From a virus, in the IMG/VR virus record IMGVR_UViG_3300022751_000023, positions 1 through 40,979 of that record: a DNA stretch of 40,979 nt; one strand, given 5' to 3'. The translations under genes and the position numbers were made by a program. Position 1 is the first letter of the stretch. Every line of letters starts with the position of its first letter. This document shows positions 1 through 40,979 of this stretch, piece by piece. The notes under the pieces are model-generated. The model did not search any database and had not been told where the DNA came from. It saw nothing but the letters and a program-made list of their open reading frames with translations.

Positions 1-6
1 AAAAAG

Positions 7-37
7 TTGAACAAGTTCAAAGAATTTATTATATTTG
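7..37 (+). promoter_or_regulatory. Bacteroidota-type promoter of leader A
   Basis: TTG at 7-9 and TATATTTG at 30-37, separated by 20 bases, match the Bacteroidota consensus (TTTG, about 19-20 bases, TAnnTTTG). Transcription should begin near 43-45, just before the first stem of leader A. In the right-hand repeat copy the promoter lies inside the coding sequence of the 44-residue gene at 40777. Confidence 0.7.
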
Positions 38-42
38 AACAA

Positions 43-126
43 CAGAGTGGTCGCTGTGTAAAGAAACTTTAAACAATCCTCGGCAGAGTAGAGACGACCA
101 CCTCGAAATGCTGGGGATTTTTATTT
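43..126 (+). promoter_or_regulatory. Leader A: pseudoknotted attenuator-like RNA
   Basis: A terminator-like hairpin pairs 75-85 with 109-119 (11 bp, two G-U) and is followed by a T-rich tract ending at the ATG of the HTH gene (127). Its loop contains CGACCAC (95-101), perfectly complementary to GTGGTCG at 47-53. The two helices interleave, so both together form a pseudoknot. The linker 54-74 is A-rich and contains CTTTAAAC. The architecture is shared with 33789-33877 and 37566-37667. Inference: cis-acting control of early transcription, or a small RNA ending just before the gene. Confidence 0.65.
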
Positions 127-315
127 ATGGAAGAAATTTGGAAAGCAGTATTAGGTTATTCTAAATATACTGATGAATTTAAACAAAGAGCTATATTATT
201 AGCGGACACCATTGGATTTAGAAAAGCATCAAAAGAGTTAAAAGTTGGCACTACATCAATTTGCCAATGGAAAAAAGCACTTAAAAAACAGAAACATGCA
301 AAAGGAAAGAATTGA
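127..315 (+). CDS. Small helix-turn-helix protein, transposase-OrfA-like
   Basis: A 62-residue basic protein. Residues about 14-56 resemble the HTH of IS3-family OrfA proteins: a helix near YTDEFKQRAILLA, then a recognition-helix region around KVGTTSICQWKKAL. No transposase catalytic partner follows, so it probably acts as a phage DNA-binding protein. It is the first gene after leader A, with its ATG directly behind the T-tract. In the right-hand repeat copy a 2-base deletion turns this ATG into an in-frame TTG. The next gene begins 17 bases after its stop. Confidence 0.6.
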   Translation: MEEIWKAVLGYSKYTDEFKQRAILLADTIGFRKASKELKVGTTSICQWKKALKKQKHAKGKN

Positions 316-331
316 ACCGCCATTTGGTTTG

Positions 332-724
332 ATGCACGAAACTATTGAATTACAATTTCAGACCAGAACTAATCCAGTAACAATTAAATTGAAAGGATTA
401 ACTGTCAATCAATGTTGGCAGGGCAAACGCTTCAAGACTCCTGAATATAAAGCATATGAAAAACACATGCTTTTACTTCTACCAAAAATAGAGGTTCCTA
501 TAGGAAAGTTAAAAGTTATCTATGAGTTTGGCGTATCTAATATGCAATCCGATTATGATAACCTGATCAAACCATTCCAGGATATTCTTCAGAAGAAATA
601 TTGGTTTAACGACTTTAATATTTGGGAAGCCGAAATTAAGAAAGTAAAAGTTAATATTGGCGAAGAATACTGCAAGTTTGAATTTATCTCGATTGAAACA
701 AGCAATAAACAATTTAAAAAATAG
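332..724 (+). CDS. rusA: RusA-like Holliday junction resolvase
   Basis: About 130 residues. The pattern SDYDNLIKPFQD followed by FNDFNIWEAEIKKVKV is the acidic core of RusA endodeoxyribonucleases, which cut four-way DNA junctions as dimers; phages use them to resolve recombination or replication intermediates before packaging. The N-terminal stretch LTVNQCWQGKRFKTPEY also fits the family. I chose ATG 332 because RusA proteins begin close to that segment; ATG 296 would overlap the HTH gene. The stop at 722-724 lies next to the HNH gene. Confidence 0.8.
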   Translation: MHETIELQFQTRTNPVTIKLKGLTVNQCWQGKRFKTPEYKAYEKHMLLLLPKIEVPIGKLKVIYEFGVSNMQSDYDNLIKPFQDILQKKYWFNDFNIWEAEIKKVKVNIGEEYCKFEFISIETSNKQFKK

Positions 725-727
725 GTG

Positions 728-1117
728 ATGAACAAGGTTGAAATACGAAAAGCAGTTTACGACAAACTCGATGGACATTGTGCTTATTGCGGGTGTGAAA
801 TAAAAATTAGGGAAATGCAAGTTGATCATGTTATACCTCAATCATACTTTTTACATTACGTTAAAAATAAATTTCAAATACCCGCTTTCCTAAATCATCT
901 AACCGAAATTGATGTAAACCATTTTGATAACCTAATGCCCACTTGCCGTTACTGCAACAAACATAAAAGCGCACATCATTTGGAGTTATATAGATCTGAA
1001 ATATTTGAACAAGTTAAACGATTGAATTTACGATCATCAAATTACAGGATAGCAAAAAGGTATGGACTAATTCAAGAAACAGTTAAGCCAATCGTATTCT
1101 ATTTTGAAACGGTTTAA
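728..1117 (+). CDS. HNH endonuclease
   Basis: About 129 residues. A zinc-binding CAYCG knuckle, the HNH core QVDHVIPQS, then NLMPTCRYCNKHKSA with the second CxxC give a complete beta-beta-alpha metal finger. Phage HNH proteins often lie near terminase and can assist packaging, but this one sits among early genes about 1.4 kb before TerS, so a packaging or a homing role are both possible. A GTG at 725 precedes ATG 728; the ATG is preferred. Confidence 0.8.
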   Translation: MNKVEIRKAVYDKLDGHCAYCGCEIKIREMQVDHVIPQSYFLHYVKNKFQIPAFLNHLTEIDVNHFDNLMPTCRYCNKHKSAHHLELYRSEIFEQVKRLNLRSSNYRIAKRYGLIQETVKPIVFYFETV

Positions 1118-1167
1118 CCTATCATCATTGTTACATTAAGCTAATGCATAAAATTGTAAGTTTGGGT

Positions 1168-1569
1168 ATGATTAAAGCAGAAGAATTAAGGATTGGGAAT
1201 TATATACTAGACGATGAAAACAAAATCGTTAAAGTCGAATGTATAGAAAGCAAGTACTTTAATGATTACGATGGCGGAAATGAATTTCCTATTAAATTTT
1301 CAGACAAAGATTTAAATATAAAAATGTGTGACATCATTAGTTGTAATGGCATCCTACTTTCAGAGGGAATACTTTTGAAGTGTGGGTTTGAAAGTGGAAC
1401 TGACGATGTTAATCATTGGTGGTTTACAAAAGGTGATATAAACATAAACTACTCATCTTGGATCGGTAAGTTTGAATGGGAATGGCAAGATATAGAAATT
1501 CAATACCTCCACCAACTCCAAAACCTTTACTTCTCTTTGACCTTAACAGAACTACAATTTAAAACTTGA
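1168..1569 (+). CDS. Conserved phage protein of unknown function
   Basis: 133 residues from ATG 1168. An in-frame ATG at 1144 is possible, but the familiar opening of this Bacteroidota phage and prophage family (KAxELRIGNY) begins at 1168. The body is acidic and Trp-rich (NHWWFTKG, WEWQ), and the C-terminus YLHQLQNLYFSLT is typical of the family. No catalytic motif seen. It sits in a run of small genes between the nucleases and the terminase. Confidence 0.65.
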   Translation: MIKAEELRIGNYILDDENKIVKVECIESKYFNDYDGGNEFPIKFSDKDLNIKMCDIISCNGILLSEGILLKCGFESGTDDVNHWWFTKGDININYSSWIGKFEWEWQDIEIQYLHQLQNLYFSLTLTELQFKT

Positions 1570-1574
1570 TAGAT

Positions 1575-1721
1575 ATGGAAAATACATATACACCAGAGCA
1601 AAAAGCAGAATTGATAAACTCTGTTTGTAAAGCACTTGAATCAAATGAAAAAGTTGGAAATTATTCAAGTGTTAAAAATTTAGCTATTGACAAGCTTACC
1701 CTTTTATTGAAATCAATTTAA
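1575..1721 (+). CDS. Small hypothetical protein (48 aa)
   Basis: A short ORF five bases after the previous stop and 13 bases before the next gene. The predicted protein is helical and lysine/leucine-rich, with no recognisable domain. Support comes from tight spacing in a same-strand run of genes. Confidence 0.5.
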   Translation: MENTYTPEQKAELINSVCKALESNEKVGNYSSVKNLAIDKLTLLLKSI

Positions 1722-1734
1722 AATCAGAATAAAT

Positions 1735-2037
1735 ATGATAAACATAGAAAAGTTGGCAGATGAAGCCTATCCACAAAAAGGAGATAAGGGATTTATTTAT
1801 CGTGAATGCTTCATATCCGGCTTCCAAAAATGCCAGGAACTAAACGAGCCGAAGTGGATTAGTGTGGAGGATGAACTACCTACAATAAACCAAAGTGTAT
1901 TAGTGTACTTTAAAAGTAATTGGGGAAAGGTTGATGTTTTTAAAACTGATACTCTTTGTGTTGACGGATGGCAAAATACTTCTGATGGCGTTATTACTCA
2001 CTGGTCTACTTTACCAACACCTTCTAGCAATGGTTAG
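1735..2037 (+). CDS. DUF551 domain protein
   Basis: 100 residues. The C-terminal half carries the DUF551 signature: KWISVEDELP, then a strand with VLVYF, and finally GVITHWSTLP. The family is common in phages and prophages; function unknown. The N-terminal 35 residues resemble the small helical segment that often precedes DUF551. The 3' end overlaps the next gene by 8 bases. Confidence 0.75.
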   Translation: MINIEKLADEAYPQKGDKGFIYRECFISGFQKCQELNEPKWISVEDELPTINQSVLVYFKSNWGKVDVFKTDTLCVDGWQNTSDGVITHWSTLPTPSSNG

Positions 2038-2317
2038 GGTAGAGTTTAATAGTCCATTGATTTCAAATGATGGATTTATGCGTAAATTTTGTTTCGTTAA
2101 ACATGTTGATACAATTAACGAGCATCATACATCTATAATGTTTAAGTCTGGAGCATCAATATTTGTTGCAACTAATTTTATGACTGCTTACAACTACATC
2201 CCAACAGCCGATCCATACCTCGACCGTTCTTTCATCCTTGAACAGTTGGGAATATCTAAAGAACAGGATGAGCTAAACCAAAAGGAATATGAAAACAGTA
2301 AAGACCAGGATAGTTGA
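2030..2317 (+). CDS. Hypothetical protein
   Basis: 95 residues from ATG 2030, which overlaps the DUF551 stop; the upstream reading in this frame lies inside DUF551 and is not expected to be translated. A mixed alpha/beta start is followed by a charged tail ending EYENSKDQDS. No family recognised. Confidence 0.5.
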   Translation: MVRVEFNSPLISNDGFMRKFCFVKHVDTINEHHTSIMFKSGASIFVATNFMTAYNYIPTADPYLDRSFILEQLGISKEQDELNQKEYENSKDQDS

Positions 2318-2474
2318 AATCAAAAATTATGGAGTTACTTTTTTCGCTCCACAATATAAAAGTTGGATAGGTATTTGGATTAACATAGGCGAAAGACAAC
2401 ATTCAATGGAACATGCAAGGTTTACAATTAAATCATTCCTTGAAGATGAAAAATACAAGAAGGTACATTATTAG
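2289..2474 (+). CDS. Small hypothetical protein (61 aa)
   Basis: Overlaps the previous gene by 29 bases in another frame. Basic, with a Trp/Ile-rich centre (SWIGIWINIG). Last gene before the late promoter at 2494. No family recognised. Confidence 0.45.
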   Translation: MKTVKTRIVEIKNYGVTFFAPQYKSWIGIWINIGERQHSMEHARFTIKSFLEDEKYKKVHY

Positions 2475-2493
2475 GTTTTTAAAAAATAATTCG

Positions 2494-2501
2494 TAGATTT
2501 G
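2494..2501 (+). promoter_or_regulatory. Late promoter, -7 element
   Basis: TAGATTTG exactly matches TAnnTTTG and lies 26 bases before the TerS start. The upstream -33 element is weak (TTA at 2471-2473). It probably drives the packaging and head operon. Confidence 0.55.
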
Positions 2502-2527
2502 GGTTTAAACGGGTTTAAAATATTTCT

Positions 2528-3031
2528 ATGATCACCCTACAAAGACAAAAATTTTGCTATAAGTATTTTGAATGTGGAAACGCCACTAAATCAGCACTTT
2601 ACGCAGGTTTTTCAGAAAATACAGCTGGTCAGATTGGCTACAATCTTCTTCAGGAACAGGAAATAAAAGACTTTATAGGTGAGTTAAAGGCTGAAATGGT
2701 CAATAGATCGATGATTACCCAAGATAAAATAGTTGCTGAATATGCAAAGTTAGGCTTTTCAAACATTCAGGATTATATGGATGATAACCTAGAATTTAAC
2801 CTTCATGAAATACCACGTGATGAAGCGGCGGCGATCTCCACAATCAAAAAAACAGTAACAGAATTTGAAGGAGGATCTAAAACCTCAGTCGAATTTAAGC
2901 TACATGACAAACCAACAGCATTGAATGCATTGGGTAGGCATTTGGGCATTTTCGATAAGGACAATAAACAGCGAACAAATGCTGATGAAACCGTTAAAAT
3001 CGAAATAGTAAGATCATTATCAGATGACTAA
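2528..3031 (+). CDS. terS: Terminase small subunit
   Basis: 167 residues. The N-terminal HTH (LQRQKFCYKYFECGNATKSA and the following helices) and the LHDKPTALNALGRHLGIF segment near the C-terminus are typical of Terminase_2-type small subunits, which recognise the packaging site and load TerL. It shares one base with terL (TAATG), as expected for translational coupling. About average length for the family. Confidence 0.88.
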   Translation: MITLQRQKFCYKYFECGNATKSALYAGFSENTAGQIGYNLLQEQEIKDFIGELKAEMVNRSMITQDKIVAEYAKLGFSNIQDYMDDNLEFNLHEIPRDEAAAISTIKKTVTEFEGGSKTSVEFKLHDKPTALNALGRHLGIFDKDNKQRTNADETVKIEIVRSLSDD

Positions 3032-4449
3032 TGCCAAGTTTAAAATCAACGGTCGTATTTGAAGCCAATTGGAACGCTATACATTGCGACTTTCTACGTG
3101 ATGAACATGGAGAACTAGAATTAGATGATGAAGGTTCGCCACAACGTGCAATTAGATACATTATAAACGAAGGAAGCTCCAGAAGTTCAAAGACAGTTAG
3201 TCTTATTGATTGTTTTGATAATTACGCAAGAGAAAACGAAAATAAGCGGTTAACTGTTTGGCGTGACACCAAGACAGATTGCAAAGCTACTGTTCTAAAC
3301 GATGCACTAAGGCATCTTAAAATGACCTTTAGGTTTAAGGTTAAACAAAACTTTAACATTACAGAAAGCAGGTTCGACTATAATACCTCATCTACATGGG
3401 AAATGATGGGTACTGATGAGGTCAATAAGGTGATGGGCTTGGGTCAGGATGCAGCATGGCTAAACGAACCTTACAAAATATCAAAAGAAGTTTTTGACCA
3501 GATCGACCAACGTACCAGGGATTTTATTGTTATTGATTGGAATCCAAAGGAAAGTCATTGGATCGATGACCTTAAAAAAGACAAAAGAGCAATCGTTATA
3601 AAGTCTACTTTTAGGGACAACCCTTTTTGTCCGCCGGAACAAAGGGCAAAGATTTTATCCTATCAACCAGTTTCAAGGTGTGCAATTGTTGAAAGTAAGG
3701 TTTTGACAACGGAAGAAGCTAAACAATATAACATTGCCGAAAACAATCTTGAATTTTCAGAAAAACAATTAAAAGAATTACAACGGTGTAAGGATAATGA
3801 ATTTAAACGTTCTGCATCTGAATTTAACTGGAGTGTTTTTGGTAAGGGAGAAAAAGCTGAACGTCCACACAGGATATTCCATTTTGAAGAGATTCCCGAT
3901 GATGTTTACCATAACCTTAACGCTACCGAAATACATGGTGTCGATTGGGGTGCTGTTGATCCGTGGGGAGTTTTGGGTGCTAAATATTATGATGGTGCAT
4001 TATATTTCCATGAAAAAAATTATACATGCGAAAATGTGATCAAGGAAAAAATGACACTTACCGAAAGGGCGCAGATTGAAGGCGACGATGATGGTATAGT
4101 ATCGTTTATGTTCCGTAGGATGAACATATCAACCAACAGCATGGTAATATGTGATTATAATCGCCCGTTAAAGATATTGGCATTGCGTGATAGCGGGTGG
4201 GAATATGCGGTTGCAGCAAGAAAGGGAGCGGGATCAATTAAAGATACAACCGATCTGCTTACCGGAATGAAAGTCTATTTTACCTCATCCAGTGCAAATC
4301 TTAAATATGAACAGGAAAACCACTCAAGGAAGGTAGACAAAATGGGCAATGTTCTTGAAGAGCCAGAAGATGATAATAACCACCTTTTAGATCCAGCCAG
4401 GTATGTAGCTCAGTATCTTCAGGACGAAGGCATAATAAAAAATATTTGA
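3031..4449 (+). CDS. terL: Terminase large subunit
   Basis: 472 residues, full length. The ATPase half has Walker A GSSRSSKT (48-55) and a Walker-B-like WLNEPYKI with Glu146, followed by FIVIDWNPK (165-173). The RNase-H-like nuclease half shows VDWGAVDPWG (Asp305, Asp310), ICDYNRP (Asp375) and an acidic stretch near 446-454. This is the PBSX/Terminase_3 style of packaging motor: it cuts concatemeric DNA and pumps it through the portal encoded next. Confidence 0.92.
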   Translation: MPSLKSTVVFEANWNAIHCDFLRDEHGELELDDEGSPQRAIRYIINEGSSRSSKTVSLIDCFDNYARENENKRLTVWRDTKTDCKATVLNDALRHLKMTFRFKVKQNFNITESRFDYNTSSTWEMMGTDEVNKVMGLGQDAAWLNEPYKISKEVFDQIDQRTRDFIVIDWNPKESHWIDDLKKDKRAIVIKSTFRDNPFCPPEQRAKILSYQPVSRCAIVESKVLTTEEAKQYNIAENNLEFSEKQLKELQRCKDNEFKRSASEFNWSVFGKGEKAERPHRIFHFEEIPDDVYHNLNATEIHGVDWGAVDPWGVLGAKYYDGALYFHEKNYTCENVIKEKMTLTERAQIEGDDDGIVSFMFRRMNISTNSMVICDYNRPLKILALRDSGWEYAVAARKGAGSIKDTTDLLTGMKVYFTSSSANLKYEQENHSRKVDKMGNVLEEPEDDNNHLLDPARYVAQYLQDEGIIKNI

Positions 4450-4474
4450 TATTGTAAAATTGTTGTTATATTAG
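4445..4474 (+). promoter_or_regulatory. Internal promoter before portal
   Basis: TTTG at 4445-4448 and TATATTAG at 4467-4474, 18 bases apart, lie 21 bases before the portal ATG in the only gap (46 bases) between terL and portal. Slightly off consensus at the last T. Confidence 0.45.
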
Positions 4475-4495
4475 CAAAAAATGTAAACATACTGA

Positions 4496-5677
4496 ATGGG
4501 GTTTTTTAATCTTAATTTTGGCTTCGGCAATAATAGCATTAATGAGCCTGTATCTGTAGAAAAAGATAATGCTGGCAATTGGTTCTATACAATGTTCAGT
4601 TCTAAGAACAGGTCGAAAAGATTTGTTACCGAAAAAGAAAAAATTGAAACTATTCTTTCAAGTCCAGCATGTTTAAAGGTATTCGCCTTGAATTGCGATC
4701 TTTTCAGCCTTGGTAAGATAAATACAAAAGAAACATCTGAATATTTAAAAACTTTACGTAAAAAACCAAACTATAAGCAAAATTGGACACAGTTCAAGTG
4801 GGATTATATGTTTTGGACAATGACTGGAACGGCATATCTTTATAAATCTGGAGGTAGATTACTAAACGATAGCAATACCTTACAATGGTTAAACCCTGCT
4901 AATCTTGTTTGGGAAGGAACGTTATTAAACCGAATGAAAGACTTTATTTTCACAAAAGCAACTTTCAAGGAAATAATGAGCAGCACTGTAAAGTACAACT
5001 TTGGTAACGGTAAATCTAAATATATACCGCTTGATGAAATAACTCCAATATTCGACTTGTCAAATGGTATGTCAGATAATTTTTACCAAGGTGTATCAAG
5101 AGTTGACGCTTTATACAAAATTATCTGCAATTCAGAAGAAGCTTTAGACGCTATAAATATTAATCTTGAGTTTTCAAAGAAGTTCGTTGTATCAGGAAAA
5201 CAAGACCCATCAGATGTCACTAAGGTTCCGATGGGAATCCAGGAAAAAGAAGATATTGAAACAAAGGTAAGAGGCGGGAAAAGTGTCCATGCTATGAGAT
5301 CGCAGATTGACATTAAGCGTTTTGTAGATAATATCTCTGCTTTAAAGCTTGATGATGCTTATTCTAACGCATATTATAACATAGGATCTATGTTCGGTAT
5401 TCCAAAAGATATCCTTGAAGTTTATAATCAAAAAGGCACAACCTACGAAAATCAAGAAAAATCTATAGTTCGACATATTGAATATACATTAAAGCCTAAA
5501 GGTAAAAATCTTACCGACGTTCTTGAGGATGTATTGGATATTAATGATACTGAAATGGTGTGGTCTGATATGGCGTGCTATCAGGTATTCGAGAAGGAAA
5601 AACAAGAGGTTATTGCTTTGAAACTAGAAAACGCTATCTTAGCAAAAGAAAATGATATTAAAATAGATGATTTGTAA
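4496..5677 (+). CDS. Portal protein
   Basis: 393 residues, HK97-type. Typical features are the AFALNCDLF-like N-terminal helix region, LQWLNPANLVW, DEITPIFDLSNG, and SMFGIPKDIL with an acidic C-terminal domain. It forms the dodecameric ring at one capsid vertex through which DNA is packaged and to which connectors attach. Position between TerL and protease is canonical. Confidence 0.88.
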   Translation: MGFFNLNFGFGNNSINEPVSVEKDNAGNWFYTMFSSKNRSKRFVTEKEKIETILSSPACLKVFALNCDLFSLGKINTKETSEYLKTLRKKPNYKQNWTQFKWDYMFWTMTGTAYLYKSGGRLLNDSNTLQWLNPANLVWEGTLLNRMKDFIFTKATFKEIMSSTVKYNFGNGKSKYIPLDEITPIFDLSNGMSDNFYQGVSRVDALYKIICNSEEALDAININLEFSKKFVVSGKQDPSDVTKVPMGIQEKEDIETKVRGGKSVHAMRSQIDIKRFVDNISALKLDDAYSNAYYNIGSMFGIPKDILEVYNQKGTTYENQEKSIVRHIEYTLKPKGKNLTDVLEDVLDINDTEMVWSDMACYQVFEKEKQEVIALKLENAILAKENDIKIDDL

Positions 5678-5784
5678 TGAAAAAACAGGAAAAAGAACAG
5701 CCGAAAAAAGTTGCAGAGCAGTCAAAAAAGTTATTGCAAGAAAAACAAAAAGCAGTAGTTGATAAAAAAATCATAAAGAAATGA
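5677..5784 (+). CDS. Small Lys/Gln-rich protein (35 aa)
   Basis: Starts on the last base of the portal stop (TAATG) and overlaps the protease start by 4 bases (ATGA), so it is embedded in a coupled operon. The protein is highly charged and likely a single helix. No family recognised; possibly a tiny scaffold or connector factor. Confidence 0.6.
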   Translation: MKKQEKEQPKKVAEQSKKLLQEKQKAVVDKKIIKK

Positions 5785-6593
5785 GAGTTGTAATTCCATC
5801 TTTTGCAGAAAAATCCGCTGCTTTTGCTTATTTAAGATCAAATGTTAAATCATTGATCCAACAAAAGAAATCTCTCCCAATTAAGAGCGATATTTTCGAT
5901 TGGGGTTGTTTGCCTGTAAACGAAAAGCAGACTGTAAAAGCTGATGGGGAAATAATGGCTCCAGATGAAATCGAGGTAAATGCTATTGCAAATCTTAGTG
6001 GTTGGTGTGATAGCTACATGGATGTTATGGTAAAAGATAACTGGAAAAAAACAATACAGGATAAAAGCATTGTTTACCATTTAAAAAACCACGATTATTC
6101 AACTGATGATATTGTTGGAAAGGATGCAGAACTTTACACAAAGAATTTTGACCTGTCATATTTTGGGATTAAATCTGATGTTGAAAAAGCGCAAGCTTTA
6201 ATGATGCGTTCAATAGTCCCAAAAGAATATGATAAAAAGACTTACCTCCTTTATAAGGATAATCAGATAAAACAGCACTCAATCGGACTTAGGTACGTAC
6301 AAATTGTCCTTTGTTTAGATAGTGCAATTGAGGGAGATGAAGAGTATAAAAAGAATTGGGATAAATATTATCCAATCGTAATAAACAAAGATAAAGTAGA
6401 TGTTTACGGTTATTTCTTTGCTGTTATCGAAAGTCAAATTTTAGAAAATAGTTGTGTCCTTTTTGGCGCAAACCCAAACACAGGTGTTTATAGCACCTCA
6501 GAAAAAAACGAGCAGGCCGGTGATGAGCCACCTGTAAAGGAAGAGCCGGAAGTATCCACTCAAGAGAAAAAAAGAATTATTTTTCACACTTAA
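5781..6593 (+). CDS. Prohead maturation protease
   Basis: 270 residues. The catalytic region fits HK97-like serine proteases: SIVYHLKNHDY with His before a Gly-Lys strand, and KQHSIGLRYV with the conserved Ser-x-Gly. The C-terminal 40 residues are acidic and Pro/Glu-rich, probably cleaved. It removes the capsid scaffold domain during maturation and lies directly before the capsid gene. Confidence 0.8.
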   Translation: MRVVIPSFAEKSAAFAYLRSNVKSLIQQKKSLPIKSDIFDWGCLPVNEKQTVKADGEIMAPDEIEVNAIANLSGWCDSYMDVMVKDNWKKTIQDKSIVYHLKNHDYSTDDIVGKDAELYTKNFDLSYFGIKSDVEKAQALMMRSIVPKEYDKKTYLLYKDNQIKQHSIGLRYVQIVLCLDSAIEGDEEYKKNWDKYYPIVINKDKVDVYGYFFAVIESQILENSCVLFGANPNTGVYSTSEKNEQAGDEPPVKEEPEVSTQEKKRIIFHT

Positions 6594-6603
6594 AAATTAA
6601 AAA

Positions 6604-7854
6604 ATGTTTAAGTACAAAACACAAAAACAATTATCCGCTCTTTCTGAAGAAGAAGTGGACTCTTACATGACGGCAAAAGCTGAACATGAAGAAGAAGTAA
6701 ACCAGAAGAAAATCGATGAAGCGGTAAACGCTGTCAAAACAGAAATGTCTGCTGAAATTAAAAAAGCTAATGATTCTGTTGCTGATATGTCTGAGCAAAT
6801 CGGGAAGTTAAAAGAAGCTGGTGAAAAAACAAAAGATGCAGAAAAAGGATCTGTTGTTGTAATGTTGAAAAAACGTATTGAAGAAGATGCTTATAAAGCA
6901 CCGAACTTCAGCGAAACAACCCAAATCAAAGCAGCTGCATTGATGACTACCGCAAACGTTATCCCTAACGTAGCTGGTGGATTTAGTCCTTTATTTGGCA
7001 ACTACATTGATCCTGAAATTGGTCACGTACCTAAGCCTGATACTATTTTTATGGATTTGATTACCATAAAAAATCAGCCAGGAACAGAAAACATTTGGTA
7101 TTCTGACCGCGTGAATGAAGAAGGAGATGCAGAATTTATCGCAGAGGGTGCTTTAAAACCATTAGCCGATGCCGAATGGGTTACAGCTAAAGAAACAACC
7201 AAAGAGGTTGCGGTTAGATGGAAACAAACTCGTAGGTTAATTAATCACGCTCCTTCAGTAGTTACCGATTTTGCAGAACATGCAAATGAATTGGTTGAGC
7301 AAAAAATTGACGATAAAATTTTGGAGGGTAACGAAACTACAACCCCAACTGAATTTGACGGACTTATCGCAAAAGCTTCTGCATTTATTGTCCCTTCTGG
7401 TTTGGCCGAATATTACGCTTTTGCCAACATCTATGATGTTATTATGGCTATGGCTACTCAAATCCGTTTAGCTAACTTTAAAGGTAAAATTACAGCCGTT
7501 TTAAATACTGTTTGGATGGCAAAAATGTCTGGAGTTAAAGATAATGAAGGACGTTATTTAATTCCTCCTTTTGTATCTCCAAACGGAAAGAACGTTGGAG
7601 AAGTTGAAGTTAAATTCACTAACAAAATGGATGCTGATGATATCTTGGTTGGAGATTTGAAAAAATTCAACTTGGTTATGGCTGAAGATGTTGAGTACTT
7701 TGAGGGATATGAAAACGATGATTTCTCGAAAAATCTTGTTTCTAAAAAATTAGAAGCATTTATGGGGACTTACATCAAAGCATCTGATGCTGGATCAATC
7801 GTTTACGATCAAATTTCTTCTGTTCTTACAGATATTGAAATCCCTGTAATTTAA
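6604..7854 (+). CDS. Major capsid protein, HK97 fold
   Basis: 416 residues. Residues about 1-80 are a Lys/Glu-rich coiled coil that looks like the HK97 delta (scaffold) domain removed by the protease. The remainder has HK97 capsid features: GGFSPLFGNYI, WYSDRV, AEGALKPLADAEW with TTKEVAVRWKQTR, and a C-terminal SVLTDIEIPVI. It should form the icosahedral shell. No intergenic promoter seen. Confidence 0.9.
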   Translation: MFKYKTQKQLSALSEEEVDSYMTAKAEHEEEVNQKKIDEAVNAVKTEMSAEIKKANDSVADMSEQIGKLKEAGEKTKDAEKGSVVVMLKKRIEEDAYKAPNFSETTQIKAAALMTTANVIPNVAGGFSPLFGNYIDPEIGHVPKPDTIFMDLITIKNQPGTENIWYSDRVNEEGDAEFIAEGALKPLADAEWVTAKETTKEVAVRWKQTRRLINHAPSVVTDFAEHANELVEQKIDDKILEGNETTTPTEFDGLIAKASAFIVPSGLAEYYAFANIYDVIMAMATQIRLANFKGKITAVLNTVWMAKMSGVKDNEGRYLIPPFVSPNGKNVGEVEVKFTNKMDADDILVGDLKKFNLVMAEDVEYFEGYENDDFSKNLVSKKLEAFMGTYIKASDAGSIVYDQISSVLTDIEIPVI

Positions 7855-7878
7855 TTAATTGTTTAACAAATAAAAATC

Positions 7879-8097
7879 ATGGCAAAAGAAGAAAACAAAG
7901 AGGCAACAACTTTCTCAAGTAAAGCAATGCTGTTAGAAAACGCTGAAAAAGGTACTAAAGTTAAGTACAATGATAGGCTTAAAGTTGAAATTATTAAAGC
8001 TACCAAGCATTACAAAGTTGGTAAAGAAATTACGCCACACAAAGTAAAAGCATTAGCTTTAATTAAAGCAGGCATTGCCAAGGAGGTAAAGAAATAA
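7879..8097 (+). CDS. Small basic head-region protein
   Basis: 72 residues, Lys-rich, ending ALALIKAGIAKEVKK, a tail seen in small proteins that follow the capsid gene in many siphoviruses. Shares one base with the next gene (TAATG). Possibly a head accessory protein; function unknown. Confidence 0.6.
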   Translation: MAKEENKEATTFSSKAMLLENAEKGTKVKYNDRLKVEIIKATKHYKVGKEITPHKVKALALIKAGIAKEVKK

Positions 8098-8495
8098 TGA
8101 GAAAACTCATTTTATTGTTAGCATTAGTTGTCGGGATGGCAACCTTTGCAAAAGCTCAGGATTATTCGGGACTTGTTAAGCAGGTAACGTTGACTGATGC
8201 CGTTGTTGATAGTGCAAAAGTAACTATTAGCGGAAGTAGATCTGCTGTTACATTTAAGTACGATATCAAGAAAACATCTGGAACAATTGCCGGAACAATT
8301 GCACTTCAGTATAAGGTAACATCGTTAACAGGTGAAGATCAATGGTTCACCTATAATACTTATACCTTAACTGATGCAACTGCAACAAATGTTGTTTCAT
8401 TGGCTTTAAATCCTGCTTTAAGGTGGCGAATACTTACCACCAAGACAGGAACATCAGTCAGCGTTCATCGATATTATTTACTTTACAGAAAATAA
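8097..8495 (+). CDS. Signal-peptide-bearing beta-rich protein in the head operon
   Basis: 132 residues. The N-terminus is a clear Sec signal peptide: MRK, a hydrophobic core LILLLALVVGMATF, and AKAQ at the predicted signal peptidase I site, leaving an N-terminal Gln as in the Bacteroidota Q-rule. The rest is Thr/Val-rich and predicted beta, ending in HRYYLLYRK. By position it could be a head decoration protein, but export would place it in the periplasm. Function unknown. Confidence 0.65.
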   Translation: MRKLILLLALVVGMATFAKAQDYSGLVKQVTLTDAVVDSAKVTISGSRSAVTFKYDIKKTSGTIAGTIALQYKVTSLTGEDQWFTYNTYTLTDATATNVVSLALNPALRWRILTTKTGTSVSVHRYYLLYRK

Positions 8496-8501
8496 AATTC
8501 A

Positions 8502-9020
8502 ATGTCAATCATAACCCCAAGTATTTTCGTCGGAGATATCGATATTCCGCAATCTGCCAATTACCATGAAAATGGTGGCAACTTGCAATACTTTATTGAT
8601 AAGTATGAGAAGAAATTTCTGATAGAACTATTTGGGGTTATTTTCTATAATGAGATGATCAATGGTTTAGCATTGCCTGATATTGATCCTGACAAAGCTA
8701 AATGGGTTGCCATCGTTGATGAAACAGATCTAAAGGAAATGATTGCTGATTACGTTTACTACCAATGGAAAATAGATGAAACAACCCAAAGTACGGGTAT
8801 TTCTGAAGTTAAACCAAAGGCGGAAAATGCAAACGTAACCAATTCTATTGACAAACAGGTTAAGATATGGAATGAAATGGTAGGAATGGTTAGACTGTTT
8901 GACCTTTCAACAACAACCTATCCTAATTTTGTTAGAAAGTATTGGAGGCGTTGGAATAATTGGTTCTTTGAGTGTGACGTTCCTGAAATCTACTATCATA
9001 AAAATACTTTAGGTTTTTAG
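8502..9020 (+). CDS. Putative head-tail connector
   Basis: 172 residues. The helical body (YFIDKYEKKFLIELFGV; DYVYYQWK; NKQVKIWNEMV-like helices) and its place directly after the capsid block match head-completion or adaptor proteins. The C-terminus is rich in Trp and Tyr. No firm family assignment from sequence alone. Confidence 0.55.
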   Translation: MSIITPSIFVGDIDIPQSANYHENGGNLQYFIDKYEKKFLIELFGVIFYNEMINGLALPDIDPDKAKWVAIVDETDLKEMIADYVYYQWKIDETTQSTGISEVKPKAENANVTNSIDKQVKIWNEMVGMVRLFDLSTTTYPNFVRKYWRRWNNWFFECDVPEIYYHKNTLGF

Positions 9021-9022
9021 TT

Positions 9023-9583
9023 ATGCCAAAAAGTTATAGATATATAGAGGATGATCTGGAAACTTTGGTTGCTAAGGTAAGTACTATTGTTACACCAAAA
9101 CTTCAAATAGTACAGCCGTCAATTACGGGAGTTTATTTCAAATTTGGAACAATACTTGAATTGCAGGAAAGTTTGATACAATTAGGTAAAACATCAACAG
9201 GAAAATACATGAAGTATCCTTTGGTATTTCTTTTTGTAGATGTTAAAGAACCCGTTGGTTATGTTGGTGAATATGCCGATTTAAGTTTAAGATTGGCAAT
9301 TATAAACTTTACAAAGAATACCTACAAGGCTAAGGAACGATTGGAGACTAATTTTAAACCAATTATAATGCCTATCTACCATGAATTAATGAGACAAATT
9401 ACTTTAGCTGGAGATATGTTTTTGGGAGCTAACAATGTAGATAACATTAAACATAATGTTACAAGGCGGTATTATTGGGGAACAGAAGCTCAATCAGGAA
9501 GTACGGCAAATACATTCCCTGACTTTATAGATGGATTAGATATTGATAACCTTAAATTAAAATATTATTTAAATCGCTGTTAA
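9023..9583 (+). CDS. Putative head-completion or tail-terminator protein
   Basis: 186 residues, alpha/beta, starting two bases after the previous stop. Position between the connector candidate and the tail tube candidate suggests a neck or tail-terminator role. No diagnostic motif recognised. Confidence 0.5.
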   Translation: MPKSYRYIEDDLETLVAKVSTIVTPKLQIVQPSITGVYFKFGTILELQESLIQLGKTSTGKYMKYPLVFLFVDVKEPVGYVGEYADLSLRLAIINFTKNTYKAKERLETNFKPIIMPIYHELMRQITLAGDMFLGANNVDNIKHNVTRRYYWGTEAQSGSTANTFPDFIDGLDIDNLKLKYYLNRC

Positions 9584-9604
9584 TTCAGCATAATTAAAGA
9601 AATT

Positions 9605-10534
9605 ATGATCAATCAAATAGTATGTATTGCAATGGGTGGCAATACAGGTATTCCAGATTGCGCTTTAACACTTAAAAACACCGTTACAGGTTTTCTTGTA
9701 CCAGGTTCTTTTGAGTTGACTGCAACCAATCTTTTAACACCTCAATCAGCTTTGGCTGCTTTGGTAGCTGCTGCTGCTAATGACAATCCCTTATTACGTA
9801 TCTATCCATTACCTGAAGCGGTAGGTGTTACAGACAATTCAGAAGATGTAACGTTGCAAACATTCGGTTATGGCGCTGCTGTTCCGGTTCGTGATGGTAA
9901 CTACAACTTGACCTATGCGTTTACCCGTGGCGGTAACTGTGTTAACAACACTTTGCAAAAATTCAATGGACTAAACTATAAGTTTATTGGAGTTGATGCT
10001 TCTGGAGTTGTTTATGGTACTAAAGTAGGTACGTCGTTAAAAGGAATTCCATTGGATTACTTTTATGCAATGCCGTTCAAGCACAATGACGGGTCGAACG
10101 TTACGGGCTTTGCTTGGAGAATCAGCTATAAACCTGTTTACGTTAATGCTGGTCTAGGTTTTATCCAATTGGATTTAGCTGATGTACTGAACATTTCAGG
10201 ATTCCTAAATATCAACATTACATTAGCTGCAACACGTGCTACAAATGTGATCAAGGTAAAAGCGATTACAGGATGTGCAGGAATTGATTTGTACGATACC
10301 TATTCAGCTTCACTTGTGACCGCTGCAAATTGGTTGGTAACCGAAAATGGTGCAAACATTACGATTACTTCAGTTGCTTTGGATGCCAACTTGAAAGCGT
10401 TTACAATTACTTTGGATGCAACAGATCCAGATTATAACGTTTCTGGCCCATTTGTAGTTAAATTAGCTGCTCCGTCTGTACTTTCTGCAAATGGCGTACC
10501 AGGTTATGAAGGTTTAGCTTTAACAGTAGCTTAA
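9605..10534 (+). CDS. Putative major tail (tube) protein
   Basis: 309 residues, strongly beta and Ala/Thr/Asn-rich, low in charge. The C-terminal 90 residues (ITSVALDANLKAFTITLDAT and onward) look like an appended Ig-like or Big-type sandwich, common on siphoviral tube proteins. Order (connector, terminator, tube, then chaperone and tape measure) supports the call. Confidence 0.6.
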   Translation: MINQIVCIAMGGNTGIPDCALTLKNTVTGFLVPGSFELTATNLLTPQSALAALVAAAANDNPLLRIYPLPEAVGVTDNSEDVTLQTFGYGAAVPVRDGNYNLTYAFTRGGNCVNNTLQKFNGLNYKFIGVDASGVVYGTKVGTSLKGIPLDYFYAMPFKHNDGSNVTGFAWRISYKPVYVNAGLGFIQLDLADVLNISGFLNINITLAATRATNVIKVKAITGCAGIDLYDTYSASLVTAANWLVTENGANITITSVALDANLKAFTITLDATDPDYNVSGPFVVKLAAPSVLSANGVPGYEGLALTVA

Positions 10535-10536
10535 TA

Positions 10537-10689
10537 ATGGCTTTTGATAAACCATTGGTAGTCAGTTGGAACATTCCATTTGTTAAGAAGTTGAGCAAGG
10601 AGAAATTCCTTAAAACGTTCAAACACTTGGCAGATGATAAAAAACTAACTGAGGAATACGACAAGGTTGTAAAGCCAAAAGACAAATAG
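10537..10689 (+). CDS. Small basic tail-region protein (50 aa)
   Basis: Begins two bases after the tube stop and ends eight bases before a terminator. Charged, helical, with FVKKLSKEKFLKTFKHLADD. Last gene of this late segment. No family recognised. Confidence 0.6.
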   Translation: MAFDKPLVVSWNIPFVKKLSKEKFLKTFKHLADDKKLTEEYDKVVKPKDK

Positions 10690-10696
10690 ATTTTAG

Positions 10697-10727
10697 ATCC
10701 CGTTAGAAATAGCGGGATTTATTTTTT
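10697..10727 (+). terminator. Intrinsic terminator after tail-tube block
   Basis: ATCCCG (10697-10702) pairs with CGGGAT (10713-10718), followed by a T-rich tract to 10727. It separates the rightward head genes from the converging leftward cassette. Confidence 0.8.
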
Positions 10728-11037
10728 AAAGACAAACTAGAAACTGACCAACAGTAATTGAATTAGAAGCTATCAAAGTAAATAACTTTATATCTGAACA
10801 ACCACAATCATAATAAAACTTAGGGTTAACTAAAATATATTGTCCGATTGGGAATTGTTTCATAACCCAATAAAAATATCTAGTAATAAAACCAACTCTA
10901 TCTGAGTGGTATTGTATGGATTTATGATAGCCTAAATTAAAAGAACTTTCAGCTAATGTATCTATTTGCATTTCCATATTGTTTTGTAGGCAAACCAATT
11001 TACAATTTAACCTAATATCCATTTCATCTATGTTCAT
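10726..11037 (-). CDS. Leftward cassette gene 5, hypothetical (103 aa)
   Basis: Last of five overlapping leftward genes, overlapping its upstream neighbour by 4 bases. Cys-rich in its N-terminal half, with a Tyr/Phe-rich centre (ITRYFYWVMKQFPIGQYIL). No signal peptide. No family recognised. Confidence 0.55.
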   Translation of the reverse strand: MNIDEMDIRLNCKLVCLQNNMEMQIDTLAESSFNLGYHKSIQYHSDRVGFITRYFYWVMKQFPIGQYILVNPKFYYDCGCSDIKLFTLIASNSITVGQFLVCL

Positions 11038-11228
11038 AAATTATTTTTCATTTTCAAATAAATATTAAAAACCCTATCTTGCGCACGTTTATAAATACCG
11101 CCATTTTTTAGATAAAATTCATCTTTGGTAATTTGATATTTACCGCCACAATAAGCGGACAATTGACCATATAGCCACATTCTGTTTTTAAGCCTATTAA
11201 TGGCTATAATCTTACATAAGTAGGTCAT
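11034..11228 (-). CDS. Leftward cassette gene 4, hypothetical (64 aa)
   Basis: Overlaps its neighbours by 4 bases at each end. Basic and aromatic. The segment LYGQLSAYCGGKYQITKDEF followed by a Gly and Arg-rich turn resembles the helical small domains of phage HNH-like or replication-associated proteins, but this is too weak to name. Confidence 0.5.
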   Translation of the reverse strand: MTYLCKIIAINRLKNRMWLYGQLSAYCGGKYQITKDEFYLKNGGIYKRAQDRVFNIYLKMKNNL

Positions 11229-11416
11229 AAATCAGTTGGTTTAACGTGTTCGATTGATTTAACTTCTGCAGACAATACCGCTGCTATATATTCGCCAAAT
11301 TCATATAAAATATAACCTTTTGAAAGAGTTTGATATGATGTGCATAAACAAAATATAGCCATCGCTTTTTCGTTTTTGCCTATTGATTTCGGATTAGTAA
11401 AAGTGAACTTGGTCAT
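11225..11416 (-). CDS. Leftward cassette gene 3, hypothetical (63 aa)
   Basis: Overlaps neighbours by 4 bases on each side. A hydrophobic stretch around MAIFCLCTSYQTL is too short and polar for a convincing membrane span. No family recognised. Confidence 0.5.
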   Translation of the reverse strand: MTKFTFTNPKSIGKNEKAMAIFCLCTSYQTLSKGYILYEFGEYIAAVLSAEVKSIEHVKPTDL

Positions 11417-11685
11417 ACCTCCAAATATTCAAAACTGCCAATCAATTTATCTGCATGCTGTTTGAAACTAAACTTAGACCACTTTAGGATTAGCACACCA
11501 TCAAGCCAAAGCTCATTCATCAGATCGAAGTGGGGATATGTTTTAAGTAATACCCTGTTGTAGTCTATAAAATCAAATCCGTTCTTTTCCAGACAGTTAT
11601 TTAGCTTTATTTCAAGTTGGGTGTTTATATCCTCAGCAAAGTCGGAGGTTAGTTGTTGCATGGTATTAATCATATCCAATGCCAA
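11413..11685 (-). CDS. Leftward cassette gene 2, hypothetical (90 aa)
   Basis: Acidic, mostly helical N-terminus (TQLEIKLNNCLEKNG), then a strand-rich part with Trp residues. Overlaps gene 1 by 16 bases and gene 3 by 4. No family recognised. Confidence 0.5.
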   Translation of the reverse strand: MALDMINTMQQLTSDFAEDINTQLEIKLNNCLEKNGFDFIDYNRVLLKTYPHFDLMNELWLDGVLILKWSKFSFKQHADKLIGSFEYLEV

Positions 11686-11855
11686 AATTTAAGTTTACCG
11701 CCTTTATTAAGGATGATATAGTTATTCCACCATCCAGTTAGAGGCACTACGAAATATAAAATACCATAGTTTTTTACCTTTCCATTTTCTACGTTCTTAA
11801 AAATTCTGATGAACAGAAATTGAACGATATAATTTATCAATGCTAATTTTGTCAT
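11670..11855 (-). CDS. Leftward cassette gene 1, membrane-like (61 aa)
   Basis: ATG 11855 lies only three bases after the promoter-like TATTTTTG; a TTG at 11861 in the same frame is less likely. Two hydrophobic stretches (LALINYIVQFLFIRIF and YGILYFVVPLTGWW) suggest a small membrane protein. First gene of the leftward cassette. Function unknown. Confidence 0.5.
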   Translation of the reverse strand: MTKLALINYIVQFLFIRIFKNVENGKVKNYGILYFVVPLTGWWNNYIILNKGGKLKFWHWI

Positions 11856-11858
11856 ATC

Positions 11859-11866
11859 CAAAAATA
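11859..11866 (-). promoter_or_regulatory. Leftward cassette promoter, -7 element
   Basis: On the minus strand this reads TATTTTTG, a match to TAnnTTTG. The -33 region is weak. It is back-to-back with the rightward promoter at 11869-11900, and the ATG follows after three bases, implying a nearly leaderless message. Confidence 0.5.
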
Positions 11867-11868
11867 AC

Positions 11869-11900
11869 TTTTAACTCACTAACTTTTTGTATTATCTTTG
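11869..11900 (+). promoter_or_regulatory. Rightward tail promoter
   Basis: TTTT at 11869-11872, 20 bases, then TATCTTTG at 11893-11900, a full -7 match. The ATG of the next gene starts five bases later (11906), so the transcript would have almost no leader. It restarts late transcription downstream of the leftward cassette. Confidence 0.65.
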
Positions 11901-11905
11901 ATACA

Positions 11906-12352
11906 ATGGGCTTAACCGATTTATACAATGCTTTTAAATCCCTCGATATGGAGGGCGCAACGGTTACGGCTATTGATCAGACACGAAGCCAAGCGGTTCA
12001 ACTGAACAAGGAGCAGCTATATTTTGAGGGTATAAAGTCTGATGGTAGCGATTTGAGGGAATATTCAAGTCGTAGTTATGCGCTGTATAAAGCATCATTA
12101 AACCCTTTCGTTGGTTACGGCCGTGCAGATTTCTTTGTGACCGGACAATTTCAAGGCCACATGTTTGCTAAATTGGAAGGAAGTAAATTGGAATTTGGAT
12201 CAACTGATTCTAAAACCTCAAAACTAGAAGCAAGGGACGGTAAAAACATATTTGGTTTGACTGAAAACAATAAATACAACTACGCCAATGAAGCGGTAAG
12301 ACCGAAAGTTGTTGAATATCTGGAGCAGAAAACGGGATTAAAAGCAACATAA
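11906..12352 (+). CDS. Putative tail assembly / minor tail protein
   Basis: 148 residues from ATG 11906. An upstream in-frame ATG at 11840 is rejected because it precedes the promoter -7 element. Alpha/beta protein with SRSYALYKASLNPFVGYG, GQFQGHMFAKLEG, and KYNYANEAVRPKVVEYLEQK, reminiscent of the HK97 gp10-like (neck or minor tail) layout. Exact role unknown. Confidence 0.5.
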   Translation: MGLTDLYNAFKSLDMEGATVTAIDQTRSQAVQLNKEQLYFEGIKSDGSDLREYSSRSYALYKASLNPFVGYGRADFFVTGQFQGHMFAKLEGSKLEFGSTDSKTSKLEARDGKNIFGLTENNKYNYANEAVRPKVVEYLEQKTGLKAT

Positions 12353-12385
12353 AAAAAGCCAACTACAAATTAATGCAATTGGCTT
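12351..12385 (-). terminator. Terminator of leftward cassette II
   Basis: Read leftward, AAGCCAA and TTGGCTT (stem halves 12379-12385 and 12356-12362) are followed by seven T. The T-run overlaps the stop codon of the rightward gene by two bases. It ends the leftward transcript carrying the tRNA-like gene and the 67-residue ORF. Confidence 0.8.
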
Positions 12386-12434
12386 CGATCGATAAGCGTA
12401 GGCTCGTCAATCTTCTCAAGCTTCTTTTTAATTT

Positions 12435-12638
12435 TTATATTAATGCAAATTCAATATTATATTTTTTTTGATTTTCAATATTCATTAATTGAATATCAAC
12501 TAAGTTTCTCTGGAATATACCAGTGTTTGGCACAACAACTATAGCAACAGTATCTAATGATAGAGCATAATAAGCATCAATAAAACCAACAACGGGCTCT
12601 GAATTATTAACCACATTTATTTTAACTATTGTTTTCAT
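12435..12638 (-). CDS. Hypothetical protein of leftward cassette II (67 aa)
   Basis: Beta-rich small protein (KINVVNNSEPVVGFIDAYYA, then TVAIVVVPNTGIF). It lies between the tRNA-like gene and the leftward terminator, so is probably co-transcribed. No signal peptide or family recognised. Confidence 0.55.
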   Translation of the reverse strand: MKTIVKINVVNNSEPVVGFIDAYYALSLDTVAIVVVPNTGIFQRNLVDIQLMNIENQKKYNIEFALI

Positions 12639-12660
12639 GATATTTTATTTATTTTTCAAA

Positions 12661-12689
12661 GTCGGCAGCACAATCTTTCAGGTGCCGAC
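12661..12689 (-). other. Hairpin between tRNA-like gene and 67-aa ORF
   Basis: GTCGGCA (12661-12667) and TGCCGAC (12683-12689) form a perfect 7-bp stem with a 15-base loop. Leftward it is followed by TTTG and an AT-rich stretch before the ORF start. It could be a weak terminator or the processing boundary of the tRNA. Confidence 0.5.
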
Positions 12690-12702
12690 CTACCAAATAA
12701 TG

Positions 12703-12788
12703 TGAACAAGTCAGGACTCGAACCTGAAAATATTGTGATCAGCAACCCTACTCAGCGTAGGAGCGTCTACCAATTCCGCCACTTGTTC
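12703..12788 (-). tRNA. tRNA-like gene, Leu-type class II, anomalous anticodon arm
   Basis: Leftward cloverleaf: acceptor GAACAAG/CTTGTTC, Leu-style D-arm GCGGAATTGGTAGACGC, T-arm TCAGG TTCGAGT CCTGA and a long variable arm with TTG/CAA. The anticodon arm is abnormal. Its best pairing, CCTAC GCTGA GTAGG, leaves a 5-base loop; forcing a 7-base loop gives CGCTGAG, with G in place of U33 and a CTG triplet. The amino acid identity is therefore uncertain. CCA is not encoded. It sits alone between two rightward tail genes. Confidence 0.7.
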
Positions 12789-12809
12789 ATAATCTTTAAT
12801 TTTAAAAGA

Positions 12810-12852
12810 AAGGCGGTAGTTTACAAGACCTACCAAGAAACCCTACCGCCTT
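12810..12852. other. Long inverted repeat upstream of tail chaperone candidate
   Basis: AAGGCGGTAG (12810-12819) and CTACCGCCTT (12843-12852) form a 10-bp perfect stem around a 23-base loop that itself contains CTACC, offering an alternative partner for GGTAG. Leftward the stem is followed by TCTTTT, so it may be a terminator for leftward transcription just before the tRNA-like gene, or a structured leader rightward. Confidence 0.5.
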
Positions 12853-12901
12853 ATCTAAATTAACGCTCTCGAAATAAAGGTAACAATTAAATTTATATCT
12901 T

Positions 12902-12909
12902 TATATTTA
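12902..12909 (+). promoter_or_regulatory. Possible promoter before 12927 gene
   Basis: TATATTTA, one mismatch from TAnnTTTG and the same as the -7 element of leader B, lies 17 bases before the ATG. No clear -33 box. Confidence 0.4.
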
Positions 12910-12926
12910 CCACAAAAAAGTTACAA

Positions 12927-13523
12927 ATGAATATCCTTTACCGTAAAACCTACGCCAACTGTTCTGAACTACCATTGCTCAACTTCATCAAGTGCTTGAC
13001 TAAGGACGATTTGAACCAATTGCTATCAGATAAAGATGGGTGGCGATTAAAACCCGATTTACAGGCGGTTTGGGACGATATATTCATGGAATATACAGAG
13101 CTAAGCCAAGATCAACAGGGCACTCATATTTTCGGACTGATCAAAGAAATACAGGTTTTAAGGAACAAGATTAACCTAATACAAGAATGCATCAACCTAT
13201 TGAGTAGGGTCGAAGATGTTACACCTTTTAAGATTACCGTAGATACGTTAAAAAAGTTAGCTGGAGTATTTCTACCGTTTACAAATGAAACACTTGCTCA
13301 AGACCTAATTACTACATCAAACAAAGCGAAGTCATACGTTATCCAATACGAAACCGTATTAAAAGAATATCAAGAGATTGCAACAGTTGAACAGGCAAAG
13401 GCTACAGAAATGGATTACATGGAGGAATTGGCAATAATGCGTGAACATTTCCAATTTGACAGCCGTAAAATATCTACTATGGAATATATTGCACTAAAGA
13501 AAACCCTTAAATCTAAAGCATAA
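12927..13523 (+). CDS. Putative tail assembly chaperone
   Basis: 198 residues, mostly helical, directly before the tape measure gene with which it shares one base (TAATG). Many siphoviruses encode the tape-measure chaperone here, often with a frameshifted second product. I saw no obvious slippery heptamer near the 3' end and no open extension, so only one product is proposed. Confidence 0.5.
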   Translation: MNILYRKTYANCSELPLLNFIKCLTKDDLNQLLSDKDGWRLKPDLQAVWDDIFMEYTELSQDQQGTHIFGLIKEIQVLRNKINLIQECINLLSRVEDVTPFKITVDTLKKLAGVFLPFTNETLAQDLITTSNKAKSYVIQYETVLKEYQEIATVEQAKATEMDYMEELAIMREHFQFDSRKISTMEYIALKKTLKSKA

Positions 13524-16500
13524 TGGCAGGAGTTGACGTTAAAGAAATTGTTTCCAAGGTCGGGATAGATAGCGTAATCAAAACACGTGAAGAGCTTGAA
13601 AAGGCTTATTTGGTGTTACAGGACAATATCGCAGGATATAAGGTTCTGAATGATGTAATGGCAAAATCAAAGGGAATGGGAGATTTTGCCAAAAGTGCAG
13701 ATGCTGCTTCTGTTGCTCAGGAAAAACTAAAGCAATCCATTTTACGTACCCAACAGATTGAGGAAAAACTCGAAGCGCAAAGGGTAAAGGCTGTCGCTGC
13801 CGAAACTGCAAGACAGGCTAAAAAAGATGCTATTGAAGCGCAACAGATAGCAAAAGACAATGCAAAGATTGCCCGTATTAAAGCAATTGAAGAAAACGAA
13901 GTTCGTTTGGCTCAAAAACAGGCTGAAATATCTGCTCAGGAAGTAGCCAACAGTAACCAGATTTCAGCAGCAGAAGCCAATGAAGCAACAGCAAGGGGTA
14001 GAACTAATGCAGTTACCGAACAAACCACAAAAGCTAAGAAACTATCAAACCTAGAGCAAGAAAAGGCAAATCAGTTAGCTATAATCGATAGGGCAAACTT
14101 GAAAGCCCAAGCAAAAGAGAGCATAGCTGTTAAAGGTAGCTTAGAACAACGTCAATTAGCTTTGGCTAGGTTACAAAAAACATTTACCTTGTTGAGTGCC
14201 GAAGAAAGGGCAAGTCCATTCGGTCAAAGATTAAGCAAAATAATTCCGCAATTAAATGATCAGGTTTTAACCTTAGAGAAGTCCTTAGGTAAATCTCAGC
14301 GCAACGTTGGTAATTACGGGAATGCATTTACAAAAGCCTTTGGGCTCATAAGAACTGCCGCAATGGTTTTGCCAGGAATTGGAATAGCCGGAATATTTTC
14401 CCTCGCCTTAGAACCGTTGTTTAATTTTATAGGCGGTCTTGAATTATTCAATAAGAAAACAAGCCAAGCAAAGAAAAATCTAGAAGCTTTCAATGAAGTC
14501 AATGCAAATGCTTCAAAAAAATATGGCGAAGAAATAACAACATTAAAAATACTTTACAATGCTGCTACTGATGTTAATCTATCAATGAACGATAGAATAA
14601 AAGCGGCTAAAGAACTTCAGAAACAATACCCGGAAACTTTTAAAAACTCTAAACTTAATGCGATACTTGTTGGTGACGAATCGGATAAATATAAAGAGCT
14701 TACCCAACAGATTTTAGCAGCAGCAAGAGCCGAAGCGGTAAGAAGCAAGTTAGCCGAAATTGAGGGTAAAAGAGCGAATATTGCAATACAAAAACAGAAA
14801 GTTGATAATGCAACGGTAAACGAGGTTAATAGTGGGTCAAATGAAACACTAAAAAGAATAAACGACCAGAACAAACAATATACTGATGCTCAGGCAAAAT
14901 TTAGAACTACTCAAGTACAGGCCAATAAAAATATAACGGATAACGTTATAAAACCTGCATTACAAAGAAATAAGGATGCAAAAAAAATACTTGATGCAGA
15001 TGATAAAACATTAAAAGCACAATCTGAATTTCTTATTAAATATGCAGGCCAAGACAATTTAATAGATGCGGTTACTGAAAAAACTAAAACTAAGAAAGCT
15101 AAAAAAGGTGTTGATCCAGAAATTCAAGCTCGTAAAGATGCGGAAGCTTTGATCCAAATTCAGATCGATGCGAATAAGGATATCCAAAAAGTTTATGAGG
15201 ATCAATATAAAAATGAAAATTTCAGTCAGGAAACCCGTTTAGATGCGCTCAAAAACTTTACCGAAACTTCATTTGAGATCGCAAGACTTGAACAGGATAA
15301 AGAGGTGGCAAAAAAGAAGCTAACTGCCGATGAGATTTTAAAGGTAGATGCTGATTTCCACAACAAAGCGGGCGATGCAAATAAAAAGGCTTCGGAAGAA
15401 ACATTAAAGATTTTAGCTTTTACCGCAAGTGAAGCGGAAAGAATTAGATTAATACAGGGCCAACAGGCTTTAAATGTTATCGATCGACAAAGGGACGAAG
15501 AAATAACAGCTTTAATAAATGCTTACCAGAAGAGGGGAGATTATTCTGAAAAGGCACAGGAAGCACTTGATTTAGCTAGGATTGAAATTGTTCGTAAATA
15601 TAATCTTTTAGAGCTTGATGAGCAGATTAAACAGGCTCAAAAACTTATTGAGGTTAGAAAGTTACAAGGTGCTGATGTAACAAAAGAACAAGCTGATTTA
15701 TCAGCACTGATTTTAAAGGCGAAAGATACCGAATTGCAGGGCATTGATGCTAGTAATAAAAAACGCTTAGAAAAGGAAAAACAAAACGCTGAATCGATAA
15801 AAGAAGTTGCTTTGGGTGTATTCGACTTTACTCGGGGCTTAACCTCACAAATTTTCGAAACCAATATTGCCAATCTTGAAAAGGAAAAGGAGGCAAGGCA
15901 ATCTGCTACCGATCTACAGATAGAAAATATTCAAGAGAGTACATTATCGGAAAAGGAGAAAGCGGATCAAACAGCTATCCTTCAAGCTCAGGGCGAACAG
16001 GCACAATTGGCAATAGACACTCGTATTCGTGAACAGAAACGTAAACAGGCGGTCGCCGATAAGGTATTCGCCATTGGTCAGATCGCTATAAATACTGCTG
16101 TTGCGGTAAGTAAAGCTTTGGCTCAAACGGGTGTATTAGGTGCGTTCGTCATCCCTGGAATTATTGCTTTAGGTGCAATCCAAGCAGCCACCGTTTTAGC
16201 ACAACCAATACCTAAGTTTGCCAAAGGTGGAACCATGGCTAATGATGGTTTAGCTGAATATGGCCATGGCCAAGAATTAAGGATTGATCCAGATGGTAGA
16301 ACATCGTTAACAAAAGATACTCCAGAGATTGGTTTTGTTAGGAAAGGCACTAAGTTTATTTCTGCTCCAGAAACCAAACGATTATTGGCCAAACCAGATA
16401 GACATGATGTTGCGGGTAATAGTTGGGATGTAAGCGGACTGATTGCAGAGAGCAAGCGTAGCAGTAGCGAAATTAAAAAAGCGGTTGGAAAGATTAAAGT

Positions 16501-16597
16501 AGCATCCACACAGATTACCGAAAAAGGATTTAGCCATCAATCGGCAAGAATGGGCAAGATTAATAGCTATATTAGCAAAAACTTTAGCAGGAACTAA
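13523..16597 (+). CDS. Tail tape measure protein
   Basis: 1024 residues. The N-terminal 240 residues and the centre are long Ala/Lys/Glu/Gln coiled coils. Hydrophobic segments appear around 276-305 (RTAAMVLPGIGIAGIFSLAL) and around 853-895 (an Ala/Ile/Val-rich membrane-active region), followed by a Gly-rich stretch with KFAKGGTMANDG. It sets tail length; at roughly 0.15 nm per residue the tail would be about 150 nm. The C-terminus overlaps the next gene by one base. Confidence 0.92.
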   Translation: MAGVDVKEIVSKVGIDSVIKTREELEKAYLVLQDNIAGYKVLNDVMAKSKGMGDFAKSADAASVAQEKLKQSILRTQQIEEKLEAQRVKAVAAETARQAKKDAIEAQQIAKDNAKIARIKAIEENEVRLAQKQAEISAQEVANSNQISAAEANEATARGRTNAVTEQTTKAKKLSNLEQEKANQLAIIDRANLKAQAKESIAVKGSLEQRQLALARLQKTFTLLSAEERASPFGQRLSKIIPQLNDQVLTLEKSLGKSQRNVGNYGNAFTKAFGLIRTAAMVLPGIGIAGIFSLALEPLFNFIGGLELFNKKTSQAKKNLEAFNEVNANASKKYGEEITTLKILYNAATDVNLSMNDRIKAAKELQKQYPETFKNSKLNAILVGDESDKYKELTQQILAAARAEAVRSKLAEIEGKRANIAIQKQKVDNATVNEVNSGSNETLKRINDQNKQYTDAQAKFRTTQVQANKNITDNVIKPALQRNKDAKKILDADDKTLKAQSEFLIKYAGQDNLIDAVTEKTKTKKAKKGVDPEIQARKDAEALIQIQIDANKDIQKVYEDQYKNENFSQETRLDALKNFTETSFEIARLEQDKEVAKKKLTADEILKVDADFHNKAGDANKKASEETLKILAFTASEAERIRLIQGQQALNVIDRQRDEEITALINAYQKRGDYSEKAQEALDLARIEIVRKYNLLELDEQIKQAQKLIEVRKLQGADVTKEQADLSALILKAKDTELQGIDASNKKRLEKEKQNAESIKEVALGVFDFTRGLTSQIFETNIANLEKEKEARQSATDLQIENIQESTLSEKEKADQTAILQAQGEQAQLAIDTRIREQKRKQAVADKVFAIGQIAINTAVAVSKALAQTGVLGAFVIPGIIALGAIQAATVLAQPIPKFAKGGTMANDGLAEYGHGQELRIDPDGRTSLTKDTPEIGFVRKGTKFISAPETKRLLAKPDRHDVAGNSWDVSGLIAESKRSSSEIKKAVGKIKVASTQITEKGFSHQSARMGKINSYISKNFSRN

Positions 16598-18615
16598 TGA
16601 ATTTAATGGGGAATAAGTTTCGGTACTATCTAACTGTTGACAATGTACGCACGTTGCTTGTATTTGCACCTGTTGGATGGGATAAGGAAACAATAGGCAA
16701 ATTTCAAAGAGATATGGCCTATTTTGGTATTATCCGTTCTCTTTCATTGCCATTACAGTTTGTTAAGGACGGAGCACAGATACTAAAGGCCGCTTTTGAT
16801 AAGTATGGTATCGAAGCGGGAGTAAGATTAGAGGTTGAACATCGTAAATCTTTATGGGACTACGAAACCATATTCCGGTCAGATCTTGATTTCAGCAAAT
16901 ATAATCCAGTTGGTAAGGCGGTAAACATTATGCTTTTAGAAACTGGAATTGGTAAAGATATAAAGGCCAAAGAAGGTATTACGTATGAATTTGATCTTGT
17001 TGGTGCTGATATAGTTAATATCGTATTGCCAGGCGTTCAGTTTAAAGAGGAAAGTATCTGGATAACTAAATATGTAGATGCAACTTCATTAAATAGTGCC
17101 AAGCGTTTTGTAATAGGTACTGATCTAACGACAAATGGCTTTGGATCTCAATTTCTAACCGCCTACAACACCAATCAAAGAAACGCTGCTGATAGTGATA
17201 ACTTTGGTGGGGATTACTTTGTAAGGTGTGATAGGCTAGGAGGTCAAACGGTACGCATAAGGGGAAATATGAAGGGTTTTATTTCACCTAACACTTCTTT
17301 TGCTCCAAGCCGTATATGTGAACTATTGATTTGCTCAACCTTGGGGACGGGCTACAATCCAATAAAACAGTTGTTTGTCGGAGAAAGTCAAACTACAAAC
17401 CCACTGGTTTTCGATGTTGATTTTGATTTTACGTACACATTGCAACAGGGTGAGGGACTTTACATTTATTCACGTGCCGACCAATCGCCTAGCATTCCAT
17501 ATTTAAATGTTTCAGAAGGACAGATATATATAAGTTACTCAAGTGTTAGCGATCCGTCAAGCTGTAAGGGAATCCGTTCTTTTGATATAATGAAACGTGT
17601 GCTATCAAGGATTAGTCCTTCAGCGGTATTCGATAGCGTATTCTTGAAAACTGTTAGAAAGGATCTGATTTTTACTTCTGGTTCTGCAATACGTGAGATA
17701 GCCGATGCAAAGATTAAGATTTCACTAAAAGAGCTTTACCAATGTTTTTATGCTATCAATGATGTTGGATTGGGCACTGATAGCGGTAAATTCAAGTTAG
17801 AAGAAACCTATTCGTTTTTCCGTAATATCCAGATTATGGATGTTGGGAGCGTTAAGGATTTTTCACAAGATAATGCTGAAGAATTATTGGGCAATTCATT
17901 AAAGATTGGATATGATGATGGCAATACCGATGCTGATGACGGACGTGAGGAATATAACAGCGGTCAGGTTTGGGGATTACCTATTACAGCACTGCAAAAG
18001 GAAATCAATATGGTTTCGCCAACAAGGGCCGATCAGTTTGGTATTGAGCAGTTAAGGGTACAGTTCAACATTTCAAAAACAGCTACTTCAGATAACAAGT
18101 CGGACAATGATACGTTCATGATCGATTGCAACCCGATTAACGGCGATGGGAACTTTACTCCAATATTGGGAAGTCAGTTGACCAGCGTTACGGGATTAAC
18201 CTTTCCTTTGACAGCGTATAACCTTTTACTTTCTCCAAAACACAACCTTTTAAACCACTCAGGCTTTTTCAGTTCGATATTGGACAGGTTAAATCCGAGG
18301 TTCATTGAATTTGGCAGTGCAGAAAAGAACGCGAATATTGTGGTAGTTAATAACGGCCAGATTGTAGATGAGGATAAGCCGATAAGGGTTTCGGATTTAA
18401 CTGGGAAATATTTTCAGCCTTACATTTTCAACATTACCTGTAAACTGCCACGAAACGCAATGCAGTTGATCGATAGCAATCCATTCGGTTACGTAACATT
18501 TGAATATAACGGAACAATTGCAAGCGGTTATATATTGGAAATGCCAGTTGATTTGGCTGGAAATACCGAACAGACTTTGAAGTTGTTGGCAACTGATTTT
18601 AGTTTGTTGCCATAA
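16597..18615 (+). CDS. Distal tail / baseplate protein
   Basis: 672 residues, directly after the tape measure, where Dit/Tal proteins lie. The N-terminus (VGWDKETIGKFQRDMAYFGI) and the beta-rich C-terminus (GYVTFEYNGTIASGYILEMP) match large tail proteins found in Bacteroidota siphoviruses. ATG 16597 overlaps the tape measure stop; ATG 16606 is an alternative. Probably forms the tail tip hub. Confidence 0.6.
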   Translation: MNLMGNKFRYYLTVDNVRTLLVFAPVGWDKETIGKFQRDMAYFGIIRSLSLPLQFVKDGAQILKAAFDKYGIEAGVRLEVEHRKSLWDYETIFRSDLDFSKYNPVGKAVNIMLLETGIGKDIKAKEGITYEFDLVGADIVNIVLPGVQFKEESIWITKYVDATSLNSAKRFVIGTDLTTNGFGSQFLTAYNTNQRNAADSDNFGGDYFVRCDRLGGQTVRIRGNMKGFISPNTSFAPSRICELLICSTLGTGYNPIKQLFVGESQTTNPLVFDVDFDFTYTLQQGEGLYIYSRADQSPSIPYLNVSEGQIYISYSSVSDPSSCKGIRSFDIMKRVLSRISPSAVFDSVFLKTVRKDLIFTSGSAIREIADAKIKISLKELYQCFYAINDVGLGTDSGKFKLEETYSFFRNIQIMDVGSVKDFSQDNAEELLGNSLKIGYDDGNTDADDGREEYNSGQVWGLPITALQKEINMVSPTRADQFGIEQLRVQFNISKTATSDNKSDNDTFMIDCNPINGDGNFTPILGSQLTSVTGLTFPLTAYNLLLSPKHNLLNHSGFFSSILDRLNPRFIEFGSAEKNANIVVVNNGQIVDEDKPIRVSDLTGKYFQPYIFNITCKLPRNAMQLIDSNPFGYVTFEYNGTIASGYILEMPVDLAGNTEQTLKLLATDFSLLP

Positions 18616-18647
18616 AAAAAGCCCTAAACGAATTAACGAATAGGGCT
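18614..18647 (-). terminator. Terminator of leftward cassette III
   Basis: Leftward: AGCCCTA, 14-base loop, TAGGGCT, then seven T running up to the 3' end of the baseplate gene. Same design and position (abutting a rightward stop codon) as the terminator at 12351. Confidence 0.8.
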
Positions 18648-18650
18648 AAA

Positions 18651-18875
18651 TGAGATACTATACAAATTTCGGTCTGATAAAATTCATATCTCTAGTTTGC
18701 TTATGATTATTTCATTTCAGTACCTTTTTGGATAAATCCAATGAAACCAAATAAAAACAGTTCAAACTTTATTTTAAGTTAAAGTTAGTATTGAACTTTA
18801 TACAACCCTACACAGTTAAGTGGTTCGCAGGCGTTTGCTTAAGATACAAAAGCAACATTCTAATAGCTGAACTTG
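18651..18875 (-). ncRNA. Noncoding part of leftward cassette III
   Basis: About 225 bases between the tRNA-like gene and its terminator, with no ORF longer than 16 codons leftward. The main structure is the inverted repeat AGTTCAA-ACTTTA (from 18759) with TTAAAGTT ... TTGAACT (to about 18799). It could be an untranslated tail of the tRNA-like transcript or a separate small RNA. Confidence 0.4.
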
Positions 18876-18943
18876 ATTTCTTGACAGGATTCGAACCTGT
18901 AAACTAGCATATCTGCTTTGCACATCCAACCGCATTCAAGAAA
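18876..18943 (-). tRNA. tRNA-like gene with shortened anticodon arm
   Basis: Leftward: acceptor TTTCTTG/CAAGAAA (7 bp), AA spacer, D-arm TGCG ... TGCA with GG in its loop, and T-arm ACAGG TTCGAAT CCTGT. Between the D-arm and the 5-base variable loop only 13 bases remain (one spacer and 12 in the arm) instead of the usual 18. The best fold is AGCA GATA TGCT, a 4-bp stem with a 4-base loop. No standard anticodon can be assigned and CCA is not encoded. Confidence 0.6.
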
Positions 18944-18985
18944 TTCCATTTGTTAATTAACAATACAATGATACAAAACATTTCA

Positions 18986-19017
18986 TTTGCTTGTATGTAA
19001 CAAATCCGTTAACTTAG
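18986..19017 (+). promoter_or_regulatory. Tail-fibre operon promoter
   Basis: TTTG at 18986-18989, 20 bases, then TAACTTAG at 19010-19017. The ATG of the next gene follows after four bases, so the message would be nearly leaderless. It restarts transcription after leftward cassette III. Confidence 0.65.
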
Positions 19018-19021
19018 CAAA

Positions 19022-20662
19022 ATGATAATGACACCTGCGCTATTATTGCCGTTATGCTTTGTTGATACAGCAAATATTAACAATGGATTTGACGGCAACT
19101 TCTCTAATGCGCAGTTGGAGGATTGGCAAACGGGTCAATGTTATTTTCAGAAATGGCAGTTATCAGATAGGTTAAGGCTTCAATTGATTTCTGATGAAGT
19201 ATTAAACGATTTGGTTATCTATAATTTGGATAACTCGATTGCCGATACGGTTGCATGGGTAGCAAGTCCTTTGACATTACCAGATTATCCAGATTACGTT
19301 ATATATGAAATAGATTACCCATTTTCAAATCTTACATCTGGACGTTACGTAATCCAACAGGATCAATTTGAAGCAGAAGCAATAGAAGTTGCAGATGAGT
19401 GGGAGAATACCGTTCTGTTATCATACAAGCATTTAACCAATGATTATTCAATAGTTTTTGAAACGGGTTTTAATCCACAATTCAGGGTTGAGGGTTGGAT
19501 AGGAAAATATACTCCCAAGAATGATAGGGATGTTTTCAACGATCAGAGACATAACCTTACACAGCTTAATTCAACAGCTTACCGCCAATTTTCTTTTTAT
19601 GTTGGCTATAAATGGGGCGTTCCAAACAAGTTCTTAGATAAGGTAAATATCATTACCCAATGTGATCAGATTTCGATTGACGGAGTGCCTTATCAGCCGA
19701 TACAGGATGCTGAATTTGAAACCGAAAACAACACCGATAATAATTTTATTGGTGGCTCAATAGATATAGAACCCGTTACGAATAATTTTATTAGATTTGT
19801 AACAGCAGGGAATTTACCCAATCAGACTTATACACCTAATCAAGTGGTTACACCTTATTTAAATTCGGGCGAAGATTTTAATGTAACAGGTTTGTTTACC
19901 TTTAATTCTCTGCTCGAATCAATTGCTATTTATAGGATTTCAAACAACCCTGTTACGCTTAATTTTGGAACAACGCCAAATGGAAGTGAAATAGGAACAA
20001 TTGTTCTGAATGAAACTGCAAACGTACTTCACGTTGATTGGTTGTTTTTAACAACTACAATAGTTTATGTTTCGGGTTTTAATCCTTCTGATGATGTTTC
20101 GGTATGGTTGATCTGGAAGCAGTTGGATGCATTACCGATACCTATTAGCGGTGGTGGGGGTACATCAACAGAACTAGGTGCGGGTGCAGTTACAAATTGG
20201 CTAGAACCAACTCCAGGTGATTTCCTTTTGAATTGGGATACCGTAACGGGACTGGGTAAGGCTAATACAAAATGGACTAAATGGTGTATATTGGGTACTA
20301 ACGGAACGATTGATGCGGATGGAGCATATTTCCAACAGATCGATACATCCAATATCATTTCCAACTACAATACACTAGGGACTGTTATTGGTGCAAATCA
20401 AAAGCTTATTCCACGTGAAGCATTACCTGCTGAAGCGTTGTTTACGATGAGTGCCGATGTTAATTCAACTCCAGGGGATACGGTTGCAGCAAACACAAGG
20501 GTTGCGAGAGCGGGTACGGGGGGCGGAGATTTAGCATATGAAGCTAGAAAGGGAAATGGTGCAGCAACATTGGGGAAAACAGATAATATGGGAAATGGTG
20601 AGGAGTTCGACGTAACGCCAAAATCTGTTATCTCACTTTACATATTTAAATTGGTTGACTAA
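19022..20662 (+). CDS. Distal tail structural protein
   Basis: 546 residues, beta-rich, Asn/Thr-rich, with an aromatic N-terminal domain (FSNAQLEDWQTGQCYFQKWQ) and a Gly-rich linker (SGGGGT) near residue 378 before a C-terminal domain of about 160 residues. The start MIM follows the promoter directly. Likely a tail-tip or fibre-attachment protein; it overlaps the next gene by one base. No family named with confidence. Confidence 0.55.
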   Translation: MIMTPALLLPLCFVDTANINNGFDGNFSNAQLEDWQTGQCYFQKWQLSDRLRLQLISDEVLNDLVIYNLDNSIADTVAWVASPLTLPDYPDYVIYEIDYPFSNLTSGRYVIQQDQFEAEAIEVADEWENTVLLSYKHLTNDYSIVFETGFNPQFRVEGWIGKYTPKNDRDVFNDQRHNLTQLNSTAYRQFSFYVGYKWGVPNKFLDKVNIITQCDQISIDGVPYQPIQDAEFETENNTDNNFIGGSIDIEPVTNNFIRFVTAGNLPNQTYTPNQVVTPYLNSGEDFNVTGLFTFNSLLESIAIYRISNNPVTLNFGTTPNGSEIGTIVLNETANVLHVDWLFLTTTIVYVSGFNPSDDVSVWLIWKQLDALPIPISGGGGTSTELGAGAVTNWLEPTPGDFLLNWDTVTGLGKANTKWTKWCILGTNGTIDADGAYFQQIDTSNIISNYNTLGTVIGANQKLIPREALPAEALFTMSADVNSTPGDTVAANTRVARAGTGGGDLAYEARKGNGAATLGKTDNMGNGEEFDVTPKSVISLYIFKLVD

Positions 20663-21660
20663 TGGGAATACGTGAAGCGATATATGATCTGATACATGTT
20701 ACCATATTACGTGCGATTAGCGGTAGTTTTATTGACGTAGAAACCCAATTAAAGTATAATCAGGCTTTTACTTTTACAGATCCGCAAAGTATTCCAGATC
20801 TGGCAACGGTAAGCACTTTAATTGGCGAGGGCGGAACACCCGTTACACCAATAGCATTTACTGAAAGTGATCTTGAAGATGATGGATTTGGAGGAATGTT
20901 CTATCCTTATGCACTAGGAGCGGGAGAAGTTGTTTTTATTGCAAGAATAGATTATGCTTCATCAAGCGAGCAGATAACCGTTAACTATGATTTTTCAAAC
21001 AGTGCAATAACCGGATTTTTAAATCCAAACTTTCCGAGTTCGCCCCCACAAATGGATATTACGGTTTATAAGGTTGGACAGGTTGTTATACCTCCCCCAA
21101 CACCGCCCGAACCTGTATTTACATTACAGCCTACGACACCATTAACGATTGTTGAAGGAAATACACTTACTCTGAGTGCATCAGCTAGCAATACAACAGG
21201 ATATCAGTGGTATAAAAACGGGGTTGCTATTTCTGGAGCTACATCTTCAGTTTATACAAAAACACTTTTCACATCAACTGATGCGGGTACTTACAAGGTT
21301 GCTGCAATTGGTGCTGGAGGATCAACAGATAGTACAAATTCGGTTGTAAGCTATGATGCGGGAGTTATTATACAGAACCTTACAGGACTTAAAACAGATT
21401 ATACCACTGCATCCAATCCCCCTGTTTCTTTGGATGTTGATTTTGGAACAGGAAGCAATATTTTAATTTCTGGTCAATCGATTAGAATGCCTAGCAGTAC
21501 ATTGCTTGTAAACATTGTTCAGTCCGGGCCAAATTCATTACCGGTACTTGATGGTGTTGGAACTGCATATGCAAACCTATTCCCGTCTCCAAATGATAAC
21601 CCGTATGCAAAACCTGTAGGCGGTTATGTTTCACCGTTAAGAGTATTCAACAACGCATAA
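20662..21660 (+). CDS. Tail protein with Ig-like domain
   Basis: 332 residues. Residues about 150-233 follow a Pro-rich hinge (PPPTPPEP) and show an Ig-like module: VEGNTLTLSASA, the core GYQWYKNGVAI, then DAGTYKVAA. Ig-like domains on phage tails often give weak carbohydrate or cell-surface binding. The flanking domains are beta-rich with no clear family. Confidence 0.65.
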   Translation: MGIREAIYDLIHVTILRAISGSFIDVETQLKYNQAFTFTDPQSIPDLATVSTLIGEGGTPVTPIAFTESDLEDDGFGGMFYPYALGAGEVVFIARIDYASSSEQITVNYDFSNSAITGFLNPNFPSSPPQMDITVYKVGQVVIPPPTPPEPVFTLQPTTPLTIVEGNTLTLSASASNTTGYQWYKNGVAISGATSSVYTKTLFTSTDAGTYKVAAIGAGGSTDSTNSVVSYDAGVIIQNLTGLKTDYTTASNPPVSLDVDFGTGSNILISGQSIRMPSSTLLVNIVQSGPNSLPVLDGVGTAYANLFPSPNDNPYAKPVGGYVSPLRVFNNA

Positions 21661-21707
21661 TTAAGAATTAAATAAATATGAAATAAACCTTTACAATTTA
21701 ACTTTAA

Positions 21708-22049
21708 ATGATTACACTAGGACTAAACGTAGCGCCTGATGGCGGCAACAAGGCAATGTTAGATACAAGCAACTTGCCAAAAAACTTCACTTTCGTAGAT
21801 GAAAACGGAGATTCAATTATCTGGAACGGATCTAAATGGACTGGAATTATGACCGAGTTCAAAAATGGAAACGAAGTAATATTGGACGGAGATACGGGTT
21901 ATCTTCAGATTGATGCCGTTGCAGTTCTTTCATGCACCGTAAATGGTGTTGATTTTCGGGGAGATCTGCATGCAGAATTTTCACCTCCGAGATATTATGG
22001 ATTTCCGAACAATATACCTTCAAACATTAAATTAATCATTAAAAGATGA
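21708..22049 (+). CDS. Small tail-fibre-associated protein
   Basis: 113 residues, beta-rich, low in charge. Overlaps the SGNH fibre gene by 4 bases (ATGA), so probably coupled to it; perhaps a fibre adaptor or chaperone. A -7-like TAACTTTA lies just upstream without a good -33. No family recognised. Confidence 0.5.
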   Translation: MITLGLNVAPDGGNKAMLDTSNLPKNFTFVDENGDSIIWNGSKWTGIMTEFKNGNEVILDGDTGYLQIDAVAVLSCTVNGVDFRGDLHAEFSPPRYYGFPNNIPSNIKLIIKR

Positions 22050-23845
22050 AAATCAGATTATTAGCACTATTATTATTGGCTTCATTGGGAGCGAGCGCAC
22101 AAACTTTTTCAAGTTTCGGGAACGGTGCTTTGCAACGAAAAATTGTTGGAACCGATACCGCATACCGATCGCCTGGTACAAGTGCGGGAACATACCTTTA
22201 TTCACGTTCTGAATGGTATAATAAAAATTTATCAATAGGCTCTAAAAGAGTTAAAACATCAGTTTATGCCGGTGATAGTATGACAGATACATCTTGCGTT
22301 GGGTCTTACTGTCCTACAAACTATCCTACCCAATTGATAAATTATAATCTTGATGTTGCAAGATCTGTTCAGGTTAATGTCGCTACTGCTGGTCGAAGGT
22401 TGTATTATTTTGTAGATTATAATTTGTACACATCTCAAGTAGCAGTGCACAAACCTGCAAATAATAAAGAAAAAGTTCTGTTTTTCTTTTGGTTGGGTGT
22501 AAATGATTTCTTTGATGACTACTCTGCTGCTGGTGTTTATTACAATTTAAAACTAGTTTGGGCGCAAGCTAAAGCAGACGGATTTACAGTTGTTGCATTT
22601 ACGCTTGGGCACACAACAAACGCCCCTATAGATGCTAAGGTAAATGCAGTTAACACACTGATTGCATCAGACCCAACCTTATATGACTATCTAGTTAGAC
22701 CAGATTTGATAAATCCCGATCCAACTAATTTAACGTATTTCAATGCTGATGGACTGCATTTAACCGCTGCTGGTAGTCAAAGGATAGCGAAGGGAGTAGA
22801 CAGGGTGCTTAAAAGTCAAATAAACGGTTATGATGCTAATCAAATTGCCTTTTCAGTAATAAACGGCAAAACAGACCTTAAAAGTGTTTCTGCAGATGAA
22901 TTTGTTAAGAAAGGCGGTACATCTGCACAGTTCCTAAAGGGGGATGGAAGTGTTGATAATGGCAGTTATCAGGTAGAACTGAACAGCGGTGCAAACATAA
23001 AAACAATAGATGGCGGTTCGATACTTGGTGCGGGAAATATTGACTTGGCAGGTACTTACGCTCCAATAGCCAATCCAACTTTCACGGGAACGGTAAATGC
23101 CCCTGGAATAGTAGGGGGTACTATTATAGGAAACACATTTATTAAATCAGGTGGCACAGCAGCACAATTTCTGAAAGCTGATGGTAGCATAGACAACGGG
23201 AATTATCAACCACTATTAAATAGCGGTGCCAATATTAAGACCATAAATGGTGGATCAATATTAGGCTCTGGCAATATAGATTTAAGCAACTCTGCAACAG
23301 CTACTGCATTGGCTAATACCAGAACTATATGGGGCCAGAATTTTAACGGAACAGCGAACGTATCAGGCGCATTAACTGGTGTAACTGATATAACTGCAAG
23401 TGGAGCATTTAATGGGCAACAAGGTAGGTTTCAGGGATGGTATAGCTCTGGAAGTGGCGAAGCTGTTGAGGCTGGTTTTATTGGTGGATTTGGACTTATT
23501 ACATCCTACGACAGAACGAGTTCGACCTATAGGGACTTATACATAAGCGCTTACGACCTTAAGTTGCAAAGTTCGGGCAGCCCTGCTTCGTTTGGGGGCA
23601 ACCTTGCTGTTTCGGTAAACGACGGAAATCCGACTTCTGTAGTCAGGAATTCTGATCTCCCCGCCTACGCATCTTCATTGAGAGTGGTAAACACAACGGG
23701 AACTCCATTCTCAAAATCAACATTGAACAGTACATATCCCTCGGCAGCGGTGGGGATGAAAGTGGTCTGCACTACGATAAATATAGTCTACGAAAAGTAC
23801 GATAGTACGAATTGGTTCTCCACGAACGTCACAATTCTACCATAA
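22046..23845 (+). CDS. SGNH-hydrolase tail fibre with signal peptide
   Basis: 599 residues. N-terminal Sec signal peptide with cleavage expected after ASA, before Gln19. Residues 70-255 form an SGNH/GDSL hydrolase: GDSM (76-79, Ser78 nucleophile), GVND (151-154), and DGLH (235-238, Asp/His pair). Two about 50-residue repeats follow (each with GGTxAQFLKxDGS and NSGANIKTIxGGSILGxGNI), typical of trimeric fibre shafts. It probably removes acetyl or acyl groups from surface polysaccharide during adsorption. Confidence 0.75.
   Translation: MKIRLLALLLLASLGASAQTFSSFGNGALQRKIVGTDTAYRSPGTSAGTYLYSRSEWYNKNLSIGSKRVKTSVYAGDSMTDTSCVGSYCPTNYPTQLINYNLDVARSVQVNVATAGRRLYYFVDYNLYTSQVAVHKPANNKEKVLFFFWLGVNDFFDDYSAAGVYYNLKLVWAQAKADGFTVVAFTLGHTTNAPIDAKVNAVNTLIASDPTLYDYLVRPDLINPDPTNLTYFNADGLHLTAAGSQRIAKGVDRVLKSQINGYDANQIAFSVINGKTDLKSVSADEFVKKGGTSAQFLKGDGSVDNGSYQVELNSGANIKTIDGGSILGAGNIDLAGTYAPIANPTFTGTVNAPGIVGGTIIGNTFIKSGGTAAQFLKADGSIDNGNYQPLLNSGANIKTINGGSILGSGNIDLSNSATATALANTRTIWGQNFNGTANVSGALTGVTDITASGAFNGQQGRFQGWYSSGSGEAVEAGFIGGFGLITSYDRTSSTYRDLYISAYDLKLQSSGSPASFGGNLAVSVNDGNPTSVVRNSDLPAYASSLRVVNTTGTPFSKSTLNSTYPSAAVGMKVVCTTINIVYEKYDSTNWFSTNVTILP
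22901..23287 (+). repeat. Two divergent in-frame repeats in the fibre shaft
   Basis: Copies at about 22901-23052 and 23138-23287 encode near-identical modules (FVKKGG... and FIKSGG...), separated by a linker of about 28 residues. The DNA has diverged at many third positions, so the duplication is old and under protein-level constraint. Confidence 0.7.
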
Positions 23846-23852
23846 GATAATC

Positions 23853-23876
23853 GGGGGCAATTCAGCCCCCTTTTTT
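23853..23876 (+). terminator. Terminator after SGNH fibre
   Basis: GGGGGC (23853-23858), loop AATTCA, GCCCCC (23865-23870), six T. Strong intrinsic terminator between the two fibre genes. Confidence 0.9.
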
Positions 23877-23889
23877 AATCATAATAAAT

Positions 23890-24546
23890 ATGAAAAAACT
23901 CTACTTAATTCTTATTATTGCCCTGCTATCATTTAGTGCCGAAGCGCAGTTTGGTTATTACCAATTAAAGTTCTACGACAGCGTAGGGATAGCAGCGCCA
24001 AAGTTCAAGCTACAGAATACCAGACAGGGATCAAATTCTGATAGCATTCTCGTAAAAACCGCATCCAACTTCGAAGTCAAAAGGATTGCTTCAAATCAGT
24101 TGACAATTCCTTATTCTAATTTAACGGGTACTCCCACAATACCAAATTACACGGCAGGGGCAGGTATAAATATATCATCCAATGTGATATCGAACACCGC
24201 TCCTAGTCAGACTGTTGTGCTAACGCCCGCAAATGGATTAATTGTTACCGGAACATACCCAAATTTTACAATTTCTAAAAAGAGACAGGAAACCTACACG
24301 GGAACTACGATTGCCACTGTTGGAACTTATACGGTTACATTTGGTACGGCCTATAGTGTTGCCCCAAATGTACAGGTAGCTATACAGGGAGATTTCGCTT
24401 CTTACACGGCTGTTGTATCGGCTAAATCCACTACAGGGTTTACGGTTAAGGTTTATACCTTATCTAGCATTCTTTCTTTAGGGTTAATACCTCAATATTC
24501 TCCTGTATCTGGTGTTGTTGTTGATGTACTTGTAACTGAAAAATAA
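23890..24546 (+). CDS. Second signal-peptide-bearing fibre-like protein
   Basis: 218 residues. Sec signal peptide (MKK, a hydrophobic core, AEAQ cleavage site leaving Gln). The middle has a short fibre-shaft motif (SNLTGTPTIPNYTAGAGINI) typical of phage tail fibres, and the C-terminal 90 residues form a beta-rich module with ANGLIV and VAIQGDF strands. Likely a fibre or receptor-binding accessory protein. The ATG is only 13 bases after a strong terminator T-run. Confidence 0.6.
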   Translation: MKKLYLILIIALLSFSAEAQFGYYQLKFYDSVGIAAPKFKLQNTRQGSNSDSILVKTASNFEVKRIASNQLTIPYSNLTGTPTIPNYTAGAGINISSNVISNTAPSQTVVLTPANGLIVTGTYPNFTISKKRQETYTGTTIATVGTYTVTFGTAYSVAPNVQVAIQGDFASYTAVVSAKSTTGFTVKVYTLSSILSLGLIPQYSPVSGVVVDVLVTEK

Positions 24547-24586
24547 TACACCATCATGAAAATTATTAATTAAATTCATTATTTTA

Positions 24587-24618
24587 GTGCCGTAGTCGTA
24601 AATGGTTACGGCACTTTT
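24587..24618 (+). terminator. Terminator after second fibre gene
   Basis: GTGCCGTA (24587-24594) pairs with TACGGCAC (24607-24614), 8 bp perfect, followed by TTTT. Confidence 0.75.
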
Positions 24619-24630
24619 AACATTAAGATT

Positions 24631-24756
24631 ATGGAAGAACAATTACAAGAAGAAGAATTATGCAACGGACAGCCAATGCCGAGCGGAGAGCCGCCAGGTG
24701 GGCCAGGAGCTTATATTTGTGGGCCTAATGGATGGTTATGGGTGCCAGCGGGATAA
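24631..24756 (+). CDS. Small Gly/Pro-rich protein (41 aa)
   Basis: An acidic N-terminus (MEEQLQEEEL) leads to a Pro/Gly-rich tail with two Cys and two Trp (PPGGPG, YICGPNGWLW). No signal peptide. Twelve bases after a terminator; overlaps the next gene. No family recognised. Confidence 0.5.
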   Translation: MEEQLQEEELCNGQPMPSGEPPGGPGAYICGPNGWLWVPAG

Positions 24757-25106
24757 AAATTCATTTATTTATTTTTTGGCTCTGGTATAGTACATGGGTC
24801 TACAGATTTTATTATATACCTAATTCTTATTCGGTATCTTTTCTATTGGAGGGGATTTTGCAATTTGCATATCTATGCTTTGTATCCATGTTCTATTTAT
24901 CGACCGAAAATTTTAACAAAAAGAAATGGTACGTACAGATACTTGTTTGGTTGTCAATATGCAGATTATCTTCTATAGTATTGGCCTATAATGGATTTAA
25001 CCTTTATTTTTCAGTCTATCTAGGGGTAATAGTTCTACCTTTTTTATTAACGGGATTAAATTGGTTTCTTTATAGAAGATACGACTACGCAATTAAGGAA
25101 AAATAA
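24738..25106 (+). CDS. Polytopic membrane protein
   Basis: 122 residues from ATG 24738 (ATG 24732 is also possible), overlapping the previous gene by 19 bases. Three to four hydrophobic helices: IHLFIFWLWY, an aromatic one around FLLEGILQFAYLCFVSMF, YVQILVWLSICRL, and YLGVIVLPFLLTGLNWFL. Located at the start of the lysis region, but more like a small inner-membrane protein than a classical holin. Confidence 0.6.
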   Translation: MGASGIKIHLFIFWLWYSTWVYRFYYIPNSYSVSFLLEGILQFAYLCFVSMFYLSTENFNKKKWYVQILVWLSICRLSSIVLAYNGFNLYFSVYLGVIVLPFLLTGLNWFLYRRYDYAIKEK

Positions 25107-25193
25107 TTATCTTTATAAAAAAATGTATTTGAAGAAACTTCTACAAAATTGGGCACTGTTGTTGTACTATTATAACGGCTAAAAATTAATCCA

Positions 25194-25475
25194 ATGACAT
25201 TCGTAATGAATCTAAAAGATGAAAAGCTTTCATTAGCTGAAATTATTAAGGGATTGGTATTAATCGTGCCGGTAATCGCATTTTTGGTATCCATTGATAG
25301 TAAAACTAGCACTACCATTGAGAAACAGGCAGAAATGAGAAAAACACAGGTAGAGTTTGTTAAGGATTACTATATTGACCGTGAGGCAATGAAGAATGAC
25401 ATTAACCTCTTGAAGTTGGACATACAGTTGCTAAAACAACGTGTTGATGCAATGGAGAATAACAGTAGAAGATAA
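25194..25475 (+). CDS. Membrane-anchored coiled-coil protein
   Basis: 93 residues. One membrane span (IIKGLVLIVPVIAFLVSI), then a heptad-patterned coiled coil (DINLLKLDIQLLKQRVDAM). Single-span plus coiled-coil proteins beside endolysins are often spanin or holin-regulator components. Met5 (25206) is an alternative start. Confidence 0.6.
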   Translation: MTFVMNLKDEKLSLAEIIKGLVLIVPVIAFLVSIDSKTSTTIEKQAEMRKTQVEFVKDYYIDREAMKNDINLLKLDIQLLKQRVDAMENNSRR

Positions 25476-25503
25476 AAACACTTTTCATAGGGTAAGTTTG
25501 GTT

Positions 25504-25537
25504 AGTCCTTTGCAGAAATGTAACGGACTTTTTTTAT
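25504..25537 (+). terminator. Terminator after coiled-coil gene
   Basis: AGTCC (25504-25508) pairs with GGACT (25526-25530) across a 17-base loop, followed by a run of T. Stem short but T-run long. Confidence 0.6.
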
Positions 25538-26002
25538 TGCCTTAAAAGAAAACAAAGAAGAAAAGGAAACTAAAACAACCGTAAGAAAATAAAGGAAAAG
25601 AAGAAAGAAAAGAAAAAGCTCCCCCATGAAAAACAATCTTTAATCTTAACCTAAGTTAAATGTACTCGATCCAAATACCTTTTGAGTATAAGTTCAACAT
25701 TTACAACCGTCTTTGTCTATAACGGTGTATAACCAATAAGTTATTTATTTAATTTCATGGAGCAAAAATATTTTAATCGCTCCGAAAGACTGCTACGTAT
25801 ATCAAAGCATACAAATATAATAAAAATACCCCTATGATTTACTCACAGAGGTATAGATATTTTTGATAACGTAGCAATGCAAATATAGTTAAAAACTATT
25901 AATATTTGTATGAATTAAGTTTGTATCATCTATTTTACAAAAGGTTATTGTTTTATTTGGTAACATTGTAAGCCCAATGTCGGGTAATTAAAACTTAGCA
26001 TT
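25538..26002. ncRNA. Hairpin-rich noncoding region, possible structured RNA
   Basis: About 465 bases without a credible gene. It begins with a purine-only-like tract (25552-25618), then several inverted repeats: TACTC/GAGTA near 25657, ACCG/CGGT near 25709, GGAGC (25759-25763)/GCTCC (25779-25783), and TGCTACGT-ATATCAAA (25791-25806) with TTTGATA-ACGTAGCA (25862-25876). The last pair encloses TACCCCT/AGAGGTA. ACATTG/CAATGT follows near 25963. Strand of expression unclear. Confidence 0.4.
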
Positions 26003-26191
26003 ATGTTTGAATTAGCATTAAAAGCAATCGAAGAAAAAATCAAATCTGAAACTAACTCAAGGGACTTCTACGAAAAAGAAATTGCAAAGTATCAAGGTTA
26101 CCATACTGATCAGATTTTAAAAATTGAAAACCTAAAAAATGAATATGATGCACTTCGTAAAAAATTAGGTTTAGATAAAGAAACTGTATAA
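26003..26191 (+). CDS. Small coiled-coil protein (62 aa)
   Basis: Highly charged heptad-like protein (KAIEEKIKSETNSRDFYEKE, then QILKIENLKNEYDALRKKLG), no membrane segment. Ends before a strong terminator, so may be transcribed as its own unit from within the noncoding region. Function unknown. Confidence 0.6.
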   Translation: MFELALKAIEEKIKSETNSRDFYEKEIAKYQGYHTDQILKIENLKNEYDALRKKLGLDKETV

Positions 26192-26218
26192 AGTTCTGCT
26201 AAGTCTTTATCGGTATTA

Positions 26219-26249
26219 GGCTAGCTCATTGAATTGACTAGCCTTTTTT
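26219..26249 (+). terminator. Terminator after 26003 gene
   Basis: GGCTAG (26219-26224), 13-base loop, CTAGCC (26238-26243), six T. Confidence 0.85.
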
Positions 26250-26278
26250 ATTATAAATATAATTTAGTACCTTGCATT

Positions 26279-26449
26279 ATGGATCAGCTAAGATACAGCG
26301 CAATTGAGAGCAAAAAGGTAAGGGTAGTTGCTATTGTAGTTCTGCTTGTTTGTTTGTCAATGATTGCTTATAAGCGTGAGCAATCGGTCAACAATGATAT
26401 CAGAAGTATTACAGTTGATGAGTTTGCTAACCATTCAGAGATTAAATAA
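26279..26449 (+). CDS. Single-span membrane protein (56 aa)
   Basis: Start ATG 26279; a possible -7 box TAATTTAG lies ten bases upstream, so an upstream in-frame ATG at 26234, inside the terminator, is rejected. One hydrophobic helix (VVAIVVLLVCLSMIAY) followed by a polar tail. Six bases before the endolysin, so a holin or spanin-like role is plausible. Confidence 0.6.
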   Translation: MDQLRYSAIESKKVRVVAIVVLLVCLSMIAYKREQSVNNDIRSITVDEFANHSEIK

Positions 26450-26455
26450 TAGATT

Positions 26456-27046
26456 ATGGCAAAGTTTGAAATAGCAGAATCGATAACCGGACGTAATGAG
26501 GGGGGGTATGCAAATAACCCATCAGATACAGGCGGAGAAACTTATGCAGGTATTGCCCGTAACTATTGGCCTAAATGGGATGGTTGGAAATATATTGATA
26601 AGTATAAGTTATCTTATAACAAGTCTGACAAAAAAATGTCTTTGGCAAAATGGGTTAATTCATCTGCATTGGTATCAAGCGAACCAATTCATTTTATGGT
26701 TAGCGCATTCTACAAGCAAAACTTTTGGGATGTAAACAAATTGGATTTGTTTTATGATCAACAGTTAGCTAATACGGTTTATGATTTTGGCGTTAACTCT
26801 GGTACTGGTAGAAGCGCAAAGTTTTTACAGAAAGCTTATAACGATGTATCTGTTAACCTAAACAAAATAGACGTTGACGGAAAAATTGGAGAAAAAACTA
26901 TTGAAGCTATAAATAATGCTATACCAGAATTGATTTATATTCGTTTTAATACAGCTAGAAAAGACTTTTATAATTCAATAGCTAAGGGTAGCCAAGCACA
27001 ATTTCTAAAGAGTTGGTTAAGCAGATTAAAACCATATAAAAAATAA
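26456..27046 (+). CDS. Endolysin, GH108 N-acetylmuramidase
   Basis: 196 residues. EGGYANNPSDTGGETYAGI near the N-terminus is the GH108 (DUF847) catalytic signature, with Glu15 as likely catalytic acid. The C-terminal half (YDFGVNSGTGRSAKFLQKAY, VDGKIGEKTIEAIN) is the PG_binding_3 domain that follows it in this family. No signal peptide, so it needs the neighbouring holin-like proteins to reach the wall at lysis. Confidence 0.9.
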   Translation: MAKFEIAESITGRNEGGYANNPSDTGGETYAGIARNYWPKWDGWKYIDKYKLSYNKSDKKMSLAKWVNSSALVSSEPIHFMVSAFYKQNFWDVNKLDLFYDQQLANTVYDFGVNSGTGRSAKFLQKAYNDVSVNLNKIDVDGKIGEKTIEAINNAIPELIYIRFNTARKDFYNSIAKGSQAQFLKSWLSRLKPYKK

Positions 27047-27050
27047 TAAA

Positions 27051-27320
27051 ATGGCAAAAAAAGTAATCGTAGAAAATAAGGCGGTTTCATTATCTGAGAC
27101 TAAAACTAGATTTGGCTTTGGTCAGATTGGCAATACCACACCTCCTTGGGTAAAAAATGCTTTCAGGGTATTCTTTTACGTCACTTCAGTACTTACGATC
27201 GGATTGGATATATTCACCGATATACCTACAGATGTTAAGCTAATGGTTTCAAAATACGTTATACAGGGTAATCTATTTGCCCATGCTATATCTAAAATGT
27301 GTGGCCTTGAAAGCAAGTAA
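27051..27320 (+). CDS. Putative holin-like protein
   Basis: 89 residues. After PPWVKNAFR there is a membrane segment (VFFYVTSVLTIGLDIF) and a second moderately hydrophobic helix ending AHAISKMCGLE. Short proteins with this layout commonly follow endolysins in Bacteroidota phages. Four bases after the endolysin stop. Confidence 0.6.
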   Translation: MAKKVIVENKAVSLSETKTRFGFGQIGNTTPPWVKNAFRVFFYVTSVLTIGLDIFTDIPTDVKLMVSKYVIQGNLFAHAISKMCGLESK

Positions 27321-27417
27321 CGAACCCGATCCAACAATTGTCTATCTTATAATTGCAGTTGTATTTGTTGCATGCATTATAGGTGTTAGTCTTTACATGT
27401 TAATTAAAACAGCATAA
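27301..27417 (+). CDS. Small membrane protein in overlapping frame (38 aa)
   Basis: Begins with GTG 27301 (TTG 27307 is an alternative) inside the last codons of the holin-like gene and ends three bases before the next ATG. One clear membrane helix (IVYLIIAVVFVACIIGVSLY) with short polar ends. Fills the only gap in the lysis operon, which supports it. Possibly a second holin or an antiholin. Confidence 0.5.
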   Translation: MALKASNEPDPTIVYLIIAVVFVACIIGVSLYMLIKTA

Positions 27418-27420
27418 ATT

Positions 27421-27612
27421 ATGAGAAGAAGAAAACAGGATCTGATCGAGGATGCACTAAGTCAGATTATTAAATCCAGGGTAAAAGGTATTTGGGGAAT
27501 TTTATTGGCCGGAGTATTAAAGAAATTGTTGGCAGACCTTATTGCATATCTGCAGCGTGTATTTGCCGATGATCTACAGGATTACGGTGATGAAGAAGAT
27601 TATAAACCTTAA
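27421..27612 (+). CDS. Small amphipathic protein of the lysis region (63 aa)
   Basis: Basic start (MRRRK), a central amphipathic or weakly membrane-associated helix (GIWGILLAGVLKKLLADLIA), and an acidic tail. Last gene of the rightward late region, followed by a bidirectional terminator. No family recognised. Confidence 0.55.
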   Translation: MRRRKQDLIEDALSQIIKSRVKGIWGILLAGVLKKLLADLIAYLQRVFADDLQDYGDEEDYKP

Positions 27613-27647
27613 TCGTACCAGTCTAATAATTGCATAGCTATGTTAGG

Positions 27648-27684
27648 ACGATTAAAAAACCCTTCGCTAATCGTGAGGGGTTTT
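27648..27684. terminator. Bidirectional terminator closing both converging operons
   Basis: A 10-bp stem (27656-27665 with 27675-27684, one G-U) flanked by A and T runs works in both directions. Its 9-base loop holds TAATCGT, complementary to ACGATTA at 27648-27654; that segment can also pair with TTAATCGT at 27609-27616. The stop codon of the leftward broken gene (27667-27669) lies inside the loop. Confidence 0.8.
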
Positions 27685-27901
27685 ATTTGTTAGTCTATTT
27701 AGAAGTAATTTCCTAGCTATATTCCATGCTTTTTTAGCAGTTTGCGGTTTCCCTTCGCTTAACATATACCTAGGAGAATTATCTATATCATCCGGACCAT
27801 ATTTCGTACCAATGAGAGGCTCTTGAATTACCTTCTCCCTTAACTCTAAAGGATAGTTTGGCTTTTGGGTAAATACTTAATATAAATTGCCTATCACTCA
27901 T
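27667..27901 (-). pseudogene. Frameshifted or +1-shifted small phage gene
   Basis: Starts at ATG 27901 with MSDRQFILSIYPKAKLSF and reads through SHWYEIWSG to a TGA at 27788-27790. The +1 frame then continues in register (DIDNSPRYMLSEGK, KKAWNIARKLL) to a TAG at 27667-27669. The joined protein of about 77 residues has the typical order of small phage proteins ending in a KAW-helix. Either a 1-base indel (natural or sequencing) or a +1 programmed shift at GGA-TGA. Confidence 0.55.
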
Positions 27902-27942
27902 AATCTTATCGGCTTAACCTTTGAGCCGTAGGTTTAAATTGT

Positions 27943-28200
27943 TTACAAATACTTTGCTACGTAATTATCAAGCCTGTACCTAAGTCCGATTACCTGTTTT
28001 TCGTTCCTGTCAACGATGTCTTGTGGCGAGCTTACCGTTTTATCCGAAAATATAATAAACTCTTCCAGAGGGCTTAATTTGCATCCTATTTTCGATCTCC
28101 AGAACATAGTGTCTTCATCAATAGTCCAGATCATTTGAAGTATAGTTGATTTTAGCTGTTTTGCCTGTTCTGGCGTTAATGATTTCCTTGGTAATCTCAT
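27943..28200 (-). CDS. Hypothetical protein of the leftward early operon (85 aa)
   Basis: Basic start (MRLPRKSLTPEQAKQLKSTI), helical with an acidic middle. Its ATG is about 11 bases after a terminator-like hairpin in the same direction. No family recognised. Confidence 0.55.
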   Translation of the reverse strand: MRLPRKSLTPEQAKQLKSTILQMIWTIDEDTMFWRSKIGCKLSPLEEFIIFSDKTVSSPQDIVDRNEKQVIGLRYRLDNYVAKYL

Positions 28201-28203
28201 AGT

Positions 28204-28249
28204 TTTAAAATAAACGGCAGCTTCGCTTCGACTACAAAGACTGCCGTTT
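28204..28249 (-). terminator. Hairpin terminator inside the leftward operon
   Basis: Leftward: AAACGGCAG, 20-base loop, CTGCCGTTT (9 bp), then ATTTT. It ends the upstream part of the operon or attenuates expression of the last genes. Loop and flank carry the repeated word CGAAGC. Confidence 0.65.
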
Positions 28250-28266
28250 CGCCATAAAGGCTTCGT

Positions 28267-28392
28267 TTATTTCTTGAACCTGGTTGAAAAATATGTTCCT
28301 GTTAAATATCCTTCAAACTTTGTGTTAATGGATTCTCGAATGGCTTTCATAGCCTTATCGATTTGGTTGGATCTGAATTGGGAGTTGGTCAT
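28267..28392 (-). CDS. Small basic hypothetical protein (41 aa)
   Basis: Start overlaps the stop of the previous leftward gene by one base (TAATG). Helical, Lys/Arg-rich (NQIDKAMKAIRESINTKFEG). Ends 18 bases before the terminator at 28249. No family recognised. Confidence 0.55.
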   Translation of the reverse strand: MTNSQFRSNQIDKAMKAIRESINTKFEGYLTGTYFSTRFKK

Positions 28393-28517
28393 TAGTGGTG
28401 TATGTTGAACAAAACATTATGAATCCAATTGCCAAATCTTCTAAGACCAAATATATAAGCAATTTCCATTAATGGGTGACCGACTATATTGTGCAATGCT
28501 AGTTTAATTCTTTCCAT
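28392..28517 (-). CDS. Small conserved phage protein (41 aa)
   Basis: MERIKLALHNIVGHPLMEI resembles a family of very short phage and prophage proteins with an ALHN...HPLM start and a short W-containing helix; function unknown. One base after the stop of the gene at 28519, and coupled to the next gene. Confidence 0.6.
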   Translation of the reverse strand: MERIKLALHNIVGHPLMEIAYIFGLRRFGNWIHNVLFNIHH

Positions 28518-28518
28518 T

Positions 28519-28722
28519 TCAATCTGTTTTTAGGGGTGGGGTTGTTAAATTGTGAGAATATATCATTAATACTTCTCCTTTTGGAATTGGCTGATACCAA
28601 TAAGCATTTGAAGCAAGCTTATAAACTTCAATTATATCGCCTTTTTTAAGATTGAACTTTTCAAAGTCTTTTGTTTCATCTCTACCAAAAAGACCTTCCA
28701 TTGATTTAATTTGCATTTCCAT
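28519..28722 (-). CDS. Hypothetical protein (67 aa)
   Basis: KKGDIIEVYKLASNAYWYQP suggests a small SH3-like or beta-barrel fold. Start ATG 28722 overlaps the previous stop; ATG 28716 is possible. No family recognised. Confidence 0.55.
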   Translation of the reverse strand: MEMQIKSMEGLFGRDETKDFEKFNLKKGDIIEVYKLASNAYWYQPIPKGEVLMIYSHNLTTPPLKTD

Positions 28723-29216
28723 TATACTATTTTTAATATTGCTATTTTGTTGACTACTCTGTTATTTTCATTAATCCAAAGCAAACACTTTTCTTCGCAT
28801 CCTTCTCTATCAAACTCACATAAGCATTCACATGTTGGCTTTGGATATTTATTCTCAGTAAACCATCCTTTAGACCTTATTAGGCTTAAAAAGCTTTCTT
28901 TGCGTGTATCAAGAATATAAAAAGGATTAATATCTTTTTTGGTATAATCTTCGTAATACACGCCTTCAACGCTACCTAGTCCATTAACCAATTGTTTAAT
29001 GTTTTCCTCGCTCACCTCATCCAATAGACCGCTGTAAATTATTTCGTAATTGTTGGGAGGTAAATCAATGTCATCTATCCAATTACCATCAGCATCATAT
29101 ATGGTTAACCACGCTTCATTCTTTTCAGGATCAAATGTGTTGTCTGAACTATCAGCGTCATTCGGCAAAGCTAATATCAAATATTCAGCAGAGCCTTGTT
29201 TGTGGGTGAAGTGCAT
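28722..29216 (-). CDS. Hypothetical phage protein (164 aa)
   Basis: Acidic; an N-terminal beta strand set (EYLILALPND, AWLTIYDADGNWIDDI), an acidic helix near 70-80 and a Cys cluster near the C-terminus (TCECLCEFDREGCEEKCLLW) that could bind a metal. Shares one base with each neighbour (TAATG coupling). No family recognised. Confidence 0.55.
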   Translation of the reverse strand: MHFTHKQGSAEYLILALPNDADSSDNTFDPEKNEAWLTIYDADGNWIDDIDLPPNNYEIIYSGLLDEVSEENIKQLVNGLGSVEGVYYEDYTKKDINPFYILDTRKESFLSLIRSKGWFTENKYPKPTCECLCEFDREGCEEKCLLWINENNRVVNKIAILKIV

Positions 29217-29689
29217 TATTTGTTTATGAATTTAAAACCACGAATTAATTCTTTTGAACTAGCATACAAATCAATTGCCCATTCTTGAATTTTGATTTTT
29301 TCAATTTTATCTATGCGCTCTTGGTCTTTCAAAAATTCATCCATGTGAAGATGCCTTGCTATTAATGTATTAAACCAATGTGAAGAGCCAATCGAAGAAC
29401 CCGTAGATGTTCTTCTTTCTTCTGAAACGAGAACTAATCCTAAAAACAAAAGTTTATCCTCAAACTCTTTCACACTTTCAAAAGGAATTGATGTTGAATA
29501 TTCTTTCTTAGTTCCTGGGAAATTGTCTATAAATAATCTAATCTCCCCAGGTTGTTTTTTAAAGTAAAATATTTCACCAACATCTCCTTTGTCTGCTGAT
29601 ACAATGTATCTAACTGTATTATCGTGACTTTCAGCTATGCGAACGTTATCGTATTGCTGATCTAAAGTTGTTATGTCAAAGTTTTTCAT
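29216..29689 (-). CDS. Hypothetical phage protein (157 aa)
   Basis: Alpha/beta, with a Ser/Thr-rich loop (RRTSTGSSIGSSHWF) and a helical C-terminus. Between the 2OG-oxygenase-like gene and the Cys-cluster gene, all tightly spaced. No family recognised. Confidence 0.55.
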   Translation of the reverse strand: MKNFDITTLDQQYDNVRIAESHDNTVRYIVSADKGDVGEIFYFKKQPGEIRLFIDNFPGTKKEYSTSIPFESVKEFEDKLLFLGLVLVSEERRTSTGSSIGSSHWFNTLIARHLHMDEFLKDQERIDKIEKIKIQEWAIDLYASSKELIRGFKFINK

Positions 29690-29693
29690 AATC

Positions 29694-30332
29694 TTAGCTG
29701 TAGTTAATTGTTTGTGGAATATTCCGTTGTTCTTTTCTTGATTTCATTTCCCAATTATAATCCAATAAATAGTTGTGTGAATTTCCGACCAAATCATATT
29801 GGTCTTTACTGAAAGATAGTTTAAAAAATGTTCTCATTCCTTTAAATTCCATTTCATTAACTTTGTGGATATTGAATTGATTAAGCCTTAAAAGAGAATT
29901 CTCTGGATAAACAACATTTAATCTTTTATCTGCTTGCCAATCCATTTCTTTGATAGAAACTTCATCATCAAGAGTTAATTTAAAATCAGTTGAATTAAAA
30001 ACAGTAGGTAGTACATTACACCAAACATAATTAATATCACCTGTCAAAAAACCGTCTGAATGAAACCCAAATCTATTAAATGAACAGTTAGGCATTTGAT
30101 AAAGATGTTTTACGGTTAGGTAAACATTTGAATTCACATAATTATCAAGACCATTTTTAGCTATGAAGTCACAACAGCTAACGCCAATTAAATCAGAAAA
30201 ACATTTTAACCTGTCTTCAAATACAGGATTAACGTTGCCGATTAGCTTTATTGGCAAATATTGGTAGAACATCATTTCTTTACATTCAACATTATGAACG
30301 CCTAAATCAATAGGTAAATCTCCGTAATTCAT
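29694..30332 (-). CDS. 2OG-Fe(II) dioxygenase-like protein
   Basis: 212 residues. FGFHSDGF gives a metal-binding His91-x-Asp93, and LNQFNIHKV gives a distal His156. Arg167 in GMRTFFK lies 11 residues later, where 2-oxoglutarate binds in the double-stranded beta-helix family. Phage enzymes of this class hydroxylate nucleobases or proteins; the substrate here is unknown. In a leftward operon with GIY-YIG and DUF7352 genes. The C-terminal SFSKDQYDLVGNSHNYLLDY is probably a family-specific extension. Confidence 0.6.
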   Translation of the reverse strand: MNYGDLPIDLGVHNVECKEMMFYQYLPIKLIGNVNPVFEDRLKCFSDLIGVSCCDFIAKNGLDNYVNSNVYLTVKHLYQMPNCSFNRFGFHSDGFLTGDINYVWCNVLPTVFNSTDFKLTLDDEVSIKEMDWQADKRLNVVYPENSLLRLNQFNIHKVNEMEFKGMRTFFKLSFSKDQYDLVGNSHNYLLDYNWEMKSRKEQRNIPQTINYS

Positions 30333-30335
30333 GGG

Positions 30336-30623
30336 TTAATGATTAATGTTTTCAAACACATATAAACAAAGTTCCTGCATAATGAATAGTTTACAGGTTC
30401 CAATATGTTTAAGGTCTTTCAACGGTGTTAAAATAGGCTGTCCAGTCTTATAGAATTCTAAATGCCTAAGTTCCTTTTCAACTTCTTCGTCGGTATTTAC
30501 TATTGCCCACAAAAAGAATAGTCCATCAACATCATCTACTCGGATAATTTGAGCGCCAATCGGCAATTCTATTGAATACTTTTCTTGAACAGGTAGCGGG
30601 TATTTGAATATTTTATTTTCCAT
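30336..30623 (-). CDS. DUF7352-like phage protein
   Basis: 95 residues. The layout FKYPLPV, a strand ending IELPIGAQIIRVDD, then FFLWAIVN and a Gly-Thr near KHIGTCKL with a C-terminal VFE is that of a widespread small phage family of unknown function (DUF7352 in my recollection). Three bases before the oxygenase-like gene. Confidence 0.6.
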   Translation of the reverse strand: MENKIFKYPLPVQEKYSIELPIGAQIIRVDDVDGLFFLWAIVNTDEEVEKELRHLEFYKTGQPILTPLKDLKHIGTCKLFIMQELCLYVFENINH

Positions 30624-30660
30624 CTTGTTTAAGGGATAAGTGATGCGAATAGTAGTTTTT

Positions 30661-30744
30661 TCATCGTGTACGTAGAATTAGTTTAGCAAACACGCCCAAC
30701 ATGATAACCATTATCGTGCAGGGGATTAGTAGATAGGCTAGCAT
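30661..30744 (-). CDS. Possible 27-aa membrane peptide
   Basis: ATG 30744 overlaps the GIY-YIG stop by a few bases. One hydrophobic helix (MLAYLLIPCTIMVIMLGVF) and a basic end. Very short, supported only by spacing and composition. Confidence 0.35.
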   Translation of the reverse strand: MLAYLLIPCTIMVIMLGVFAKLILRTR

Positions 30745-31049
30745 GGTTTTACAGATTTTGATCCAACACCCTTGTTTGTATTGTAAACTGTTTCAATGTG
30801 TTTTTCAATAAACTCCTTCTCTTTTATAAGAGATAACTTAAAATCACCCATCCATTCTATTTTAAAAATAGGAAGTTTACCTATTTGTAATAAATCATTA
30901 ATCCAGTTTTCAACTTTTTGATTGTGATGTTTATTTATATGGCACATAATCCTTTTTGCTATATCCTGAGTTTGACCTATATAAATAACTTCTTTTGTTT
31001 CGGGGTGACTAATTGAGTAAACGTAACCAGTCCAAGCTAATCTATCCAT
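30738..31049 (-). CDS. GIY-YIG endonuclease
   Basis: 103 residues. GYVYS (8-12) and YIGQT (23-27) form the GIY-YIG core, with the expected Arg33 and a Glu near 76-81. No added DNA-binding domain, so it is a minimal, UvrC/URI-type nuclease; possibly a stand-alone homing or host-DNA-degrading enzyme. Coupled to the upstream HTH-like gene (TAATG). Confidence 0.75.
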   Translation of the reverse strand: MDRLAWTGYVYSISHPETKEVIYIGQTQDIAKRIMCHINKHHNQKVENWINDLLQIGKLPIFKIEWMGDFKLSLIKEKEFIEKHIETVYNTNKGVGSKSVKPC

Positions 31050-31213
31050 TATTTAATAATTGAGTAAACAGTTGGAACAGTCATTCGGTAGGACTTTGCA
31101 ATACCTTCAATTACCGCAGACTTCATGCCTCCCGCAGAAACTTCTGTGGTATACCTTTCTTTTATTTTAGCATTGCGTTCTAAACGTTTCGCTTTAGTAT
31201 CTGTTATTTTCAT
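31049..31213 (-). CDS. Small HTH-like protein, possible autoregulator
   Basis: 54 residues, strongly basic at the N-terminus, ending EGIAKSYRMTVPTVYSIIK, which fits the recognition-helix half of a resolvase-like HTH. First gene of the leftward early operon; its ATG lies four bases after the promoter -7 element. Its place next to a divergent control region suggests it may regulate that region. Confidence 0.55.
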   Translation of the reverse strand: MKITDTKAKRLERNAKIKERYTTEVSAGGMKSAVIEGIAKSYRMTVPTVYSIIK

Positions 31214-31217
31214 AAAG

Positions 31218-31225
31218 CAAATATA
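31218..31225 (-). promoter_or_regulatory. Leftward early promoter, -7 element
   Basis: Leftward TATATTTG, a full match, followed by four bases and the ATG (31213). The -33 position is AT-rich without a clear TTTG. Divergent from the rightward early promoter at 31281. Confidence 0.6.
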
Positions 31226-31280
31226 GTACTTTATATAATACGTTGTATAAAAAACTTTATAAAATATTTTATTAAATAAA
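31226..31280. promoter_or_regulatory. Palindromes between divergent early promoters
   Basis: ATACgttGTAT at 31238-31248 (nested in TTATA/TATAA at 31231-31250) and a perfect 14-bp palindrome ATAAAATATTTTAT at 31259-31272. Possible operators for a shared early regulator; AT-rich palindromes also arise by chance. Confidence 0.3.
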
Positions 31281-31312
31281 TTTGGTGGTTTGTTTTGAAT
31301 GATTTACATTTG
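31281..31312 (+). promoter_or_regulatory. Rightward early promoter (consensus)
   Basis: TTTG (31281-31284), exactly 20 bases, TACATTTG (31305-31312): a perfect Bacteroidota promoter, 19 bases before the first early gene. Probably one of the first promoters used after infection. Confidence 0.8.
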
Positions 31313-31331
31313 CTTAACAAAAACAAACAAC

Positions 31332-31466
31332 ATGAAAAATCACTTATCAAACACCAAGATGTTAAAAGGCAATATAAATGCTAAAATTAACGCAAAAGCT
31401 ATCCTTTGTATTTATACCGATAGAAACGATGTAAAATCCTCGATTAAATTGGTTTATAATAAATAA
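31332..31466 (+). CDS. Small early protein (44 aa)
   Basis: First gene behind the strong early promoter. Basic, Asn/Lys-rich (MLKGNINAKINAKAILCIY). Four bases before the next gene. No family recognised; position suggests a host-takeover function, which is inference. Confidence 0.5.
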   Translation: MKNHLSNTKMLKGNINAKINAKAILCIYTDRNDVKSSIKLVYNK

Positions 31467-31470
31467 CAAC

Positions 31471-31770
31471 ATGGCTCAAATATTTGAACAATTAAACGAA
31501 AACATATTGCTTAACGGCAAAGTGATATTTACCATTTCAGGGCTAAGGAACTGGGTTTATGGAAATATTGATTATCCTAAGGATATATCTTTCGATCCCA
31601 AAGGTATTCATAAAGAATACTGGGGCAACTTCGAAGACTTCTGTATTGATAAATGGCTAGACGAAGAACCTAATTTTCAAAACGCATGTTCAGAAGCATA
31701 TAAAGTTTGTGATCATTACCAATTCCAATCAGCCAACACAGAACAAGAAACCAATAGAGATTTGAAATAA
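31471..31770 (+). CDS. Early hypothetical protein (99 aa)
   Basis: Acidic, Trp- and Cys-containing (LRNWVYGNIDYPKDIS, YWGNFEDFCIDKWLDEE), with a polar C-terminus. One base before the next gene. No family recognised. Confidence 0.55.
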   Translation: MAQIFEQLNENILLNGKVIFTISGLRNWVYGNIDYPKDISFDPKGIHKEYWGNFEDFCIDKWLDEEPNFQNACSEAYKVCDHYQFQSANTEQETNRDLK

Positions 31771-31771
31771 T

Positions 31772-32041
31772 ATGAGCAGATTTAAAGATTGGAACAACGC
31801 CGTATCTGGAATAGGTAATTTTCTTGAAACTCAAGGATTAACACTAGATATAAGAAATACTAAGGGCAAAAAAGATATGTTCTTTGGGGTTGAGATACAA
31901 AAAATAGTACACAAATACTGCAACAAACACAAAATTAAAGGCAGTTTTTCGGATAGGGTTTTGATAATCCAAAAGGATTTTAAAACATTTCGTGACTACG
32001 TAATTGCAAACAAGGAAACTATTTACTCAAAATATTTATAA
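31772..32041 (+). CDS. Early hypothetical protein (89 aa)
   Basis: Basic (pI likely high), with KGKKDMFFGVEIQKIVHKYC and a helical C-terminus; may bind nucleic acid, but no motif is decisive. Confidence 0.55.
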   Translation: MSRFKDWNNAVSGIGNFLETQGLTLDIRNTKGKKDMFFGVEIQKIVHKYCNKHKIKGSFSDRVLIIQKDFKTFRDYVIANKETIYSKYL

Positions 32042-32043
32042 AA

Positions 32044-32307
32044 ATGGAAGAGCTTAAAAAATACAAGATTAAAACAGAGTTTAGCCACATCAAGCCAACT
32101 CATGTGGTTAAAATAAAAGAGTGCCAATACAATGATTATTTAGGTAATCCATTGGTAAATGTTGGTGATAAAATGCCATCAGTTGAGTGGGATTTGGGTT
32201 ATAAGGTTTTATGCCTTGACGGTGAGTATAGGTACATGAGTGTAATGCTTGGTGATATCGAAGTTGTTGGTACATTTAAAATGATAGGAGAGGTTGAAAA
32301 TGGGTAG
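32044..32307 (+). CDS. Early hypothetical protein (87 aa)
   Basis: Beta-rich (PTHVVKIKECQYNDYLG, WDLGYKVLCLDGEYRYM). Overlaps the next gene by 8 bases. No family recognised. Confidence 0.5.
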   Translation: MEELKKYKIKTEFSHIKPTHVVKIKECQYNDYLGNPLVNVGDKMPSVEWDLGYKVLCLDGEYRYMSVMLGDIEVVGTFKMIGEVENG

Positions 32308-32482
32308 TGATAAAATATATTTTCCGGCTTATTTTTTGGAAACTAAAAAATATAAGGTTTTTAGCGGTTCTAAATATTGGAACAAATCAAAAACAGGATC
32401 ATCGAGATATGAGACTGAATTAGAAGCTCAAAATCATTGTGACGAATTAAATAAAGTTAACCTTAAAGATTGGAACCCATGA
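32300..32482 (+). CDS. Early hypothetical protein (60 aa)
   Basis: ATG 32300; an upstream TTG at 32294 is not needed. Contains a small SPOR- or AP2-like pattern (YKVFSGSKYWNKSKTGSS, then ETELEAQNHCDELN). Overlaps the next gene by 4 bases (ATGA). Confidence 0.5.
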   Translation: MGSDKIYFPAYFLETKKYKVFSGSKYWNKSKTGSSRYETELEAQNHCDELNKVNLKDWNP

Positions 32483-32637
32483 AATACGATCCATACGACC
32501 TAAACAAATTCAAAGAACAGCCTAAGCCGGTAGAGGTTAAGGCACAGAGCAAATTAGCAGATAGGCTATGTGAGATTGCATTTATAGCATTCGTTCTGCT
32601 TTCATCAAGTGTTGCACTTTATATATTTTTAAGGTAA
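32479..32637 (+). CDS. Small membrane protein (52 aa)
   Basis: Polar N-terminal half (YDPYDLNKFKEQPKPVEVKA) and one C-terminal membrane helix (IAFIAFVLLSSSVALYIFL). Coupled by overlap to genes on both sides. Tail-anchored early proteins may act in superinfection exclusion, but this is inference. Confidence 0.55.
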   Translation: MKYDPYDLNKFKEQPKPVEVKAQSKLADRLCEIAFIAFVLLSSSVALYIFLR

Positions 32638-32756
32638 TGTGGCAATCACAAAAAGCATACTTCGACCGTAGAAAGTCTAGGTCAAGACAGGATTTATACG
32701 CTTACATATTTTTCCTGGTTATGGGGATATTGGCAGCGGTAATTTTAACCAAATGA
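32637..32756 (+). CDS. Small membrane protein (39 aa)
   Basis: Basic N-terminus (FDRRKSRSRQDLY) and one membrane helix (AYIFFLVMGILAAVIL). TAATG coupling upstream and a 4-base overlap with the methyltransferase gene downstream. Confidence 0.55.
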   Translation: MWQSQKAYFDRRKSRSRQDLYAYIFFLVMGILAAVILTK

Positions 32757-33763
32757 GACACGGATCTTTATTTAGCGGAATAGGTGGTTTTGATTTAGCT
32801 TCTGAATGGATGGGTTGGGAAAATATTTTCCATTGCGAATGGAACGACTTTGGAAAAAGAATACTTAAATATTATTGGCCTAATTCAAAAAGCTACGATG
32901 ACATTACAAAAACAGACTTCTCTATTCACAGAGGATCAATTGATATTCTCACAGGAGGATTCCCATGCCAACCATACAGCGTTGCCGGATTACGAAAAGG
33001 AAAAGATGATGAACGCCACCTCTGGCCAGAAATGCTTAGAGCAATACGGGAAATTCAACCGACCTGGATTGTGGGCGAAAACGTTCTCGGTCTTGTTAGT
33101 TGGAATGGGGGGATGGTATTCGAAGAGGTGCAAACTGACTTGGAAGCTCAAGGGTACGAAGTTCAACCGTTTATACTTCCAGCTGCAGCCATCAATGCTC
33201 CCCATAAAAGAGAAAGGGTTTGGTTTATTGCCTACCGTAACAGCGGTGAACAGAATACGATCAGAAAAGACAATGGCAGTAACAGCAGAGAAAAGACTGA
33301 AGTATCATGGACAGAAAACAACTCCTCTATACTTGAGCGAAATGGCCTACAAGGGAATGCTCCCTACGCCAGTGGCTTCAGATCATCAAACAATGGCATC
33401 AATAGAGAGCATAAAGAAACGAGGTCGAACAGAAACAAACGACCTGAGGAGTTATGTAAGATTGAACGAACAGATGCTACCAACTCCAACAGCAGACGAC
33501 AACCCGGCGAAGAACACAGGAAAGAGAAATCAGGATGGTCTTCAAAAGAGGGCATTTCAAACTACTGGCAGAACTTCCCAACTCAATCCCCTATTTGTGA
33601 TGGAGATGATGGGATTTCCTCCAGATTGGACGGAATTACCTTTCCTAAGTGGAGAAACGAAAGTATAAAGGGTGGTGGTAATGCAATTGTTCCACAGGTA
33701 GCATTTAATATTTTCAAAGCAATTCAAGAATATAAATCTATCATAAAAGTTACAAAATTATAA
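32753..33763 (+). CDS. dcm: DNA (cytosine-5) methyltransferase
   Basis: 336 residues with the C5-MTase motifs in order: I LFSGIGGFDLA, IV GGFPCQPYSVAG (catalytic Cys72), VI GENV (108-111), VIII RERVW (153-157), X GNAIVP (309-314). The segment 160-300, rich in Asn/Ser/Arg (TNSNSRRQPGEEHR), replaces a normal target-recognition domain; it is the part overlapped by another gene in the +1 frame. Methylates cytosine in phage DNA, probably protecting it from host restriction. Recognition sequence unknown. Confidence 0.88.
   Translation: MRHGSLFSGIGGFDLASEWMGWENIFHCEWNDFGKRILKYYWPNSKSYDDITKTDFSIHRGSIDILTGGFPCQPYSVAGLRKGKDDERHLWPEMLRAIREIQPTWIVGENVLGLVSWNGGMVFEEVQTDLEAQGYEVQPFILPAAAINAPHKRERVWFIAYRNSGEQNTIRKDNGSNSREKTEVSWTENNSSILERNGLQGNAPYASGFRSSNNGINREHKETRSNRNKRPEELCKIERTDATNSNSRRQPGEEHRKEKSGWSSKEGISNYWQNFPTQSPICDGDDGISSRLDGITFPKWRNESIKGGGNAIVPQVAFNIFKAIQEYKSIIKVTKL
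32898..33668 (+). CDS. Overlapping protein nested in dcm (+1 frame)
   Basis: 256 residues from ATG 32898, wholly inside dcm. The frame shows a pattern I know from many phage and metagenomic proteins: a SLFTEDQLIFSQ start, ATSGQKC, KCKLTWKLKGTKFNRLYFQ-like and FGLLPT elements, repeated MLPTP boxes (two), and LNPLFVMEMMGFPPDW near the end. This order is too family-like to be a chance ORF, so dcm appears dual-coding. Function unknown; it may assist the methyltransferase. Confidence 0.7.
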   Translation: MTLQKQTSLFTEDQLIFSQEDSHANHTALPDYEKEKMMNATSGQKCLEQYGKFNRPGLWAKTFSVLLVGMGGWYSKRCKLTWKLKGTKFNRLYFQLQPSMLPIKEKGFGLLPTVTAVNRIRSEKTMAVTAEKRLKYHGQKTTPLYLSEMAYKGMLPTPVASDHQTMASIESIKKRGRTETNDLRSYVRLNEQMLPTPTADDNPAKNTGKRNQDGLQKRAFQTTGRTSQLNPLFVMEMMGFPPDWTELPFLSGETKV

Positions 33764-33775
33764 AGTAACAACCCG

Positions 33776-33783
33776 TATATTTA
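33776..33783 (+). promoter_or_regulatory. Promoter of leader B, -7 element
   Basis: TATATTTA, one mismatch from TAnnTTTG. The -33 region (GTTAC near 33749) is weak. Transcription would begin about 33789. Confidence 0.5.
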
Positions 33784-33788
33784 CACTA

Positions 33789-33877
33789 CAAGTTTAGTAG
33801 CGCACACTACAATAATAACTTAAAAACATTGGGGCTAGATTGGTTGTGCGACCTTTCGAACCCCATTTTTATTTAAC
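33789..33877 (+). promoter_or_regulatory. Leader B: pseudoknotted attenuator-like RNA
   Basis: TGGGG (33830-33834) pairs with CCCCA (33861-33865), and further in GGT (33842-33844) pairs with ACC (33851-33853), exposing the 6-base loop TGTGCG. That loop is perfectly complementary to CGCACA at 33801-33806. The 23-base linker contains CTTAAAAACATT, also seen in leader C. The stem is followed by TTTTTATTT and the ATG at 33878. Confidence 0.65.
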
Positions 33878-34210
33878 ATGGAAGCAATAACCATTGAAGA
33901 AATTAAATCATTGTTATTTGAATATAACATTGAAACTAAAGAAAGTCCAAAAACAGATGATTTTGATCGAAAAATTGAGTTTAGAATTAACGAAATTGAT
34001 TATTCAATTATCTGGTTTGTTAATCATTCCACATTGCAAATAGGTAATTCAAATAGACTCGCTCAAATACCTTTTAGATTTATGTATTTCGATAATACAT
34101 TTCCATTAGTTGGCGGAAATAGGAGCATAGCATTTTGTTATGATAAATTTAAAAAAGAATTTTTCTCAGATAGAGAATATCCTTTTGCTTCATTCAGGAT
34201 ACCATTCTAA
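33878..34210 (+). CDS. Hypothetical protein after leader B (110 aa)
   Basis: Alpha/beta, with SIIWFVNHSTLQIGNSNR and a Phe-rich C-terminus. First gene of the recombination transcription unit (RecT and exonuclease follow). No family recognised. Confidence 0.55.
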   Translation: MEAITIEEIKSLLFEYNIETKESPKTDDFDRKIEFRINEIDYSIIWFVNHSTLQIGNSNRLAQIPFRFMYFDNTFPLVGGNRSIAFCYDKFKKEFFSDREYPFASFRIPF

Positions 34211-34240
34211 CCCAACATTAACCGATAACAACATAAGATT

Positions 34241-34438
34241 ATGGAATTGCCAATAAAGAACGATATAAACCGGATTACAAAAGCGATTGAAATGTTTGAG
34301 CATATCGGTAAGATCAGCTTTGAAACCGAAACAGGTCAAGAATTTGGCAATTCCCTCAAAGAAACATTGGAAACTATCCTTAAACCTTATGGTCGGGAAA
34401 CAGTAATCAAATTAAGAAACAATTTAAAACAAGTATAA
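34241..34438 (+). CDS. Small hypothetical protein (65 aa)
   Basis: Helical, with ETETGQEFGNSLKETLE. Shares one base with recT (TAATG). Possibly an accessory factor of recombination by position. Confidence 0.55.
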   Translation: MELPIKNDINRITKAIEMFEHIGKISFETETGQEFGNSLKETLETILKPYGRETVIKLRNNLKQV

Positions 34439-35388
34439 TGACAACAAAAAGCACAGAAGTAGCAAAAGTAAGCGAGCAACAAACGGGAGTTGCTAAAACT
34501 CAACAGCAATTAACAAAGCAATTTTTCACGCAAGAAAATGTTAAGAAGCGTTTTGAGGAATTATTAGGTAAAAAATCAGTCGGTTTTGTATCATCGGTTT
34601 TGCAATGTGTAAACAGCAATAAGAGTTTGCAGAACGCAGATACTAACACCGTATTCCAGGCAGCAATGATGGCTGCAACCCTGGATCTGCCAATTAACCA
34701 AAATTTAGGCTTTGCCTACATTATCCCTTACAACGAAAGCGTCAAGGTAGATGGAGAATGGAGACAGAAAGCCGTTGCACAGATGCAGATTGGATGGAAG
34801 GGTTTTGTTCAGTTGGCCCAAAGAAGCGGTCAGTATTTACGGATTAACGTAACTGAAGTTTACGACAATCAATTCAAAGCATATAACAATCTTACTGAAG
34901 AATTGGATTGCAACTTTGATATTGACGGAGAGGGTGCTATTGTGGGTTACGCTTCATATTTCAAGTTGATCAACGGTTTTGAAAAAACAATCTATTGGAG
35001 TAAAGAAAAAGTTGATAAACACGCCAAAAAATATTCAACAGCCTACAAAGGCACCGGTAAAACTCCGTGGAAAGATGTTGACCAATTCCATGAAATGGCA
35101 AAGAAAACAGTTCTTAAAAATATGCTATCTAAATGGGGTATCCTCTCGATTGAAATGCAGAAAGCTATTGTTGCTGATCAGGGAGTTATTAATGATGCTG
35201 AAACAGAGGATATCGAGTACATGGATAATACAGAAGAAAAAGTTGTAACTTATCCAGAGGATAAGGAAAATGAGCGCATGGCAATTCTGATAAATGACGC
35301 TACAAGCAAAGAGGATTTGGCAAAGTTGGAAAAAGATGTTAAGCCAGAGTTGTTGGATTTATTTAACCAGAAAAAAGAAAGCTTGTAA
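34438..35388 (+). CDS. recT: RecT single-strand annealing recombinase
   Basis: 316 residues. Core RecT patterns: FQAAMMAATLDLPINQNLGFAYIIPY, VAQMQIGWKGFVQLAQRSGQY, and MAKKTVLKNMLSKWGILS. It anneals complementary strands during phage recombination and works with the exonuclease encoded next (start directly after its stop). Acidic C-terminal tail as in the family. Confidence 0.92.
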   Translation: MTTKSTEVAKVSEQQTGVAKTQQQLTKQFFTQENVKKRFEELLGKKSVGFVSSVLQCVNSNKSLQNADTNTVFQAAMMAATLDLPINQNLGFAYIIPYNESVKVDGEWRQKAVAQMQIGWKGFVQLAQRSGQYLRINVTEVYDNQFKAYNNLTEELDCNFDIDGEGAIVGYASYFKLINGFEKTIYWSKEKVDKHAKKYSTAYKGTGKTPWKDVDQFHEMAKKTVLKNMLSKWGILSIEMQKAIVADQGVINDAETEDIEYMDNTEEKVVTYPEDKENERMAILINDATSKEDLAKLEKDVKPELLDLFNQKKESL

Positions 35389-36309
35389 ATGGATTTTTCA
35401 AAGTTATTGTTTAGGTGTTCCAGTTTGGGGCACCTACTCGCAGAAACAAAGGAAAAGTCAAACATGCAGAAGTGGATTGATGCAAAAACAAATTATTCAA
35501 AACTAATGGCTGATTTGAATACTATGCAAAAATTCAACAAGGATGGAGAAACAATTTCCGCTAACTGGAAAAAGAAGAATGAATCCCTTATAAGCGCAGG
35601 AAAGTTAGAAAGCGAACTATTTGCCGTAAAAGATAACATAACGCTATCAGAGGGCGCAAAAACTCATTTGATGGATTTGTACGTATCAATTACAACTGGG
35701 CGTAATACCGACATTGAAAACAAGTATCTAAAGAAAGGTAATGCAGTTGAAGAAGATAGTATAACCCTTTATTCTCGCATTAAAAAACAGATGTTCATAA
35801 AGAATGAAGAGCGGTTATCAAATAAGTTTATTCAGGGGACACCAGATACATGGATTGGTGAAAGTGTTCATAATGCAACGTTTGTTCCGGACATGAAAAG
35901 CAGTTGGGATCTTTATACTTTCTACAGAACATTTACAAAGCCGTTATCATCATTGTATTTTTGGCAGATTGTTGGTTATATGTGGTTGACCAAGGCAAAA
36001 AAAGGATCAATTGCGTATTGCCTGGTAAACACCCCAAAGGATTTCATTGATGCAGAACATAAAAAAATGTACTATAAGATGGGGCAACCTGCCGAAGGAA
36101 CTAAAAAGTTTGCTACATTTCTTGAGTTTTGTGATGATATTAAAAAATCAATGACATATGATGATATTGATTATCGTAAAAGGTTATTGGAATACTTTGT
36201 CGATTGGTCAGATGATTACGCAATCAAGATTGAAAAGTACGTTATTGAAGGTCGTGAATACCTTTCAGAAATTCATAAAAGTCTAACACTTAAACAGGGT
36301 TTACAATGA
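35389..36309 (+). CDS. Recombination exonuclease, PD-(D/E)xK (RecE/YqaJ-like)
   Basis: 306 residues. The nuclease core shows GNAVEEDS (Glu121/122), GTPD (150-153), DMKSSW (Asp168, Lys170) and the QxxxY motif QIVGY (193-197). These are the lambda-exonuclease-like motifs; the partner is RecT. It probably resects double strands to leave 3' ends. Starts on the base after the recT stop. Confidence 0.82.
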   Translation: MDFSKLLFRCSSLGHLLAETKEKSNMQKWIDAKTNYSKLMADLNTMQKFNKDGETISANWKKKNESLISAGKLESELFAVKDNITLSEGAKTHLMDLYVSITTGRNTDIENKYLKKGNAVEEDSITLYSRIKKQMFIKNEERLSNKFIQGTPDTWIGESVHNATFVPDMKSSWDLYTFYRTFTKPLSSLYFWQIVGYMWLTKAKKGSIAYCLVNTPKDFIDAEHKKMYYKMGQPAEGTKKFATFLEFCDDIKKSMTYDDIDYRKRLLEYFVDWSDDYAIKIEKYVIEGREYLSEIHKSLTLKQGLQ

Positions 36310-36533
36310 AAAACGCACCGAAAGAAATATACTTAGTTACAGGTATCGACAAACCAAATGAAGAACCGGATTATAAGGATTTATCAGGTATTTCTTGGAA
36401 TGAGTTTCCAATTTATAACGGAGACATCAAGTACATTAACGCATCGGTAATTGAATCAGCATTAAGTTTAAATCCTGCTAAATTCGAAACTCCCAAAGCA
36501 TTGTTGGACTTTATTAATGAACAGGTAAAATGA
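36306..36533 (+). CDS. Hypothetical protein (75 aa)
   Basis: Acidic, beta/alpha, ATGA overlap with the exonuclease and 4-base overlap with the next gene. No family recognised. Confidence 0.5.
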   Translation: MKNAPKEIYLVTGIDKPNEEPDYKDLSGISWNEFPIYNGDIKYINASVIESALSLNPAKFETPKALLDFINEQVK

Positions 36534-36838
36534 GAGTAAATGAAATGTTTTCGTATTCCGATCAGCTTTATATGCGTGACAATTGTAGTAAATTATCTGA
36601 TTTGCGAATAGCTAAAAGACTAAACAAGCCGGTTTCTTCAGTAGTTAATTTCCGTGTATTGCATATGAAATTGATCAAGGGAAGGAGTTTAAAATCAAAT
36701 GGAAGGGCAATAAGTCAAGTCGCAGCAATGAAAGAGTTAATAGCATTACAGGCATTCGACTATAAAGGCGTAATGTTAGACAGTGTAAATTATAGAATTT
36801 CAGTTTTACAAAGCATATTGAACAATGGAAACAAGTAG
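36530..36838 (+). CDS. Putative DNA-binding protein (HTH-like)
   Basis: 102 residues. LSDLRIAKRLNKPVSSVVNFRV fits an HTH with the turn near LNKP, and the rest is basic. Phage proteins of this kind are often small regulators. Overlaps the next gene by 14 bases. Confidence 0.55.
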   Translation: MRVNEMFSYSDQLYMRDNCSKLSDLRIAKRLNKPVSSVVNFRVLHMKLIKGRSLKSNGRAISQVAAMKELIALQAFDYKGVMLDSVNYRISVLQSILNNGNK

Positions 36839-37046
36839 TCAAAATGAAACTAATCTTTCACGTGTTAAATCAGCATTTGAAAATGGATTACGGTTAACCG
36901 TATTAACTGCAGTTTCTATTTGTGAAACTGTAGATTTAAGAAAATACGTATCAATGTTGCGTGAAAGCGGAATGGATATAAAGGATGATTGGATCCAAAA
37001 AGGTAAAAAATCGTTTAAAGTTTATTGGTTGAATAAATCATTATAG
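36825..37046 (+). CDS. Winged-helix-like small protein
   Basis: 73 residues. The pattern FENGLRLTVLTAVSICETVDLR with LRESGMDIKDDW and KVYWL matches the small helix-turn-helix proteins that Bacteroidota phages carry in this region. Probable DNA-binding protein. Confidence 0.6.
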   Translation: METSSQNETNLSRVKSAFENGLRLTVLTAVSICETVDLRKYVSMLRESGMDIKDDWIQKGKKSFKVYWLNKSL

Positions 37047-37047
37047 T

Positions 37048-37407
37048 ATGGATTTTAAAGAAAGACGTAAATTTTTAGCTGGCGAAATTAAGCCAGAGTT
37101 TGGGAACTTGGAACAAATTCAGGTTTTAACAGCAGCAGAACAAAGGGCTGAAAAGCTTAAAAAAGGAATGGAGTTGGATGTTGAAGGAATTGATGATGAG
37201 GAAGTAGATCAGGGCGGTGATTATTTAGTTACGGCTCAATTTATTTGTGTCTGCGGATGTAATGTTTTATTCCAAAATTATTCATCTAATCCTCAAACAA
37301 ACGAAGGATGTTTATCAGATAAAAGAGAAAGTTGTTGGAACTGTAAGCGTGAATATGAAACTTATTTACAGCCTTATCATTCGTTATATGTAATTTTAGT
37401 ACAATGA
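37048..37407 (+). CDS. Cys-rich (zinc-ribbon-like) protein
   Basis: 119 residues. CVCGC (about 87-91) with a second pair CWNC (about 115-118 region of the Cys cluster) suggests a four-Cys metal site. N-terminal half helical and acidic. ATGA overlap with the next gene. Confidence 0.5.
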   Translation: MDFKERRKFLAGEIKPEFGNLEQIQVLTAAEQRAEKLKKGMELDVEGIDDEEVDQGGDYLVTAQFICVCGCNVLFQNYSSNPQTNEGCLSDKRESCWNCKREYETYLQPYHSLYVILVQ

Positions 37408-37541
37408 CTAAAGCACTTATTGAACGTGAATACTACGTTGCATTGGTTTATAGAAAACTTGGAATGTACGAACAGTTAAAACTACGTTGGAAACAAATCG
37501 GTTACAATCCAATTAATTTGCAACTTGATTTGTTTTCTTAG
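37404..37541 (+). CDS. Small hypothetical protein (45 aa)
   Basis: Basic/helical, rich in Tyr and Leu. Its 3' end overlaps the promoter of leader C. No family recognised. Confidence 0.5.
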   Translation: MTKALIEREYYVALVYRKLGMYEQLKLRWKQIGYNPINLQLDLFS

Positions 37542-37559
37542 TTTTAATTCGTAAATTAG
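37529..37559 (+). promoter_or_regulatory. Promoter of leader C
   Basis: TTTG (37529-37532), 19 bases, TAAATTAG (37552-37559). Near-consensus; it begins inside the previous gene. Confidence 0.65.
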
Positions 37560-37565
37560 TAATTC

Positions 37566-37667
37566 AAATAATAAACGGAGTGGTAGCCGGAATTAAAAAC
37601 ATTTTCACCCTTTGTTGGGTCGGGCGTACTACCACCGCTTGGCTCGACAAAGGGTTTTTTATTTAAA
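37566..37667 (+). promoter_or_regulatory. Leader C: pseudoknotted attenuator-like RNA
   Basis: Best-formed member of the family. A 20-bp stem (37607-37626 with 37636-37655, five G-U) is followed by TTTTTTATTT. Its 9-base loop contains CTACCAC (37629-37635), perfectly complementary to GTGGTAG at 37580-37586. The 20-base linker holds ATTAAAAACATT. The ATG of the ParB-like gene (37668) comes three bases after the tract. Confidence 0.75.
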
Positions 37668-38399
37668 ATGAGTATCAAAAAATCAAATTACGAAGTATTG
37701 TGTACTTCTGATTATTCTGTTTTCAAAACAATGAAAGGAAACAGAAATGTAAATCCAATGAATCTTAAAAGAATTTCTGAAAGCATGAAGAAAAATTGCT
37801 TATTCAGTCCTATTCTTGTAAATGATAAAATGGAAATAATAGATGGTCAACACCGTTTATTAGCTCTTAAAGAACAAAAGAAAGAAGTCTACTTTATTAT
37901 TGTTCCAAACTATTCAGTTAACGAAGTTCATATATTAAACACAAACTCTTCGAACTGGAAAAAAGAAGATTACTTGCTTGGGTATGTTGATATGGGATTA
38001 AGACCATATATCCAATTTAAACAGTTATGGGATGAATTTTCAAATTTTGGTATTAAGACTTGCCTTGCAATTATATCTTATCATAACTCAGATAAGTATA
38101 ATCCTCAAAAATCATTTGAGAGCGGTAATCTAACACCATTTGATCTTCAATCTTCAATAAATACAGCTAAGAAAATATCAGACTTTAAAAAATTTTATGA
38201 GGGCTATACTAAGCCTAGTTTTGCTATTGCTATTATGCAATGCTTAAAGAATGATTTTTATGAACACTCGGTTATGATGGCAAAATTATCTAGGTTACCA
38301 AAGCAAATTACCGATCAGACGAATGCTAAAAATTATTTATTTCAGTTAGAAGAAATTTATAACTACAAAAACAGGAAAAAGGTAAACTTTAGGTTTTAA
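37668..38399 (+). CDS. ParB/Srx-like nuclease-domain protein
   Basis: 243 residues. The N-terminal 100 residues have the ParB N-terminal fold pattern, with ILVNDKMEIIDGQHRLLALKEQ (DGQHR box). No HTH or ParA partner is seen. Phage ParB-like proteins can be DNA nucleases or regulators. First gene of the replication transcription unit led by leader C. Confidence 0.7.
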   Translation: MSIKKSNYEVLCTSDYSVFKTMKGNRNVNPMNLKRISESMKKNCLFSPILVNDKMEIIDGQHRLLALKEQKKEVYFIIVPNYSVNEVHILNTNSSNWKKEDYLLGYVDMGLRPYIQFKQLWDEFSNFGIKTCLAIISYHNSDKYNPQKSFESGNLTPFDLQSSINTAKKISDFKKFYEGYTKPSFAIAIMQCLKNDFYEHSVMMAKLSRLPKQITDQTNAKNYLFQLEEIYNYKNRKKVNFRF

Positions 38400-38402
38400 A
38401 CC

Positions 38403-39299
38403 ATGGCCAGACCAGAAAGAAATACAGTCGATTACTTTCCGTATTTATGTGATGAAGGTGAAAAGATGTACTACATTGATGAGCGTTACGGTAATGATGG
38501 CTTTGCAACGTTTATTAAAATTCTTACTCATCTTGCACGTACTGACTATCATTATTTAGATCTAAGCAAGAAAACGACACAAATGTTTTTAAGTGCTAAA
38601 TGCAAAGTTTCTACTGAAATTCTTAACTCGATTATTACTGATTTATCTGAATTAGGAAAATTCAATAATCAACTTTGGAGCGAAAATAAAATAATTTGGT
38701 GCCAGGATTTTATAGATAGTATTCAAGATGCTTACAAAAAACGAAACAACCAATGTATAAGTTTTGATGGTTTACTAATCCTTTTAGATAGTTTAGGGGT
38801 ACGTAAACTAGGTAAACTGCCGACTACTACCTCCGTAAAACCACAAAGTAAAGTAGAGTATAGTATAGAAGAGGAAACTAAAGAAGAAGATAATAAAGGA
38901 GAGTTAAAAATTTCGGCTGCGCCTACCCTCTCAATTGAAAAATTTAAAGTAAGGGCTTCTATAAGCTTTGAAAAAAATGAATGCACTTTCGGTACACCAT
39001 TTAAAAAATTGTGGCTAGAACTTATCCAGACAAAAAAATGGAAAACAAAGGAACAATCAGCAATAAATGCAAGCCTTAAAAAACTTTTAAAATACGATGA
39101 GATATTCGCTAGCATCTTAGTCGAAAACGCAATTGCTGGAGGTTATCAGGGCGTTGAATTTACAGATACAATTAATCATTACGAAAAATATTTAAAGCAA
39201 AAAAATGGAACAGGGACTACAAAAGAAGAATCAAGAAATGCTATGGCGGACTTCGCCAGATCAATTATTATCAATCATCAAACCCAAAGCGGCTCTTGA
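38403..39299 (+). CDS. DUF4373-type replication protein
   Basis: 298 residues. RPERNTVDYFPYLCDEGEKM and YGNDGFATFIKIL are the DUF4373 (Lin1244/Lin1753-like) N-terminal signature; a charged linker follows and the C-terminal 100 residues carry a second helical domain with YEKYLKQKNG-like helices. Likely binds the phage origin or acts as a DnaD-like initiator. The last 95 bases are also read in another frame by the next gene. Confidence 0.7.
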   Translation: MARPERNTVDYFPYLCDEGEKMYYIDERYGNDGFATFIKILTHLARTDYHYLDLSKKTTQMFLSAKCKVSTEILNSIITDLSELGKFNNQLWSENKIIWCQDFIDSIQDAYKKRNNQCISFDGLLILLDSLGVRKLGKLPTTTSVKPQSKVEYSIEEETKEEDNKGELKISAAPTLSIEKFKVRASISFEKNECTFGTPFKKLWLELIQTKKWKTKEQSAINASLKKLLKYDEIFASILVENAIAGGYQGVEFTDTINHYEKYLKQKNGTGTTKEESRNAMADFARSIIINHQTQSGS

Positions 39300-39981
39300 T
39301 GTTCTTAACTCTGAAAACAAGTCGTTAAACTCAATGATGCTTGTTTACGGATTGGATGGATTGCCGATAGGTAAAGATGATACTTTCGTTAAAGCTGTTC
39401 TTACAGTATTGATTGTTGATACATTGAATTACTTTAGTGTTGGTGTAGCAAATAGCATGAATGCTCCGCAGATCGGAAATACAATAACTATGATCCTGGA
39501 AGAATATTCTTTATACAAAATCGATTTCTTCGTTTATTGCTTTGAAAATGCAAAAAAGGGTTATTACGGAACGACTTACAACCGTATAGATGGTCAGATA
39601 ATTTTTGATTGGTTAGCTAAAGCCGATAAAGATTACGGGGATGCAGTTGAACTTAAGCGTATTAATGAATTAAAAAAGCATACCAATGGTTTACCTTCAA
39701 TATCCGATGCACAATTAATTTTGGATAACGAGCATAATAAACCAGTTCCCATGCCAGAAAATGTAAAGGAGTTGATAAAGTCAATTGGTAAAAAAGAAAC
39801 TTTGCCGGTTAAGGAAACAGCATTCAGTGAAGAACAAAAGCGAATCAATGAATTGGTTAAAGACTTCGACGCTATTTTTGATGAGCAAGATGATGGTAAA
39901 GGCGGTAAGAGGTTCATTTATTTTGATCATAGAATGATGGATGTTACCGAATACATGGAATATAGAATTAAATTCGATTAA
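39205..39981 (+). CDS. Hypothetical protein, replication region (258 aa)
   Basis: Helical, with TSPDQLLSIIKPKAALDVL and a middle region seen in Bacteroidota phages (QIGNTITMILEEYSLYKIDFF). Its start overlaps the DUF4373 gene by 95 bases; a later start at or near MLWRTSP (39238) is possible. Could be a DNA-binding or primosome-type partner by position. Confidence 0.6.
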   Translation: MEQGLQKKNQEMLWRTSPDQLLSIIKPKAALDVLNSENKSLNSMMLVYGLDGLPIGKDDTFVKAVLTVLIVDTLNYFSVGVANSMNAPQIGNTITMILEEYSLYKIDFFVYCFENAKKGYYGTTYNRIDGQIIFDWLAKADKDYGDAVELKRINELKKHTNGLPSISDAQLILDNEHNKPVPMPENVKELIKSIGKKETLPVKETAFSEEQKRINELVKDFDAIFDEQDDGKGGKRFIYFDHRMMDVTEYMEYRIKFD

Positions 39982-40017
39982 TCAACGAAAAGGCAAAACA
40001 GTTTTTAAAGTGAAATT

Positions 40018-40776
40018 ATGATATTAAGACGCTTAGGGAATAAATCAAAGTTAGCAGGTAGAATACAAGAAGAATTCCCTCCGCATAAAATATATGTTGA
40101 ACCATTTTTTGGTGCTGGAGGAATGTTTTTCAATAAACCTTTAGCGACTAAAAATTTTCTAAATGATTTAGATAGCGATGTTTACAATCTTTGGAACATT
40201 TTTATGTACAAAAAAGATGAGTTAATTTACTTTTTGGACAATACTCCATATCATGAAGATGTTTGGAATAATTGGAAAGCTAATGAAGAATTAACAGATA
40301 TCAGAAAAGCTGCGAGATTTTTATATCTTTCAAATTTTGGATATCTAGGTGCGCCAAAATCGTTACACATGACGGATAGAAACTCTAAACAGGTTTTAAT
40401 TGAGAATATGAATATTTTGAAATACAAAGGTCATTTGTGTTTCTCCAATAAGGATTTCAGAAAGTTTATAAAATCAATATCATTAGAAGAAGAAAAATCA
40501 TCATCGGTTTTTGTTTATTGTGATCCTCCTTATTTGGGTACCAATGATAATTATTCTTATTCTTTTAAGGAAGCAGATAGTTTGGACCTTTTTAATTTAC
40601 TTGTTTCCACGGGCTATAATTTTGCGATATCTGAATTTAATAATCCTGTTATTATTCGATTAGCCGAAGAAAGAAATTTAAACATTATTAACTTAGGTGA
40701 AAGAAGTAATATAAAAAATAGAAGAACAGAAATATTGATTACAAACTATAGAAACACCCAACAAAAACTATTCTAA
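40018..40776 (+). CDS. dam: DNA adenine-N6 methyltransferase, D12 class
   Basis: 252 residues. LGNKSKL and FFGAGG (30-35) form the S-adenosylmethionine site, and YCDPPY (167-172) is the catalytic motif of Dam-type D12 methylases. It methylates adenine in phage DNA, probably GATC-type, and with Dcm may defend against host restriction. The next small gene begins one base after its stop. Confidence 0.85.
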   Translation: MILRRLGNKSKLAGRIQEEFPPHKIYVEPFFGAGGMFFNKPLATKNFLNDLDSDVYNLWNIFMYKKDELIYFLDNTPYHEDVWNNWKANEELTDIRKAARFLYLSNFGYLGAPKSLHMTDRNSKQVLIENMNILKYKGHLCFSNKDFRKFIKSISLEEEKSSSVFVYCDPPYLGTNDNYSYSFKEADSLDLFNLLVSTGYNFAISEFNNPVIIRLAEERNLNIINLGERSNIKNRRTEILITNYRNTQQKLF

Positions 40777-40911
40777 ATGCACACCTACAAGATAAAGTAC
40801 CTAACAGTTACCTCGATGAGTATTGAGGAATATAGGCTGAAAAAGTTGAACAAGTTCAAAGAATTTATTATATTTGAACAACAGAGTGGTCGCTGTGTAA
40901 AGAAACTTTAA
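40777..40911 (+). CDS. Small hypothetical protein across the terminal repeat (44 aa)
   Basis: Starts directly after the methylase stop. Its second half (from 40840) is the terminal repeat and carries the promoter and first leader stem within the coding sequence. Basic, with EEYRLKKLNKFKEFIIFEQQ. In a circular molecule it is the last gene before leader A. Confidence 0.45.
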   Translation: MHTYKIKYLTVTSMSIEEYRLKKLNKFKEFIIFEQQSGRCVKKL

Positions 40912-40979
40912 ACAATCCTCGGCAGAGTAGAGACGACCACCTCGAAATGCTGGGGATTTTTATTTGGAAGAAATTTGGA
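40840..40979 (+). repeat. Right copy of the terminal direct repeat
   Basis: Matches 1-126 perfectly, lacks the two bases AT at 127-128, then matches 129-142. Contains a second copy of the promoter (TATATTTG at 40869-40876) and the whole of leader A. The missing AT turns the HTH start codon from ATG into an in-frame TTG. Confidence 0.9.

Follow-up and report, generated by a model that had tools for sequence, protein, structure and literature searches.

Three leaders in one viral genome raise the question of what a terminator-like hairpin, set a few nucleotides before a start codon, does when its loop is complementary to a segment just upstream. The genome is IMG/VR record IMGVR_UViG_3300022751_000023 (viral DNA, the entire virus record, positions 1-40,979), and the window is this whole stretch of 40,979 nucleotides. 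A sequence-only reading had proposed one design in three places, leader A (43-126), leader B (33789-33877), and leader C (37529-37667), and all three are present there, on the + strand and each closely 5′ of an ATG. The elements are, in order, a hairpin (H1), an A-rich linker, a terminator hairpin (H2), a T-tract, and the ATG, with the H1 loop kissing the H2 loop. The complement had been described as a 5′ segment; the pairing is exact (7 nt in A, 6 nt in B, and 7 nt in C, with at least 6 nt taken as the family criterion), and the segment turns out to be the loop of the 5′-terminal hairpin H1, so that its pairing with the H2 loop is a kissing loop. The genes beside the leaders encode a DNA methylase, RecT, an exonuclease, a ParB-like protein, and a replication initiator, with tailed-phage genes elsewhere, and this part of the window is likely an early region. 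The features are as follows.

7-37, + strand: leader A promoter, read from sequence, of the Bacteroidota -33/-7 type (TTG 7-9, 20 nt, TATATTTG 30-37)
42-57, + strand: leader A H1, ACAG-AGTGGTCG-CTGT; 8-nt loop of A plus the kissing word GTGGTCG (47-53)
76-118, + strand: leader A H2, lower stem ATCCTCGGCA/TGCTGGGGAT, internal loop GAGTA/GAAA, apical stem GAG/CTC
95-101, + strand: kissing word of the leader A H2 loop, CGACCAC preceded by A
118-126, + strand: leader A T-tract, TTTTTATTT, abutted by the ATG at 127
127-315, + strand: 62-aa ORF behind leader A, starting MEEIWKAVLGY, NUMOD4 homing endonuclease-like (MEIWKDVIGYEG), then HTH
33776-33783, + strand: leader B promoter-like -7 box, TATATTTA
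33797-33810, + strand: leader B H1, GTAG-CGCACA-CTAC
33830-33865, + strand: leader B H2, TGGGG...CCCCA, apical stem GGT/ACC, loop TGTGCG at 33845-33850
33866-33874, + strand: leader B T-tract, TTTTTATTT; the ATG at 33878 opens a 110-aa ORF without assigned function
37576-37589, + strand: leader C H1, CGG-AGTGGTAG-CCG; loop of A plus the kissing word GTGGTAG (37580-37586)
37590-37606, + strand: leader C A-rich linker, holding TTAAAAACATT
37607-37655, + strand: leader C H2, 20 bp, -31.2 kcal/mol, loop with CTACCAC at 37629-37635
37655-37664, + strand: leader C T-tract, TTTTTTATTT; ATG at 37668
37668-38399, + strand: ParB-like gene behind leader C, followed by a Lin1244-type replication initiator (38403-39299)
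40883-40966, + strand: second copy of leader A, in the terminal repeat, without the AT of the ATG

H1 was read from sequence; in B and C it is present in the computed fold, and in A it is an alternative to the minimum-energy H1. In all three leaders, the stem is followed directly by a T-run, the signature of an intrinsic terminator. The difference between GTGGTCG/CGACCAC in A and GTGGTAG/CTACCAC in C is a true compensatory one, as had been claimed, and linker words like AAAACATT are found again in many family members. The promoter assigned to each leader is canonical in A only; the B box lies farther upstream than usual, and C has no clear TAnnTTTG. Leader A matches covariance models R1 (E 4.9e-10) and R2 (E 5.9e-16) as a training member, leader C matches R2 (E 5.4e-9), also as a training member, and leader B is a divergent member that reaches only 23 bits with R1 (E 1.6). 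The 62-aa ORF behind leader A is possibly a nuclease remnant; its likeness to NUMOD4 is confined to the N-terminus, and a comparison with Pfam NUMOD4 gave no match.

The two ends of the window are direct repeats of each other (1-139 and 40841-40979), so that leader A reappears near the right end, and the genome is probably circular or terminally redundant. The repeat copies differ: AT is missing in the end copy, and the 62-aa ORF loses its start codon there. We treat this end copy without an intact ATG as an assembly or strain variant. The window also holds a tRNA-Gln (CTG) gene (12702-12788, - strand).

A scan of the window for a terminator with an upstream complement returned only A, B, C, and the repeat copy of A once the H1 stem had to contain at least two G-C pairs and both a promoter-like box and a nearby downstream ATG were required. 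Only two of 24 dinucleotide-shuffled strands gave a hit with H1 and a box, one each. A 6-nt complement near a terminator-like hairpin has no significance by itself, several being found per shuffled AT-rich strand, and a loose stem scan of the window is swamped by chance matches. Across related loci, descriptor scores of at least 14 were obtained 11 times in real and 0 times in shuffled sequence, the 11 including near-identical copies and one unconfirmed type.

The same architecture occurs with other loops in dozens of further phage contigs. Descriptor scans of phage loci, fetched via replication and recombination genes, reveal that the layout is kept and the loops differ, as in these three relatives.

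L041: H1 TCAGC-GTTGCAG-GCTGA, H2 loop CTGCAAC
L027: H1 GTAG-AGTAGTGG-CTAC, H2 loop CCACTAC
L052: H1 TCGG-AGTCGTCG-CCGA, H2 loop ACGACGAC

All 39 distinct loop pairs are self-complementary, and cross-pairs match in 1.1%. An alignment of 11 leaders was set by hand and so leans toward the structure, and two of its rows are shifted by one base within the kiss. In it, the named structure, kiss included, is 94% paired (54% in shuffles), the covariation score is 0.98 (0.21 in shuffles), and both sides have changed in 21 of 23 pairs; sliding the alignment drops the paired share to 32-49%. The rows of the first covariance model were hand-set and of equal length because MAFFT misaligned H2 in the raw leaders. 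Since hand-set rows may favour the structure, we put weight on new matches and on a blind pattern.

The first covariance model was built without the kiss, so that its search did not assume the pairing. Run against 96 sources, it gave new sites at E < 0.1 (L015:4744, L045, L049, L084, L031, and L028) that all have a 6-8 nt loop complement; its weaker matches are mixed, comprising members (L012, L052:9591, and L073) and plain terminators (L013 and L092). Among named phages outside the training set, a second covariance model matched FCV-1 (two sites), snusmum6-3 (three sites), Harreka_1, and phi10:1 at E < 0.01, every one with a 7-8 nt complement; the FCL-2 match, at E 0.09, has a complement as well. 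Matches in Arctus_1 (E 0.05) and at another snusmum6-3 site, 1729 (E 0.08), were rejected as plain terminators. The leader is present in the cultured phages FCV-1, FCL-2, snusmum6-3, Harreka_1, and phi10:1.

The blind pattern, AGTAGAG-N7-9-CTCGAA-N8-16-TTTTT, fixes only the H2 internal loop, the apical stem, and the T-run. It matched at least 120 viral stretches, and 81 sites were read among the matches listed. Among these, 75/81 have at least 7 nt of loop complement upstream (7-8 nt), compared with 6% (51/810) when a loop is set against the upstream DNA of other leaders; after de-duplication, the matches listed comprise 63 leaders with 26 different kissing words. The proposal of a structured-leader family kept by compensatory change is therefore strongly supported by tests that are independent of A, B, and C, and the comparisons show a fold that is under selection, with its terminator signature intact.

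Among the matches listed, the blind set also defines the anatomy of the leader. A -7 box, TAnnTTT[GA], is present in 59/75 leaders and in most of them stops 9-10 nt short of the kissing word, and this fixed distance places H1 at the predicted 5′ end of the RNA. In the same matches listed, the H1 stem measures 3-8 bp and mostly encloses an 8-nt loop; the linker has a length of 13-32 nt and an A+T content of 86%; a T-run of at least 5 (5-8) is present in 59/63 distinct leaders; and H2 ends before the T-tract, with the ATG mostly 5-23 nt past the stem. The kissing word has conserved ends (a G-T start and a G end), between which lie two purine positions and freely varying ones. A loop-E-like H2 internal loop, AGTA/GAA(A), is frequent (leader A, Harreka_1, FCV-1, L045, and L084), and an alternative form, GGATA/TTGAA, occurs in L049, L012, and L052; both were read from the letters, the former being the one on which selection of the blind set rested. 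L121 (G019:20200) has no H1 stem, and a plain 5′ segment, TCGCTACA, pairs with its terminator loop, TGTAGCGA, making it a possible minimal form of the leader. Separately, seven loci (L186, L194, L209, L214, L221, L223, and L231) carry the same kind of leader with a conserved stretch similar to AAAAAGTTGnTATTTATATATGTAG upstream in place of TAnnTTTG, which suggests another phage promoter class.

The suggestion that the leaders gate three early units proved too narrow, since in other phages it mostly stands in front of genes for homing endonucleases or for replication and can be swapped along with them. The 56 distinct proteins encoded downstream in the blind set, among the matches listed, include 17 of the NUMOD4/HNH_3 type (17 matches to each domain), 5 GIY-YIG, and further HNH types, together with the replication-like types DUF6291, DUF3987, Prim-Pol (primase), and HTH_36. 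In Rep-anchored loci, a set chosen by Rep, the leader stands directly before a Lin1244-type initiator or before a small ORF that precedes the initiator. Between leader and Rep gene, an ORF of 60-77 aa, often starting MANxK.F or similar, is present in L012, L016, L022, L026, L031, L037, L052, and L068; no function was found for it. Of the snusmum6-3 leaders, one is immediately followed by a NUMOD4 nuclease and one stands before a helicase. The alignment of FCV-1 with FCL-2 runs at 95% as far as FCV-1 position 40166 and resumes at 98% from 41126; the gap holds a leader (40354-40456) and a NUMOD4 nuclease, both absent from FCL-2. At the replication locus of the same pair, homology ends at the leader's promoter (35880), and leader and gene differ. 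Leader and gene were thus gained, lost, or exchanged together in that pair. Leaders within one genome usually have different loops (FCV-1, snusmum6-3, L052, and L015). An identical loop pair, GTCGTCG/CGACGAC, stands before NUMOD4-type nucleases in three phages (L052:7881, L015:4744, and L152:13649), consistent with joint spread of leader and nuclease.

Restraint of such nucleases has a precedent in T4, where RNA structure or internal terminators often limit the expression of homing endonucleases (PMC2988022). The leaders resemble I-TevI, segB, mobE, and segF in placing structure at the 5′ end of a homing-endonuclease gene, where it would restrain expression, and mobE and segF contain intrinsic terminators (PMC2988022). 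Unlike here, the T4 hairpins hide the ribosome binding site or sit inside the coding region, have no 5′-terminal hairpin kissing a terminator loop, and do not belong to one RNA family; many of the free-standing T4 nucleases also lack a promoter (PMC2988022).

The family looks phage-borne and is possibly biased to lytic phages, few named phages having been sampled. A covariance-model survey of 299 Flavobacteriaceae genomes gave no true match, its five weak ones being plain terminators without a complement; 14 candidates were scored per genome, so that rare members could be missed. The integrase-bearing phages Arctus_1 and GDF21, the only two sampled, have no true leader. Rfam 15, including c4 antisense RNA and Flavo-1, gave no match above the gathering cut-off in the window and only weak chance matches around leader C.

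Our preferred reading, tentative and with not quite an even chance of being right, is that each leader acts as an attenuator, a conditional transcription terminator that is portable and whose read-through is set by the kissing complex. RNA polymerase would start just upstream of H1, and H1, the A-rich linker, and H2 would fold in the nascent RNA. H2 and the U-tract would form an intrinsic terminator approximately 80 nt from the start and a few nucleotides before the AUG. The H1 loop would pair with the H2 loop of the same molecule, and the kissing complex, perhaps together with the linker and the internal loop, would change the share of polymerases that read through, which would delay or limit the downstream genes. 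Since the replication genes behind the leader have to be expressed, we infer that the kiss more likely favours read-through; it could instead stabilise H2. The sequences themselves show the fold, the kiss, the U-tract, the promoter-H1 spacing, the gene linkage, and the joint gain or loss in one phage pair. We favour an attenuator because H1 would be superfluous in an ordinary terminator and because the leader is followed by replication genes; the plain terminators among the weak model matches have no complement. Against this reading, an alternative antiterminator hairpin was not identified, and L121 pairs its loop without an H1 stem. Riboswitch-type attenuators, such as the purine riboswitch, also have kissing loops near a terminator. 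Unlike in those, one partner of the kiss here is the loop of the terminator itself, no conserved ligand pocket is seen, and the downstream genes share no metabolite.

The earlier suggestion of an RNA switch or antitermination element is plausible, and it had been compared with the put RNAs of phage HK022. PutL RNA is ~70 nt, lies just downstream of a promoter, and has two stem-loops, with the first paired base at +3 and a triplex in stem I; binding to RNAP through the β′ zinc-binding domain lets put suppress terminators that lie downstream, and the two put RNAs of HK022 are related in sequence (PMC9378689). The comparison stands for size, promoter proximity, and the two hairpins: the leaders, too, are phage RNAs of ~70-80 nt with two stem-loops just downstream of an early promoter, before early genes, and may act as RNA only. 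It fails for the terminator U-tract and the kiss, neither a U-tract after stem II nor a kissing loop being described for put. A put-like mode of action, in which RNA polymerase in elongation would be bound by the folded H1-linker-H2 RNA and so resist pauses and terminators, the leader's own and later ones, is less likely but a serious rival. In its favour, the leaders have an A-rich linker between hairpins in a putL-like position; against it, they often head short nuclease cassettes, not long operons.

That the loops match within a leader and rarely across leaders, that leaders of one genome usually differ in their loops, and that replication genes are headed by leaders would also suit an RNA acting in trans, in which the terminated ~80-nt leader kisses nascent leaders with matching loops and provides copy-number feedback or exclusion. 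The P4 CI and P1 c4 antisense RNAs (Rfam c4, RF01695), phage leaders with internal complementarity and premature termination, are models for such feedback or exclusion. Unlike these, the kissing leaders have no c4 or other Rfam match, are not confined to one immunity operon, and were not found in the two integrase-bearing phages sampled or, as true matches, in the 299 host genomes, which makes lysogenic immunity, also considered and downgraded, unlikely. Homing nucleases, moreover, need no copy control, and we regard action in trans as rather improbable, though still a serious rival.

A role in translation or mRNA stability, in which the 5′ end is shielded by H1 and the kiss, ribosomes load on the U-rich, unstructured stretch before the AUG, and no real termination takes place, would account for the position of H1 at the predicted 5′ end and for an unsequestered start codon just past the hairpin; the strong stem followed by 5-8 T, canonical for an intrinsic terminator and kept almost throughout among the matches listed, makes it decidedly improbable. 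Chance complementarity in AT-rich leaders, where 6-nt complements beside terminator-like hairpins are common, is excluded by the blind sites and by the self-matching loop pairs.

Returning to the conditional terminator, its wider form is possible, if doubtful: a widespread RNA-only cassette of Bacteroidota phages in which a 5′-terminal hairpin would kiss the loop of an intrinsic terminator and so decide polymerase passage for transcripts from that promoter, serving as a swappable head of replication modules and homing endonucleases, with loops diversified against cross-talk between leaders in one cell. A literature search within open-licence papers returned no description of such leaders, and the RNA family is apparently undescribed within the sources searched. 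Many phages of Flavobacterium-like bacteria carry the leader, which has the look of a widespread, portable RNA switch not described before; its presence in cultured phages makes it directly testable. If true, the switch would represent a large and hitherto unrecorded RNA family among the phages of an abundant bacterial phylum, in which little is known about how phage genes are regulated; it would tie a regulated terminator to the spread of homing endonucleases and the onset of phage replication, and would offer a compact, sequence-programmable kissing-loop terminator.
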